Shown in pieces: positions 1-46,023 of a stretch of 46,023 nt of DNA. Under the pieces are notes generated by a model. The model had not been told where the DNA came from, did no database searches, and worked only from the letters and a program-made list of their open reading frames with translations. The position numbers were made by a program, and so were the translations under genes. Positions within the stretch are counted from its first letter, which is position 1; each line of letters opens with the position of its first letter. This stretch comes from a virus: positions 1 through 46,023 of IMG/VR virus record IMGVR_UViG_3300032309_001302, one strand, 5' to 3'.

Positions 1-199
1 CTTCTAGACCTAGAATTGGCTTTATGCCCTTTGCTTTTGCAATACGGTGCAGTTCCCTATGCCCAGATAAAGTACCGTGGTCAGTGATGGCAATTTCTGG
101 CATCCCTAACTCAACTGCACGTTCAACGTATTCTTCTGGAGTAGCAATCCCATCAAATAAACTAAAATGGGTATGGACATGTAAGCCTACGTAGTTCAT
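1..199 (-). CDS. dnaE: DNA polymerase III alpha subunit (DnaE-type), N-terminal PHP domain, partial
   Basis: The 66 visible codons, read from an ATG at 199, begin MNYVGLHVHTHFSLFDG and continue with AITDHGTLSG and GIKPILGLE. These are the signatures of the PHP domain that opens C-family replicative polymerases: an HxH metal-binding motif, then TDH, then the IKPI(L/I)GxE strand. The gene runs off the left edge, so the catalytic palm is not seen. The start is one base downstream of the stop of the ssDNA-binding-like gene, which suggests translational coupling in a replication operon. A stand-alone PHP phosphoesterase is possible, but the GIKPILGLE strand is typical of DnaE. Confidence 0.88.
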   Translation of the reverse strand, partial: MNYVGLHVHTHFSLFDGIATPEEYVERAVELGMPEIAITDHGTLSGHRELHRIAKAKGIKPILGLE

Positions 200-200
200 A

Positions 201-857
201 TTACCAATCTGCGTTGGTAGATGAAGTTACAGATGGACCATCAAAGCCCAAATAGTATGCTTCTTGCTCGGCATAAGGAATCTTCTTAAGTGCTGACTCA
301 AGAGGATAAGGCTCAATGTCCTTCCAATCAAATGGTTCCTTGTCTGGTGCTGCTGGAATTAATGTGTAATTAGTTTCAGTACCCTGACCATTACGCTTTA
401 ATTTCCACAGTACGTTTGAGATGCTACCTGTTTCTAGTGCATACTCACGAATTGTATTAAATGATGACTGCTTGCTGATACCCATTGACCAGATTGCAAC
501 ATATGGTGCTTCAATTCCATCATCAACTAGAACGTTGCAATAGAAACGAAGGCGTCCACGCCAACCTGCCTTTGGATCTTTACGATGCATCTCTTCTGCC
601 CAGTCACGGCCTTCAGATTCCAATGTGTCTACAGCCTTGCGCTTGTAGTCCTTTGGGTTTACGTGTTCCTTAACAACAAGTGCTAGTCCACGTTTTTCAT
701 TATAGTTTGCAGAATCCTCATCAAGTTCTTCAATGAATCGGATCTTTACAGACTGACCGTCTGCGAGTTTTAGCCACTTTAACTTTGGCCCGTCGTTTTC
801 ATACTTTGGCTTGTCGAGCAGGGCATTAATGTTTTTGAGTCCCTTTACTACGCTCAT
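201..857 (-). CDS. ssDNA-binding-like protein of the replication module
   Basis: A 218-residue protein between the primase and polymerase genes. Its N-terminal region has the pattern KLKWLKLADGQSVKIRFIEE, which resembles the opening strand of the OB-fold core in T4 gp32-like phage ssDNA-binding proteins (lysine, hydrophobic, 'DGxSVKIRF'). A basic, aromatic middle section follows with RGRLRFYCNVLVDD and VAIWSMG. The C-terminus (TSSTNADW) is not the usual long acidic tail, so the assignment rests on the N-terminal pattern and position. A strong Shine-Dalgarno (AAGGAG, about 865-870) precedes the ATG. A likely extended -10 element lies at 884-892. It could instead be another OB-fold replication protein. 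Confidence 0.6.
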   Translation of the reverse strand: MSVVKGLKNINALLDKPKYENDGPKLKWLKLADGQSVKIRFIEELDEDSANYNEKRGLALVVKEHVNPKDYKRKAVDTLESEGRDWAEEMHRKDPKAGWRGRLRFYCNVLVDDGIEAPYVAIWSMGISKQSSFNTIREYALETGSISNVLWKLKRNGQGTETNYTLIPAAPDKEPFDWKDIEPYPLESALKKIPYAEQEAYYLGFDGPSVTSSTNADW

Positions 858-881
858 ATTATTTCTCCTTTGGTTGTTATA

Positions 882-1826
882 TTAGTTTAGCATAAGAGAT
901 ATAGATTTGTCAAACTGGAACTCTAGGTTCTTAAGTTCTTCATCTGGCATATCACCTATATCTTTATACTTTGTGTTTAGTTTAATAACAGAAACACGAC
1001 TAGAAAGTTTTTCAACTATCCTATCTTTCATGTTTCCTCCTGCCTCATCGTTATCAGCAATAACAATAATGTTATTGAAATACTTCTGAAGCAATTCTAT
1101 TTGTGTGCTTGAAACATTTGCGCCAAGAGTTGCAACTGCTGGAAGTCCTACCTGATCAAGCCTGATGGCATCAAAGGATGACTCCACTACATATACTCTA
1201 TCAGACTTCTTAACTCTGTGCAAGTTAAAAAGTGTTTTGCTTTTTGGAAGTCCTGGAGTATTTTTAAAATCTTTTCCTTCGATGGATCTACCGACGAATC
1301 CTAGTGGTATGCCGTCTGGACTGTGGACTGGAACAGTAACCATATCTTGTTTTTCTGAATACCCCAATGCAAATTTTATGCAAGAAGGCTTTTCAATTTT
1401 CCTGTATGTAAAATAATTTTTTGCTCTTTCTGAAGCAACTAGGTTATTATGTAATCTTTTAATAATAAGTTCATCAAACGTTTTATACTGCTCTTCTTTT
1501 ACAAGAGCCTTGTCAATTTCTATAGTAAGGTTAGTTATTTTTTCTTTGCTTTTTATAAACCTTGCAGACTCAAAATATGTTCTACCAGATGTGTGCATAA
1601 CCAATTCTATAAGGTCTACAGATTTTTGGCAAGAAAAACAAAAGAACATTCCGCTATCTTTCTGTACTTCTCCTGCTGGTGTTCTATGGTTATTGTGAAA
1701 TGGACAAAAGATCATAAAGTCTGCATCAAGTTCAGACTCTACTGTTATACCCGATCCTGCAAGGACTCTTTTGATTTGTTCTGCGGTGTATAGATTGGCT
1801 TGTTGCCGTCTATTCCTACTATCCAT
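882..1826 (-). CDS. DnaG-type DNA primase (CHC2 zinc finger plus TOPRIM)
   Basis: A 314-residue primase that would make RNA primers at the phage fork. A zinc-binding domain is visible as C41-x2-H44 and C63-x2-C66 (CPFH ... FCFSC), matching the CHC2 family. The TOPRIM catalytic core follows, with Glu215 in VYVVESSFDAIR and the Asp pair 258/260 in IVIADNDEAG. The protein is about half the length of bacterial DnaG and lacks the C-terminal helicase-interaction domain, as is common in phages. Its start lies 82 bases inside the upstream 117-residue gene. No later in-frame methionine keeps the zinc finger, so the overlap looks real. Confidence 0.92.
   Translation of the reverse strand: MDSRNRRQQANLYTAEQIKRVLAGSGITVESELDADFMIFCPFHNNHRTPAGEVQKDSGMFFCFSCQKSVDLIELVMHTSGRTYFESARFIKSKEKITNLTIEIDKALVKEEQYKTFDELIIKRLHNNLVASERAKNYFTYRKIEKPSCIKFALGYSEKQDMVTVPVHSPDGIPLGFVGRSIEGKDFKNTPGLPKSKTLFNLHRVKKSDRVYVVESSFDAIRLDQVGLPAVATLGANVSSTQIELLQKYFNNIIVIADNDEAGGNMKDRIVEKLSSRVSVIKLNTKYKDIGDMPDEELKNLEFQFDKSISLMLN
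884..892 (-). promoter_or_regulatory. Extended -10-like element, TGCTAAACT
   Basis: TGCTAAACT on the minus strand, 26 bases above the ATG at 857, with AAGGAG between. It shares the TGC-TA..CT pattern of the elements at 35520 and 40859 but has a poorer hexamer. Confidence 0.4.
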
Positions 1827-2098
1827 TCGCTATTCCTTTTCCCTGCGTAAACTGCTTGTATTGATAATTCAAAATCAAAAACTTTCTTTTTACTATTATA
1901 TCCTATTGTAAAGTCTGGGTCAAGATCGAGTCTTGGCACATACCCACTAAGCCTCATTTCTGAAACTAATAGTCTTATATATTCTATCTTTAGCCTTCCA
2001 ATTGCTGCTTCATCATGTATAACCCCATCAAGAGAAAACTTCTTGATAGCCTTATGGTGATAAAATGTTGGAGACTGTGTCTCCTTGTTTTTTGACAT
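1745..2098 (-). CDS. Conserved-looking hypothetical protein, replication module
   Basis: A 117-residue protein between the helicase and primase genes with no family I can name. It is mixed alpha/beta in character, with a basic N-terminus (MSKNKETQSP), LDPDFTIGYNSKKKVFDFELS in the middle and a polar C-terminus. Its last 82 bases overlap the primase start in another frame. There is no Shine-Dalgarno. Instead a TATAAT hexamer at 2104-2109 ends five bases before the ATG, so the message may be leaderless. Its place in the operon suggests a replication or recombination accessory role, but no motif confirms this. Confidence 0.65.
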   Translation of the reverse strand: MSKNKETQSPTFYHHKAIKKFSLDGVIHDEAAIGRLKIEYIRLLVSEMRLSGYVPRLDLDPDFTIGYNSKKKVFDFELSIQAVYAGKRNSEWIVGIDGNKPIYTPQNKSKESLQDRV

Positions 2099-2103
2099 AT
2101 CAT

Positions 2104-2109
2104 ATTATA
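2104..2109 (-). promoter_or_regulatory. Candidate -10 element for leaderless start at 2098
   Basis: On the minus strand TATAAT is followed by five bases and then the ATG at 2098. No Shine-Dalgarno is present. Unlike most promoters in this window it lacks the upstream TGn extension (AGTTATAAT), so it is the weakest of the leaderless candidates. Confidence 0.4.
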
Positions 2110-2110
2110 A

Positions 2111-3331
2111 CTACTTATCTTCAAAATCTTTATATCTATAATATCCCTTATCAAAGTCGCACTGGACCAAGAAATCTCCCATAAAACCATTACGGTTCTT
2201 TCTAAATGCACACTCAATAATGTCACTATTAGTACCACGACCTAAAGCAAGCACCCAGTCAGCATCATAGGCAATCTGTCTAGACCATGCTGTTTGACCC
2301 AATGTGGGGACTGTAGAGAGGTCATTAACATCATCTGGTGTGGCAGATGAGATAGCAATGATTGGAACCTCTTCACCAATAGCCATTAGTTTAAGTTCTC
2401 TTGAAAGGTTCTTCATTCGTACCGTTTCGTTATCTGACTTTTGATTAGGAGCCATTAACTGAAGATAGTCAACAATTACAAAGTCTGGTTTGTACTGATC
2501 AATTTTTCCACGAAGAACTGATGGGTTGATTTCTCCGCCTTGATCATTTGAGATAATATGAAACTCTGGCTTTCCTTGAAGATTTTTTTCATGCCATTCT
2601 TTAAGCATGTCCATCTCAACTTCACCATTACTTAACTTTCTATGAGACCATCGTCCCTCACCCATTATTGTAAATACACGGTTGCGAACTTCTGTTTCAC
2701 TCATTTCAAGACTGATGACTAGTGGGCTACGACCCTGCTTCCAGGCCTGTACAGCGAAGTACAGGGCTAACCATGACTTTCCAATACCTGGGTATGCAAG
2801 GAAGACTCCCAACTGGCCTGGCATGATTCCTGAAGGAAGATAATTGTCAAACCCTGGAAGGCCAGTCTTAATTCCTACATGACCTAGAAGTTGCTGCTTC
2901 TTTAGGTTTTCAAAATATGCAACGGCAGACTCAAGGTCTGTTACATCAATATCACGAATTGCAGCAGTGTTCTTTTTTAATTCTGAGGTTTTTGTAATTA
3001 GTTCATTAAGAGCAACAGTTCCATTATTATTCTGGATTTCACTTGCTGCAGATCTAATGATATCCTTAAGGCTATCTGTCAGATACTCTCCTTGAAGTTC
3101 TTCAAGATGATGTTTTGTTGCACCAATACCTGCAACTGGTTCAAAGTCTCTAAACTTTTCAGTAACTAGTTCTGCTGGAGGAAGAACTGAGTTGTTTTCA
3201 AAATATAGTCTTACAAAGTTCCAAATGTCTCCATGGGTTCTTAGCAGGTTATCAACATTTGCTTGAAGTAGAACATGGATCTGCTTATCTTTTAAAACAG
3301 CAGTAAGTAGTTTTGCCTCTGTGTTATTCAC
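2111..3331 (-). CDS. dnaB: Replicative DNA helicase, DnaB-like
   Basis: A 406-residue RecA-fold helicase. The Walker A loop is at about residues 180-187 (YPGIGKSW) inside LGVFLAYPGIGKSWLAL. Walker B is at 284-290 (VIVDYLQ), the typical DnaB 'VDYLQLM' strand. SLEMSETEVRNR, the 'H1a/H2' region of the DnaB family, lies between them. The N-terminal 130 residues are helical and would correspond to the hexamer collar. It overlaps the preceding 102-residue gene by eight bases and is followed by a small gene and the primase, so helicase and primase are probably made from one operon and act together at the fork. Confidence 0.93.
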   Translation of the reverse strand: MNNTEAKLLTAVLKDKQIHVLLQANVDNLLRTHGDIWNFVRLYFENNSVLPPAELVTEKFRDFEPVAGIGATKHHLEELQGEYLTDSLKDIIRSAASEIQNNNGTVALNELITKTSELKKNTAAIRDIDVTDLESAVAYFENLKKQQLLGHVGIKTGLPGFDNYLPSGIMPGQLGVFLAYPGIGKSWLALYFAVQAWKQGRSPLVISLEMSETEVRNRVFTIMGEGRWSHRKLSNGEVEMDMLKEWHEKNLQGKPEFHIISNDQGGEINPSVLRGKIDQYKPDFVIVDYLQLMAPNQKSDNETVRMKNLSRELKLMAIGEEVPIIAISSATPDDVNDLSTVPTLGQTAWSRQIAYDADWVLALGRGTNSDIIECAFRKNRNGFMGDFLVQCDFDKGYYRYKDFEDK

Positions 3332-3632
3332 TCAACCACTCCTTTGCCAATCGTCTGCGCTCTATTCTTTCTTCATTATCTTTGCTTTTATCTTTTTTTG
3401 CCTGCAATATTTTTTCTGCGTTGTATGCAAAGTGATTCCAAGAAGGATTCTCTGCAACTGAAAAGTAATACTCAAGTATATCGTAGCATCCTGGCAATGT
3501 ATATGATTCAACAAGGGCATCTGAAGCCCATTGCTCTACATTTAGATTAAGGGATGGCTTTGATTCGTACCTTGCGGTATGATACTTGCTGTATCTTGAA
3601 AGCAAAGCCATACGGTCTTTGCGTTCTGCCAT
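3324..3632 (-). CDS. Small helical protein upstream of helicase, possible loader-type accessory
   Basis: A 102-residue protein whose end overlaps the helicase start by eight bases. The core reads WASDALVESY, then a cysteine, then YDILEYYFSVAENPSWNHFAYNAEK, followed by a strongly charged helical tail (KKDKSKDNEERIERRR). I do not recognise a named family. A short, charged, helical protein directly before a DnaB-type helicase is a common position for a helicase loader or replisome organiser, so that role is a guess from context. It abuts the 69-residue gene upstream. Confidence 0.7.
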   Translation of the reverse strand: MAERKDRMALLSRYSKYHTARYESKPSLNLNVEQWASDALVESYTLPGCYDILEYYFSVAENPSWNHFAYNAEKILQAKKDKSKDNEERIERRRLAKEWLSE

Positions 3633-3841
3633 TATCCTTCAGCAGCCTCTTCTTGTGCTTCTTTAATTTTATCTGTAAGTTTATCTTCAACAAACTTGTA
3701 GACACGCTCAAAGGCTTGATCAACAGTTTCGCCATTTTTACGAGAATCTACAACACCTAAATCAAGTCTAAGCGACTGAAAATTTCCTAGATTAAGTGTG
3801 TATCCTAATGTTACTGATACTTTAGTTGTTTCGTTTTCCAT
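3632..3841 (-). CDS. Small conserved phage protein of unknown function
   Basis: A 69-residue protein beginning MENETTKVSVTLGYTLNLG, with a beta-rich N-terminal half and a charged helical C-terminal half (FERVYKFVEDKLTDKI). The chosen ATG at 3841 has a Shine-Dalgarno-like GAAGGG about seven bases upstream and avoids overlap with the HTH gene that ends at 3855. Two earlier in-frame ATGs exist, at 3892 and 3922. The one at 3892 has AGGAG about eight bases upstream and sits just below an extended -10 element at 3913-3921, so an 86-residue form is a real alternative. Function unknown; replication-operon location. Confidence 0.72.
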   Translation of the reverse strand: MENETTKVSVTLGYTLNLGNFQSLRLDLGVVDSRKNGETVDQAFERVYKFVEDKLTDKIKEAQEEAAEG

Positions 3842-3854
3842 TTTATACCCTTCG

Positions 3855-4397
3855 TTAAATAGATTCGTTCCAAATTGGAATGAATCGCCCATCTTCTGTT
3901 CTCCTATATGTAAGTATACCATCGCCCATTCTTCGTGTCAACTCTTGTTTACTAGGCGTAATATCATTAGTAATTAACTTATCTTTTCTTGGTCGGCCAA
4001 TATGGTATGAAGCAAGTATATCACGAATCTCTTTTACTTGTGATTCTGAATAATATGATCTTACCTGAAAACCTCTTGCTCCACCTTTTTGAGATCCAGT
4101 TGGAAATGGAATAATTCCTCTTTTCATTAGAGACGGCATATACTTTTTATGACGATTAACTAAATCAGCAGTCTGACCTACTGTGTATGCTCGTTCTCTT
4201 TTATTTTTAAAATCATTAATTAAACAACTTTCAATTTGATCTTTATTAATGTTATAAACAGACATGATTCCATTAGAATGGTTGTAGTGATGTATTCTGA
4301 CTAGGTCTCCATTAAGAAACCAAACTTTTTTATTACCTGGTATTACAGGTGACTCATTGTATTTTTCGCTCTCAATTGTTCCTTTTTTAGTAACCAT
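3855..4397 (-). CDS. Helix-turn-helix (MerR-like) DNA-binding protein
   Basis: A 180-residue protein. The middle part (about residues 70-130) reads as a winged helix-turn-helix of MerR/excisionase style: YTVGQTADLVNRHKKYMP is the HTH, followed by a basic wing (GSQKGGARGFQVRSYY) and a further helix. The N-terminal 60 residues have WFLNGDLVRIHHYNHSNG, a small beta domain of unknown role, and the C-terminus is basic. The ATG has a strong AGGAGG upstream, inside the end of the zinc-ribbon gene, which it overlaps by 55 bases. It could be a regulator of the replication or tail operon, or a replication-origin binder; its target is unknown. Confidence 0.72.
   Translation of the reverse strand: MVTKKGTIESEKYNESPVIPGNKKVWFLNGDLVRIHHYNHSNGIMSVYNINKDQIESCLINDFKNKRERAYTVGQTADLVNRHKKYMPSLMKRGIIPFPTGSQKGGARGFQVRSYYSESQVKEIRDILASYHIGRPRKDKLITNDITPSKQELTRRMGDGILTYRRTEDGRFIPIWNESI
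3913..3921 (-). promoter_or_regulatory. Extended -10 promoter element, TGGTATACT
   Basis: TGGTATACT on the minus strand, inside the end of the HTH gene. It is identical to the elements before 21317 and 29695. A transcript starting about seven bases downstream would carry the AGGAG site at 3900-3904 and could express the small gene ending at 3632 and then the helicase operon. Confidence 0.5.
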
Positions 4398-4534
4398 TGG
4401 CCCTCCTGAGAATTACTAGGTGGATGAAAAAATTTTCTTTCTCCGCAAAGAATACAATATAATTCAAGATTATTTATTTCTGTATACTGTCTATCTATAA
4501 ACATTCTTCCATTACATTTTTTGCATTTTATCAC
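4343..4534 (-). CDS. Small zinc-ribbon protein
   Basis: A 63-residue protein with two CxxC knuckles, KCKKCNGRMF near the N-terminus and YCILCGERKF about 20 residues later. This is the classic spacing for one zinc ribbon. The remainder is a polar basic tail. The start is a GTG whose last bases form part of the TGA stop of the upstream tail gene (GTGA, four-base overlap), so it is probably translationally coupled. Its 3' end overlaps the HTH gene by 55 bases. Such proteins are frequent in phages and may bind nucleic acid or host RNA polymerase; the specific role is not visible. Confidence 0.75.
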   Translation of the reverse strand: MIKCKKCNGRMFIDRQYTEINNLELYCILCGERKFFHPPSNSQEGQWLLKKEQLRAKNTMSHL

Positions 4535-4977
4535 GAGTTTGGTATTCCAACTGCTATTACGTTAATACCCATTGTAGTTTCTCCTCCAAGATTAAACTTT
4601 ACGGTTCCTTCTACTTTTGAGGTTGTTATGCTATTTATAGTCACTGTAACATCTTTTCCAGAATCATTGGTACCTTTATTGTATGCTGTTGCTGTTACTA
4701 TTGGCGGATACCTAAACTCTTTTTCAAAGTCATGAGACCATGGCAAAGAACTTCCTGCTGTTTGTAGTGAAGATGTTGACACTAACTCATATCCACCAAT
4801 TACGCTTGCTTCTGAAGTTTTTACAGTTTGTGGGCCATTTCTATCTGTATCAACTATAAGATACCCTCTTTTAGATGGGGCAACCTGTGTGTATAGTTCA
4901 TTAACAGATTGAACAATTTGATATATATAAGTTACATCTAGTGGCTGACCACGCTCTGGTAAAGGTAAAATTGCCAT
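4531..4977 (-). CDS. Putative virion surface/tail protein, small
   Basis: A 148-residue protein starting MAILPLPERGQPLDVTYIYQ, then a beta-rich C-terminal region (FRYPPIVTATAYNKG ... INVIAVGIP). The latter pattern, 'f..pP.V.ata' followed by a final V.A.G, resembles the H-type or receptor-binding C-terminal sandwich in many phage fibres. It is the last of the tail-tip genes before the replication genes, so a short fibre or fibre-tip subunit is likely. It has no Shine-Dalgarno. TGGTATAAT at 4984-4992 ends six bases before the ATG, implying its own leaderless transcript. Confidence 0.7.
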   Translation of the reverse strand: MAILPLPERGQPLDVTYIYQIVQSVNELYTQVAPSKRGYLIVDTDRNGPQTVKTSEASVIGGYELVSTSSLQTAGSSLPWSHDFEKEFRYPPIVTATAYNKGTNDSGKDVTVTINSITTSKVEGTVKFNLGGETTMGINVIAVGIPNS

Positions 4978-4983
4978 ACTATA

Positions 4984-4992
4984 ATTATACCA
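4984..4992 (-). promoter_or_regulatory. Extended -10 promoter with leaderless spacing, TGGTATAAT
   Basis: On the minus strand the hexamer TATAAT (4984-4989) preceded by TGG is followed by exactly six bases and then the ATG at 4977. A start site 6-7 bases below a -10 places +1 at or next to the A of the ATG. No ribosome-binding site intervenes. Confidence 0.65.
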
Positions 4993-5413
4993 GACTTACA
5001 ATTCCAGAATCATAAACCTCTAATGACTCTGTAAGTTTTGGCACTATTGATGAGGCTTGTACAATTACTCTTACAGACTGTGTTCCATTTTTTAAAAAAG
5101 AATAACTCTGTGATCCAGTAGATCCTATATATGATGGCGTTGCTCCGTCAAATCCTGCAAAAATATCATAAACTATCTGTATTGAAACCTGCCCAGTTGA
5201 CCAATTTACAAAAACACTGTTGCCGATAATGTTTATATCTCCTGGACCAATAATTACAGCCTCTGAACCAGTAATAAATATTTTTGAGTATGCTGATTTT
5301 CTATTCTTGTCTTCTGAAACAATTCTAAATCTAACAACTCTTGAGTTTGATGATGTTACTTTTCCTAGTAATTCTTTTTTAATAACAACATTTTTAATTC
5401 CTTTGTCTGCCAT
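4985..5413 (-). CDS. Putative minor tail / FnIII-like structural protein
   Basis: A 142-residue beta-rich protein. VKKELLGKV-type charged strands at the start are followed by VVRFRIVSEDKNRKSAYSKIF, NSVFVNWSTGQVSIQIVYDIF and QSVRVIVQASS, alternating strands consistent with an immunoglobulin-like or fibronectin-like domain. No enzymatic motif is seen. Its ATG overlaps the stop of the 383-residue tail gene upstream by one base, and its own end overlaps the promoter of the next gene. Position and fold style suggest a tail-tip decoration or fibre component; the exact role is unknown. Confidence 0.68.
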   Translation of the reverse strand: MADKGIKNVVIKKELLGKVTSSNSRVVRFRIVSEDKNRKSAYSKIFITGSEAVIIGPGDINIIGNSVFVNWSTGQVSIQIVYDIFAGFDGATPSYIGSTGSQSYSFLKNGTQSVRVIVQASSIVPKLTESLEVYDSGIVSLV

Positions 5414-6564
5414 TATCCAACATCCAGTGCAAATCTAAACTCAATGTAATTTGTTGTATTTGCTGATTTTATAATTGGTCTTGAGCCTGCGTTTTTAATT
5501 ACTGAATATCCTGTTAGCCCATATAAAGAATTAGTTGATGTTACGTTTTCTAATCTTAAGCCGTCTAGACAAACATAAAATAAATCTGATGGCAATCCAG
5601 CCTCAGTAACACATGCATATATTTTTACTACAGTAACTTCTCGCCAATCAAAAGTATCTGTTTTATTTAAATCTTTAAGTGCTTTTGTTGAAACAATATA
5701 TCTGCTTTGAGAAAAATCAAATACATCGTCTGCTGTGCCAGCAAGATATGCTTCGTCATCAATATCTATTTCAAATCTTGCATACTCTTGTGCAGAGTTT
5801 GTTCCAATATAAGAAAACTCTAATAATATTTTAACATTGTCTGGAACTGTGTTTGAATTAGCAACCTTATTAACAACAGAAAAAGCAAACCTTAGTTCAT
5901 CTAAAGGACTGTTTTTTGTAAGATCAATTGCTGTTTCATTTAGTCTGATATATTTAGATCCAGAACCAACCTGTAGTTTACCTAACTGATTACGTGTTAG
6001 TGTAGAGTCGTTTCCTACAATAGCAATAATATTATTTAAGAACCTACATCTTTCATTTCTTGCCACTCTATCTGAATGAGTAAATATTCTATTGTCTGCA
6101 TTTGTTGCAAATACATTTACTGTTTGATTTATAATACCATTTTCAGACTCACCATCAAGTGGTTCATACCTTATTGGAATGTCTATGGCTGCAGACCCAA
6201 ATGGCTGATATAACCAATTATCTGTGTCTGCAAAGGAATAAAGATTTCTGCTATCAAAAGATCCAGCAACTGGGTTTGATGCAGCAGAGAATATACCAAC
6301 CTCAGTAATCTCATACCTTTCTTCTGTTGGTAATTCTGCTGTTAGGACTACCTTATCTAGACCGTCTTCATTTACAAAACCTCTAGATATAATTGGCACA
6401 CGAAACATCTCAAAGTCCAAAGATTTCTTTAGTGAGTAGTCTCCTAGGACCCCATCAGAAGGCACTGGATTAGGTCCACAGCCCACAGCAATGTGTGATG
6501 CATATGATTGTGTCTGACCTACGAGATACTTGGCTAAAAGATTTTTACCTATATTAGTTATCAT
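5413..6564 (-). CDS. Minor tail / tail fibre-like protein
   Basis: A 383-residue protein. The N-terminus (MITNIGKNLLAKYLVGQ, then SHIAVGCGPNP) and the segment LTAELPTEERYEITEVGIFSA match the style of phage tail proteins in which 'i.EiGlf' marks the end of a conserved fibre-attachment domain. The C-terminal half is beta-rich (RFEIDIDDEAYLAG, DTFDWREVTVVKIYACV) and may form a jelly-roll. It overlaps both neighbours by one base (TAATG type), so it is coupled to the 190-residue gene upstream and the 142-residue gene downstream in the tail-tip operon. Confidence 0.75.
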   Translation of the reverse strand: MITNIGKNLLAKYLVGQTQSYASHIAVGCGPNPVPSDGVLGDYSLKKSLDFEMFRVPIISRGFVNEDGLDKVVLTAELPTEERYEITEVGIFSAASNPVAGSFDSRNLYSFADTDNWLYQPFGSAAIDIPIRYEPLDGESENGIINQTVNVFATNADNRIFTHSDRVARNERCRFLNNIIAIVGNDSTLTRNQLGKLQVGSGSKYIRLNETAIDLTKNSPLDELRFAFSVVNKVANSNTVPDNVKILLEFSYIGTNSAQEYARFEIDIDDEAYLAGTADDVFDFSQSRYIVSTKALKDLNKTDTFDWREVTVVKIYACVTEAGLPSDLFYVCLDGLRLENVTSTNSLYGLTGYSVIKNAGSRPIIKSANTTNYIEFRFALDVG

Positions 6565-7136
6565 TAATTACTCCCACCATATATTGTATCACTAAAAATG
6601 TCTCCACTAGTAAGTATCTGTACCTCTACCTGCTCATTTTGTTTAACATTAATTAAATTAATAACAAGGTCTCCTGTTATTGGGTCAATGTATACCGATT
6701 TGCAATTTGGAGTCTTTGTCCATTTAGTTTTATCTGTTTCGCCTGGATTATTTGCAGGTGGAGATATGTCGTATCCCGTTCCACAAACTGGTAAATGATC
6801 AAAAATAGACAATGACAAAGACTTAAAATATGAGTCAGAATACTGTAACCTTAATACATTGTTTGGATTATACTGTAAATACAAATCTGTTAAATTTTTA
6901 ATTGGAGAGTAAATAACCTTTTGACCATTAATTAAGTCATGTCTAGATATAGTGGCAAGTTCGTATCCACCTATATCCTCAAACACAAGATCTGTCATTG
7001 TTTCAATATCCATAACCTCATCATTAAAAAGAATTAGGTCTGGAGTTGCAATCTTTACAGAAGTATTGTCTATTTCTATTCTTGGTGTTGGAAGTGCTGC
7101 AGTTGCATCTGCTCCGCCATTAATTGGAGTTGACAT
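6564..7136 (-). CDS. Putative tail-tip protein
   Basis: A 190-residue protein of unknown family located between the large tail-tip protein and the minor tail protein, with one-base stop/start overlaps on both sides. It has a low-complexity N-terminus (STPINGGADATAALPTPRIE), a central part with VFEDIGGYELATIS and a C-terminal strand set containing YIDPITGDLVINLINVKQNE. The operon and coupling indicate a structural role at the tail tip. No cysteine pairs, membrane segments or catalytic motifs are evident. Confidence 0.68.
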   Translation of the reverse strand: MSTPINGGADATAALPTPRIEIDNTSVKIATPDLILFNDEVMDIETMTDLVFEDIGGYELATISRHDLINGQKVIYSPIKNLTDLYLQYNPNNVLRLQYSDSYFKSLSLSIFDHLPVCGTGYDISPPANNPGETDKTKWTKTPNCKSVYIDPITGDLVINLINVKQNEQVEVQILTSGDIFSDTIYGGSN

Positions 7137-10100
7137 TAAACCACCTCACTTAAAAATACTGTCATGTCTGGACCATCTGAATTTCTTGTAAACTCAATGT
7201 TGTACACAACAAATCTGTTTAATGGATTTGATACCATATTTATTTCATTTTCTTTATAGTCTAAACTAACTATATCTCCAAGTTGAATTGTTGGTATTGA
7301 AAATATCTTAACTCCAACAGACTTTCTTGGCTTTGTAGTTTTTTCAATCATCCACTTCATTAAATTTGATGCCTCATCTTGTGATTGAATATATGGAGTT
7401 TCTAAAGAAAAATCTTTTTTGCCATATGTCATTCTGCTAAGTTTAATATCTTGATAGTCCTGTTTAAATTTAAAAGGATTTGAAATTAACTTATCTGCTA
7501 CAAACTGTGGATTTGATTCAGTACTATTCTTTTTAAAATACTCATCAACTGTTAGATTGTTGTTAGACTGCTGAGTAAAGGTAACTCCTTGAATTCTTAA
7601 ATAGTTTCCGCTTGTCTCATCTAAACTAAGAGCCGTATCTGTCGCATTAAAAATCAAGAACTCTGCACCATAAGATCCTGCTCTAAATCCAGAAACAACA
7701 TAGCCTTTCATATTATTAAAGGTTGGAGAAATTTTTGCAGTTAATGCTGGGTAAGCCTTATCATATTTAAAATTAAACGATGCTGCTTCTCTCATTATGC
7801 TTCCAAACTCTTCAAAATATATTTTATATTTTGGAGGTTCTGAAGAACCAATACCAGAAAGGTATGTGTTTTGAACTAATCCACTTATAGCATATTTCCT
7901 AAATGATTCATTTGCATCTATTTCATTATCTCCAAAAACAGAGTTAACTGGAGCGTCTAAAGAGAATGAAGTATTTTGAGAATAGTTATTTGATAAAGCA
8001 TAAACATTTTCAAACATTGCTTTTGTTGAACCTCTAGTAAATAGTGCAAGGCTAGAGTATACTGGAAGAGGATCTGTATCATCAACTGTCTTTATCATTT
8101 TGCCATTAATGTATAAATAAAATCTTCTTGTATTTCCTATGTCTTCATATTCTACTGCTAAGTCATATACCGTTGGATTTTCCTCTGCAAACATTCTTGA
8201 TTGTCCAGTAAATCTTCCATCGTCTACTGTTATTTTTGCAATACTATCATACAAAACAATTGGAATTGCTTTTCCATTGTCTGACTTTATCTTATAAAAG
8301 AACACATTGCTAATACTTTGTCTATCTTCTTCTGACAAACTATCTATTCCAAGTGCCCCGATTTCAAAGTAATATCCAACATTTGTTGCGGTGTTTAGCA
8401 TTACTGCTATACCAGCAGACCCACCTGTAACATTAATATTTTTGTCTGGTGTTGATCCATTTACAACATAAAAATTAAATGCTCCGTTAGCAGTTTGTCC
8501 TGAGTCTTTGCTGCTTTCTATTTTACCAACGATTCTAACCCTTGTTCCAAAATGCTTATACTTGGTATCTGACAGAGATTTATGAACATAAGATATAAAG
8601 TTTCTTGGTTTTTCTTTTGTTGTAAAATTAGGTCCAGTTAAAGAAAGTGCCGAAGACTGAACAGATCCTGGTCTTGGTTGTGTAGCAGTTGTTATCTCGC
8701 CAGCCATCACCGTAGACATAAAGTTTTTAATAAGTCCAGTTCTAGAAGATGTTCTTGCTAAAGCATCAGACGATATATTTTCATCTGTTGTTTTACCTGC
8801 TGAACTAACTGTTGTTGTTGGCAGAGGAGTCTTTTTTTCAAACATATACTCTCCAGACATGTAACAGCCTTTAACATTATCATCAGACTTCCAGTAATCA
8901 GATACTCCAGCAGAGTGTGCTACAACTGTAGTTCCAAACTGTCCACGACCATGCTTTTGAACTTCACCATTTTGTAATTTAATTACACCAGACTGTTCAA
9001 AATATTTTGGTTCAGAATAAATTCTTACAAGACCAGTGGGGTATATCTTTCCGTTGAATGGTAGTTTAGAAAAATAGTTTTGATAATCCTCAGTAGAAGT
9101 TATCCATACATTTCCAAAACCAGTAACATTATACTGAACTGCATCGTATCTTATAATTTCACCTTGAGAATAAAAATAACCATTATATCTGGTAATCCAA
9201 TATGCTGCTTCGCCAAGACTAAATGTATTATTGATGACAATGTTATTTTTTACAGTTGGGACATCTGCTGAAAGATTAGAGTTTAAAGGTATTGCACTGA
9301 GGACATATGCAGATTGGGTATTAACTTCATTATTAATTGATTTTGTATTTTCTGTTCCAGAAACTTCCCACAGCAGCGCAGGCTTGTACGTATAAATTCT
9401 TTCATCATCTAAAAGGCTGGCCTGTCTTATAGAGCCAACAGATCTTTGTATGTGTCTTGTAGTGTAGTTAATTACTCCATCATTATATACATTGTTTGGT
9501 TGTGTAGAAACAGAAATAATATTTGCAATCTTAGAATTATCGAGAGTCTTATTTTTAATTTCTCTATTTTCAAACAAATCATTTGTTCCTTTTAGGGCAA
9601 AAGTTGTTGGCCTTTGTTCTTTAGTTGGCATAATATAGTCTTTGCTCATCATAACAAAGTTATTGTATTCGTCAAAGAACATTGCAGTCTGTGTTGATAT
9701 TGCTAGGTCTTGAAGAATCTGTGCAACACTTTTATCTGGACCAACGAAGAAGTAGGGGATTATTATCTCTTTTTCATTTTCAACTCTTTTAAAGGTGTAA
9801 TTAGAAAACCCAATATAATCTAGCAAAAGAGAAACTGCTGAACTAACAGAAACCTCTGTCATTAATATTTGAGGTGCAGCAATTGATTCTAGGTACCAGT
9901 ACATGTCTCTTAAAGAAAGAGAGACTGTTTTTCCCATAAGATCTTGTTTTGGAAATGCATCTGAGTATAATGTTTTAATTGGTACATAATAATCCCAGCC
10001 ATCAACATCAACAATAACTTCGTAAAACTTTAACTGAACATGTCTATTGATATATTTTGATATAATGCTTAATGAGTTGTTTTCATTAAACGCTTGATCA

Positions 10101-11533
10101 TAATCAAAGATATTTATATTTCCATTAGAAGCAATTAATTGTCCAACTGGCAAACCGCTTATACCAAGGTCCGAAGCACTTTTATTAATTGAATAATCTA
10201 AAGTTTTGTCAGAAATATTAAGAGCAAGTCTGGGAGATATTTCTATAAGATCAAATGTTGAATCTTTTGTATTCATTGTGTCTACAACAATTCTAACTCC
10301 AGAGATGTACTCAAACTCTCTATACTGAGACTTGCCATCTAAAGATCTTGTAAATACGCTTGGAGAGGTTGCATCTGTAACAAAGTTAGTTAATCTATTT
10401 ACTGTTTCTTCTTGAACATACCATCCGTATTTTGGTGTTATTATTATATATTCTACTCCATTCCAAATATAGAATTTACCTAAAGCATTTTCATTTTCTT
10501 TTATAAGATAAGCATAACCAACAACAGAGTCTTCAGGAAGCAAAGAAATGCTTGTATATGTTTCTGCAAACACAAAGTTTGAGGTCCACTCATCAGGAAC
10601 TATCAGGCCATATGCAATTTCAACATATCCATCGCTTTTAATAATTGGTGTTCCATCTAACCTTGTTTTTGCTGGATCAAAAGATATAATATTTTCCCAA
10701 TTACCATCTTTTAAAAATTGAATTTTCCATTTACTAGGAACCTTTTTATTTAAATCTCCAAAGAATGGGTCTGCAAATGATCCAGTTGGAGAAGAAAATG
10801 GTCCTAAATTTTCTGTACCAATGTGCGTTTGCATCTTAACTACAACTCTATTAGTTGGTATTTTTTCTTTATATACTACAAAAGGACATGCATCTTCTAT
10901 AGAATTTTGAGAACCCCTAACCTTAGATGCAATTCCATATTCTGAAATTGTATCGGCTATTCCTAATTTTTCTTTCCCATCTATATCTGTAAATGTTTGG
11001 CTAGACCCATAGCCAGTGGTGTTGTTGTTGTAAACATACTTGTAGGTTGTTTCTGTTCTATAAGATGTCCAGTATTTAAACTTGTCATTTTTATCTGGCA
11101 TATAATATCTTGGTCTATCTGCCATATAAAGATTTGGGTGATGAAGTTTGGTCCCATTATCTTTAAAAAATACAGCCTTATTGATTCCAGATCTTGGTCT
11201 AAACTGATTAAAACATTCCTCTAAAGAATAAAGAGTCTTTAGTTTTTCTTTCTTTGTTAAAAATGTTGTTGGTATATCATTATTATCAAACGTTCCATCT
11301 ACAAGAACATCTGCATCAGTTGCTCCTGTATAAAAATTTCCACTATCATTAATGTCAAAACTTGTAGGAAGTGAAGAATATACTGAGTCAACCTGTGTTG
11401 GTCTATATCTATAATTTCCAATATGCTTTATATTGGTTGGTATATTCATATTCCATTCTGCTGTAATTATTGACTTGTTTCGTACCGTTGAAGAAGTCTC
11501 TAAAAATGTTTGCAGGTCTTTATCTTCAAACAT
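7136..11533 (-). CDS. Large minor tail protein (tail-tip hub with LamG-like domain)
   Basis: A 1465-residue structural protein. The ATG at 11533 is chosen because it overlaps the upstream stop by one base (TAATG) and has GGAAG seven bases upstream; an ATG 11 codons earlier lacks support. A middle section (LKFYEVIVDVDGWDYYVPIK ... YYLES-type helices ... FFDEYNNFVMMSKDY) resembles the hub/Tal-like portion of actinophage minor tail proteins. Further on, RFYLYINGKMIKTVDDTD with VYDLAVEYEDIGN looks like a concanavalin/LamG fold used to bind sugars. The C-terminus (IPTIQLGDIVSLDYK) is typical of tail-tip hubs. It probably forms the tail tip and contacts the host. Confidence 0.82.
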   Translation of the reverse strand: MFEDKDLQTFLETSSTVRNKSIITAEWNMNIPTNIKHIGNYRYRPTQVDSVYSSLPTSFDINDSGNFYTGATDADVLVDGTFDNNDIPTTFLTKKEKLKTLYSLEECFNQFRPRSGINKAVFFKDNGTKLHHPNLYMADRPRYYMPDKNDKFKYWTSYRTETTYKYVYNNNTTGYGSSQTFTDIDGKEKLGIADTISEYGIASKVRGSQNSIEDACPFVVYKEKIPTNRVVVKMQTHIGTENLGPFSSPTGSFADPFFGDLNKKVPSKWKIQFLKDGNWENIISFDPAKTRLDGTPIIKSDGYVEIAYGLIVPDEWTSNFVFAETYTSISLLPEDSVVGYAYLIKENENALGKFYIWNGVEYIIITPKYGWYVQEETVNRLTNFVTDATSPSVFTRSLDGKSQYREFEYISGVRIVVDTMNTKDSTFDLIEISPRLALNISDKTLDYSINKSASDLGISGLPVGQLIASNGNINIFDYDQAFNENNSLSIISKYINRHVQLKFYEVIVDVDGWDYYVPIKTLYSDAFPKQDLMGKTVSLSLRDMYWYLESIAAPQILMTEVSVSSAVSLLLDYIGFSNYTFKRVENEKEIIIPYFFVGPDKSVAQILQDLAISTQTAMFFDEYNNFVMMSKDYIMPTKEQRPTTFALKGTNDLFENREIKNKTLDNSKIANIISVSTQPNNVYNDGVINYTTRHIQRSVGSIRQASLLDDERIYTYKPALLWEVSGTENTKSINNEVNTQSAYVLSAIPLNSNLSADVPTVKNNIVINNTFSLGEAAYWITRYNGYFYSQGEIIRYDAVQYNVTGFGNVWITSTEDYQNYFSKLPFNGKIYPTGLVRIYSEPKYFEQSGVIKLQNGEVQKHGRGQFGTTVVAHSAGVSDYWKSDDNVKGCYMSGEYMFEKKTPLPTTTVSSAGKTTDENISSDALARTSSRTGLIKNFMSTVMAGEITTATQPRPGSVQSSALSLTGPNFTTKEKPRNFISYVHKSLSDTKYKHFGTRVRIVGKIESSKDSGQTANGAFNFYVVNGSTPDKNINVTGGSAGIAVMLNTATNVGYYFEIGALGIDSLSEEDRQSISNVFFYKIKSDNGKAIPIVLYDSIAKITVDDGRFTGQSRMFAEENPTVYDLAVEYEDIGNTRRFYLYINGKMIKTVDDTDPLPVYSSLALFTRGSTKAMFENVYALSNNYSQNTSFSLDAPVNSVFGDNEIDANESFRKYAISGLVQNTYLSGIGSSEPPKYKIYFEEFGSIMREAASFNFKYDKAYPALTAKISPTFNNMKGYVVSGFRAGSYGAEFLIFNATDTALSLDETSGNYLRIQGVTFTQQSNNNLTVDEYFKKNSTESNPQFVADKLISNPFKFKQDYQDIKLSRMTYGKKDFSLETPYIQSQDEASNLMKWMIEKTTKPRKSVGVKIFSIPTIQLGDIVSLDYKENEINMVSNPLNRFVVYNIEFTRNSDGPDMTVFLSEVV

Positions 11534-12171
11534 TATACTTCTTCCAGGGTTACTGAGACATTCCAAAAATCAAAATTAGTTCCTCGTTTTTCAACAGAGT
11601 ATGAAAAATCAGTAATAAACATTTCTATTAATTGATTATATTGCCCAAGATGTTCGTATGGGTCTGGAGTTCCTTTAAAAATACCTTTTCTATCGTATGC
11701 AAGAAATACCCAAAAAGAACCTTTGTGCGAATCATACCACTCAAGCATGTCTGCTCCGCCTGCTCCGCCATCAGAGGTGTAAGACTTGTATGGAGAAACC
11801 CCATTAACAGTATCAAATGTCGGAATGTTTGCATGTGATCTGGATGGAATTAGGTTCCAACTTGTAGTTAACGTAAGTTTGTCTGCAATATGATATGATC
11901 TCATACGGCCATTAATCATTCTTTCTCGCTTTTCAATTCTTTCTTCTGAAAATTCAAGTGGCTGCCTGTTGTCATCAGTAGTTAAAATAAATTGATCCAA
12001 CAGTGTTTGGTCTTCAACGCTTTCTGGATCTACTCCAATTTCATATCCATTAGGAACATATAGACCATTTTTAAGGGTTCCAGAGTTCTCAGACCAAAGC
12101 ATTCCGCTAGGTCTATTATATTTCCTACGACCCTGAATGTAGGTTACCCTAGGATCTATCTCATCTACCAT
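11533..12171 (-). CDS. Minor tail protein, distal-tail-like
   Basis: A 212-residue protein directly after the tape measure gene, whose end it overlaps by 11 bases. In siphoviruses this is the place of the distal tail protein that links tube and tip. Visible pieces include MLEWYDSHKGSFWVFLAYD and the C-terminal IEMFITDFSYSVEKRGTNFDFWNVSVTLEEV region. Its 'F.Y.v..RG..fdfw.vsv.leE' pattern recurs in actinophage minor tail proteins and in Dit-like N-terminal domains. Assignment is from position plus this C-terminal pattern. Confidence 0.75.
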   Translation of the reverse strand: MVDEIDPRVTYIQGRRKYNRPSGMLWSENSGTLKNGLYVPNGYEIGVDPESVEDQTLLDQFILTTDDNRQPLEFSEERIEKRERMINGRMRSYHIADKLTLTTSWNLIPSRSHANIPTFDTVNGVSPYKSYTSDGGAGGADMLEWYDSHKGSFWVFLAYDRKGIFKGTPDPYEHLGQYNQLIEMFITDFSYSVEKRGTNFDFWNVSVTLEEV

Positions 12172-15100
12172 TTAAAGACACCCCTCTAATTCTTCTATCA
12201 TCAACCCTCTTAATAGTTGACATTACTGCCTGTGCAATATCATTTGGATTTGCATCTGTCTTTGCATTAACTGTTAATGTATATGTATTATTATACACTG
12301 TTCCGCTAATAGAATCACCGTTATTAATTTTTCTCATTGTGTCTACACCATATGAATCTACAGCATACTTACTCATAATAAATTCTCCTGGAGTTAGCAT
12401 TGCTGGGACTGTGTCTGTTCCTCTTGCAAAACTTCCCATAGTAAATTTAAGGGCTCCTGACCCACCCATTCCAGCAAAGCCACCACGTTCAAAATATTTA
12501 GGAATTAATCCACCCATTGACTTTTTAATTGGCCAGTTACCAAATGCATTTGCTGCTGCTGCATTACCACCAAATTTCTTTAGGTTTGCTTCATCTTGTG
12601 CTTTCTTGGCTGCTGCTGCTCTGGCTGCTGCTTCTTTTACAGCCTTTTCTTGTGCAAGCATTCCTGGCGTTGGCTTCATTGCATTTTGAATTGCTGCTGC
12701 ATTTTGTTGCTTATATAAACTATCCAAATGCTGTCCTGGAGTGCTTCCAGCGTTCTTTGTTACATCTCTAACATTCATGTTTTGCTCAAATAGCATTAAA
12801 TTCTTTTTAGCATCTGCAGCAATTCTATCTAATTCTTGTCTATGCAAAGCAGAACTGTTCCACATTGGGTCAAGTTTACGAAGTTCATCTAGTGTTGGCT
12901 TATTTGGTACAACTTCTGCTGGAGGAACAACAACCTTCTTTTTTGCAACAGTTTCTGCTTCTATTCTGTAACATTTTCCTTCAGCATTCATTCTCATTCC
13001 TGTTGGGCATGGATCAGGATTTGGCTCTCCAGATGACGAAGCACCTGGGCAGTTACCTGGGAATCCACTAGTTGGAACTTGACGACCTAGAGAAGGACAG
13101 AAGGTTAGCGCTACTGGGTCTGGTCCTGGATCGTCAACTACATCTGGTACACAGTTTCCTGTTCCATCATCATGGAATCCTGGCTCACAACCTCCAGGTG
13201 TTTCTGATGGAGCAACTGGCTTTATTACCTTTTGATTTTTATAGGCTTCTATAAGTGGATCAACAATTGCTTCTGCATCTGCAATTGCTTGCTTTGCTAA
13301 ATCATTGTTAACTCTTGCTTCATCAATTCGTTGTTGATATGTTTCCCATTTTCTTCTAATCTTGTCAAGTTCTTTCATTTGCTCTCTAAGAAGAACATTT
13401 TCTTGTCTTATTTTCTCTTGGGCTGGCTCAATATCTTTTTCTTCTAAATTAAATATATAGTCTTCTAGATCTTTAATTTCTTGTTCAAGTTTTTTCCTAG
13501 TTTTGCCACCTTCTGTAACTTTTGAAAGTTCATTTTCTCTAGACTTTTCTAATACTTCTCTTTCTTTTGTTACTGCATCTGCTGCTGCCTGAGCCCTCAT
13601 ATCTTGAGCAGCCTTTGCTGCTGCTGCGATATCTCCAGATGTTAATGCTTCGGCAAGAGTTAGTTGTCCCTTTTGCTGTGCAGATATTGCAGCATTTGCT
13701 TTTTCAACTGCATCTAATGCCTTGATTCTTTCGTCATACTTATCATTAATTTTTTGTTCTTGTTTTTCAATTGACCTTAATGCTGCCTCTTTATCATCTA
13801 TGCTGTATTGAGCCTCATCAATTTTATCTTGTGCTGCATCAATTTGATTCTGTAGACCTTCTGTATCTGCATCAAACTTTAAAGTTAATTTCTTTTCTTG
13901 AACGTCAACCTGTTCCATTGCTGTAGCAAAACCTTGATCAAAAATCTTTTGCATTCCTTCAATTGTTGTTGCATCAATTTGTAATTGAATTTTTTCTTTC
14001 TCTAATGTTTTTTTAAGGACTCTTAAGAATTGCTCATATCCAGCATCTCCTGGCTTAAATGATGAAAGACCAACTAGTGCTTTTTTAAGTGCATCAGTTT
14101 TTATTATTGCAGAAATCTGCTCTTGTGTAAATTGTCCCATGACTTCTGTTAATTTTCTTAATACCTCAACTTCAAAATCTAGGGCTGACTCTTCAGCCGT
14201 TAATCCCTCAATGGCTGCATAGTTTCTTTTTTCTGCAGTTGCTATTTTCCAAGCAGAAGCAATATCTAATATTTGTTTGTCATCTAGATTTTTATTTGCA
14301 ATGGCTGCTGCAAAGGTTGCATCTGCTACTGCTTCAAGTGCAACAGATCCATCAATACCTGCAGCCCTAAGTCTTTTTAATGCCTGAACTTGGTTTCCCA
14401 TTTGCACTGACATTTTTTGCTGGTCGCTTACAAACTCTCCAAGTTTAACTGATTGCAGCGCATCTTGAATGCTCTGAGCAGAATCTTTTAGTTTTGATAT
14501 ATTTCCATCAGCATCAAACTCAAACAGTTTGCCCTTTTCTCTTGCATACTCTTCTGGAGTCATTCCAGTTATAAGATCAATTAGATCTTCTCCTGCTCCT
14601 ATTTTTCTTAGGTCATTTTCAATACCGCTAAATATTCCAATTGTTTTCTTGCCACCAAACAGTTTCTTTAGTGCAGCAGAGGATGCAACCCATCCCTGTG
14701 TAAGACTTATTTGATTCTTTCTTACATCTCTTAATCTTTTTACTAGATCGTCTAGTGGAGATGAATCTATCTTGGCTTTTTCTGTACCAGTTGTAGCAGC
14801 AGGAATTGTCTTTTTATCATCAATAACTTTGCCCTGTCTTCCAACAAGATCAGCCTTTGCAATAGCCATGTACTTCTTCTTTTGTGCAGCAGCACCTCTA
14901 CCTCTAAGTTGTGGAATTCCTTTTGCTGCAAGGTAGGCAGATAATACATTTTTATCTCCAGCAGCAACAAAATCTATGACAACTGATTTATTAATTGTGC
15001 TAGATGTTCCAACAAGTGTTTTCCAAAGTTCATCGGCTTCTTTTGCAGTCATGTTTCCAGTTACACCAAGATCAAAGAATGCTTTTTTAGATAGTTCGCT

Positions 15101-18100
15101 GTTCTTTGTTGCTTTTAGTTTTTCAGTTATTTCAGAAACTTCTTTAATCTTTGACTCACCATTAACATTAAGATTTATAGTAATTCCATATTTTTGTTGC
15201 ATGTTTGCAATAGTTGCAATAGCATTCATATTTTTATCAAAATTCTTTGGATCTTTATTTATTATATCCATAAGGATTGGAATGTTCATGTCAGAAACTC
15301 CAGCCTTCATTAAAAGTTGTAGAAGTAGGTTTGCATCTTCAGCACCCTGAGTTTCAACTAATAATTTAAACTTGCTTTTAATTTCTTCATTCTTTGCTAA
15401 CTTTGTAACGGTAATTGGGTCAAGTGAGCCACTAGCAAACTCAATTTGAAGCATTGCCTTAAAGTCTGCATCTGCAATATCATTTAATGATTTTTTGGCT
15501 TCATTTGCAAACACTTTCATTGGTCCTTCTTTGTAAAGTGCATCTACTGCTGCATTAATTCCATTTGTAAATACGTCTGGGCCAAAAGTATTTCTTTGTG
15601 CAATAAGTAGGTTTAGTGCTTCCGCATTTTTTGCATTAAGAGTTTCTAGGGCTGCTGCTCTTTGCTTTTCAATATCCTGAATTTCTTTATCGGTTTTTGC
15701 CATAGAAACCTTGATGTCATACTGCTTGTTAAGTGAGTCGACAAGTCCATTATTCATGGTTACTTGCTCTAGTCCAAGTTGTATTGCTGCCGATCCAAGT
15801 TTTTCATTTACCTGTGTTCTTTGATTCTGATCAGATACTCCAGCACGTACAGAATTTGCTCCTGCTGCTGCCATACCGACTCCTGCCACTGCGCCAACGC
15901 CAGTCCACCCTGCCAATGCTGCGGTTAGCCCTCCTGCTGCTGCAAGAATTCCTCCACCTATTACCTGGCCAACATTTGTAAACGTTGTCTTGCTTACTGA
16001 TGCCTCAAGCGCAGTCTTAAAGAAGTCTGACTGTCTTTTCATTGATTCTTCCTGAATTGCAAGGGTAATCTTCAGTGGGTCTTTTGCAAGATTTTCTCCA
16101 TTTGGACCAAGAAGTGTTGTTAACTTTCCACTAACAATTGCAGGAATCTCATAACTCTTTAGTTCTTCTCCAAGTGCTGAAGATATGCTTCGTGCTTGAT
16201 CTGTTGTGATGATTCCCTGCATAATCGCATAGGCAAGACTGTTAGAAATGTTTGTACCAATTTGCTGAATTCCTTGACCAGATTCCGATTGCTTTTTAAT
16301 ATCTCCTAAAAGTGTTTTGCCAAATTCACTGCCCAAAACATTTTGTCCAAACTTTCTTTGTACTCCACTTGCACCAGTTAAAGTGTTTTGTCTCTTTCTG
16401 TCTGCTGCCTCTGTTGCACTAACTTTTCCAGTTATCTCTGAAAGGTTCTGAAGTTTCTCGGATGTCATGGTCATTGACTGTGCAAGATCTATTCCTGCTT
16501 GTCTTGCCTTCTTTATGCTTTGATTAAAGTAGTAAATTGCTCCAGCAATTGCTCCCAGTGCAACAACTGCAATACCTATACCACTTGTTAGCAAAGGCAT
16601 AATCATTGAAAGAGCCATCATTGGCATCATTAGTTTTTGTGCAGCATCACCAACTGCACCAGGGATCATTGAAGCACCCATCATAACTCCAGAAGCAGCC
16701 ATCATCTTTCCACCAGCACCCATGCCAGTCCCAGACTCTTTTCTTTCTGCTCTTCTATCTTTTAACTTTTGAGAGTATGAAGATACTCTTGAAGAAAGTG
16801 TTTGTTTCTTAGCAGAGTTTGCTTGACCTGCAGTAATAACTGATGCTGGGTATGCTGACTTTTGAGCAAGAGCACTTCTCTTTTCCTGTGCTTGTAGTTG
16901 ACGTCTTAAAGATTTCTGAGAAGCATCGACTGGTCCAGTTCCATATAGTGCTGTTCTTGATGCTGCTGCCATTGATTGTGTACCCTGGACTGTTGCAGCA
17001 CCAAGTTGTTGTCCTGTTGCTCTTGCATCATCAACATACTCTTGAGCGCCCAACACAAGTCCAGCACCAGCGTCTCTACCAACCTTACGCATCTTACGTG
17101 ATGGAGACTTAGTCTGTAATGCTAAGGCTGCTGCATTTGGAAGTTCATCTGCAATTGCCTGGATAGCCTTTTGATTTCTTATTGTTAAATCTCTAAGTTT
17201 TTGAGGCTGTCTTGCAAGAACCTTTTCTCTTGCTAGTGCGCCTTGACCAACAGCATCTGCATACATAACAAAATTTCTACTTGTTTGTTTTTCAATAGAA
17301 GCATTTGTTTTTGCGTCAACTGCAATTTGTCTAAGAGCCCTTCCCTGAACAGACAACTGCTCTTCTGTTAATGCAACACCTTTATTTATGTTTGACATAA
17401 TAGATGTAATCTGTGTTTCTGTTGCGCCAGTCTTTACCAAATATTCTTGATATATTTTTCTATATTTTTCAGACTTTTTTAGACTTTCAAGAATTGAATT
17501 ATTTTCTGCACCAGTTTGTGGTGTCCAGACATTGCTACTCCATGCTGGATTTTTCATTCCAGTTTTTATGCCAGTCTTTACACCCTTCTGCTCTTTTGAA
17601 ACAGCAACAGTATGTGATCTATCAATTTGTGTAGCAGACTTAATTTGTGCTGGTGTTGCACCATATTTTTCCATTGTTTGTCTGATTGCTTTTGCTGATG
17701 CTCTTGCTGGGGCCATCTCTGCTGCTGCTGCAGCCTTACCACGCTCTCTTCTTAATTGTTCTGCTGGACTTCCAAGTGACTTAGGAGCAGAGTATGCACC
17801 ACCACCACCTACTCTTTTTTCAGAGTTAGAAGCAAACGATGGCCCTAGAGACGCTACAGTCTTCCCTTGTGCCTGTGCAAGTTTTCTAACTTCATTTCTA
17901 AATTTTTTGACTGTAAGTTCAGTTTCTGATGCTAAGTTTTTAAGTGCTTGTCCAATTAAGTCATCAACCTGTCCAAGACTTGCATCAATTTTTCCTTGTA
18001 TTGCTCTTATTGTTCCTTGGCTTCCACCAGATAATCCAAAAGATTGTGATCCAACATTTACACTCTTACTTTGTCCAATAACTCCTGCTTTTTTATATCC

Positions 18101-20239
18101 AGGTATATTATCTGCAATTAAACCCTGTACGATTCCAGGATACTTGCCAACAACCTTTGCAGAAATAATTGCCTCTCCGTTAGATGCCATGATCGGTACA
18201 GAGTCAGAAGTTGGTCCTCCAGGTCCAGCAATTATTCCACCTTCTGCAAACTTTTTAGGAGAGACTCCAGGTCTCATTGCTCCTGGCATACCAAATGCTC
18301 TTTGGGCTACCATTGCTCTTTGATATGCCGTTGTTAAAGTATTTATTGTAGATGCTTCTGATGTAAATGTTTGTTTAAGTCTTTGATGAACTTGATCTAG
18401 TGATGCTGCAACTGCTGAGGCCTCAAGTTGTTCTTTTGTTAAATAATTTGTTTGCTCACCAAGAATCTGTGAAGATGATCCTAACTTTTGAAAACCACCC
18501 CTCATGCCTGCAAATAGTTTAATTATGTTGGCAATAGCATTTGCTACCAAACCAAAACTCATAAGAAGTACTGGCCCTACGCCTGCAATTGCAACTGTAA
18601 AAATAGTTAAAAACTTTTTGCTTCCATCTCCAAGATCGTTAAACTTATCTAAAATTTTTGATGCAAACTCAACAATAGGTGTTAAAGCCTTTAGAAATTG
18701 TTCCCCTACTGGTGCAAGAGTTACCTTAAGATCTTCAATTGATTTTTTAAATTTATAGGTTGTTGTATCTTCAATCTTGGCTAATTCTCGCTCAGATAGG
18801 ATTGCTAACTCTTCTGTGGTTGCTTTTGTAAGTTCTAATACTTTTGATGCCTGGCTACCCTCGGCAACTACGTTTTGGAATAATGTTGATAAACGAGAAA
18901 ATTGGAATTTTCCAAACAGTTGCTCAATTGCTCTTGCACGGTTAAGTGGATCCAAAGTATCTAGTGCTTTTGCAAAATCAACAACTGTTGATTTGACATC
19001 TCCCTTATTTGCTTCAACAATTCCCTTAATGTTAATTCCAAGATCTGCAAGAAAAGCACTGGCCTTGGCAGATGGATTAATTAAAGATGCAAGACCAGAC
19101 TTAAGTGCATTAGCACCTTCTGATGCATTAATTCCACCTTCCTTCATTGCTGTAAGGAAGAACGCAAGATCTTCTACATCTCCACCAAGTTGTTGAATAA
19201 CTGGTCCAGCCTTTGGAATTGCAATAGTTAAATCTTCAATTGATACTACAGTTTGGTTTTCTACTGCGTTAAGAAAGTCAATCTTTTTTGTTAAGTCTTC
19301 TGTAGCAACACCAAAAGCATTTGTAATAGATATTGTTGTTTCTAGTGCTTGTGCTTGTTCAACACCGCCAAGAACTGCAAGACGAGTGGCTTGTGATACT
19401 TGTGCGGTTAAGTCTGCTCCAATTTTACCCATTGCTGCTGCATCTGCTGCCATCTGCATTGTTTCTGCAACTGCAACACCATATTTTGTGTATTCTTTTG
19501 CAAGAGTTTGAATCTGTTTAACCATGTCATCAGTTTGTTGTTTTGTTGTAAACATGTCTCCATAGACACGTCTAAATCTGATAGCCTGTTCTTCCATAGC
19601 CATAAATGTTTTTGCTGCTGCTGATCCTACCATAGCAAGTGGAACAGTAAAGCCAACCATTAACTGACGGCCAGCCCATTGTGTATTCTTACCAAAATTT
19701 AAAAGATTGGTTGATCCCTGTTTTAATAGTTGATTTAAGAGTTGTTGTTTTTGGGCTGCCATGGCTGTTTGTGTGCCAAGGTTTTTCATATCTAAAGAAA
19801 GTGGCCTTACGGCAATTGACTGAAGAGCACCATTGGCTCCTCTACCCATCTTAATATACTGGGTCTGAATATCTTTTACACGTTCTCTTGCTACCTTGTT
19901 TATTGTTTCAAACTCAGACTTAAAAAGTTTGCCAAAAGTTTTTGTGGCTGCGCCTGTGTATCTAAAATATTCTCTTGAGGTTAACTTATTTTTTTCTAGT
20001 GCGTCTGTAAAAGATTCTGTACTTGTTTTAACTGATCGCATTGATGCTTGAAATTTACCAGTAGCATTTATGCTGTTCATCAAGTTCTGTGCTTGATTTG
20101 CTGAAACTGCTGATGCTGCTGCACCAGATTTTGACATCTGTGTATGGAAGGCTGATATTTGGCGTTGTAGAAGTTTTAGACTTGCTAAAGCGTCAGACGT
20201 ATCAATATTTACATTAATATTGGATTGAACATCAGCCAT
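12161..20239 (-). CDS. Tape measure protein
   Basis: A 2692-residue protein, the longest gene in the window. It has an Ala/Gln/Lys-rich helical N-terminus with AMEEQAIRFRRVYGDMF, as in TP901-type tape measures. Three hydrophobic stretches lie near residues 540-577, 1176-1236 and 1418-1463. Two Gly-rich motifs of the 'DTVPAMLTPGEF' kind (DSVPIMASNGEAII near residue 680, and GTDTVPAMLTPGEFIMSKYA near the C-terminus) are typical of phage tape measures. Residues about 2130-2326 form a charged coiled coil. A Cys/Pro-rich insert follows at about 2349-2425. At roughly 1.5 angstroms per residue the tail would be near 400 nm long. GAGGTG lies seven bases before the ATG. Confidence 0.95.
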   Translation of the reverse strand: MADVQSNINVNIDTSDALASLKLLQRQISAFHTQMSKSGAAASAVSANQAQNLMNSINATGKFQASMRSVKTSTESFTDALEKNKLTSREYFRYTGAATKTFGKLFKSEFETINKVARERVKDIQTQYIKMGRGANGALQSIAVRPLSLDMKNLGTQTAMAAQKQQLLNQLLKQGSTNLLNFGKNTQWAGRQLMVGFTVPLAMVGSAAAKTFMAMEEQAIRFRRVYGDMFTTKQQTDDMVKQIQTLAKEYTKYGVAVAETMQMAADAAAMGKIGADLTAQVSQATRLAVLGGVEQAQALETTISITNAFGVATEDLTKKIDFLNAVENQTVVSIEDLTIAIPKAGPVIQQLGGDVEDLAFFLTAMKEGGINASEGANALKSGLASLINPSAKASAFLADLGINIKGIVEANKGDVKSTVVDFAKALDTLDPLNRARAIEQLFGKFQFSRLSTLFQNVVAEGSQASKVLELTKATTEELAILSERELAKIEDTTTYKFKKSIEDLKVTLAPVGEQFLKALTPIVEFASKILDKFNDLGDGSKKFLTIFTVAIAGVGPVLLMSFGLVANAIANIIKLFAGMRGGFQKLGSSSQILGEQTNYLTKEQLEASAVAASLDQVHQRLKQTFTSEASTINTLTTAYQRAMVAQRAFGMPGAMRPGVSPKKFAEGGIIAGPGGPTSDSVPIMASNGEAIISAKVVGKYPGIVQGLIADNIPGYKKAGVIGQSKSVNVGSQSFGLSGGSQGTIRAIQGKIDASLGQVDDLIGQALKNLASETELTVKKFRNEVRKLAQAQGKTVASLGPSFASNSEKRVGGGGAYSAPKSLGSPAEQLRRERGKAAAAAEMAPARASAKAIRQTMEKYGATPAQIKSATQIDRSHTVAVSKEQKGVKTGIKTGMKNPAWSSNVWTPQTGAENNSILESLKKSEKYRKIYQEYLVKTGATETQITSIMSNINKGVALTEEQLSVQGRALRQIAVDAKTNASIEKQTSRNFVMYADAVGQGALAREKVLARQPQKLRDLTIRNQKAIQAIADELPNAAALALQTKSPSRKMRKVGRDAGAGLVLGAQEYVDDARATGQQLGAATVQGTQSMAAASRTALYGTGPVDASQKSLRRQLQAQEKRSALAQKSAYPASVITAGQANSAKKQTLSSRVSSYSQKLKDRRAERKESGTGMGAGGKMMAASGVMMGASMIPGAVGDAAQKLMMPMMALSMIMPLLTSGIGIAVVALGAIAGAIYYFNQSIKKARQAGIDLAQSMTMTSEKLQNLSEITGKVSATEAADRKRQNTLTGASGVQRKFGQNVLGSEFGKTLLGDIKKQSESGQGIQQIGTNISNSLAYAIMQGIITTDQARSISSALGEELKSYEIPAIVSGKLTTLLGPNGENLAKDPLKITLAIQEESMKRQSDFFKTALEASVSKTTFTNVGQVIGGGILAAAGGLTAALAGWTGVGAVAGVGMAAAGANSVRAGVSDQNQRTQVNEKLGSAAIQLGLEQVTMNNGLVDSLNKQYDIKVSMAKTDKEIQDIEKQRAAALETLNAKNAEALNLLIAQRNTFGPDVFTNGINAAVDALYKEGPMKVFANEAKKSLNDIADADFKAMLQIEFASGSLDPITVTKLAKNEEIKSKFKLLVETQGAEDANLLLQLLMKAGVSDMNIPILMDIINKDPKNFDKNMNAIATIANMQQKYGITINLNVNGESKIKEVSEITEKLKATKNSELSKKAFFDLGVTGNMTAKEADELWKTLVGTSSTINKSVVIDFVAAGDKNVLSAYLAAKGIPQLRGRGAAAQKKKYMAIAKADLVGRQGKVIDDKKTIPAATTGTEKAKIDSSPLDDLVKRLRDVRKNQISLTQGWVASSAALKKLFGGKKTIGIFSGIENDLRKIGAGEDLIDLITGMTPEEYAREKGKLFEFDADGNISKLKDSAQSIQDALQSVKLGEFVSDQQKMSVQMGNQVQALKRLRAAGIDGSVALEAVADATFAAAIANKNLDDKQILDIASAWKIATAEKRNYAAIEGLTAEESALDFEVEVLRKLTEVMGQFTQEQISAIIKTDALKKALVGLSSFKPGDAGYEQFLRVLKKTLEKEKIQLQIDATTIEGMQKIFDQGFATAMEQVDVQEKKLTLKFDADTEGLQNQIDAAQDKIDEAQYSIDDKEAALRSIEKQEQKINDKYDERIKALDAVEKANAAISAQQKGQLTLAEALTSGDIAAAAKAAQDMRAQAAADAVTKEREVLEKSRENELSKVTEGGKTRKKLEQEIKDLEDYIFNLEEKDIEPAQEKIRQENVLLREQMKELDKIRRKWETYQQRIDEARVNNDLAKQAIADAEAIVDPLIEAYKNQKVIKPVAPSETPGGCEPGFHDDGTGNCVPDVVDDPGPDPVALTFCPSLGRQVPTSGFPGNCPGASSSGEPNPDPCPTGMRMNAEGKCYRIEAETVAKKKVVVPPAEVVPNKPTLDELRKLDPMWNSSALHRQELDRIAADAKKNLMLFEQNMNVRDVTKNAGSTPGQHLDSLYKQQNAAAIQNAMKPTPGMLAQEKAVKEAAARAAAAKKAQDEANLKKFGGNAAAANAFGNWPIKKSMGGLIPKYFERGGFAGMGGSGALKFTMGSFARGTDTVPAMLTPGEFIMSKYAVDSYGVDTMRKINNGDSISGTVYNNTYTLTVNAKTDANPNDIAQAVMSTIKRVDDRRIRGVSLNGR

Positions 20240-20257
20240 CCATTAACACCTCTTTAT

Positions 20258-20581
20258 TTAGTTATTTACAAGATTGCCAAGCAATGATGCATCAGAAAGT
20301 CTAATGCCTGATGCTTCTTCGACAATCTTATATACTGTTGGAAGATCTAGATTTTCTTCTAGGGCTTCCTTGTCTTCTGCCAATTCTGGCTTGTATTGTT
20401 TCATAGCAATTTGAACGCAGTCAATAAGCAAGTCCATTGACTTTTCATTATCATCTGCTACCTTTGCGATATCTTCAAACTTCTTCATAAATGGACGAAG
20501 TAGTGATATCTTTAGTGGTCTTACCTTGATCTTTGTTCCGTCGATCAAAGTTACTGTTTTTTCTTCAGTGGCGGTTGCCAT
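20258..20581 (-). CDS. Tail assembly chaperone, short paralogue
   Basis: A 107-residue protein directly upstream of the tape measure gene. It shares the chain VTLIDGTKIKVRPLKISLLR ... MDLLIDCVQIAMKQYKPEL ... ENLDLPTVYKIVEEASGIRL with the N-terminal half of the 226-residue protein encoded just before it, so the two are tandem paralogues. This region corresponds to the 'G' part of phage tail assembly chaperones. It has its own extended -10 element (20608-20616) and a strong AAGGAGG (20587-20593), so it is expressed independently. No slippery site joining it to another frame is apparent. Confidence 0.82.
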   Translation of the reverse strand: MATATEEKTVTLIDGTKIKVRPLKISLLRPFMKKFEDIAKVADDNEKSMDLLIDCVQIAMKQYKPELAEDKEALEENLDLPTVYKIVEEASGIRLSDASLLGNLVNN

Positions 20582-20607
20582 TTATTCCTCCTTATAAGGT
20601 TTAGTTA

Positions 20608-20616
20608 ATTATACCA
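20608..20616 (-). promoter_or_regulatory. Extended -10 promoter, TGGTATAAT, with short leader
   Basis: TGGTATAAT on the minus strand lies 26 bases above the ATG at 20581. A start about seven bases below it would give a roughly 20-base leader carrying AAGGAGG at 20587-20593. It probably drives the short chaperone and the tape measure/tail-tip operon. Confidence 0.6.
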
Positions 20617-20636
20617 TAAAACAGGCTTATTTTTTA

Positions 20637-21317
20637 CTAATCATAAACTTCATAGGTAAGCCCATTTCCTATTCCAAAGCCAGCCTTTTCAGCAGTTGGA
20701 CCTTGTAAAGCCAAAATATCATTTCCATCTGTTACTGCTCCCTTGCTAAAAACTCTAGCCTTCATGTCTTCCCATTCATTACCACTGCCAGAGTTTTTAT
20801 CTAAATCTACACCTTGCATAGCAGCAGTAAACTTTTTGTCATTATAATCTAATTCTCTTTTTATTTTAATTGTTGCAGTTAGTTCTGGCATAGATAAAGA
20901 CTTTTCAAGTTCTTCATAGTCTTTCCATATTCCGATAAGAAAAGCCTCAGATTCTAATTTTGCCAAATCTAAAGTTTCCCAAGTTGATCCGCTATCTACT
21001 GCTTGAGATTTTACCGTCTCTTCTGACTTATCATTAATTTTTATTCCTGCTGCTATATCAATAATTTCATAAATTGTGGGCAAGTCTAAATTGTCTTCTA
21101 AGTCATCTATTGTTTTAATTGATGGACAATATTGCTGCATAGTGACTAAAGCACAACTAGCAAGTGTAGATATTGATTCATTATCTGTCTTTGATGATTT
21201 TATATTTTGAAATATTTCTAAAAACTCTCTTAAATATTTTATCTTTAATGGAGCAGCAATAATAGTCCTACCGTCAACTAACGATATTTTTTTAGTCTCA
21301 TATATTTTTGTTGCCAT
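20637..21317 (-). CDS. Tail assembly chaperone, long (G-T like) form
   Basis: A 226-residue protein. The first 110 residues are paralogous to the 107-residue protein downstream (shared LVDGRTIIAAPLKIKYLREF, then NLDLPTIYEIIDIAAGIKIND). The C-terminal half carries a segment (SLSMPELTATIKIKRELD, KFTAAMQGVDLD, NDILALQG, KAGFGIGNGLTYE) that in actinophages follows the frameshift as the 'T' extension. Here it is in frame, so no slippage is needed. The ATG at 21317 is preferred over one at 21347 because the latter falls inside a terminator hairpin. TGGTATACT ends six bases before it, giving a leaderless start. Confidence 0.82.
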   Translation of the reverse strand: MATKIYETKKISLVDGRTIIAAPLKIKYLREFLEIFQNIKSSKTDNESISTLASCALVTMQQYCPSIKTIDDLEDNLDLPTIYEIIDIAAGIKINDKSEETVKSQAVDSGSTWETLDLAKLESEAFLIGIWKDYEELEKSLSMPELTATIKIKRELDYNDKKFTAAMQGVDLDKNSGSGNEWEDMKARVFSKGAVTDGNDILALQGPTAEKAGFGIGNGLTYEVYD

Positions 21318-21323
21318 TATACA

Positions 21324-21332
21324 AGTATACCA
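21324..21332 (-). promoter_or_regulatory. Extended -10 promoter with leaderless spacing, TGGTATACT
   Basis: TATACT at 21324-21329 with an upstream TGG, followed by exactly six bases and the ATG at 21317. It begins right where the U-tract of the preceding terminator ends, so termination and re-initiation are packed into about 50 bases. Confidence 0.65.
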
Positions 21333-21365
21333 AAAAGAAAGGCCCAACCCCGAAGGATTGAGCCT
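21333..21365 (-). terminator. Intrinsic terminator after major tail protein gene
   Basis: On the minus strand 21365-21355 pairs with 21350-21340 in an 11-bp stem (nine Watson-Crick pairs, two G-U) closed by a UUCG tetraloop and followed by UUUCUUUUU. The shape is textbook. It lies 16 bases after the stop of the major tail gene. Confidence 0.9.
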
Positions 21366-21381
21366 CTCATATTAAGTTGTA

Positions 21382-22053
21382 TTATGCTGATAGTGTGCGG
21401 TCTACGATCTTACCGTAAGACGCATTATCGTTTGGAAGAAGACGGAATGAAACCTCAAACATTGTTGCTTCATCACGCTTTGCTGATACTGTTACATTCT
21501 CAATTGAGAGTGCACGGTATGCCACATATACTCTTTCCTTTGGATCTAGAGAAGAACCAGAACCTGGTCCTACTGCTACAAGACCACGCTCTAGAGGTAC
21601 GTCTCCGATATCTCCAGCAGACATCTTAAGAGTTGTTGCTCCTGATGCTGTTGATAGGTCTGAATCATTTCCTGCAATTGCAACTAGAAGATTTTCTAGT
21701 GTTGCTTCTGCAAAAGATGTATTTAGATTAACTGTCATACCCTGCTTGAATAAACGAGCAACGTCGAGAAGTTGATCTACTGCTACATCACCAAAATCTG
21801 GCTGGAAAGCAAGTTCTAAACCATTAGATGTGTATCCAATGTTTGTAAAATTATCTGTCCAGTCTGTTGGTGTTGTGGATGACAACGTATCCTTATAGGA
21901 AGTTGCTGATGATGCAAATGATGGAAGATCTGTTGCTGCTTGAGCGTCAGTAATCTTACCATCAACATCGTATCCGATTGGGCCTGCATCATGTGTAAAT
22001 AGTGCTGCTGCACCTACGATGATGTTACTACTTGAACCACGGCTGTATGCCAT
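21382..22053 (-). CDS. Major tail protein (tail tube subunit)
   Basis: A 223-residue protein rich in Ala, Ser, Thr and Asp with beta-strand alternation, typical of tail tube subunits. Features include GYTSNGLELAFQPDFGDVAVDQLLD, MTVNLNTSFAEATLENLLVA and the C-terminal strand ATMFEVSFRLLPNDNASYG. These follow the actinophage major tail pattern of 'G.....fqp...dv.vdq....' plus a final 'f.v.fr.lP'. It lies between the neck genes and the chaperones, the expected place. GAGGTG lies five bases before the ATG. The gene ends in a strong hairpin terminator, consistent with a highly expressed single-gene message. Confidence 0.88.
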   Translation of the reverse strand: MAYSRGSSSNIIVGAAALFTHDAGPIGYDVDGKITDAQAATDLPSFASSATSYKDTLSSTTPTDWTDNFTNIGYTSNGLELAFQPDFGDVAVDQLLDVARLFKQGMTVNLNTSFAEATLENLLVAIAGNDSDLSTASGATTLKMSAGDIGDVPLERGLVAVGPGSGSSLDPKERVYVAYRALSIENVTVSAKRDEATMFEVSFRLLPNDNASYGKIVDRTLSA

Positions 22054-22101
22054 ATTTTCACCTCTTTCATTTTATTAAAAGGGGGTTGTTTCCTCACCTT
22101 A

Positions 22102-22107
22102 ATTATA
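22102..22107 (-). promoter_or_regulatory. Candidate -10 (TATAAT) for the major tail protein gene
   Basis: The gap 22054-22118 holds CTGTATAAT on the minus strand, about 48 bases above the ATG. The TG lacks the usual one-base spacer to the hexamer. Together with the terminator at 21333-21365 it would define a one-gene transcript for the tail tube protein. Confidence 0.45.
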
Positions 22108-22118
22108 CAGGCCTTTTA

Positions 22119-22637
22119 TTATGCTGGTAATTCTAGAGGATGCCAGTCGTAGTCTATAATTATCTTATTCCCCGCATATGTACGGGCTGTTCCAAAGTCA
22201 ACGATATCCCTTGTTTCCTCTAATTGGTATATCTTAAAGTTATGAAAAAATACAGGCTTAGACTCTAAAGTATCATAGTCCAAGTTTGCCATAGCCCACT
22301 CATTTAGGTCTTTTGCTGAATCGTCAGCATTATCAAGAAGATCACTTACCTGCTGCTGTGTTATTACCATATTCCTCTGTGCATCGTCGCCTACTGAGTA
22401 AAAATAATAAAGAAGTTGTTCACACTTAATATATGGAAATGGACTTCTTCTCATCTTAAACATTCTATCGTATACACCAAAGACCCCACTACTCTGAGGA
22501 AAAGTCTGAGTTAGTGCATCAATCTCTGTTGGTAGTGTTGGGAAAAAATATGTTGTTTTATCTGGAGCAAATGCTTGTCCAATTTTTTCTGCTAAGTAAG
22601 CATTAATAATTGTTGGTGGATGATGAATAAGAGCCAT
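22119..22637 (-). CDS. Putative tail terminator / neck protein
   Basis: A 172-residue protein immediately before the major tail gene. It begins MALIHHPPTIINAYLAEKIG and has PFPYIKCEQLLYYFYSVGDD, then KPVFFHNFKIYQLEETRDIVDFGTAR. The order connector, HK97 gp10-like protein, this protein, tail tube is the standard siphovirus order in which this slot holds the tail terminator that caps the tube. Sequence alone does not prove the role. Its ATG overlaps the preceding stop by one base. Confidence 0.68.
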   Translation of the reverse strand: MALIHHPPTIINAYLAEKIGQAFAPDKTTYFFPTLPTEIDALTQTFPQSSGVFGVYDRMFKMRRSPFPYIKCEQLLYYFYSVGDDAQRNMVITQQQVSDLLDNADDSAKDLNEWAMANLDYDTLESKPVFFHNFKIYQLEETRDIVDFGTARTYAGNKIIIDYDWHPLELPA

Positions 22638-23311
22638 TATGCACCTACCCCTGCATTAGCAATCCATCTATATCCAGTTGACAGTCCCTTTGTTCTTCCC
22701 ATCTTTTTGCCTGCTTGCATATCTTTTTTATAAACATCTGGATTTTCAAGATATTTTGCAACACCGCTTACTCTTAAAAATGCTTGTGAGAAATATCTAT
22801 TAAAGAACATATCAAACACTTTTTCAAATCCACCTTGCACTTCAGTTCCTCCAGGATTGTCTACCTTTACTGGCCCCTGTGTAAACACGGTCTCTCTATT
22901 GTCTTCAAATACTAAAACCTGTGCAACTTTTGGTCTAATTGTTACTGGAATTCCCTGCTCCATAATTCTTGCTTTATCATAAAACGGAGTTCTTGATCCA
23001 TTCTTAATTGATGTTGATTGACTAAATGAAGACTTAAAGGATAAGCCAAGATTGCTAGTTGTATAGGATATATTATATAGTCTTGCACTTGGACTTCCTG
23101 TCTGATTCCATTCATATATGTGATGAAGCATTTCAGGATTAACTCTTGCGTTTGAGTCTATAAACTCTTTCATTACTTCCACTGTTTGCATTCCTAGTGT
23201 TTTTAAAAATACTGTTTTTCCTTTTTCAATTCCCTGCAAAAAGCCAATTGAATAATCAACTATGTTATTCATTTCTTTTTTAAACTGACTAGTATTAAAT
23301 TTAGTTATCAT
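22637..23311 (-). CDS. HK97 gp10-like head-tail connector/neck protein
   Basis: A 224-residue protein. The N-terminal helix (FNTSQFKKEMNNIVDYSIGF) followed by VEVMKEFIDSNARVNPEMLHHIYEW and the C-terminal 'AFLRVSGVAKYLENPD' section fit HK97 gp10-like proteins, which have one long amphipathic helix and sit at the head-tail joint. It overlaps the upstream gene by four bases (ATGA) and the downstream gene by one. The assignment is from length, helix pattern and order in the neck operon. Confidence 0.65.
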   Translation of the reverse strand: MITKFNTSQFKKEMNNIVDYSIGFLQGIEKGKTVFLKTLGMQTVEVMKEFIDSNARVNPEMLHHIYEWNQTGSPSARLYNISYTTSNLGLSFKSSFSQSTSIKNGSRTPFYDKARIMEQGIPVTIRPKVAQVLVFEDNRETVFTQGPVKVDNPGGTEVQGGFEKVFDMFFNRYFSQAFLRVSGVAKYLENPDVYKKDMQAGKKMGRTKGLSTGYRWIANAGVGA

Positions 23312-23757
23312 ACGTCACCTGATTGATTTTCTGATCTTCTTATTACAACTTTATAAGATTCAATATTGCCAAATGGCCCTGTAAAAGGTTCATAAGTTGC
23401 TAGTTCAAATAATGTTCCTTTGCCAGATCTAGGACCTGATGTTTCTATATAGATAAGGTTTCCTTCTTGATCTTTAATATCTGTAATTAATATATTCGTT
23501 AGTGCATTTTTACTGTCTAATAAAGAAATTCTTATATCAGATTTCACTCTTCCAATTAAAATAGAGTTTTGTGTTATATTTACATTTGGCTTTACTTCTT
23601 CTTTAAATGCTGATCCGCCAGAAGAAAAACTACAAGCAAAGACTCTGTCAAGAACCCAGTGTTTTTTTATTGCTCCAAAATCACCCTGTTCAATTATTGG
23701 ATGATAGACAGATGCCTGCATTGGAAACATGAAGTCTGGAGTTTCACAAACTGTCAT
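23308..23757 (-). CDS. Putative head-tail stopper/connector
   Basis: A 149-residue beta-rich protein beginning MTVCETPDFMFPMQASVYHP. It carries strands such as QNSILIGRVKSDIRISLLD and NILITDIKDQEGNLIYIETSG, and ends YKVVIRRSENQ. This resembles head closure (stopper) proteins, which are small beta-barrels encoded between the adaptor and the gp10-like protein. Four-base and one-base overlaps with its neighbours show tight coupling in the connector operon. No catalytic motif. Confidence 0.62.
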   Translation of the reverse strand: MTVCETPDFMFPMQASVYHPIIEQGDFGAIKKHWVLDRVFACSFSSGGSAFKEEVKPNVNITQNSILIGRVKSDIRISLLDSKNALTNILITDIKDQEGNLIYIETSGPRSGKGTLFELATYEPFTGPFGNIESYKVVIRRSENQSGDV

Positions 23758-24653
23758 TACAATACCCCAAGTTTTGTAATAGACTTAGCATACTTTGAAA
23801 GTATCTTGTCTACAATTATGTTTCCTGTTCCTTCGAAAAGACCCTTATCAAACTGAATTCTGTATTGATCTGTGTTGTAAGAAGAAATAAATCTCTTGTA
23901 ATAATCTAACTTTCCACACTCTAAATCGTGCACCAAAATTTCTGTTGCTCTAATAATATCTGATGGGACGGTTGTATAGCCATACTCAACTGTAACCAAG
24001 TAGTCCCATCCTCTTCCAAAACCTCTATAAACAAATTGTGGATCAAGTGAATCTGATGCTGCTGCTGGAATAACTAATGGAGCAGATTCAGCACGGTTAA
24101 TATTATCTACAGACTTTTCAACAATTGCTGTTTTGTCTGATGTTACCTCATACTGTCTATCTTCAACTAATATGTTGTTTTCATGAACTGATAAAACTTT
24201 TTTTACATTATCCCAGATTGGCAAAAAGTCTGATCCGCTTCCTTCAAAATGTAAAACTTTTTTCTTGTAATAAAATCCTTCTGGGATTACTGAGTCAATA
24301 ATTGCTCTTGCAATTTCCTCATTTAATGCATATGCTGCTTTGTCTGATGCTGTTGTTGCTTTTGTTGATGGGTCAACATATGGTCTTACAATTTCATATG
24401 TTTCATCTTTAAGTATTGATTCGCTAACTGTTCCAAGATCCTTTATAATTTCAACTCTGTAAGATGAGTCATACTTTCCTGGCAAAGATATTTCTAGAAT
24501 ATCTGCTGTTGCTGAATCTATAAATTCTAATGTTGATATTGAAAGATCCGCCATATCTGTTATGGTAACAGTTATATCTGATGATATTATTCCCGCAGGA
24601 ACTACAAAATTAACAGATATGTCTGCATATGGCGAAACTCTCAATATCTCCAT
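23757..24653 (-). CDS. Putative head-tail adaptor protein
   Basis: A 298-residue protein directly after the small head protein. The N-terminal 90 residues are beta-rich (VNFVVPAGIISSDITVTITD), an unusual extra domain. The remainder has helices NEEIARAIIDSVIPEGFY and VPSDIIRATEILVHDLECGKL followed by YNTDQYRIQFDKGLFEGTGN. The latter part looks like the adaptor (HK97 gp6-like) fold: helices, then a loop ending with 'G...id.iL..y'. It would bind the portal ring. It ends sharing one base with the next connector gene. Confidence 0.68.
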   Translation of the reverse strand: MEILRVSPYADISVNFVVPAGIISSDITVTITDMADLSISTLEFIDSATADILEISLPGKYDSSYRVEIIKDLGTVSESILKDETYEIVRPYVDPSTKATTASDKAAYALNEEIARAIIDSVIPEGFYYKKKVLHFEGSGSDFLPIWDNVKKVLSVHENNILVEDRQYEVTSDKTAIVEKSVDNINRAESAPLVIPAAASDSLDPQFVYRGFGRGWDYLVTVEYGYTTVPSDIIRATEILVHDLECGKLDYYKRFISSYNTDQYRIQFDKGLFEGTGNIIVDKILSKYAKSITKLGVL

Positions 24654-24659
24654 CTTTAA

Positions 24660-25076
24660 TTATCCAAAAGCCTTCTGTACTTCTTCTGGTGTGGCAATGC
24701 GAACATGCCCACGAGTTAGCCACTTATCTGCTTGTGTCTTTGTAACAATATTGTATCCCTTAGCAATTGCACCAACCTCTTCCCAACGAACGCTCTTTGT
24801 TGAGTGAAGTGCTACCTTATCTGAAAGGTTTACATCTGTGTTAATTGTCTTGCTTGGTCCGTCTGCTGCCATTGATCCAATAGCACCTGTCTCTGTAAAT
24901 CCTAACGCCTGAACTGGCTCTTCTGCTGCAGGTGCTTCTACTACTACCTCAACTGGTGCTTCTTCTGGTGCTTCAAAAACTGGCTCTGCTGGTGCCTCTA
25001 CCACTGGGGCTTCGACATGGGCTTGCTCTTCTGTATTTTCTACTGAAAACGGATTGTTATAATCATTATTTTCCAT
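24660..25076 (-). CDS. Small head-associated protein with Ala/Pro/Glu-rich N-terminus
   Basis: A 138-residue protein right after the major capsid gene. Residues 15-60 form a repetitive acidic tract (EAPVVEAPAEPVFEAPEEAP). The C-terminal 45 residues are a compact domain with VRWEEVGAIAKGYNIVTKTQ and ending RIATPEEVQKAFG. Similar small domains follow the capsid gene in many actinophages. It may be a head decoration or assembly protein. A TGATATAAT element at 25095-25103 and AAGGAGG give it its own promoter and start. Confidence 0.72.
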   Translation of the reverse strand: MENNDYNNPFSVENTEEQAHVEAPVVEAPAEPVFEAPEEAPVEVVVEAPAAEEPVQALGFTETGAIGSMAADGPSKTINTDVNLSDKVALHSTKSVRWEEVGAIAKGYNIVTKTQADKWLTRGHVRIATPEEVQKAFG

Positions 25077-25094
25077 TGTATCCTCCTTGTTTGT

Positions 25095-25103
25095 ATTATA
25101 TCA
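25095..25103 (-). promoter_or_regulatory. Extended -10 promoter, TGATATAAT
   Basis: TGATATAAT on the minus strand, 18 bases above the ATG at 25076 and followed by an AAGGAGG site. It lies directly after the hairpin that follows the capsid gene, so it could re-start transcription of the connector operon. Confidence 0.55.
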
Positions 25104-25111
25104 TTAAAGTA

Positions 25112-25150
25112 TTAAGGGGGACAGGAGAGTGAACTCCCGCCCCCCATTAA
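25112..25150 (-). terminator. Probable hairpin terminator after major capsid gene
   Basis: GGGGG at 25116-25120 pairs with CCCCC at 25141-25145. An inner GGAG/CTCC helix (25124-25127 with 25134-25137) lies across a symmetric 3x3 internal loop, and TTAA/TTAA extends the base of the stem. The following U-tract is poor on the minus strand, so it may attenuate rather than terminate, or serve mainly as an mRNA-stabilising hairpin. Confidence 0.55.
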
Positions 25151-25166
25151 AGGTACTGTTTACAGA

Positions 25167-26300
25167 TTATGAATCTGAAGCAGAGTCAGCGAATGCGATT
25201 GCATCCTCTTCTTCCCACTGAATACCAAAGCGGACGAATACTGTGTACTCAATTGTGTCCTTCTTTGCTACGTATTCACGGTTTACAGTGATGTCACGCT
25301 GGAATCCCCATACACGGTTTGCAGGGAATGTCAAGTCGATATAGCCTGCTGGGTAGTAAGGAACTTCCTGAACTTCAATTCCGAGAACACGAGTTGTACG
25401 TGCTCCACCGAATGTCTGTCCGATACCATCAAGGTATGACTGGCGGTTTGCCTGGGTTGATCCTGGCATCTGGCCTGAGAATGCTTCTGCAACTGCATCA
25501 GCGAGTGTACCGTTATTCTTAACGATTCCGCCGAATGCATCTGTACCTGCGTAGAACTTAAGATTGTTCTTAAGTGCACGGTACTTACGTGGCATTGCAT
25601 TGATGATGCCCTGCATTACATCAGGTGTCCAAGCATTATCTGCTACGGTTACTACTGACTCATGTGCATCGTTGTTTGTCTTTACCTTGTTGATAAAGCC
25701 TGGCATGATTGACAAGAATGAACCTGTCGCTCCGTCACCATTGATAGCGAGATCTTCGATATCATTTGCGAATGCGTTTGTCATCAAGCGTACCAAGTGA
25801 TCTTCTAGAGCGTCACCTTCTACACCATCTTCCAATGATTCTGCTGTTACTTCCCAATCAAGACGAATCTTCTTGGTAGTAAGTTCGACCTTAGAGAATG
25901 TTGCACCTGTGTTTGTGTAGTTACCAACTGCTTGCGCTGCTGCACGAATTACACGCTCACCGACGTTTACCTTCTCAAGTTCCATAGAATTAGCCTTCAT
26001 TGTTACACGACGGCCATCCTTTGCTAATACTGTTGCATCCCAAACATAGTCGATAAAACGACGTGCCTGCTCAGGGCGCAAAATTCCAGAAGCCGCTGAA
26101 CCACTAGGGTTAACAGCGTTTGCTCCGCTTGTAGTTCCAAGAGTTGCTGTTGGAATGTTGCCCAGTGTGTCTGCTCCTGGGTTTGATACTCCACCAATTC
26201 CACCTGATGCGAAAGCACCTTGACCCTGGTAAAGTCCTGGTGCTGTTGCACCTAGATCTCCTGCAGCGCCTGGCTGGTTTTTGATTATTTCTTCTGACAT
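25167..26300 (-). CDS. Major capsid protein (HK97 fold)
   Basis: A 377-residue protein. The ATG at 26300 follows a near-perfect AGGAGGT seven bases upstream; an in-frame ATG nine codons earlier has no such site and overlaps the protease gene. The N-terminal 70 residues are Gly/Ala-rich. They are followed by GILRPEQARRFIDYVWDATV, KVELTTKKIRLDWEVTAESLED, then EDLAINGDGATGSFLSIMPGF and the C-terminal TVFVRFGIQWEEEDAIAFADS. This is the HK97-type capsid pattern: N-arm, E-loop beta strands, the spine helix and P-domain. It lies after protease and scaffold as expected. Confidence 0.9.
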   Translation of the reverse strand: MSEEIIKNQPGAAGDLGATAPGLYQGQGAFASGGIGGVSNPGADTLGNIPTATLGTTSGANAVNPSGSAASGILRPEQARRFIDYVWDATVLAKDGRRVTMKANSMELEKVNVGERVIRAAAQAVGNYTNTGATFSKVELTTKKIRLDWEVTAESLEDGVEGDALEDHLVRLMTNAFANDIEDLAINGDGATGSFLSIMPGFINKVKTNNDAHESVVTVADNAWTPDVMQGIINAMPRKYRALKNNLKFYAGTDAFGGIVKNNGTLADAVAEAFSGQMPGSTQANRQSYLDGIGQTFGGARTTRVLGIEVQEVPYYPAGYIDLTFPANRVWGFQRDITVNREYVAKKDTIEYTVFVRFGIQWEEEDAIAFADSASDS

Positions 26301-26323
26301 ATTGTCACCTCCTAGTGATTTGT

Positions 26324-26902
26324 TCATTTGAATAGATCGGCTGTTTTGAGGAAACTACCGCCCCATAGGGATTTTTCAACCATTTCAGGTTGAGACTGAA
26401 AGATATCGCCGATATCTCCAGACTTTCGGAATGCGGTTTCTGCTTCCACAGCGTCTACTCGTTTTCCAAATTCGTTAAATTCATTTGATACTGCTGCAAT
26501 ATCTTTTGCAACTGCTACAAATGAATCCTTTACTGTATCAACGTCAACCTTTGAAGACTTAAGAAGTTCTACTTCTGCCTGCAAAGACTTTACTGTTGAC
26601 ACTAGATCGCTAAAGGCTGATTCTAGAGTATTTTTCATTTCAGTAACTGCGTCTGCAATTACTTCTTCTGACTTAGATACTTCTACAACTGCTTCTGTTA
26701 CTGTTTCAACTGCTTCAGCATCTTCTGCTTTAGCAATCTCTTCTGCTACAACTTCGTCTGCCTTGACAACATCTGTTGTCTCAACCTCTTCTGCCTTAGC
26801 AACTTCTTCAATAACTTCTGCAACTGATGCATCTGCCTCTGGAGCGACCACAACATCTTCAATTACGTCTGTCTTTTCAACTTGTGTTTTTGATTTTGTC
26901 AT
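26324..26902 (-). CDS. Internal-start scaffold protein (nested in protease gene)
   Basis: Same reading frame as the protease gene, starting at ATG 26902 (MTKSKTQVEKTDVIED). It encodes 192 residues, mostly acidic helix, ending at the shared stop. The AAGGAGGT site seven bases upstream is as strong as those of the highly expressed genes. The nested arrangement matches the lambda C/Nu3 pattern, in which scaffold outnumbers protease. The second product is inferred from the start signal, not proven. Confidence 0.75.
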   Translation of the reverse strand: MTKSKTQVEKTDVIEDVVVAPEADASVAEVIEEVAKAEEVETTDVVKADEVVAEEIAKAEDAEAVETVTEAVVEVSKSEEVIADAVTEMKNTLESAFSDLVSTVKSLQAEVELLKSSKVDVDTVKDSFVAVAKDIAAVSNEFNEFGKRVDAVEAETAFRKSGDIGDIFQSQPEMVEKSLWGGSFLKTADLFK

Positions 26903-27661
26903 AGGTTGTACCTCCTTGTTAATCTTAGAAGTATTAATGCCTTTAGCACTATCAACTAAGAATTTTATCATTGTTGTTTTTTCATCATCCGTTTTTTCAA
27001 CGAACCCTATATTTTCCATCTGCTCTCCAGTAACGGGGCTAAGTTCTGACTCATTTTCAGATGATATAACAATTCCACTTTCTTTATCGTAAAAAACATT
27101 TTCTAATACTGTTGAATCTCCCTTGATAACATCTACGCCATCAACCTTTTCAACTGACACGATATTTGCAAACTGATTTGCTGGGGAATCTACAAGACTC
27201 AACTCAACTAAATCATAATCCTTAATAATTCTAATCTGTGTTTCTGACTTCTCATCATATCCATCATCCCACTTATTCATTCTTCCGCCAATAGAAAAAC
27301 CAGTTAGTGTTCCATCTAGAACCTTTTCCCAAGTGTCTTGTGCACCTTTTGAAACATAGGCAGATACAAAAACACCCTTATAAAATTTCTTTGATTCTGG
27401 ATCAAAATACTTATCTTCTTTAAAGTTAACCATCTTACCAACTGCTAGTGGCTGGTGCATTTCTCTAATGTTTCCACGAAACTTTGCAAAGGCATTCATT
27501 GATGCTTCTGATGTTACGATGTCCATCTGCTTGTCAAGGTTATCTAGTGATGCAAAACCTGAAACGATACGACGCTCTTTGTCTACCTTACTAAAAGGCA
27601 TTGAAAGACGAAGATTTTCCCCATCTGAATTCCAATGGGCTTTGGATATATTGCTCACCAT
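26324..27661 (-). CDS. Prohead protease with in-frame C-terminal scaffold
   Basis: A 445-residue protein. The first 170 residues are the HK97-type (S78/U35) prohead protease. They include FSKVDKERRIVSGFAS and the catalytic His69 in REMHQPLAVGK, Ser123 in GFSIGGRMNKWD and an acidic partner near Glu153 in DYDLVELSLVDSPAN. Residues after about 254 form an Ala/Glu/Val-rich acidic helical scaffold region (EEVAKAEEVETTDVV) with a predicted coiled coil. Met254 at 26902 has a near-consensus ribosome-binding site, so a separate 192-residue scaffold is probably also made from the same gene. The scaffold would be cleaved during head maturation. Confidence 0.9.
   Translation of the reverse strand: MVSNISKAHWNSDGENLRLSMPFSKVDKERRIVSGFASLDNLDKQMDIVTSEASMNAFAKFRGNIREMHQPLAVGKMVNFKEDKYFDPESKKFYKGVFVSAYVSKGAQDTWEKVLDGTLTGFSIGGRMNKWDDGYDEKSETQIRIIKDYDLVELSLVDSPANQFANIVSVEKVDGVDVIKGDSTVLENVFYDKESGIVISSENESELSPVTGEQMENIGFVEKTDDEKTTMIKFLVDSAKGINTSKINKEVQPMTKSKTQVEKTDVIEDVVVAPEADASVAEVIEEVAKAEEVETTDVVKADEVVAEEIAKAEDAEAVETVTEAVVEVSKSEEVIADAVTEMKNTLESAFSDLVSTVKSLQAEVELLKSSKVDVDTVKDSFVAVAKDIAAVSNEFNEFGKRVDAVEAETAFRKSGDIGDIFQSQPEMVEKSLWGGSFLKTADLFK
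26910..26917 (-). promoter_or_regulatory. Internal ribosome-binding site for nested scaffold
   Basis: AAGGAGGT on the minus strand, seven bases before the in-frame ATG at 26902, inside the protease reading frame. It is the strongest Shine-Dalgarno in this gene and stronger than the GGGGG (11 bases) before the full-length start. Confidence 0.8.
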
Positions 27662-27713
27662 TATATTATAAACCCCCTTTTACACATATATCATAATATG
27701 GACATATGGGACA

Positions 27714-29306
27714 CTATGGAGTTTTTCTTCCCTCTCCCTTTGGGGCTCTTCCAGCAACAGTAGATGTGCTGTCAGAATTGTTATTTGTTCTTGCAGAGTC
27801 TCTTGCTCTTGTAGTTGTTGCCTCTGCTGCTGCAGTTGCTTTAAGGTCTAAGACTTCATCTCCACCCTCACGCTGTGGCATATCCAAAAGAACTCTTGCT
27901 TCATTTGGTGTCATAATCTGATTCTTAACATATCTCTCAAGAATTTGAGACTGTGCTATTTCATCAGTAAGAGTTAGTTCATTAAAGACAAACTCAAGAA
28001 TATCTGTTTTTTCACGAACAATTTTATTGATCATTTTTTCAATTTGTCTTTGTGCTGGTCTTGCTACCTGCTCCTTAAAGGTGCGATCCTGTGCAAGTGC
28101 TGCTGCAATAGATCCAGAATCGCCACCTCCAAGTTTAGACAGTGGCACTTGATGTGCGACCAGGATGTCATCACGGTTTTGTTTACGATACTCTTTAAAA
28201 GAGCCGTCTTGTATTCCGTCTTCGATGGGATCCATTTTAAATTCTACTTTGTTATTTTCGCTATCACCTGGAAGTGGAATATACAGCGTTCTGTGTGATT
28301 GCCCTCTGAGATTTGTTTGCAAGAATCTAAACATCTTATCTTCTGCGTCTCCAGAAAGTTTTGCACCCTTCAGTGTTACAACGTATCTTGGTACTGCTTT
28401 GTTTGCAAAGTAATCAATGTTATATTGAGATGCAAGAGCATCTCCTGCAAGTGAGTTAATAGCAGACATAATGTCTGGCACTCCATAAAATGTATTAAGA
28501 GGTGAGTATTGCTTGAAGTGAATAATCTCATTTGGTCTGGCATCTGTAGTTAGAGGGTTCTGATTCTTTGCTCCAAAGTTACGGAAGTAAACAATCTTGT
28601 TTCCAATGATTTGGACATAGCCATCCTTGATTCTTCTAACACGCATAGTTGTAGAAGGAATGTGCCCGACATACCCAATTTCTCCACGAGTAGTTCTTCC
28701 TATTTCTAAATATCCATTTCCAGTAGACTGCAGATCTGTATAAACCTTTTCCATAGTTGCTGTAAATGAGTCATCATCGTTAAGAGATTCTAACCAATCA
28801 CGCATTTCAATCTTTGCTCGTTCAATTCTTTTTCTTGCTTTTTGTGTTGCACTATTATCTTCTGACGATTCAAGTCTCATCATTGTTCTTTGAGAAACCT
28901 TAAACTCATATCCAAGCCCAACGATGTTTTCTACCTTTGCATCAATTGCTGCGTGGTTTGCAAATGATGTATCATAATAGTTTGCCAATTCATATAAGTT
29001 CCATGGTGGAGTAATAACATCAAACATTCCGTAGCCGTTTACATACACTAGGCCTGGGTTTATTTCTTTTGACTGCGCTCCATCAATACCGCTTTTTCCA
29101 GCAAGGGCTGCAGTTGTATATCGATTTGTTGGTTCAACCATTTTTGTTGAGGATCTGCTTATTCGTCTTTTAAAATTTGCTTCTAGTCCATCAAGAGATT
29201 TTAATGAATCCCAATTCCCGTTAAATGGATCAGATTTTGAAAAAGTATCATCTTTCTTTATCGCATCATCAATTCTAGCGCCGATTTCGTATTCGTTATC
29301 TTCCAT
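27714..29306 (-). CDS. Portal protein
   Basis: A 530-residue protein. After a polar N-terminus comes DVITPPWNLYELANYYDTSF and AKVENIVGLGYEF, then TGNGYLEIGRTTRGEIGYV, then NEIIHFKQYSPLNTFYGVPDIMSA, a hallmark of the SPP1/HK97-type portal (F-H-x3-P...YG.S/P.....). QNRDDILVAHQVPLSKLGG follows, then the long stem/crown helices (RQIEKMINKIVREKTDILEF) and NEARVLLDMPQREGGDE. It would form the 12-subunit ring through which DNA enters. It lies directly upstream of the protease. No terminase is next to it in this window. Confidence 0.92.
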   Translation of the reverse strand: MEDNEYEIGARIDDAIKKDDTFSKSDPFNGNWDSLKSLDGLEANFKRRISRSSTKMVEPTNRYTTAALAGKSGIDGAQSKEINPGLVYVNGYGMFDVITPPWNLYELANYYDTSFANHAAIDAKVENIVGLGYEFKVSQRTMMRLESSEDNSATQKARKRIERAKIEMRDWLESLNDDDSFTATMEKVYTDLQSTGNGYLEIGRTTRGEIGYVGHIPSTTMRVRRIKDGYVQIIGNKIVYFRNFGAKNQNPLTTDARPNEIIHFKQYSPLNTFYGVPDIMSAINSLAGDALASQYNIDYFANKAVPRYVVTLKGAKLSGDAEDKMFRFLQTNLRGQSHRTLYIPLPGDSENNKVEFKMDPIEDGIQDGSFKEYRKQNRDDILVAHQVPLSKLGGGDSGSIAAALAQDRTFKEQVARPAQRQIEKMINKIVREKTDILEFVFNELTLTDEIAQSQILERYVKNQIMTPNEARVLLDMPQREGGDEVLDLKATAAAEATTTRARDSARTNNNSDSTSTVAGRAPKGEGRKTP

Positions 29307-29308
29307 AA

Positions 29309-29695
29309 TTACTCTTCATCTCCATACTTAGCAATTGTATCTTTTGCTGCTTGTACTGCTCCAAGGTCATTTAGATTTGGAATAAGTCCAGCCTTCATAC
29401 GATCAACTTGCTCAGAATATTCTTCTTCAGAAACTCTTGTTAGTCCTGGAACAAACACACAAGTTCCATCTCCTGGATCTCCATAATGCATTGCAGTCTT
29501 TTTTAATTCTGCTATTCTAGAGATATCATTTTTGTCTGACGGGATATTAAGTACAGAGCCATTACCGTCTGTAAACCATTTACCATTAGCCTTTTTGTAT
29601 ACATATAAGCCCCAGTCATAGTTCTTCTCAATGACTTGACGTCTAACATTTTTTACAATAGGTTGACCAGTTTTTGGGTCTATAAGCGAATCCAT
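29309..29695 (-). CDS. Conserved-looking hypothetical protein upstream of portal
   Basis: A 128-residue protein, two bases before the portal start. It begins MDSLIDPKTGQPIVKNVRRQ, then YDWGLYVYKKANGKWFTDGN and ends NDLGAVQAAKDTIAKYGDEE. No domain that I recognise. Similar short proteins precede portal genes in some actinophages, so a head-associated or packaging-related role is possible. No Shine-Dalgarno is seen. TGGTATACT at 29703-29711 ends seven bases before the ATG, implying a leaderless message that would also carry the portal gene. Confidence 0.72.
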   Translation of the reverse strand: MDSLIDPKTGQPIVKNVRRQVIEKNYDWGLYVYKKANGKWFTDGNGSVLNIPSDKNDISRIAELKKTAMHYGDPGDGTCVFVPGLTRVSEEEYSEQVDRMKAGLIPNLNDLGAVQAAKDTIAKYGDEE

Positions 29696-29702
29696 AACTA
29701 CA

Positions 29703-29711
29703 AGTATACCA
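29703..29711 (-). promoter_or_regulatory. Extended -10 promoter with leaderless spacing, TGGTATACT
   Basis: TATACT at 29703-29708 preceded by TGG, seven bases before the ATG at 29695. The motif is the same as that before the tail chaperone at 21324-21332, including the following TTGTA. Confidence 0.62.
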
Positions 29712-29713
29712 TA

Positions 29714-32700
29714 TTAGACTGGATCTTGTACGAATTGATTCCAGTTCACATCTGTAAACACAGTGTATGAGTACCCGCCGAAACTAATTGGTCTATCGTC
29801 ATCAACAATAACCTTGTTTGTTCCAGTGTAACTCTTATAAACATCCGAAGGATTTACACCATAATAACTGGTTTCTGATAAAACAAGGACTTTATTCCAG
29901 TTAAACGATCCAGTATCCCAGAACTTCCAGTCAAGTTCATATGATCCCAGAACCTTAACTCTAAACCATGGTCTTTCGGCTATGTTCTGAACTTCTTGCA
30001 AATTTGTAGACTGATAGTAAGAAATGCTATTAAATAGTAGTGGGCCAGTTAATCTTATAGCCCCCTCAAAAAATGAAAAATTTAAACTGCTTGAGAAATT
30101 AATACCAAGGAATCCCCACTCTTGAAGAGTTAATACTGGCTCCTTAACAATCTTTCCATTCCAATAAAAGCCAATTCCATCTTGAACAAGTCCTGTATTT
30201 GCATCTATTGCATAAATTTTTGCTCTTCTTCCTGTTGCATCAGTAGCAACCATATAAAACTTTATGTATGACTCTTTACTTTGTATTTCAAATATTTGTG
30301 TTGGCGCATATGGAAAATAGTCTCCATCAAATCTTACTGCCATCTGCATTGCTATTACTTTAAATCCATCTGCCCTGCTTGTATTTATAGGAATTGCTAA
30401 ACCTCTGTTTATAAGTGGATCATATTTACCCCTTAATTGAATACCACTTGTTTTTGTTAAATACAAATATGGAGATGAACCAGTATATATTGAAAAAGGA
30501 TTGTTCTTTTTAAAATTATAATAAATACCAGTTTTTGTATATGGGTATAGAGGTGTTCCAAACCTTGTTCCAATAGGACTTGCATCAGACTCATTGAGTG
30601 CTTGTGAGGAATAAGAAAGTTTTTTAATTGCCACATTATTTGTTTCTGAATTTTTTACATTTATTTCTACATGTGTGACAATTGATAAATCATTAAAGTC
30701 TACCCCTGTTGGAGGATAAATAATCATGTTATCAACAACCTCATATTTTGTTGTCATCCAGTCTGATCCAGGAACTAGCACTCCATCTCTCGAAGGCCTT
30801 TCTGTTTTTGTAAAATAATAATAAGTTTGATTTGCACCTAACTCTGTATATTGAAAAGTTACATAAGATTTTACAACTGCGCCGTCAGTGTCATATCTAT
30901 AATCTTTTGCTATCTTATTTTTTAAGTCTTCATAATCATTATATCCAGTAAACAGATAGTTATCTAGTGAAGTATAAGTTCTTTGAATTGGAATACCGTA
31001 CTGATCTGATAAGTCTGCATATGTCCAACTTTCTGGTTCTGTTTCTATTGCTACAGTCTTTGATGGTACTGGATAGTCAATATTAAACTGAATAAAGTCA
31101 AGATCAAAATATTGATCCCCTCGCTTATCAAGAACAGACTCAGCAAAATATGTTAAAGGAAGTTGGTCTTCCCAATATGCGCTTGCGGACACGGCAAGTT
31201 TGTATGTATCAAAAACAATTTCTGGCAAAAGAGTATAACTTGCAACGTGATCTAAAAGAAAATCTTCTTCAATAACTATTACGCCTCCACCAGTAAGTGC
31301 TCCATTCACCGTGTCTGTTATAGCACCTGATGGTGACATAGATGTTGTATCTATTCCTCCATCTACGTTAATCAACTGGTTGTTTTGATAGACAGCAAAA
31401 AGGTCTTCATTCCATACTGGAACACCTATCTCATTAAATAGGGTTCGAATTTTTTGAAAGTTATAGGCTGTGCAAAGCCCAATACTATATATTTTTCCAG
31501 TAAAAGTTGACTCTCCATCTTTATTACCACCAACATACATTCTTAAGTCTGATAAAGATCCAAAGAAATCTGATGCTGGGTTTCCAAACCTAGAAACAAA
31601 TAATGGAATATTAATTCCTACATCAACCAATTCTCCAGACTCACCTATCAAGGGTGAATAGACTGTCTCAGTAACTCCATTATAATTTATTTTATAAGAT
31701 ATTTGATTGTTTAATAATTGTATTAAAAAATAACTATTTGTATTTTCTTTTTCTATTCTAAAAAGTGTTTGCACGGAACTTGAAGTTTCTGGCAATCCAA
31801 AACAGCCGTAAACTGCCTGAATTGAGTTTTGCATAAAATCAAGATTTTTAAAGAAAATATAACCAGACTCTGAATTCCAAGATGTGTTTGGTCTAAATGA
31901 AAAAAAGTTTTTTGTGTCTGATGATTGAACCAGTTTACAGTCTGATAAAAGTTCATTTTCTGTTTTTGATGACAAAACTATTTCTGGAAGAGAGTGAGAT
32001 AAAACAGAAAGATTTTTATTAGAAACTGAAACGTTATCGCTAAATCCTTGGCTCCAAGAGCCAATTTTTGGATATGAATAATTTGATGTGTAGTCTGCAA
32101 ATGAATAGTCAATAAAAACAGATGTGCCACTGTAAGAAGTATTAATGTTTTCTGGAATATCTACACCTTGGCCAAAAATAAATCTTCTTTTTGCAACAGA
32201 CGCAGACACAATGTATGGATAGATTCCAACGCAGTCAATTTCTATAGGATATACATCTTCGTGTGCATAAAACCCTATCCAGTCTTGATCTTTATCTCCA
32301 TCAAGCATAGATGGTAAAGAAAGAGATTCAGTTATATAACTTAAAGAAAGAACCTCTTGACCATTAATAACCAACGAAGATGTATTTTTTCCAACTCTTA
32401 AATGTATCAGCATTGGCCTTGTCCACTCGCCAACATAATAAGTCTTATACTGATCTCCTATTTTTAATCCTATACACGGACCATCAACATATATACCGTC
32501 GTCAGAGGCTACTGGTCCAATTATTCTTTTTCTATCGTTGCTGTAAGAATTTATTCTTAGCCATGTTTCAAGAGTATACTGTTTAAATTTTCCAGCCTCA
32601 TTTAAAAGACCAACGCCAGGAATTATTAATGAAGGATTTTCTCCATTTGGATACATTGTTGTTAAACCAGAAGTTCCATAAACAATAGGGATTCCTGAAT

Positions 32701-33427
32701 TTTTTGCTTTAAGCATATTGTCTGAAACTAAGTAGTAAGCATTTAACTCTTGCAAACCGTAGCACTTTGCAATAATTCCTTTTTGTGGAGCAATTGATAT
32801 TGTTGAAGGTATGTCAATTGGCTCAATCCCAAGTGAGGTAGAAGCAAACTCTTCTGACCACTGACCAAGGCTTATGCCATTTACCAAAAATACATCTTCT
32901 GTTTCTGATCCACCAATGAAGTTAATCTTAAAAACTAATCTTATATTTGTGCTATCTGGAGGTGTATCAAATGTTTCTGAGACAAATATCCAGTTACTAT
33001 TTATCACTGTGTCATAGTTTTTTAAATGAGTTATGTCTTGTCCACTTGTTGTGTCTATGTATTGATATCCAATTTCAAAGCCAGCAATATATGCACTTTC
33101 AGAATAAAAATATCCACCTACAGAAAAAGTATTTAGATAGTCATTAAAATCTTGTATATTCATTATGTCATTGCTTGTTGCAATTATAGATGCAGATTCG
33201 TTATCTGTTGGTGTAGCAGTTATTTTTCCTACATAACTATTTATAAATGGTTCGTCTACTGATTCAGTATAGGCTTCATAAGTACCGCCGACTATTGTCC
33301 AGTTTATTAGATTTCTTTGAGTTTCTGAAATTAAAGAAATATAGTCTGCTTTGTCATCCAATGCCCATAGGCCAGTCGGATGCTCAGCAAAGACTTTTTC
33401 GGCATATAGGTTTGAAGGACTAGACAT
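29714..33427 (-). CDS. Large structural protein with LamG-like domains
   Basis: A 1237-residue protein. The N-terminus (NLYAEKVFAEHPTGLWALDD) is a signature seen in actinophage minor tail or fibre proteins. At least one LamG/concanavalin sandwich is visible: YTLETWLRINSYS, then a strand pair, and THLRVG-like 'LIHLRVGKNTSSLVINGQ'. A second likely copy lies near the C-terminus (IFEIQSKESYIKFYMVATD). Most of the rest is beta-rich with aromatic repeats. It probably binds glycans on the host surface or decorates the virion. Its place between the reductase and portal is unusual. The start has a -10-like TGGTAAAAT nine bases above and no Shine-Dalgarno. Confidence 0.8.
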   Translation of the reverse strand: MSSPSNLYAEKVFAEHPTGLWALDDKADYISLISETQRNLINWTIVGGTYEAYTESVDEPFINSYVGKITATPTDNESASIIATSNDIMNIQDFNDYLNTFSVGGYFYSESAYIAGFEIGYQYIDTTSGQDITHLKNYDTVINSNWIFVSETFDTPPDSTNIRLVFKINFIGGSETEDVFLVNGISLGQWSEEFASTSLGIEPIDIPSTISIAPQKGIIAKCYGLQELNAYYLVSDNMLKAKNSGIPIVYGTSGLTTMYPNGENPSLIIPGVGLLNEAGKFKQYTLETWLRINSYSNDRKRIIGPVASDDGIYVDGPCIGLKIGDQYKTYYVGEWTRPMLIHLRVGKNTSSLVINGQEVLSLSYITESLSLPSMLDGDKDQDWIGFYAHEDVYPIEIDCVGIYPYIVSASVAKRRFIFGQGVDIPENINTSYSGTSVFIDYSFADYTSNYSYPKIGSWSQGFSDNVSVSNKNLSVLSHSLPEIVLSSKTENELLSDCKLVQSSDTKNFFSFRPNTSWNSESGYIFFKNLDFMQNSIQAVYGCFGLPETSSSVQTLFRIEKENTNSYFLIQLLNNQISYKINYNGVTETVYSPLIGESGELVDVGINIPLFVSRFGNPASDFFGSLSDLRMYVGGNKDGESTFTGKIYSIGLCTAYNFQKIRTLFNEIGVPVWNEDLFAVYQNNQLINVDGGIDTTSMSPSGAITDTVNGALTGGGVIVIEEDFLLDHVASYTLLPEIVFDTYKLAVSASAYWEDQLPLTYFAESVLDKRGDQYFDLDFIQFNIDYPVPSKTVAIETEPESWTYADLSDQYGIPIQRTYTSLDNYLFTGYNDYEDLKNKIAKDYRYDTDGAVVKSYVTFQYTELGANQTYYYFTKTERPSRDGVLVPGSDWMTTKYEVVDNMIIYPPTGVDFNDLSIVTHVEINVKNSETNNVAIKKLSYSSQALNESDASPIGTRFGTPLYPYTKTGIYYNFKKNNPFSIYTGSSPYLYLTKTSGIQLRGKYDPLINRGLAIPINTSRADGFKVIAMQMAVRFDGDYFPYAPTQIFEIQSKESYIKFYMVATDATGRRAKIYAIDANTGLVQDGIGFYWNGKIVKEPVLTLQEWGFLGINFSSSLNFSFFEGAIRLTGPLLFNSISYYQSTNLQEVQNIAERPWFRVKVLGSYELDWKFWDTGSFNWNKVLVLSETSYYGVNPSDVYKSYTGTNKVIVDDDRPISFGGYSYTVFTDVNWNQFVQDPV

Positions 33428-33436
33428 TATAAGTCT

Positions 33437-33445
33437 ATTTTACCA
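33437..33445 (-). promoter_or_regulatory. Extended -10-like element, TGGTAAAAT
   Basis: TGGTAAAAT on the minus strand nine bases above the ATG at 33427, with no ribosome-binding site between. Its hexamer (TAAAAT) is one base off TATAAT, so it is weaker support than the others. Confidence 0.45.
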
Positions 33446-33452
33446 CAGAAGA

Positions 33453-35486
33453 CTACTTGTTTATTTTAATTTCGCAATAATCTGTTGTGCAATAGGCTTC
33501 GCCTTGTGCTTCAAGATTATCAACGCCATCATAAATAGCAGCAAAGTCAATGTGCTTTAATTTACCAATATACGACTCATACTGATCTTCAGTAATCTGA
33601 GTATATGGCTGCTGTGGATATGTGTCATTTCCCATTGGTAGGAATGAGACTGCCTTTAATTGTCCCTCGTACATATGCAGTGCTGGAACAACATGCTTTG
33701 ACTCTGTTTCCTTGTCAAATGAAAGTGTTACAGAAACACCATTATCAGACCAGTACTTTTGAGCAGTTGCAGCAAGTGCAATCTTCTCAAACAATGTAAC
33801 ATCCTTTTCAGATCTTGGATGACCTGACTTGATTGGGAAGTATACAACTGATGTGTTTGCTGATACTACGTCGTCTTCAATTGTGTACCCTGCTGCTTTG
33901 AACAAGTGCATCATTGGATCTGTATTTCCAAATCGAACTGCACGAAGGAAGAAGTTTCCTCCAGGACCCCAGTGAACTCCAGGAGTTGCACCAGAAAGAA
34001 TTGAAACTGATCCTGATGGCTTTACTGTTGTTACACGAATTGATTCACGAACACATAGCCACTCAGAGTACTGGTGATCATAGTGACGAATCTTATTATA
34101 GCCTTCATCCATCCATTCACGAACAATTGGCAAACCCTTTTGATCTGCAAATGATGCAATACCAGTAAGAGATGTACCAATACGACGATTACGTTGCATG
34201 ATACCGTTTGTTTGTGGCCAGTGTGTTGGAACAAGTGTTACAGTCTTTCCATAAAGGTATGCAAACTTCAGGGTACGCAGAAAGTCCTCCTTAGATTCAT
34301 GACGATTCAAGTGCACTTCTACAAGTGTACATAGTTCGTATGATTCTAATGGCTGCTCCGCACATGGGTTGAATCCCATCACACGATAATCCTTACCGTC
34401 TGGCGCATCCTTTAGTCGTCCATAATTACGAGCAACATCAAGCCAGATAAAACCTGGTTCTCCGTTTTCCGTAATTAAATCTACATAGTCTTCGTACTTT
34501 GTTCCTACTTCTGCTGAAATAGAATTATTAGACATCCAAGCCCAACCTGGATTTTCTGGATCAAATGAGTTACGCTCTGGGAATAACTCTGAGTTCTTCA
34601 AGTTCATGAATGTCTCATCCCCTGCGTTACCCAAAGCAAGCGTTGCTGATCTGCGAACATTGCCAGACACTACACAAGTACCAATAAGGTTTACAAGGTC
34701 TACGATGGCACGAGAGTCTAGTGTTTCTCCGCCTCTGGAGCCGATTACACGGTCTATCTGGTTGTGCAACTTGATAAGGGGTGCAGGTCCTGATGCAACA
34801 CCTCCAAAGCCCTTAATCGGTGCTCCAAGGGGTCTGATTAAATCATAGTTAAACTTCTGGATGCTCTGGTTTGCTCTAAGATATGAATTGATTAGAAGTC
34901 GTACTGACTCTACCCAGCCTTCACGAGTGTCTGGTATTTCGAACACATGTTCTGGTTCTGTTGGGGTATAGATTGAGAAATTCTTATCCTGTCCCACTGT
35001 ATCAAACCCTACGCCAATACCAAGCATCAATGCATCCATGACCCAAGCAAATAATGCTCCTGGATCATTCTTGTCAAGGTCCTTTGTAGATACCATGGCA
35101 CAGTTCTGTAGTGCTGCAGAGTTCTTTTTCTCCATAGTCATAGGAGTTCCAAATGCCCACATTCCACGGCCTGGTGGTGTCCACTTTAATTCAAACATTC
35201 TCTGGAATGCTTCTTGTGCTGACTTCTGTGCCTTGTAGTCATTCCATGGCAAACGGTTTTCTTTAGCATGATTCTTCTGTACTGAATACATACCCTCAAT
35301 CACACGGCGACAAACTTCGTGCCATCTTTCTTTAGTTCCATCTTCCTTCATACGAGAATAAGTACGAATAAAAGTAATTTCTCCAAGTGAATTTTCTGCT
35401 GCATCCTTAAACCCAAATGGGCTTTCTTGGTTTTTATACTTTTCTACGAAGTCCTCTGGAAGTTTAAAACTAAAAAAATCTGACAT
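33453..35486 (-). CDS. Class II (adenosylcobalamin-dependent) ribonucleoside-triphosphate reductase
   Basis: A 677-residue monomeric-type reductase that would convert ribonucleotides to deoxyribonucleotides for phage DNA synthesis. Cysteines align with the Lactobacillus enzyme: Cys129 (ALQNCAMVS), Cys375 and Cys386 (NPCAEQPLESYELC, spaced 11 as C408/C419, with Glu377 as E410) and the C-terminal pair Cys666/Cys671 (YCTTDYC, spacing five, as C731/C736). GTCVVSGNVRRSA is also family-typical. No small radical subunit gene is present and B12 use is expected. It has its own promoter (35520-35528) after a terminator, with a Shine-Dalgarno AAAGGA. Confidence 0.93.
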   Translation of the reverse strand: MSDFFSFKLPEDFVEKYKNQESPFGFKDAAENSLGEITFIRTYSRMKEDGTKERWHEVCRRVIEGMYSVQKNHAKENRLPWNDYKAQKSAQEAFQRMFELKWTPPGRGMWAFGTPMTMEKKNSAALQNCAMVSTKDLDKNDPGALFAWVMDALMLGIGVGFDTVGQDKNFSIYTPTEPEHVFEIPDTREGWVESVRLLINSYLRANQSIQKFNYDLIRPLGAPIKGFGGVASGPAPLIKLHNQIDRVIGSRGGETLDSRAIVDLVNLIGTCVVSGNVRRSATLALGNAGDETFMNLKNSELFPERNSFDPENPGWAWMSNNSISAEVGTKYEDYVDLITENGEPGFIWLDVARNYGRLKDAPDGKDYRVMGFNPCAEQPLESYELCTLVEVHLNRHESKEDFLRTLKFAYLYGKTVTLVPTHWPQTNGIMQRNRRIGTSLTGIASFADQKGLPIVREWMDEGYNKIRHYDHQYSEWLCVRESIRVTTVKPSGSVSILSGATPGVHWGPGGNFFLRAVRFGNTDPMMHLFKAAGYTIEDDVVSANTSVVYFPIKSGHPRSEKDVTLFEKIALAATAQKYWSDNGVSVTLSFDKETESKHVVPALHMYEGQLKAVSFLPMGNDTYPQQPYTQITEDQYESYIGKLKHIDFAAIYDGVDNLEAQGEAYCTTDYCEIKINK

Positions 35487-35519
35487 ATGTATCGTCCTTT
35501 CAAAAACGGAATAGTTTTA

Positions 35520-35528
35520 AGTATAGCA
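35520..35528 (-). promoter_or_regulatory. Extended -10 promoter for the reductase gene, TGCTATACT
   Basis: TGCTATACT on the minus strand, about 33 bases above the ATG at 35486, with AAAGGA downstream. It immediately follows a hairpin terminator, so the reductase is an independent transcript. It is identical to the plus-strand element at 40859-40867. Confidence 0.62.
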
Positions 35529-35540
35529 GAGTTTTATGAA

Positions 35541-35577
35541 AAGTAAAACTCTCCCTAATCTACTACTTGAGAGTTTT
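35541..35577 (-). terminator. Intrinsic terminator after oxygenase operon
   Basis: AAAACTCTC (35577-35569 on the minus strand) pairs perfectly with GAGAGTTTT (35553-35545) in a 9-bp stem with a 15-base loop, followed by ACTTTT. It sits three bases after the stop of the last oxygenase gene. Confidence 0.8.
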
Positions 35578-35580
35578 GCT

Positions 35581-36354
35581 TTATGCGTACTTGTTACCCT
35601 TTGCCCACTCTTCTTTTTGAATGGCCTGCTCAATTCTAACTTGCTTTTCTTCTTCTTTCCATTTATCTAGTGTTGCTTGATCATATTCAATTTCTTCATA
35701 ATCCCAAAAAGAAACCATTGTGTATCGAGTTCCTTCTAAAATTTCGCTTACGCCATGAACATTTTCAACTCCTCCAGGGAAAACATAATATGAGTATGCA
35801 TTTGGCTTAAAGGATAGATACGTTTCCCACCTATTACTATTGGTTTCTTTGTCATAAACCTCTGCCTCTTTACAAAAGAATAGATCTCCACCTTCATAAT
35901 CTCCATTTAAATATAGTATGCCTACATACTTATTTATTTCAAAAGCATTTGGCACTCCATCAAAATCTGAATTATCTGAGTGTGGAGCAGCAAAGCCACC
36001 AACATCCCATTTTTGAGCATGAGAAGTATTTGGCCTTACCTTTCTTTCAAAAACCAACTCAACTGCTTCTTTAAATTTTTCTCTAAGATTCTCAAAAAAA
36101 TTTCCATCTAATCCGTGTTCAGCAAGGCCTGGATCATTAGGAGCCAACCCCATACCTAAAGAACCATAAAAAGCAATATCTCCCCAATCGTCTCCTTTTG
36201 ACTCAACATAAGAAATCATAGACTGTGCAGTTTTTTCGTCTAAAAAGTTTGGAATTTCAACAATTCTATTATGAGTTATTCCAAGAACACCTTTTGTGTT
36301 GTCTTCATTTTTTATGTAATTAAAATTTGACTTATCAATTTTATCAATTATCAT
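35581..36354 (-). CDS. 2-oxoglutarate/Fe(II) dioxygenase, copy A (prolyl-4-hydroxylase-like)
   Basis: A 257-residue double-stranded beta-helix oxygenase. Iron ligands His125 and Asp127 are in FAAPHSDNSD and His200 is in ENVHGVSE, with Arg210 (EGTRYTM) as the probable 2-oxoglutarate anchor. YLNGDYEGGDLFF is the family's core strand motif. The ATG at 36354 has AAGGAAAAA just upstream and overlaps the previous gene by 11 bases; an earlier in-frame ATG has no such site. A charged helical tail (LDKWKEEEKQVRIEQ) follows the domain. It is last in a coupled set of oxygenase genes and ends at a terminator. Substrate unknown. Confidence 0.9.
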   Translation of the reverse strand: MIIDKIDKSNFNYIKNEDNTKGVLGITHNRIVEIPNFLDEKTAQSMISYVESKGDDWGDIAFYGSLGMGLAPNDPGLAEHGLDGNFFENLREKFKEAVELVFERKVRPNTSHAQKWDVGGFAAPHSDNSDFDGVPNAFEINKYVGILYLNGDYEGGDLFFCKEAEVYDKETNSNRWETYLSFKPNAYSYYVFPGGVENVHGVSEILEGTRYTMVSFWDYEEIEYDQATLDKWKEEEKQVRIEQAIQKEEWAKGNKYA

Positions 36355-37255
36355 TTTTTTCCTTTTCTTTTTGAGAAAACATTGCATCGTATTCATTCCT
36401 AATTATGTCAAACTCTTTTGACTGTTTTTTTTCTAAAAGTTCCTTTGAATATGCCTCTTCGCTTAACCTTGCATACTCATTTCTTAATTTAGCAATTCTT
36501 TCTTCTTCCATCTTCATCCAAACCTCTTCGCCATATTTTTCTCTATTTGCAAGCCATTCTGGATTTCCAGCAAAAGGCTTTTGATAAAAACATCTAATCA
36601 AATACTTGTCAGCACCAGAAACTATCTTAACTCCGTGCAAATACTTGCCATTTTCTGACAAAAGATCTGGGTGGCCAGAAGGAAAAACAAGAACATCTCC
36701 AGCAACTGGCTTGTAGTCTATAATTTTTTTATTTGGTAGCATAAATGTTATATCGCCACCCTCATAGTCATCATTAAGGTACATCGTACAAGTTAAAATA
36801 AACTTATTGCCTGGCCAGTCTTGTTCTGGAGTTACATAATCTGTATGGTAAATCATCTCTAGACCTTGCTGAGCAAGACTTCTTTGTTCTGCATTTTCAT
36901 GATTATATCTTGAAATTGATGGGCCCATAATTGACCAATTATATTCAACACTTCGATTATGATCTGATAAGTAAGTCTTTGTTGCATACAAAAAAGCATT
37001 ATTTATTTCATCTAAAATTTCTTTTTCTTCATGATAAATATCTCTCAATTCATCTGTATTAGCATTTCCATCTTTGCCGATGTCCCAAACATAAGAACCA
37101 AATCTGCTCCATGGTCTCCAGTCTTTAAATAGAACAGAAGAATCTGGATTTTTTTCAGACTCCTTGAATATTTCTACTGCACGAACATGATGTTTTAAAA
37201 GTCCACGATACACATAGATATTTTCTTCTAACTTTTCAAGTTTTATATCACTCAC
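36344..37255 (-). CDS. 2-oxoglutarate/Fe(II) dioxygenase, copy B
   Basis: A 303-residue oxygenase. His137 and Asp139 (IYHTDYV) and His207 (KYLHGVKI) are the metal ligands. The anchor position holds Lys217 (ADKYLIRCF) instead of Arg. YLNDDYEGGDITFML is the core strand. The chosen start is the GTG at 37255, because GGAGG (37264-37268) lies eight bases above it. The alternative ATG at 37270 has no site. The GTG overlaps the end of the upstream oxygenase by eight bases. A long charged helical tail (EEVWMKMEEERIAKLRNEYA) extends the C-terminus. Substrate unknown. Confidence 0.88.
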   Translation of the reverse strand: MSDIKLEKLEENIYVYRGLLKHHVRAVEIFKESEKNPDSSVLFKDWRPWSRFGSYVWDIGKDGNANTDELRDIYHEEKEILDEINNAFLYATKTYLSDHNRSVEYNWSIMGPSISRYNHENAEQRSLAQQGLEMIYHTDYVTPEQDWPGNKFILTCTMYLNDDYEGGDITFMLPNKKIIDYKPVAGDVLVFPSGHPDLLSENGKYLHGVKIVSGADKYLIRCFYQKPFAGNPEWLANREKYGEEVWMKMEEERIAKLRNEYARLSEEAYSKELLEKKQSKEFDIIRNEYDAMFSQKEKEKNDN

Positions 37256-37928
37256 TTGTTTTGCCTCCATGAGAAAGAATTGTAAAGAAAAATGGAATAA
37301 CATATCTTATTCCACTTTTAATCTCTGTTACTCCATGTATATAATTTAGATCACCTGGGAAAAAATATGCTGCTCCTGCTTTTGGCTTAAATTGAATCTC
37401 CTGGTTTGGAAAATAAAGTTCTCCACCCTCATAGTCATCATTTAAATAAAACAGGCCTGCAATATCGTACCAAGGAAAATCATTTGGTTTTCCAGCATTG
37501 TCACCTTCATGCAACTCTTTATCTGCATGAGGCATCTGAAGTTGACCAGGAAGCCATCTGACAATTGCTGTGCTTGTTGCCCAAGCATCTATATTAAAGA
37601 ACTTGTCAACCTCAAGTTTTAGTCTTCTTTGCAGTTCTGTAATCATTGGATTAATTTTTGGGTCATTAAGGTCTAATGTGTTTGATGTTGCAACTCTATT
37701 TTCCCAGTAAGTTGAGTCATAGATTACTGTGCCCTCATCATTATAGTGTGTTTCAGTAACATCCCAAACTGATATATTCTTTGCTGCATTAGAAAGAAAG
37801 TCAAGTTCTTCTGATGTCATAAAATTTTCTCGTGCCTGAATCATTTCAGCACTTTTTCCAAAATATCCAGATGGAGTTATAGAGACTCTCTCATTTGATT
37901 GATTATTTGAATACTCTACTTTTTCCAT
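37248..37928 (-). CDS. 2-oxoglutarate/Fe(II) dioxygenase, copy C
   Basis: A 226-residue oxygenase. His134 and Asp136 (QMPHADKE) and His198 (NYIHGVTE) bind iron, with Arg208 (SGIRYVIP) as the 2-oxoglutarate anchor. YLNDDYEGGELYFPN is the core motif. The N-terminal 100 residues are helical (EELDFLSNAAKNISVWDV) and form the usual substrate-side lobe. No Shine-Dalgarno precedes the ATG at 37928. TGGTATAAT at 37935-37943 ends exactly six bases before it, so the transcript is probably leaderless and also carries copies B and A. Closest in length to copies D and E. Confidence 0.9.
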   Translation of the reverse strand: MEKVEYSNNQSNERVSITPSGYFGKSAEMIQARENFMTSEELDFLSNAAKNISVWDVTETHYNDEGTVIYDSTYWENRVATSNTLDLNDPKINPMITELQRRLKLEVDKFFNIDAWATSTAIVRWLPGQLQMPHADKELHEGDNAGKPNDFPWYDIAGLFYLNDDYEGGELYFPNQEIQFKPKAGAAYFFPGDLNYIHGVTEIKSGIRYVIPFFFTILSHGGKTSE

Positions 37929-37934
37929 ATTTTT

Positions 37935-37943
37935 ATTATACCA
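37935..37943 (-). promoter_or_regulatory. Extended -10 promoter with leaderless spacing, TGGTATAAT
   Basis: TATAAT at 37935-37940 preceded by TGG, exactly six bases from the ATG at 37928, in a 21-base gap between genes. It heads the three-gene oxygenase transcript that ends at the terminator near 35541-35577. Confidence 0.68.
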
Positions 37944-37949
37944 CCAAAT

Positions 37950-38684
37950 CTATTCATATTTTCTTTGCTCCCAAACCTCATTTTTATAAATTCCGCCATC
38001 TGGTTTTCTATAAATATTTGCGTTTTCAGTTGTTTGTCTAAATAGTTCTCTTGCATCGTTTTCTTCTAAAACATCAGACACCCAATTTTCTCTTTTAAAT
38101 GGAATAACCTGAGCATATGGTGTTCCAGCAGGAATAACTCCTTCAAATCCTTCTATAATAAAAAATGGTAGAGATCCTGGAAGATGAACTTTGTCATTAT
38201 CAATTATTCCGCTTGTTGATAAAAATGGAAGTTCGTATCTGTTAAATGGCTGTGCATATAGAGCACTATATCCTGGTGGCAATTTTACTTGCCAGTCACA
38301 GGTCCAGGCAAAATGCTTTTTGTAATAGCCTTTTGGATGCTCAAACTGTGGCATTTCATATCTATCATGAACAAAATCTTGATATTTTGCATTAGCAATC
38401 TTACATTGCAATCCGTTTGGTCCCTGGAAAAATTCAATATCGCATGGAGTATTAAGAGAATATCCAGTTGCCATAATATCAAAAATTGCTGGACATGCTT
38501 TCCATGTGGGAATCTTTCCGCCATCTGGACCAATATCAAAATCTCCATTTGGATTAGTTTTGGCAAACCTATCTGCTTTTCTAAACCACTCTGGTATAGT
38601 TTTAATTATTGGCTTTGGAGATGACTTACTTTCTTTAGAAAGCCAAATCTTGTTTGCGGTGAATGTTATTTTTTGAGTTTCCAT
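37950..38684 (-). CDS. Jelly-roll-like protein related to the neighbouring 235-residue protein
   Basis: A 244-residue protein. It has IPEWFRKADRF, IPTWKACPAIFDIMATGYSL and TPCDIEFF, then the conserved-looking WQVKLPPGYSALYAQPFNR and the C-terminal FIIEGFEGVIPAGTPYAQVIPFKRE. The last two motifs are typical of a small family common in T4-like cyanophages, where it also neighbours 2OG oxygenases (possibly DUF6065; I am not sure of the accession). No iron-ligand triad is obvious. It is paralogous in outline to the gene upstream (GWTFSYPEDISFIW and ITIPANTPIVAIIPI correspond to GYSLNTPCDIEFF and IPAGTPYAQVIPF). Function unknown; it may bind a small ligand. Confidence 0.72.
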   Translation of the reverse strand: METQKITFTANKIWLSKESKSSPKPIIKTIPEWFRKADRFAKTNPNGDFDIGPDGGKIPTWKACPAIFDIMATGYSLNTPCDIEFFQGPNGLQCKIANAKYQDFVHDRYEMPQFEHPKGYYKKHFAWTCDWQVKLPPGYSALYAQPFNRYELPFLSTSGIIDNDKVHLPGSLPFFIIEGFEGVIPAGTPYAQVIPFKRENWVSDVLEENDARELFRQTTENANIYRKPDGGIYKNEVWEQRKYE

Positions 38685-39391
38685 TATACAACATCTCTTT
38701 TATCATTTACCTTAAGTTTTAAACTTTTTAATTCATGTTTTCCTGTTGACTCACCTTTATGATTTACAGCATCACGATAAAAATTAGTCCACTCTCCAGA
38801 TTTACTTATTTCAAATGATGCATTTCCATAATCTGACATACCCTGGTAATACTCTTCTGAAAAATTCTCTGTATAAAGATTTACCTCTGTATCTTGTATA
38901 TCAGACAAACCTATTGGAATTATTGCAACAATAGGAGTGTTTGCTGGTATTGTGATTATTTCGTTTGCCTTAGTAATTTTCCAAGCGTATGGCATTGGTG
39001 GCTCTAAAACAGAAGTACTAATAATTGTTGTAAAACCCTGCACACCTTCAATAAATTGATTTGGTACTGGCATCATAAGAAGACTTACATTTTCTTCAGA
39101 CTTAAAAGTAAGACCACTGTGAAAACTTATAGTAGCATTTGCTCTGCTTGTAAAAACATAGTCTTCTCCAGAAAGAATCTTTACGTGCCCATCTGCAGAA
39201 GATGGATCCCCATCCCAGATAAAAGAAATATCTTCTGGGTATGAGAATGTCCATCCAAGAGTATTTGCTAAAGAAACTGGAAAACATCTATAAGCATGCT
39301 TATCAAATGTAGCATCCATCCAGTCTCTCTTTACATTTAAAGCCGAAAAAGAAACATCAAAATTCTTTTTCTTATATACAGAAATAGACAA
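38684..39391 (-). CDS. Jelly-roll-like paralogue with TTG start
   Basis: A 235-residue protein. The start is set at the TTG at 39391 because AGGAG (39398-39402) lies exactly six bases above it, inside the end of oxygenase D. A longer frame from an ATG at 39460 would overlap that gene by 68 bases without a site. It carries CFPVSLANTLGWTFSYPEDI, FIWDGDPSSADGH, VSLLMMPVPNQFIEG and PANTPIVAIIPIGL, matching the outline of the gene downstream, with which it shares one base at the stop/start. No catalytic triad. The two may form a heteromer, but this is inference. Confidence 0.7.
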   Translation of the reverse strand: MSISVYKKKNFDVSFSALNVKRDWMDATFDKHAYRCFPVSLANTLGWTFSYPEDISFIWDGDPSSADGHVKILSGEDYVFTSRANATISFHSGLTFKSEENVSLLMMPVPNQFIEGVQGFTTIISTSVLEPPMPYAWKITKANEIITIPANTPIVAIIPIGLSDIQDTEVNLYTENFSEEYYQGMSDYGNASFEISKSGEWTNFYRDAVNHKGESTGKHELKSLKLKVNDKRDVV

Positions 39392-39392
39392 A

Positions 39393-40076
39393 TTAGTCTC
39401 CTGTTTCTTGATACATTTCGTTAGTGTGGTATTTTGCACTATAATCAAGCATTGTAACAATAGAATACTTGATTCCAGATTCTACTGGCATTGCCCTATG
39501 AGGATACATGTATGTAGATGGAAATACATATAGATCTCCAGCCTTTGGCTTAACCTCTAGATTTTGAAGTCTAAACGACAACCCTCCGCCTTCGTAATCA
39601 TCGTTTGGATATCCTACCAAAGAAACTGTAGCATTATAAGAAAATCCATGATCGTGGTGGTACTGAAAGTGTTGCCCTGGGCCATACTTAATAAAGTTCA
39701 TAGCCTCCCAATATCTAAGTTCTCCTAGTTGAAAGTGCTCTGTATAGTGATCTACGACTGGCTTTTGCACATCATAGCAATCTTGCCACAATTCTTGAAG
39801 TCTTAATCCTTCTGGACTTTTGTCCCATTCAATATCAGTTTTTTTAAATTTAAAGTCTACGCAGTCACGATAGTCTGGCATTCTTTGCATATATCCTACA
39901 TATGCTGGCTGCCATTGGTGTGCTGGAGATTTTCCAACTGAAGATTCAAGTCTTTCAATGATGTTTAAGTCTTGTGGAAAAACATCCCTATAAACAAAAA
40001 TACCACTTCCTAAATCTTCAAAAGAAGACCATGTCTTTTTAACTTCTGGGCTTGAAACAGAATTTGATTGTTCCAT
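39393..40076 (-). CDS. 2-oxoglutarate/Fe(II) dioxygenase, copy D
   Basis: A 227-residue oxygenase. The iron site is His140 and Asp142 (FQYHHDHGF, HxD within HHD) and His193 (MYPHRAMP), with Lys203 (SGIKYSIV) at the anchor position, as in copies B and E. PNDDYEGGGLSF is the core strand. The segment DCVDFKFKKTDIEW parallels copy E's NCLDLKYRREHLGKF, so D and E are the closest pair. GAGGAAATAAA gives a Shine-Dalgarno before the ATG, and TATAAT at 40102-40107 is the likely promoter. Its stop overlaps the start signal of the next gene. Substrate unknown. Confidence 0.9.
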   Translation of the reverse strand: MEQSNSVSSPEVKKTWSSFEDLGSGIFVYRDVFPQDLNIIERLESSVGKSPAHQWQPAYVGYMQRMPDYRDCVDFKFKKTDIEWDKSPEGLRLQELWQDCYDVQKPVVDHYTEHFQLGELRYWEAMNFIKYGPGQHFQYHHDHGFSYNATVSLVGYPNDDYEGGGLSFRLQNLEVKPKAGDLYVFPSTYMYPHRAMPVESGIKYSIVTMLDYSAKYHTNEMYQETGD

Positions 40077-40101
40077 TTTATTTCCTCTCTCTTATACATA
40101 T

Positions 40102-40107
40102 ATTATA
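40102..40107 (-). promoter_or_regulatory. Candidate -10 (TATAAT) before oxygenase D
   Basis: ATGTATAAT on the minus strand, about 26 bases above the ATG at 40076, followed by AGAGAGGAAA. The TG adjoins the hexamer without the usual spacer base, as at 22102-22107. Confidence 0.45.
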
Positions 40108-40109
40108 CA

Positions 40110-40811
40110 TTATAAATGATCCTTATGGTGCAGATCATTATAGTCTGTCATTATGACGACAGAATACTTTATTCCTTCAAAAACCTCACATGAAGCATGT
40201 TCATATACAAAATTAGATGGGAAAAGAACTATATCTCCAGCATCTGGCTTAACCTTGATTCCATGTCTAGTAAAGTCTATTTCTCCTCCAGTATAATCAT
40301 CATTTAAATAAACAACTGCAGAGACTGTGCATGAGTAGTACGGACCATGGTCTCCATGTATTTTAAAATATTCTCCTGGAAGATACTTAACAAAATTAAA
40401 TGCTTCTTTGTAGTTCATTTGAAGATGCCACAAAGACTCATAATCTCTTAAGCATGCATCTAGGCTATCCTCAACTTCTTTGTGAATATCAAAAAGATTT
40501 TGATTAAATTCTAAAAATTTTCCTAGATGTTCTCTTCTGTATTTTAAATCAAGACAGTTTCTAAGATCATTAATGTCTTCTTTATCATTAACCTGTGCTC
40601 CATTCCAGGCAAAGGAATTGTCTTCGTTTATTGTATTTTCTAGTCTTGAAATTATATCTAGACCTTGACTTTTAGTAAAAACATTTTTATATAAATTGAT
40701 TCCGTAAGCAAGGTTTACAACCTCTATGCCATTTGATATTTTTCTTGTTGGCAGTCTTTCTTCTGATTGTTCTAATCTAGGAAGGTTAAACCACTTATAC
40801 TCTTGATCCAC
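40110..40811 (-). CDS. 2-oxoglutarate/Fe(II) dioxygenase, copy E
   Basis: A 233-residue oxygenase. His152 and Asp154 (FKIHGDHGP) and His205 (FVYEHASC) are the metal ligands, with Lys215 (EGIKYSVV) at the anchor position. YLNDDYTGGEIDF is the core strand. The start is a GTG at 40811 with AGGGGA a few bases upstream; no ATG fits better. The upstream element TGGTATAAT (40835-40843) is one arm of a divergent promoter pair with the plus-strand oxygenase. Copy D follows after a 33-base gap. Confidence 0.9.
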   Translation of the reverse strand: MDQEYKWFNLPRLEQSEERLPTRKISNGIEVVNLAYGINLYKNVFTKSQGLDIISRLENTINEDNSFAWNGAQVNDKEDINDLRNCLDLKYRREHLGKFLEFNQNLFDIHKEVEDSLDACLRDYESLWHLQMNYKEAFNFVKYLPGEYFKIHGDHGPYYSCTVSAVVYLNDDYTGGEIDFTRHGIKVKPDAGDIVLFPSNFVYEHASCEVFEGIKYSVVIMTDYNDLHHKDHL

Positions 40812-40834
40812 GAAGATCCCCTTTTGTTAATTAA

Positions 40835-40843
40835 ATTATACCA
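40835..40843 (-). promoter_or_regulatory. Extended -10 promoter (minus arm of divergent pair), TGGTATAAT
   Basis: TGGTATAAT on the minus strand, about 24 bases above the GTG at 40811, which has AGGGGA between. It sits within 16 bases of the plus-strand element at 40859-40867, so the two polymerases cannot both occupy the site. Confidence 0.62.
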
Positions 40844-40864
40844 TAGCATACGCAAATATGCTAT
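40843..40864. repeat. 8-bp perfect inverted repeat between divergent promoters
   Basis: ATAGCATA (40843-40850) and TATGCTAT (40857-40864) are perfect inverted copies with a six-base spacer. The repeat lies between and partly over the two divergent -10 elements. It could be an operator for a dimeric regulator, or follow simply from two similar promoters facing each other. Confidence 0.6.
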
Positions 40865-40867
40865 ACT
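40859..40867 (+). promoter_or_regulatory. Extended -10 promoter with leaderless spacing, TGCTATACT
   Basis: TGCTATACT, with TATACT at 40862-40867 followed by exactly six bases and the ATG at 40874. AAGGA abuts the ATG directly, too close to be a normal ribosome-binding site, so the message is likely leaderless. Confidence 0.65.
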
Positions 40868-40873
40868 TAAGGA

Positions 40874-41566
40874 ATGAATGAAAAACTAATCCCCCTTATA
40901 AAAAATCCTAACTTTGAACAATTATGTAATGATGTATGGGTTATTCATGACTTTACAACAATGGATGAGCGTAAGTTTTATATAGATCTTGCTGAATCTG
41001 CCAATGAAGAAGAATGGTGGCAAAGAGAGGCTGGCTGGTGGAATGGAAAGTTTTTACCAGTTCCAAAAGATTCGAGTGTTCCCACTCAAATTGTAGAAAA
41101 AATAAAAACTGCAATTGGTGAACCAGACCATTGGACTTGGGGTAGCCCAGCCTCTGTTCATAGAATTAAGCCTGGAGAAAAAATGTTTTTACATGCTGAT
41201 AACCCAAATGAAAAAAGTGGTTTAAATAATTGGGTTGACTTAAGTTTTGTTTTGTACCATAATGAATTCAATGGTGGAGAAATTATTTATCCAGAATTAG
41301 AATTTGAATACCATCCACTACCTGGTGATTTGCTGATGCATCCAGGCTCTCAGAATTATATTCATGGAACAAATGAAGTTCTTCCAGGCCCAAATAGATA
41401 TAATTCAACTATGTGGGCTTATGATAATAGAGCAAAGAAACTTCACGAAGAGGGTCTTGTTTATGAGGGATATAAGACAAAAAATCAACTTCATTCTATT
41501 TATAACGGTGAAAAGCCAAATGATATTTTTTCAAATGGTGAAAGAGAACCAGGCAATAACGTTTAG
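40874..41566 (+). CDS. 2-oxoglutarate/Fe(II) dioxygenase, copy F (only plus-strand gene)
   Basis: A 230-residue oxygenase. His107 and Asp109 (FLHADNPN) and His164 (NYIHGTNE) form the iron site, and Arg175 (GPNRYNST) is the 2-oxoglutarate anchor. YHNEFNGGEIIYPE is the core strand, diverged from the YLNDDYEGG of the other copies. Its codon style and composition resemble the neighbours. It is the only gene on the plus strand. Its TAG stop abuts, with no gap, the TAA stop of the converging 168-residue gene, so no terminator separates them. Substrate unknown. Confidence 0.9.
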   Translation: MNEKLIPLIKNPNFEQLCNDVWVIHDFTTMDERKFYIDLAESANEEEWWQREAGWWNGKFLPVPKDSSVPTQIVEKIKTAIGEPDHWTWGSPASVHRIKPGEKMFLHADNPNEKSGLNNWVDLSFVLYHNEFNGGEIIYPELEFEYHPLPGDLLMHPGSQNYIHGTNEVLPGPNRYNSTMWAYDNRAKKLHEEGLVYEGYKTKNQLHSIYNGEKPNDIFSNGEREPGNNV

Positions 41567-42073
41567 TTATAAAAACTGTGCAAACAAATAAACATCTGCT
41601 GCATTTCCAAAGTTATATATAGAACCAAGGCTACCTGGCTCTCTTATATATACGTTCTTTGGTATTGGTGTGTAGGTATTAGCATCAATAGATATTTGTG
41701 ATTTATAATTTACCAGCAATGGGAAAAAACATGTAGTAACCTTTTCCTCGTATTCTTCTACCGAATAATACTGTCTTATAGGATATTCCTGTGGCATTAA
41801 TTTAATTACATACATTTTTACTACTTTTTTGTTGTAGTTTTTTTCAAATTCATCAGTAATTGTTTTTGCTGCATCAAAAACTCTTGGATCTTTATAACAT
41901 TCAACAATGTAATCTTGACCTAATAAAAATTTTTCCTCATCTACATCAAGAATAAAACATAACTGCATATAATGATTATATTGAAATAAATCTGTTCTTG
42001 ACTCTTGTTGAGCCCAATGAAACTCTCCTTTATTTTTTACTAGTTCTACTAAATTTTCTATATTATATTTCAT
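41567..42073 (-). CDS. Protein with possible degenerate double-stranded beta-helix
   Basis: A 168-residue protein. Its second half is arranged like aspartyl/asparaginyl beta-hydroxylase-type domains: VKMYVIKLMPQEYPIRQYYS at the place of the HxD strand, TTCFFPLLVNYKSQISID as the central strands, KNVYIREPGSLGSIYNFGNA as the distal turn, and AADVYLFAQFL at the end. The residues expected to bind iron are missing (no HxD in PIRQYY, no His in the distal turn), so if the match is right it is catalytically dead or binds another ligand. The ATG overlaps the sulfotransferase stop by one base, showing coupling. Family assignment is tentative. Confidence 0.6.
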   Translation of the reverse strand: MKYNIENLVELVKNKGEFHWAQQESRTDLFQYNHYMQLCFILDVDEEKFLLGQDYIVECYKDPRVFDAAKTITDEFEKNYNKKVVKMYVIKLMPQEYPIRQYYSVEEYEEKVTTCFFPLLVNYKSQISIDANTYTPIPKNVYIREPGSLGSIYNFGNAADVYLFAQFL

Positions 42074-42795
42074 TATTTCTCCTGATTAAATTTATAAAAA
42101 AGTGATGAAGTATTATATACCTCTGCATCAATTGAATTAAACTCAAGTATTTTTTGTTTTTCTTTTTCTGTTAGGCTTGCATAAATTCTTGTTGAATCTG
42201 GATTCCATGAGTTTGCTCTTGACTGTAGTTTTTGATTTATTGGTGGAACTGGAACATTTAAATCAGTCAGTATCTTAGTATATGCCTGTTTTGTATTTTT
42301 TAATGATAGTTCTTCAGATTTTATTAATAAAGAAACATCTTGCAGTCTATTAAATATAATATCTTTTGTAACGATACAATCTCTTGTTTCTGGGCTATAT
42401 ATAAAACCACCCTCTACACTTTTTATTAAAAAGTTTTTAGATTGTATATTTTTTACAGTATCATTATTTCTTATCATCCATTCAAACATTGCATCTTTAT
42501 TATATTCTTCTGCTCCAATTGGTATTTTATGTTGTGCTCCATCTCCTAATACAGAAAAATGAGAATACAAACTTACTAGATGTTCTACTGGATCTCTTAG
42601 TAGACTTACCACATAAGTGTTTTTATCTATAAAATCTGCCCAAAATTGATGGGCTACATACGTATCTCTATCGTAGTGACTACCAACACCATGCTCTTTT
42701 ATTACTGGGGCTAAAGGTACTATTACATTATGAGTAAAATATCTACCTGCAGTTTTTGGAATATGAAGAAAGTAGAGACTATCAAAAGTTTTCAT
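42073..42795 (-). CDS. Sulfotransferase-family protein
   Basis: A 240-residue protein. SLYFLHIPKTAGRYFTHNV near residue 10-20 matches the 5'-phosphosulfate-binding loop of the cytosolic-type heparan sulfate O-sulfotransferase family (HIPKTAG). YVVSLLRDPVEHLVSLYSHF at about 61-80 gives the 3'-phosphate-binding Arg67 and Ser75 of the 'RDPV...S.Y' motif. It would transfer sulfate from PAPS to a hydroxyl, typically on a glycan; the acceptor cannot be read from sequence. No membrane segment or signal peptide is seen. AGGGA lies upstream of the ATG. It is coupled by one base to the 168-residue gene. Confidence 0.85.
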   Translation of the reverse strand: MKTFDSLYFLHIPKTAGRYFTHNVIVPLAPVIKEHGVGSHYDRDTYVAHQFWADFIDKNTYVVSLLRDPVEHLVSLYSHFSVLGDGAQHKIPIGAEEYNKDAMFEWMIRNNDTVKNIQSKNFLIKSVEGGFIYSPETRDCIVTKDIIFNRLQDVSLLIKSEELSLKNTKQAYTKILTDLNVPVPPINQKLQSRANSWNPDSTRIYASLTEKEKQKILEFNSIDAEVYNTSSLFYKFNQEK

Positions 42796-42823
42796 TTTAA
42801 TAGTCCCTACTCTCTGCTACTTA

Positions 42824-43798
42824 TTACTCTGGCTGTGTTTCTGGCTTTGGATCATTATAACCCATAGTCTGTGGATTTACTCTACCCCAGTTTGATGAGA
42901 AGTATGGAGGTGGGAAGTAAGGTCCGAACGTTGGACAGAATCTAGGTGGGAAGAACGGACAGAATGTTGGACAGAACCTAGGTGGGAAGAACGGACAGAA
43001 TCTAGGTGGGAAGAACGGGAATGATGGGCAGAACCGTGGTGGGAAGAACGGGAATGCTGGTGGGAAGAATGGTGGGAAGAACGGGAATGCTGGTGGGAAG
43101 AATGGTGGGAAGAACGGGAATGCTGGTGGGAAGAATGGTGGGAAGAACGGGAATGCTGGTGGGAAAAATGGAGGGAAGAAAGGTGGGAAGAACGGAACAG
43201 TTGTTGTAACTAATCCAGAACTTGTTGAGTATGCTCCATCTCCATTAGCGTTAATAGCAAGAACCTGGTACGTCTGCTGGGTTCCTCCAGTTTCTGCAAC
43301 ATCATAAGTTGTCACATTTCCAACACTATATATTGGTCCATCAGAGGACTTTAACTTGTATCCACTAATTGCTTTACCACCAGTTGCTGGAACTGACCAT
43401 ACAACCCGATCAAGGTTTGCTGATGGTGATGTTGCAGATGTAATTGATGGTGCTTGTGGAACAGTTGTTGCTGTTACTGAAGCGGTTGCTGCTGAAGCAA
43501 GAGATGTTCCTGCTGCATTTGTTGCTGTAACAGTAAATGTATAAGCAGTTGCAGATGCTAGACCTGTAACTACAATAGGAGAGGATGCTCCAGTAGCAGT
43601 AAATCCTCCAGGGGAAGATGTTACTGTGTATGAAGTTGCTGCTGGAGAATCTGCTGGCAAGGTAAATGCTACGCTAATAGCACCATTACTAAAGGCCCGT
43701 GATGTTCCTACATCTGTACCTATACCTATTGTTGGTGCCTTTGGTTCTAAGAAGTCATTCGCCTGGGCTGAATGTCTACCTACTCTTTTAATTGCCAT
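42824..43798 (-). CDS. Fibronectin-III protein with C-terminal Phe/Pro repeat tract
   Basis: A 324-residue protein. Residues about 20-200 form two fibronectin type III domains (ISVAFTLPADSPAATSYTVT, then ITSATSPSANLDRVVWSVPA and TYQVLAINANGDG). Residues about 202-300 are a low-complexity tract of PPFFPPAFPFFP units and then RFCP units, with five or so cysteines. A short non-repetitive tail ends it (GYNDPKPETQPE). The tract is built by 33-base tandem repeats. It is probably a virion surface or fibre protein, since it follows the tail fibre gene. AAAGGAG precedes the ATG. A shadow frame on the plus strand across the repeat is not a gene. Confidence 0.78.
   Translation of the reverse strand: MAIKRVGRHSAQANDFLEPKAPTIGIGTDVGTSRAFSNGAISVAFTLPADSPAATSYTVTSSPGGFTATGASSPIVVTGLASATAYTFTVTATNAAGTSLASAATASVTATTVPQAPSITSATSPSANLDRVVWSVPATGGKAISGYKLKSSDGPIYSVGNVTTYDVAETGGTQQTYQVLAINANGDGAYSTSSGLVTTTVPFFPPFFPPFFPPAFPFFPPFFPPAFPFFPPFFPPAFPFFPPFFPPAFPFFPPRFCPSFPFFPPRFCPFFPPRFCPTFCPFFPPRFCPTFGPYFPPPYFSSNWGRVNPQTMGYNDPKPETQPE
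42945..43193 (-). repeat. 33-bp tandem repeats encoding Phe/Pro units
   Basis: Three exact 33-bp units at 43038-43070, 43071-43103 and 43104-43136, a fourth with one change at 43137-43169, and a degenerate unit at 43005-43037. Shorter 24- and 36-base relatives encoding FFPPRFCP lie at 42945-43004. All keep frame, each 33-bp unit adding 11 residues, so length can vary without breaking the protein. Confidence 0.9.
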
Positions 43799-43826
43799 GT
43801 TATTCTCCTTTTCCTATATTAATTTA

Positions 43827-45977
43827 TTAAGCCTTTAGATCGCCGTAGATCAACCATGTAGTAGCACCAACCTTTGTGGCTGTTGCAGATGAGAAAGTTG
43901 TTCTAAGTGCTAATCCTGGTGTAGACTGAAGTGTCATTCCAGAACCTTGTACAAAAGTTGCGCCAGTGGATGCTGATTGATAAAAATCAATTGAAGATCC
44001 AATTGCATATTTTGCATTTCCAGTTGTATCAAATGTTACTGAGAATGCTCCAGAGATTGGTACAAGAGTATCTCTTGTATTTGCATCTGTTCCAAGTGCA
44101 TCTAAAGTTGTATTTGCTGCAACGGCTGTTTTAATTGGTGTTCGTGATATCACACCTTCTTTTGTTTGTGTTCCGTCAGTAAAGACAATTCCTGATGCTG
44201 ATGCTGTAATTGCTCCAGTTGCAGTAAGTGCTGCAGTTGTAGTTGTTCCAGTAAATGTTGGTCCAGCAAGGTTAGCCTTAAGATCAAGGGCTGTTTGCTG
44301 GGCTGTTGAAACTGGTTTTGCACTATCTGCTGTGTTATCTACTGCTCCAAGACCTACCATGGTCTTTGTAATTCCATTTACAGTTCCTGTGAATGTTGGA
44401 TTATCTTTTGTAGCAACTACTGTTAGGTCTGCAGAGAACTGATTATTTGATAAAGCAATTCCTGTTCCTGCTGTATATGTTCCTGTTCCTGAGAACTGGT
44501 ATACGTTAATATCATCAGTTCCTAAAACAAATGTTTCTGAATTTGCTACTGCAAATACCCAACCAGTTCCTGAAGTTAGTCCTGATTCTACATAAACATA
44601 TGATCCTGAAATTTCTGCTGAAGTATCTGATAGTTCAGAGCGAGTTAAAACCCAAGGTGTTGATACTGTTCCTAAGTTTGTAACAGTGTACAAGCCATTT
44701 TGAGCCTTTGCTGTTTGATTTTTTACAAGAATTCTAGATCCAACTGTGTAACTTGCACCTGCAAGTGCTCCATTTGATGTAGAAGTAAGTGTTGCTCCTA
44801 CTCCTGCTGTTCCATTACTATATGTTGCTGTAAGGTTTGCAGTTGTTGCTGCTAAAGCAGAATCTTTTGCTACAAGTCCTGATGCTACATTGTCAACATA
44901 AGATTTTGTTGCTGCATGTAAACTTGATGTAGGAAGACCTGAAAGTGTAAGGTCTCCTGTCATTGTTCCACCAGACTTTGAAAGTCTTGCATCTAGTTGA
45001 GTTTGAATTCCATTTGTAACTCCCTCTAGATACCCAATTTCTGTTGAATCAATATTTCCAATTGATGTAGTTGCTGGCAAAACAACAGTACCTGTTAATG
45101 TTGCACCTGCTAAAGGAGCATATGTTGATGCTGCTGTTGCAGATGCTAACTTTAGATCAAGTGCTGCCTGTGTTGCTATAGAAACCTCTTTATCTTCATC
45201 TGATGTATTATCAACATTTCCAAGACCAACCATAGATTGTGTGATTCCAGTTGTGCTTCCTGAAAAAGCAGCATTTGAAATTGATGGTGTTGTTATTGTT
45301 GGTGTTGTAAGCGTCTTATTTGTAAGAGTCTGTGTGCCAGCAAGGTATACTAGGTTTGCTGTATCTGAAATTCCGTGTACATCTGTTGCATCTGAACTGT
45401 GTGTAGATAGCATTGATGATGTAACTAAAACTGATGTATCTGCAATACCGTGAATATTTGTTGTATCTGTTTCATGGTTTGAGACTGCTGTTGCTACGTT
45501 TGCTGTAGTTGCTAGAAGTGAAGTATCTGCAATTCCGTGTACGCTTGTTGTATCTGCTTCGTGAGTTGATAGTGCTGTTCCTGCTGCAGTTGCTGCTGCA
45601 GATATTGCTTCTGACTTAGCAGTTGCTACGTTTGCTGTAGTTGCTAGAAGTGAAGTATCTGCAATTCCGTGAATTGCTGTTGTGTCTGATGCGTGATTGC
45701 TCAGATTTGTTGCTATTGTTGTTAAAAATTGTGGGTCATCTCCAAGGGCCAAGGCTAATTCATCAAGAGTATTTAGAAGTGCTGGTGCATCACCAATGAT
45801 TGCTGCTAGTTCTGCTGCGTTAGCAAAATACTGTAGGGCAGACCATGTTGATGATCCATTACCCATCTTAAACTTACTTGTGTCGGTTTCAAATCCGATC
45901 TCACCTGCTGCTAGAATTGGGTTTGCAGCCGTCCATTGTGCTGCAGTACCTCTGCGCTGTTGCATTCTTGTTGCCAT
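43827..45977 (-). CDS. Tail fibre protein with Mtd-like N-terminal domain
   Basis: A 716-residue fibre. The N-terminus (RMQQRRGTAAQWTAANPILA, then GEIGFETDTSKFKMG) is the 'RRGTAAQWt..nPvLaaGEiG' motif of the Mtd N-terminal/fibre attachment domain. Four diverged copies of an HGI(A/S)DT motif unit (DTTxVHGIADTS) follow in the first 210 residues. Conserved fibre segments come next (AATKSYVDNV, RILVKNQTAKAQNGLYTV, VGLGNVDNT and VGLGAVDNT). The C-terminus (VTFDTTGNAKYAIGSSID) is the usual beta-rich knob. It likely contacts the host surface. AAGGAG at 45988-45993 precedes the ATG. No chaperone is adjacent. Confidence 0.85.
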   Translation of the reverse strand: MATRMQQRRGTAAQWTAANPILAAGEIGFETDTSKFKMGNGSSTWSALQYFANAAELAAIIGDAPALLNTLDELALALGDDPQFLTTIATNLSNHASDTTAIHGIADTSLLATTANVATAKSEAISAAATAAGTALSTHEADTTSVHGIADTSLLATTANVATAVSNHETDTTNIHGIADTSVLVTSSMLSTHSSDATDVHGISDTANLVYLAGTQTLTNKTLTTPTITTPSISNAAFSGSTTGITQSMVGLGNVDNTSDEDKEVSIATQAALDLKLASATAASTYAPLAGATLTGTVVLPATTSIGNIDSTEIGYLEGVTNGIQTQLDARLSKSGGTMTGDLTLSGLPTSSLHAATKSYVDNVASGLVAKDSALAATTANLTATYSNGTAGVGATLTSTSNGALAGASYTVGSRILVKNQTAKAQNGLYTVTNLGTVSTPWVLTRSELSDTSAEISGSYVYVESGLTSGTGWVFAVANSETFVLGTDDINVYQFSGTGTYTAGTGIALSNNQFSADLTVVATKDNPTFTGTVNGITKTMVGLGAVDNTADSAKPVSTAQQTALDLKANLAGPTFTGTTTTAALTATGAITASASGIVFTDGTQTKEGVISRTPIKTAVAANTTLDALGTDANTRDTLVPISGAFSVTFDTTGNAKYAIGSSIDFYQSASTGATFVQGSGMTLQSTPGLALRTTFSSATATKVGATTWLIYGDLKA
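45490..45671 (-). repeat. 50-bp exact direct repeats inside the tail fibre gene
   Basis: The same 50 bases occur at 45490-45539 and 45622-45671, encoding the HGIADTSLLATTANVATA unit. They are 132 bases apart, a multiple of three, so recombination between them would delete or duplicate one unit in frame. A third, diverged copy of the protein unit lies further along the gene. Confidence 0.9.
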
Positions 45978-46023
45978 ATTTTATTTCTCCTTTATGGGGG
46001 CTGCCCATTAACTTATCTTATTA

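Follow-up and report, generated by a model that had tools for sequence, protein, structure and literature searches.

A Phe-Pro repeat protein beside an array of prolyl-hydroxylase-like oxygenases in an uncultured phage: a proposed interchangeable tailoring cassette

Aquatic phages commonly carry 2OG/Fe(II) oxygenase genes that are still unexplained; cyanophage S-SCSM1 encodes 24 of them (PMC9602691), and the cyanophage members of PHROG 61 resemble EGLN3 by fold (PMC12774648). On what do such enzymes act? The window analysed here, the full 46,023 nucleotides of IMG/VR record IMGVR_UViG_3300032309_001302, carries six oxygenase genes close to a protein with a Phe-Pro repeat tract. Whereas the substrates of the cyanophage enzymes, which belong to the same superfamily, are unknown, this locus supplies a linked candidate, and the question becomes directly testable. 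We consider it probable that the locus is an interchangeable tailoring cassette, in which the oxygenases of the array modify a tail-associated stalk by hydroxylating its tract prolines; no modification has been observed, and this chemistry is inferred.

Gene content of the locus

The putative substrate is a protein of 324 residues (42824..43798, minus strand) with an N-terminal FN3 region (PF00041, E 6e-8; 33.2 bits against a cut-off of 25), an FFPP/AFP/RFCP tract and a short C-terminal tail. A sequence-only reading of the window had described an FFPP/PAFP/RFCP tract of roughly 100 residues, and it was indeed found to span ~97 residues (approximately 203–299; 42902..43192, minus strand), with tandem arrays detected by TRF at 42908-43192 (score 289), 40 Pro and 39 Phe in the 105 residues counted from residue 203, and Pro spelled by three codons. 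Relatives of the protein are encoded by >384 IMG/VR contigs and those inspected retain the tract, which is therefore not a product of chance; in relatives, Phe and Pro together make up about 87% of FFPP-type tracts and charged residues less than 1%. The same reading called the product a fibre protein, which for the tract gene remains inference only, whereas its conserved upstream neighbour (43827..45977, minus strand) is fibre-like, with matches to Mtd_N (PF18454, E 1.6e-13) and tail-fibre PHROGs. Against cultured phages, neither a megablast search with the region nor tblastn searches with the tract protein and the DUF6065 proteins returned anything useful. A scan of bacterial genomes for FFPPFFPP yielded mostly chance matches, with repeated FFPP tracts and module enzymes together only in L124 and L155, and the literature searched contained neither a phage paper with 'FFPPFF' nor one with DUF6065.

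All six oxygenase genes were confirmed. Five lie on the minus strand, namely ox1 (35581..36396; PF13640 E 4.5e-6; H139xD, H214, R224), ox2 (36344..37303; E 1e-8; H153xD, H223, K233), ox3 (37248..37928; E 2.2e-8; H134xD, H198, R208), ox4 (39393..40076; E 6.3e-13; H140xD142, H193, K203) and ox5 (40110..40811; E 3.3e-11; H152xD, H205, K215), and all five match phrog_61; ox6 (40874..41566; E 6.8e-7; H107xD, H164, R175) lies on the plus strand. Every one exceeds the PF13640 gathering cut-off (28–49.9 bits against 27) and retains the HxD...H iron triad and the Arg or Lys for 2-oxoglutarate; the four active-site residues of ox4 are invariant across 43 ox4 sequences. A predicted fold was available for ox4 only (AF2, pLDDT 92), and nearly all of its top 50 Foldseek matches in the PDB were prolyl hydroxylases (TM about 0.5–0.7), including vCPH of virus PBCV-1 (5c5t) and an algal P4H with (Ser-Pro)5 (3gze). 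In a profile search of the PDB, Bacillus prolyl-4-hydroxylases came first (E 5e-6). A shared fold leaves the substrate undetermined, which limits the weight of this likeness, and activity of the enzymes on peptidyl-proline is inferred.

Two genes between the oxygenases had been missed in the earlier inventory of the locus, whose listed genes otherwise stand. The first, d6065a (38684..39460, minus strand), is a DUF6065 protein (PF19541, E 5.1e-29; 101.9 bits against a cut-off of 26.6) that sits near the tract in most relatives and is a conserved member of the module. The second, d6065b (37950..38684, minus strand; phrog_7084, E 1.4e-35), matched no Pfam family, PF19541 included, and is related to d6065a by profile comparison (hhalign 94% probability). 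The idea that DUF6065 is a further oxygenase found no support: the AF2 model of d6065a (pLDDT 87) has no 2OG fold and only weak dUTPase-like similarity (best E 1.3e-3).

The PAPS-type sulfotransferase gene proposed earlier (42073..42795, minus strand) is real but weak, its Pfam matches (Sulfotransfer_2 E 0.0012; PF03567 19.4 bits, PF00685 17.1 bits) falling below the cut-off of 22. Sulfotransferase-like genes that adjoin related tract proteins were used to build a model, which matches the gene at 1.3e-18 (53 bits), an E-value that is optimistic because a single sequence was searched. HIPKTAG near its N-terminus, a possible 5' phosphosulfate-binding loop, was read by eye, without structure comparison. 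A close relative of the gene was found only in the nearest phage, and only a minority of loci have a sulfotransferase-like gene next to the tract protein (11/48 FFPP, 2/29 FxPFG and 0/21 AFG), leaving the sulfation part of the modification proposal only weakly supported; the gene is best read as a recurrent but optional accessory. The adjacent 168-residue accessory protein (41567..42073, minus strand) has no Pfam or PHROG match and no relative in L001–L080.

In relatives the gene order is kept as fibre, tract protein, ox5, ox4, d6065a, ox3, (ox2), ox1 and a B12-type (class II) ribonucleotide reductase (RNR; 33453..35486, minus strand; PF17975, PF21995, PF02867), which lies outside the module and forms the conserved downstream border of the slot. 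An ox5 orthologue follows the tract gene directly or closely in most relatives, ox3 is the most widely kept oxygenase, and ox6 falls outside the conserved core order.

Linkage of the enzymes to the repeat tract

Co-occurrence of oxygenases and tract across related phages had been set beforehand as a test of the proposal, and the result favoured it. PF13640 was present in 40/40 contigs retrieved with the FFPP protein and in 39/41 retrieved mainly with the DNA pattern of the tract, mostly in 6–8 copies, compared with 0/45 random IMG/VR contigs. Where an FFPP locus lacked slot enzymes, it was in most cases a second copy, with the array elsewhere in the contig, or lay at a contig end. Array-bearing head-protein relatives were considered as tract-negative cases and rejected, as G103 carries an HFPP variant and the contig of G106 begins inside the array. 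Among pattern-selected tract proteins, FN3 was the N-terminal domain in 28/45, the others having PASTA, S74 chaperone or no domain; at one PASTA-tract locus the tract gene is followed by ox3, ox4 and d6065a. Retention of the linkage with these other N-termini indicates that it follows the tract and not the N-terminal domain.

Relatives share a syntenic slot of fibre, FN3-tract protein, enzymes and RNR in which the cassettes are interchangeable. Counting RNR-bounded loci, all 19 with FFPP tracts carry an oxygenase array (at least three PF13640 enzymes). Where the tract is of the FxPFG (FGFTP) type, the array is found in 0/21 and a family of unclassified enzymes, c2a, in 14/21; the remaining seven (e.g. 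L679) have Pro in the tract yet neither array nor c2a, so that a tract with prolines need not be accompanied by an oxygenase in the slot, a point against the hydroxylation reading. Almost Pro-free AFG (AFGAFG) tracts have a PF13640-type or c2a gene in 0/34, and the only module gene kept beside them is a distant relative of d6065b. No identification of c2a was obtained from Pfam or PHROGs, and its profile link to the oxygenases is weak (50% probability with ox6); the only basis for taking it as an oxygenase is an H-D/E-H ... H ... R pattern recognised by visual inspection.

These exchanges have occurred between close relatives. The RNR tree requires at least 17 changes of tract class, and the nearest RNR relatives of the window bear FxPFG, AFG and FFPP tracts. 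Well-supported branches give five pairs that are phylogenetically independent, and all five agree (sign test, p 0.0625, the lowest value that five pairs can yield). Fisher values (1e-12) overstate independence because the loci are related. A link between enzymes and tract as putative substrate is, on comparative genomic grounds, strongly supported. The hydroxylation of tract prolines suggested by the sequence-only reading is likewise supported by co-occurrence, exchange by tract type and the likeness of ox4 to prolyl hydroxylases, but in the absence of any observed modification this holds for the genomic prediction only, the reaction itself being inferred.

The oxygenases could instead act on the tail-fibre protein, a surface glycan or the host envelope, without direct chemistry on the tract, in a block that determines host interaction. 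The Mtd_N fibre gene does belong to the conserved block, cassettes are swapped as units, and glycosyltransferase-like and sulfotransferase-like genes are present in some slots. We nevertheless regard this receptor-binding role as unlikely, as the fibre gene family stays constant while the enzyme set varies with tract type, the linkage is kept where the N-terminal domain is PASTA-type or another, and second tract copies are located elsewhere in contigs holding one array.

Equally, the tract may be the target but Pro hydroxylation not the reaction. The reactions of 2OG oxygenases are diverse, aromatic residues make up about half of the tract, the many different paralogues suggest several target positions, and one FGFTP slot contains a protein of the Asp/Asn hydroxylase family (PF05118); Phe/Tyr beta-hydroxylation, Arg/Cys oxidation, desaturation or cross-linking might thus be envisaged. 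However, Phe-rich AFG tracts lack a slot oxygenase, which favours Pro over Phe as the target residue, and the nearest solved structures are prolyl hydroxylases, making such chemistry rather improbable, although Pro as the modified residue is itself inferred. That the array comprises auxiliary metabolic or DNA-repair genes (2OG pools, DNA repair), placed near the tract fortuitously or because the site is a hot spot of gene gain, has precedent in roles suggested for cyanophage 2OG oxygenases (PMC3037559; PMC9602691) and in PF13640 genes away from tracts (in AFG-type contigs, elsewhere in 19/31, usually as one copy), but is very hard to reconcile with the presence of PF13640 in 40/40 tract contigs against 0/45 random ones, an enzyme set that tracks repeat type at one slot and an ox4 fold closest to protein prolyl hydroxylases.

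A proposed enzyme-built stalk

Under the favoured reading, tract-proline hydroxylation, the 2OG/Fe(II) oxygenases of the array would hydroxylate prolines in the FFPP-type tract of the FN3 protein, with the paralogues probably dividing positions among themselves: the first or second Pro of FFPP, the single Pro of FFP, and Pro beside Cys or Arg. Once hydroxylated, an otherwise sticky tract of low solubility would become a polyproline-like stalk that is stiffer and more hydrophilic and carries the variable C-terminal tip, and the new hydroxyls would be open to optional further modification, as by the sulfotransferase. DUF6065 proteins may act on the stalk, or aid its assembly, independently of proline. 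Paralogue specificity, location in the virion, the consequence for the fibre and what DUF6065 and the sulfotransferase do are all inferred.

Precedents are partial. Plant and algal hydroxyproline-rich glycoproteins, such as extensins and mastigonemes, are low-complexity Pro-rich stalks that are stiffened by hydroxyproline and then decorated, with P4Hs as the enzymes. The concept is the same and an algal P4H is among the ox4 fold matches, but the phage repeat is FFPP/FFP, nearly uncharged and aromatic, and its decoration enzymes are optional. Collagen and Bacillus prolyl 4-hydroxylases (3itq, 5hv0) are the nearest solved relatives of the ox4 profile, whereas the tract lacks the Gly-X-Y repeat of collagen and collagen-like phage proteins. 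PBCV-1 also encodes a 2OG/Fe(II) prolyl hydroxylase, which acts on Pro-containing peptides (Eriksson 1999, as cited in PMC7019647) and whose role in replication is unknown (PMC7019647); hydroxyproline was not found in PBCV-1 virions (PMC7019647), which counts against tract hydroxylation. Unlike that eukaryotic virus, the bacteriophages here carry several paralogues beside a putative substrate, in sets that vary with repeat type. Extension to cultured cyanophages is unsettled: a short tail fibre of S-SCSM1 (SSCSM1_245) between 2OG genes has a repetitive Arg/Pro-rich insert, whereas a tract of this kind is absent from the fibres that adjoin 2OG genes in S-H9-1.

Whether the locus exemplifies a general modular system of post-translationally built phage stalks, in which repeat types (FFPP, FGFTP, AFG and possibly PTPEP/PVTPP) have their own enzyme sets (PF13640 array, c2a family, DUF6065, optional sulfo- and glycosyltransferases) and cassettes are swapped between close relatives, changing the particle surface, we judge to be evenly balanced. 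If so, DUF6065 and c2a would represent new protein families that modify proteins or assemble stalks. A testable prediction is that the ox set acts on the FFPP-type peptide FFPPFFPPAFPFFPP and none acts on AFG (AFGAFGAFG), the AFG tract providing a natural negative control.

Many uncultured freshwater and marine phages encode a Phe-Pro stalk protein adjoining a row of prolyl-hydroxylase-like enzymes. That these enzymes come and go with repeat type suggests that these phages chemically remodel a surface fibre, although the reaction has not been shown. If the proposal is true, phages rely on enzymes to build fibres of the hydroxyproline type, as is known mainly in animals, plants and algae, and the swapping of cassettes suggests that the surface chemistry of the particle is subject to rapid exchange among phages.

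Gene content of the window and the tract protein family

The window (46 kb), an IMG/VR virus record, belongs to a long-tailed phage encoding a portal, prohead protease, major head protein, 2692-aa tape measure, minor tail proteins and helicase. Between an upstream Mtd_N tail-fibre-like protein and a downstream B12-type ribonucleotide reductase (RNR), region 35581-43798 encodes six oxygenases (ox1-ox6), a DUF6065 protein (DUF6065a, 38684-39460, minus strand) and its diverged relative (DUF6065b, 37950-38684, minus strand), a weakly matched sulfotransferase, a 168-aa orphan and an FN3 protein bearing an FFPP tract (42824-43798, minus strand). All six 2OG/Fe(II) oxygenases named by the sequence-only reading were borne out, each exceeding the curated PF13640 cut-off with an intact HxD...H...R/K motif. 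These oxygenases also match PHROG families 2297, 274 and 3531, whose labels (‘DNA endonuclease’, ‘endonuclease V’ and ‘ferrochelatase’) may therefore mislead where they appear in phage genomes.

Relatives of the tract protein occurred in >384 IMG/VR contigs. FFPP (class I) tracts (n = 171) comprised 44% Phe, 43% Pro and 4% Tyr, with <1% charged residues, chiefly in the contexts FF-PP-FF, FF-P-FF and YF-PP-YF. Across 45 pattern-selected proteins, with a mean column identity of 20%, the invariant columns lay inside the tract, preceded by FN3 (28/45), S74 chaperone (3), PASTA (2) or unknown regions. C-terminal to the tract were Cys-rich tips, intein/Hint-like domains (in L003, PF14890 at E 2e-5, below cut-off) or almost nothing. 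Intein/Hint-like ends were frequent, several proteins finishing in HNK and others in small Cys-rich tips (L003:7487-8851, L017, L021, L029, L039, L041, G091, G101 and G102); such ends could allow self-processing or a variable display of the tip.

WhiB genes occurred in 13 of the 30 tract-bearing records tested in all (G022, G023, G029, G030, G032, G033, G038, G088, G090, G117, G118, G119 and G124), among them the window's closest relative, the 118.8-kb contig G088; from established knowledge of these genes, this suggests actinobacterial hosts.

Linkage and exchange of oxygenase arrays and tracts

Co-occurrence of oxygenases and repeat protein in other genomes, raised by the earlier reading, held: PF13640 genes were present in 40/40 longer contigs found via the FFPP protein (usually 6-8 copies) and in 39/41 contigs of a second set (40 retrieved by a YFPPYFPPFFP DNA pattern, plus G157, retrieved through the head protein), versus 0/45 control contigs chosen by an arbitrary 15-mer, many of them shorter, yet 12 >33 kb. 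Gene order was kept as fibre, tract protein, ox5, ox4, DUF6065a, ox3, (ox2), ox1, with DUF6065b shifting position inside the otherwise conserved block and ox3 retained but often inverted in pattern-selected loci. At locus L124, a PASTA-tract protein precedes ox3, ox4 and DUF6065a, and linkage is therefore independent of FN3 homology.

Swaps were compared in 33 long records whose head proteins are related to that of the window (79-98% identity), with further AFG and FGFTP loci added by pattern scans for those tracts. The slot from fibre to RNR held an array (at least three PF13640 genes) in FFPP-type genomes (G087, G088, G090, G093) and an HFPP variant (G103). Genomes with AFGAFG tracts (G091, G110) encoded a homologous FN3 protein and one DUF6065-like gene without an array, and those with FGFTP/FSFTPFG (FxPFG) tracts (e.g. 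G089, G101, G102) encoded a homologous FN3 protein and 2-3 genes of an unclassified enzyme family, c2a, again without an array. After dereplication, at least three PF13640 genes were present in 42/48 FFPP loci and c2a in 20/29 FxPFG loci; PF13640-type or c2a genes were found in 0/21 AFG loci, DUF6065 in 21/21. Restricted to slots reaching RNR, arrays occurred in 19/19 FFPP, 0/34 AFG and 0/21 FxPFG slots, the last carrying c2a in 14/21. Tract class switched at least 17 times on the RNR tree, all three classes being present among the window's closest RNR relatives, and array changed together with tract in 5/5 independent pairs on supported branches. With five pairs, p cannot fall under 0.06, and Fisher tests (FFPP vs AFG, 1e-12) ignore relatedness and are descriptive only. 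As judged from these genomic comparisons, the array enzymes go with the tract.

No family match was found for c2a; its H-D/E-H...H...R pattern is akin to some oxygenases, with a weak profile link. Other genes in FGFTP slots (L673:6397-7005, L655:7692-8525) included a member of the Asp/Asn beta-hydroxylase family (PF05118, E 1.7e-12) and one with a weak match to glycosyltransferases.

Proline as the putative target

AFG tracts keep Phe and lack nearly all Pro, and their slots keep a DUF6065-like gene without any oxygenase, as expected if oxygenases serve prolines and DUF6065 a feature shared by every stalk. In the PDB, the profile of the ox4 family retrieved Bacillus prolyl-4-hydroxylases as its best sequences (E 5e-6), followed by lysyl hydroxylase LH3 and other proteins, and the ox4 model (pLDDT 92), the sole oxygenase modelled, matched P. 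putida P4H, PHD2, chlorella-virus vCPH and algal P4H. Profile and model support, without proving, peptidyl-proline hydroxylation. Some observations fit poorly: 7/21 RNR-bounded FxPFG loci had neither array nor c2a although their tracts contain Pro; c2a itself lacks a family match and is tied only weakly to the oxygenases; PF13640 genes, usually single, lay elsewhere in 19/31 AFG-tract contigs; and hydroxyproline was not detected in virions of PBCV-1 (PMC7019647), a virus already known to hydroxylate Pro-containing peptides with a prolyl hydroxylase of its own.

The tract, its linkage, the swaps, the predicted fold of one enzyme and the active-site motifs are direct results. Beyond these, we infer that the array would hydroxylate tract prolines while particles are produced, giving a soluble, stiff stalk that displays the C-terminal tip, with Pro contexts perhaps shared out among the paralogues. 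Sulfation would be an optional step. The sulfotransferase proposed as part of the module stands only in part: a minority of loci have similar genes adjoining the tract protein (11/48 FFPP, 2/29 FxPFG and 0/21 AFG slots), but the window's gene, itself a weak match, has a close relative in the nearest phage only. Decoration of this kind is at best optional. DUF6065, of unknown function, may act in assembly or tailoring; the model of the 38684-39460 protein showed merely a faint likeness to the dUTPase beta fold (E 1.3e-3, TMq 0.39). DUF6065-related genes are retained beside all three tract classes.

Other candidate substrates

Oxygenases of this type in aquatic phages have been connected with the repair of DNA or with pools of 2OG (PMC3037559), termed uninvestigated (PMC9602691) and found EGLN3-like by fold (PMC12774648). 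Neither phage FFPP tracts nor DUF6065 turned up in the open-access literature searched, which did not cover subscription papers or preprints. Other long Pro-rich repeat proteins (PTPEP, PPVTPP, TPTP) are encoded at loci L477, L478, L479, L487 and L485 (contigs G096, G099, G113, G111 and G088); in several of these contigs they lie only a few genes from more 2OG and DUF6065-like genes and are perhaps a second substrate type. In cultured cyanophage S-SCSM1, the short tail fibre SSCSM1_245 (L728:8096-9361) has a 263-residue Arg/Pro-rich repetitive insert, and 2OG oxygenase genes flank the fibre genes, four before and three after. S-SCSM1 offers a test case in culture.
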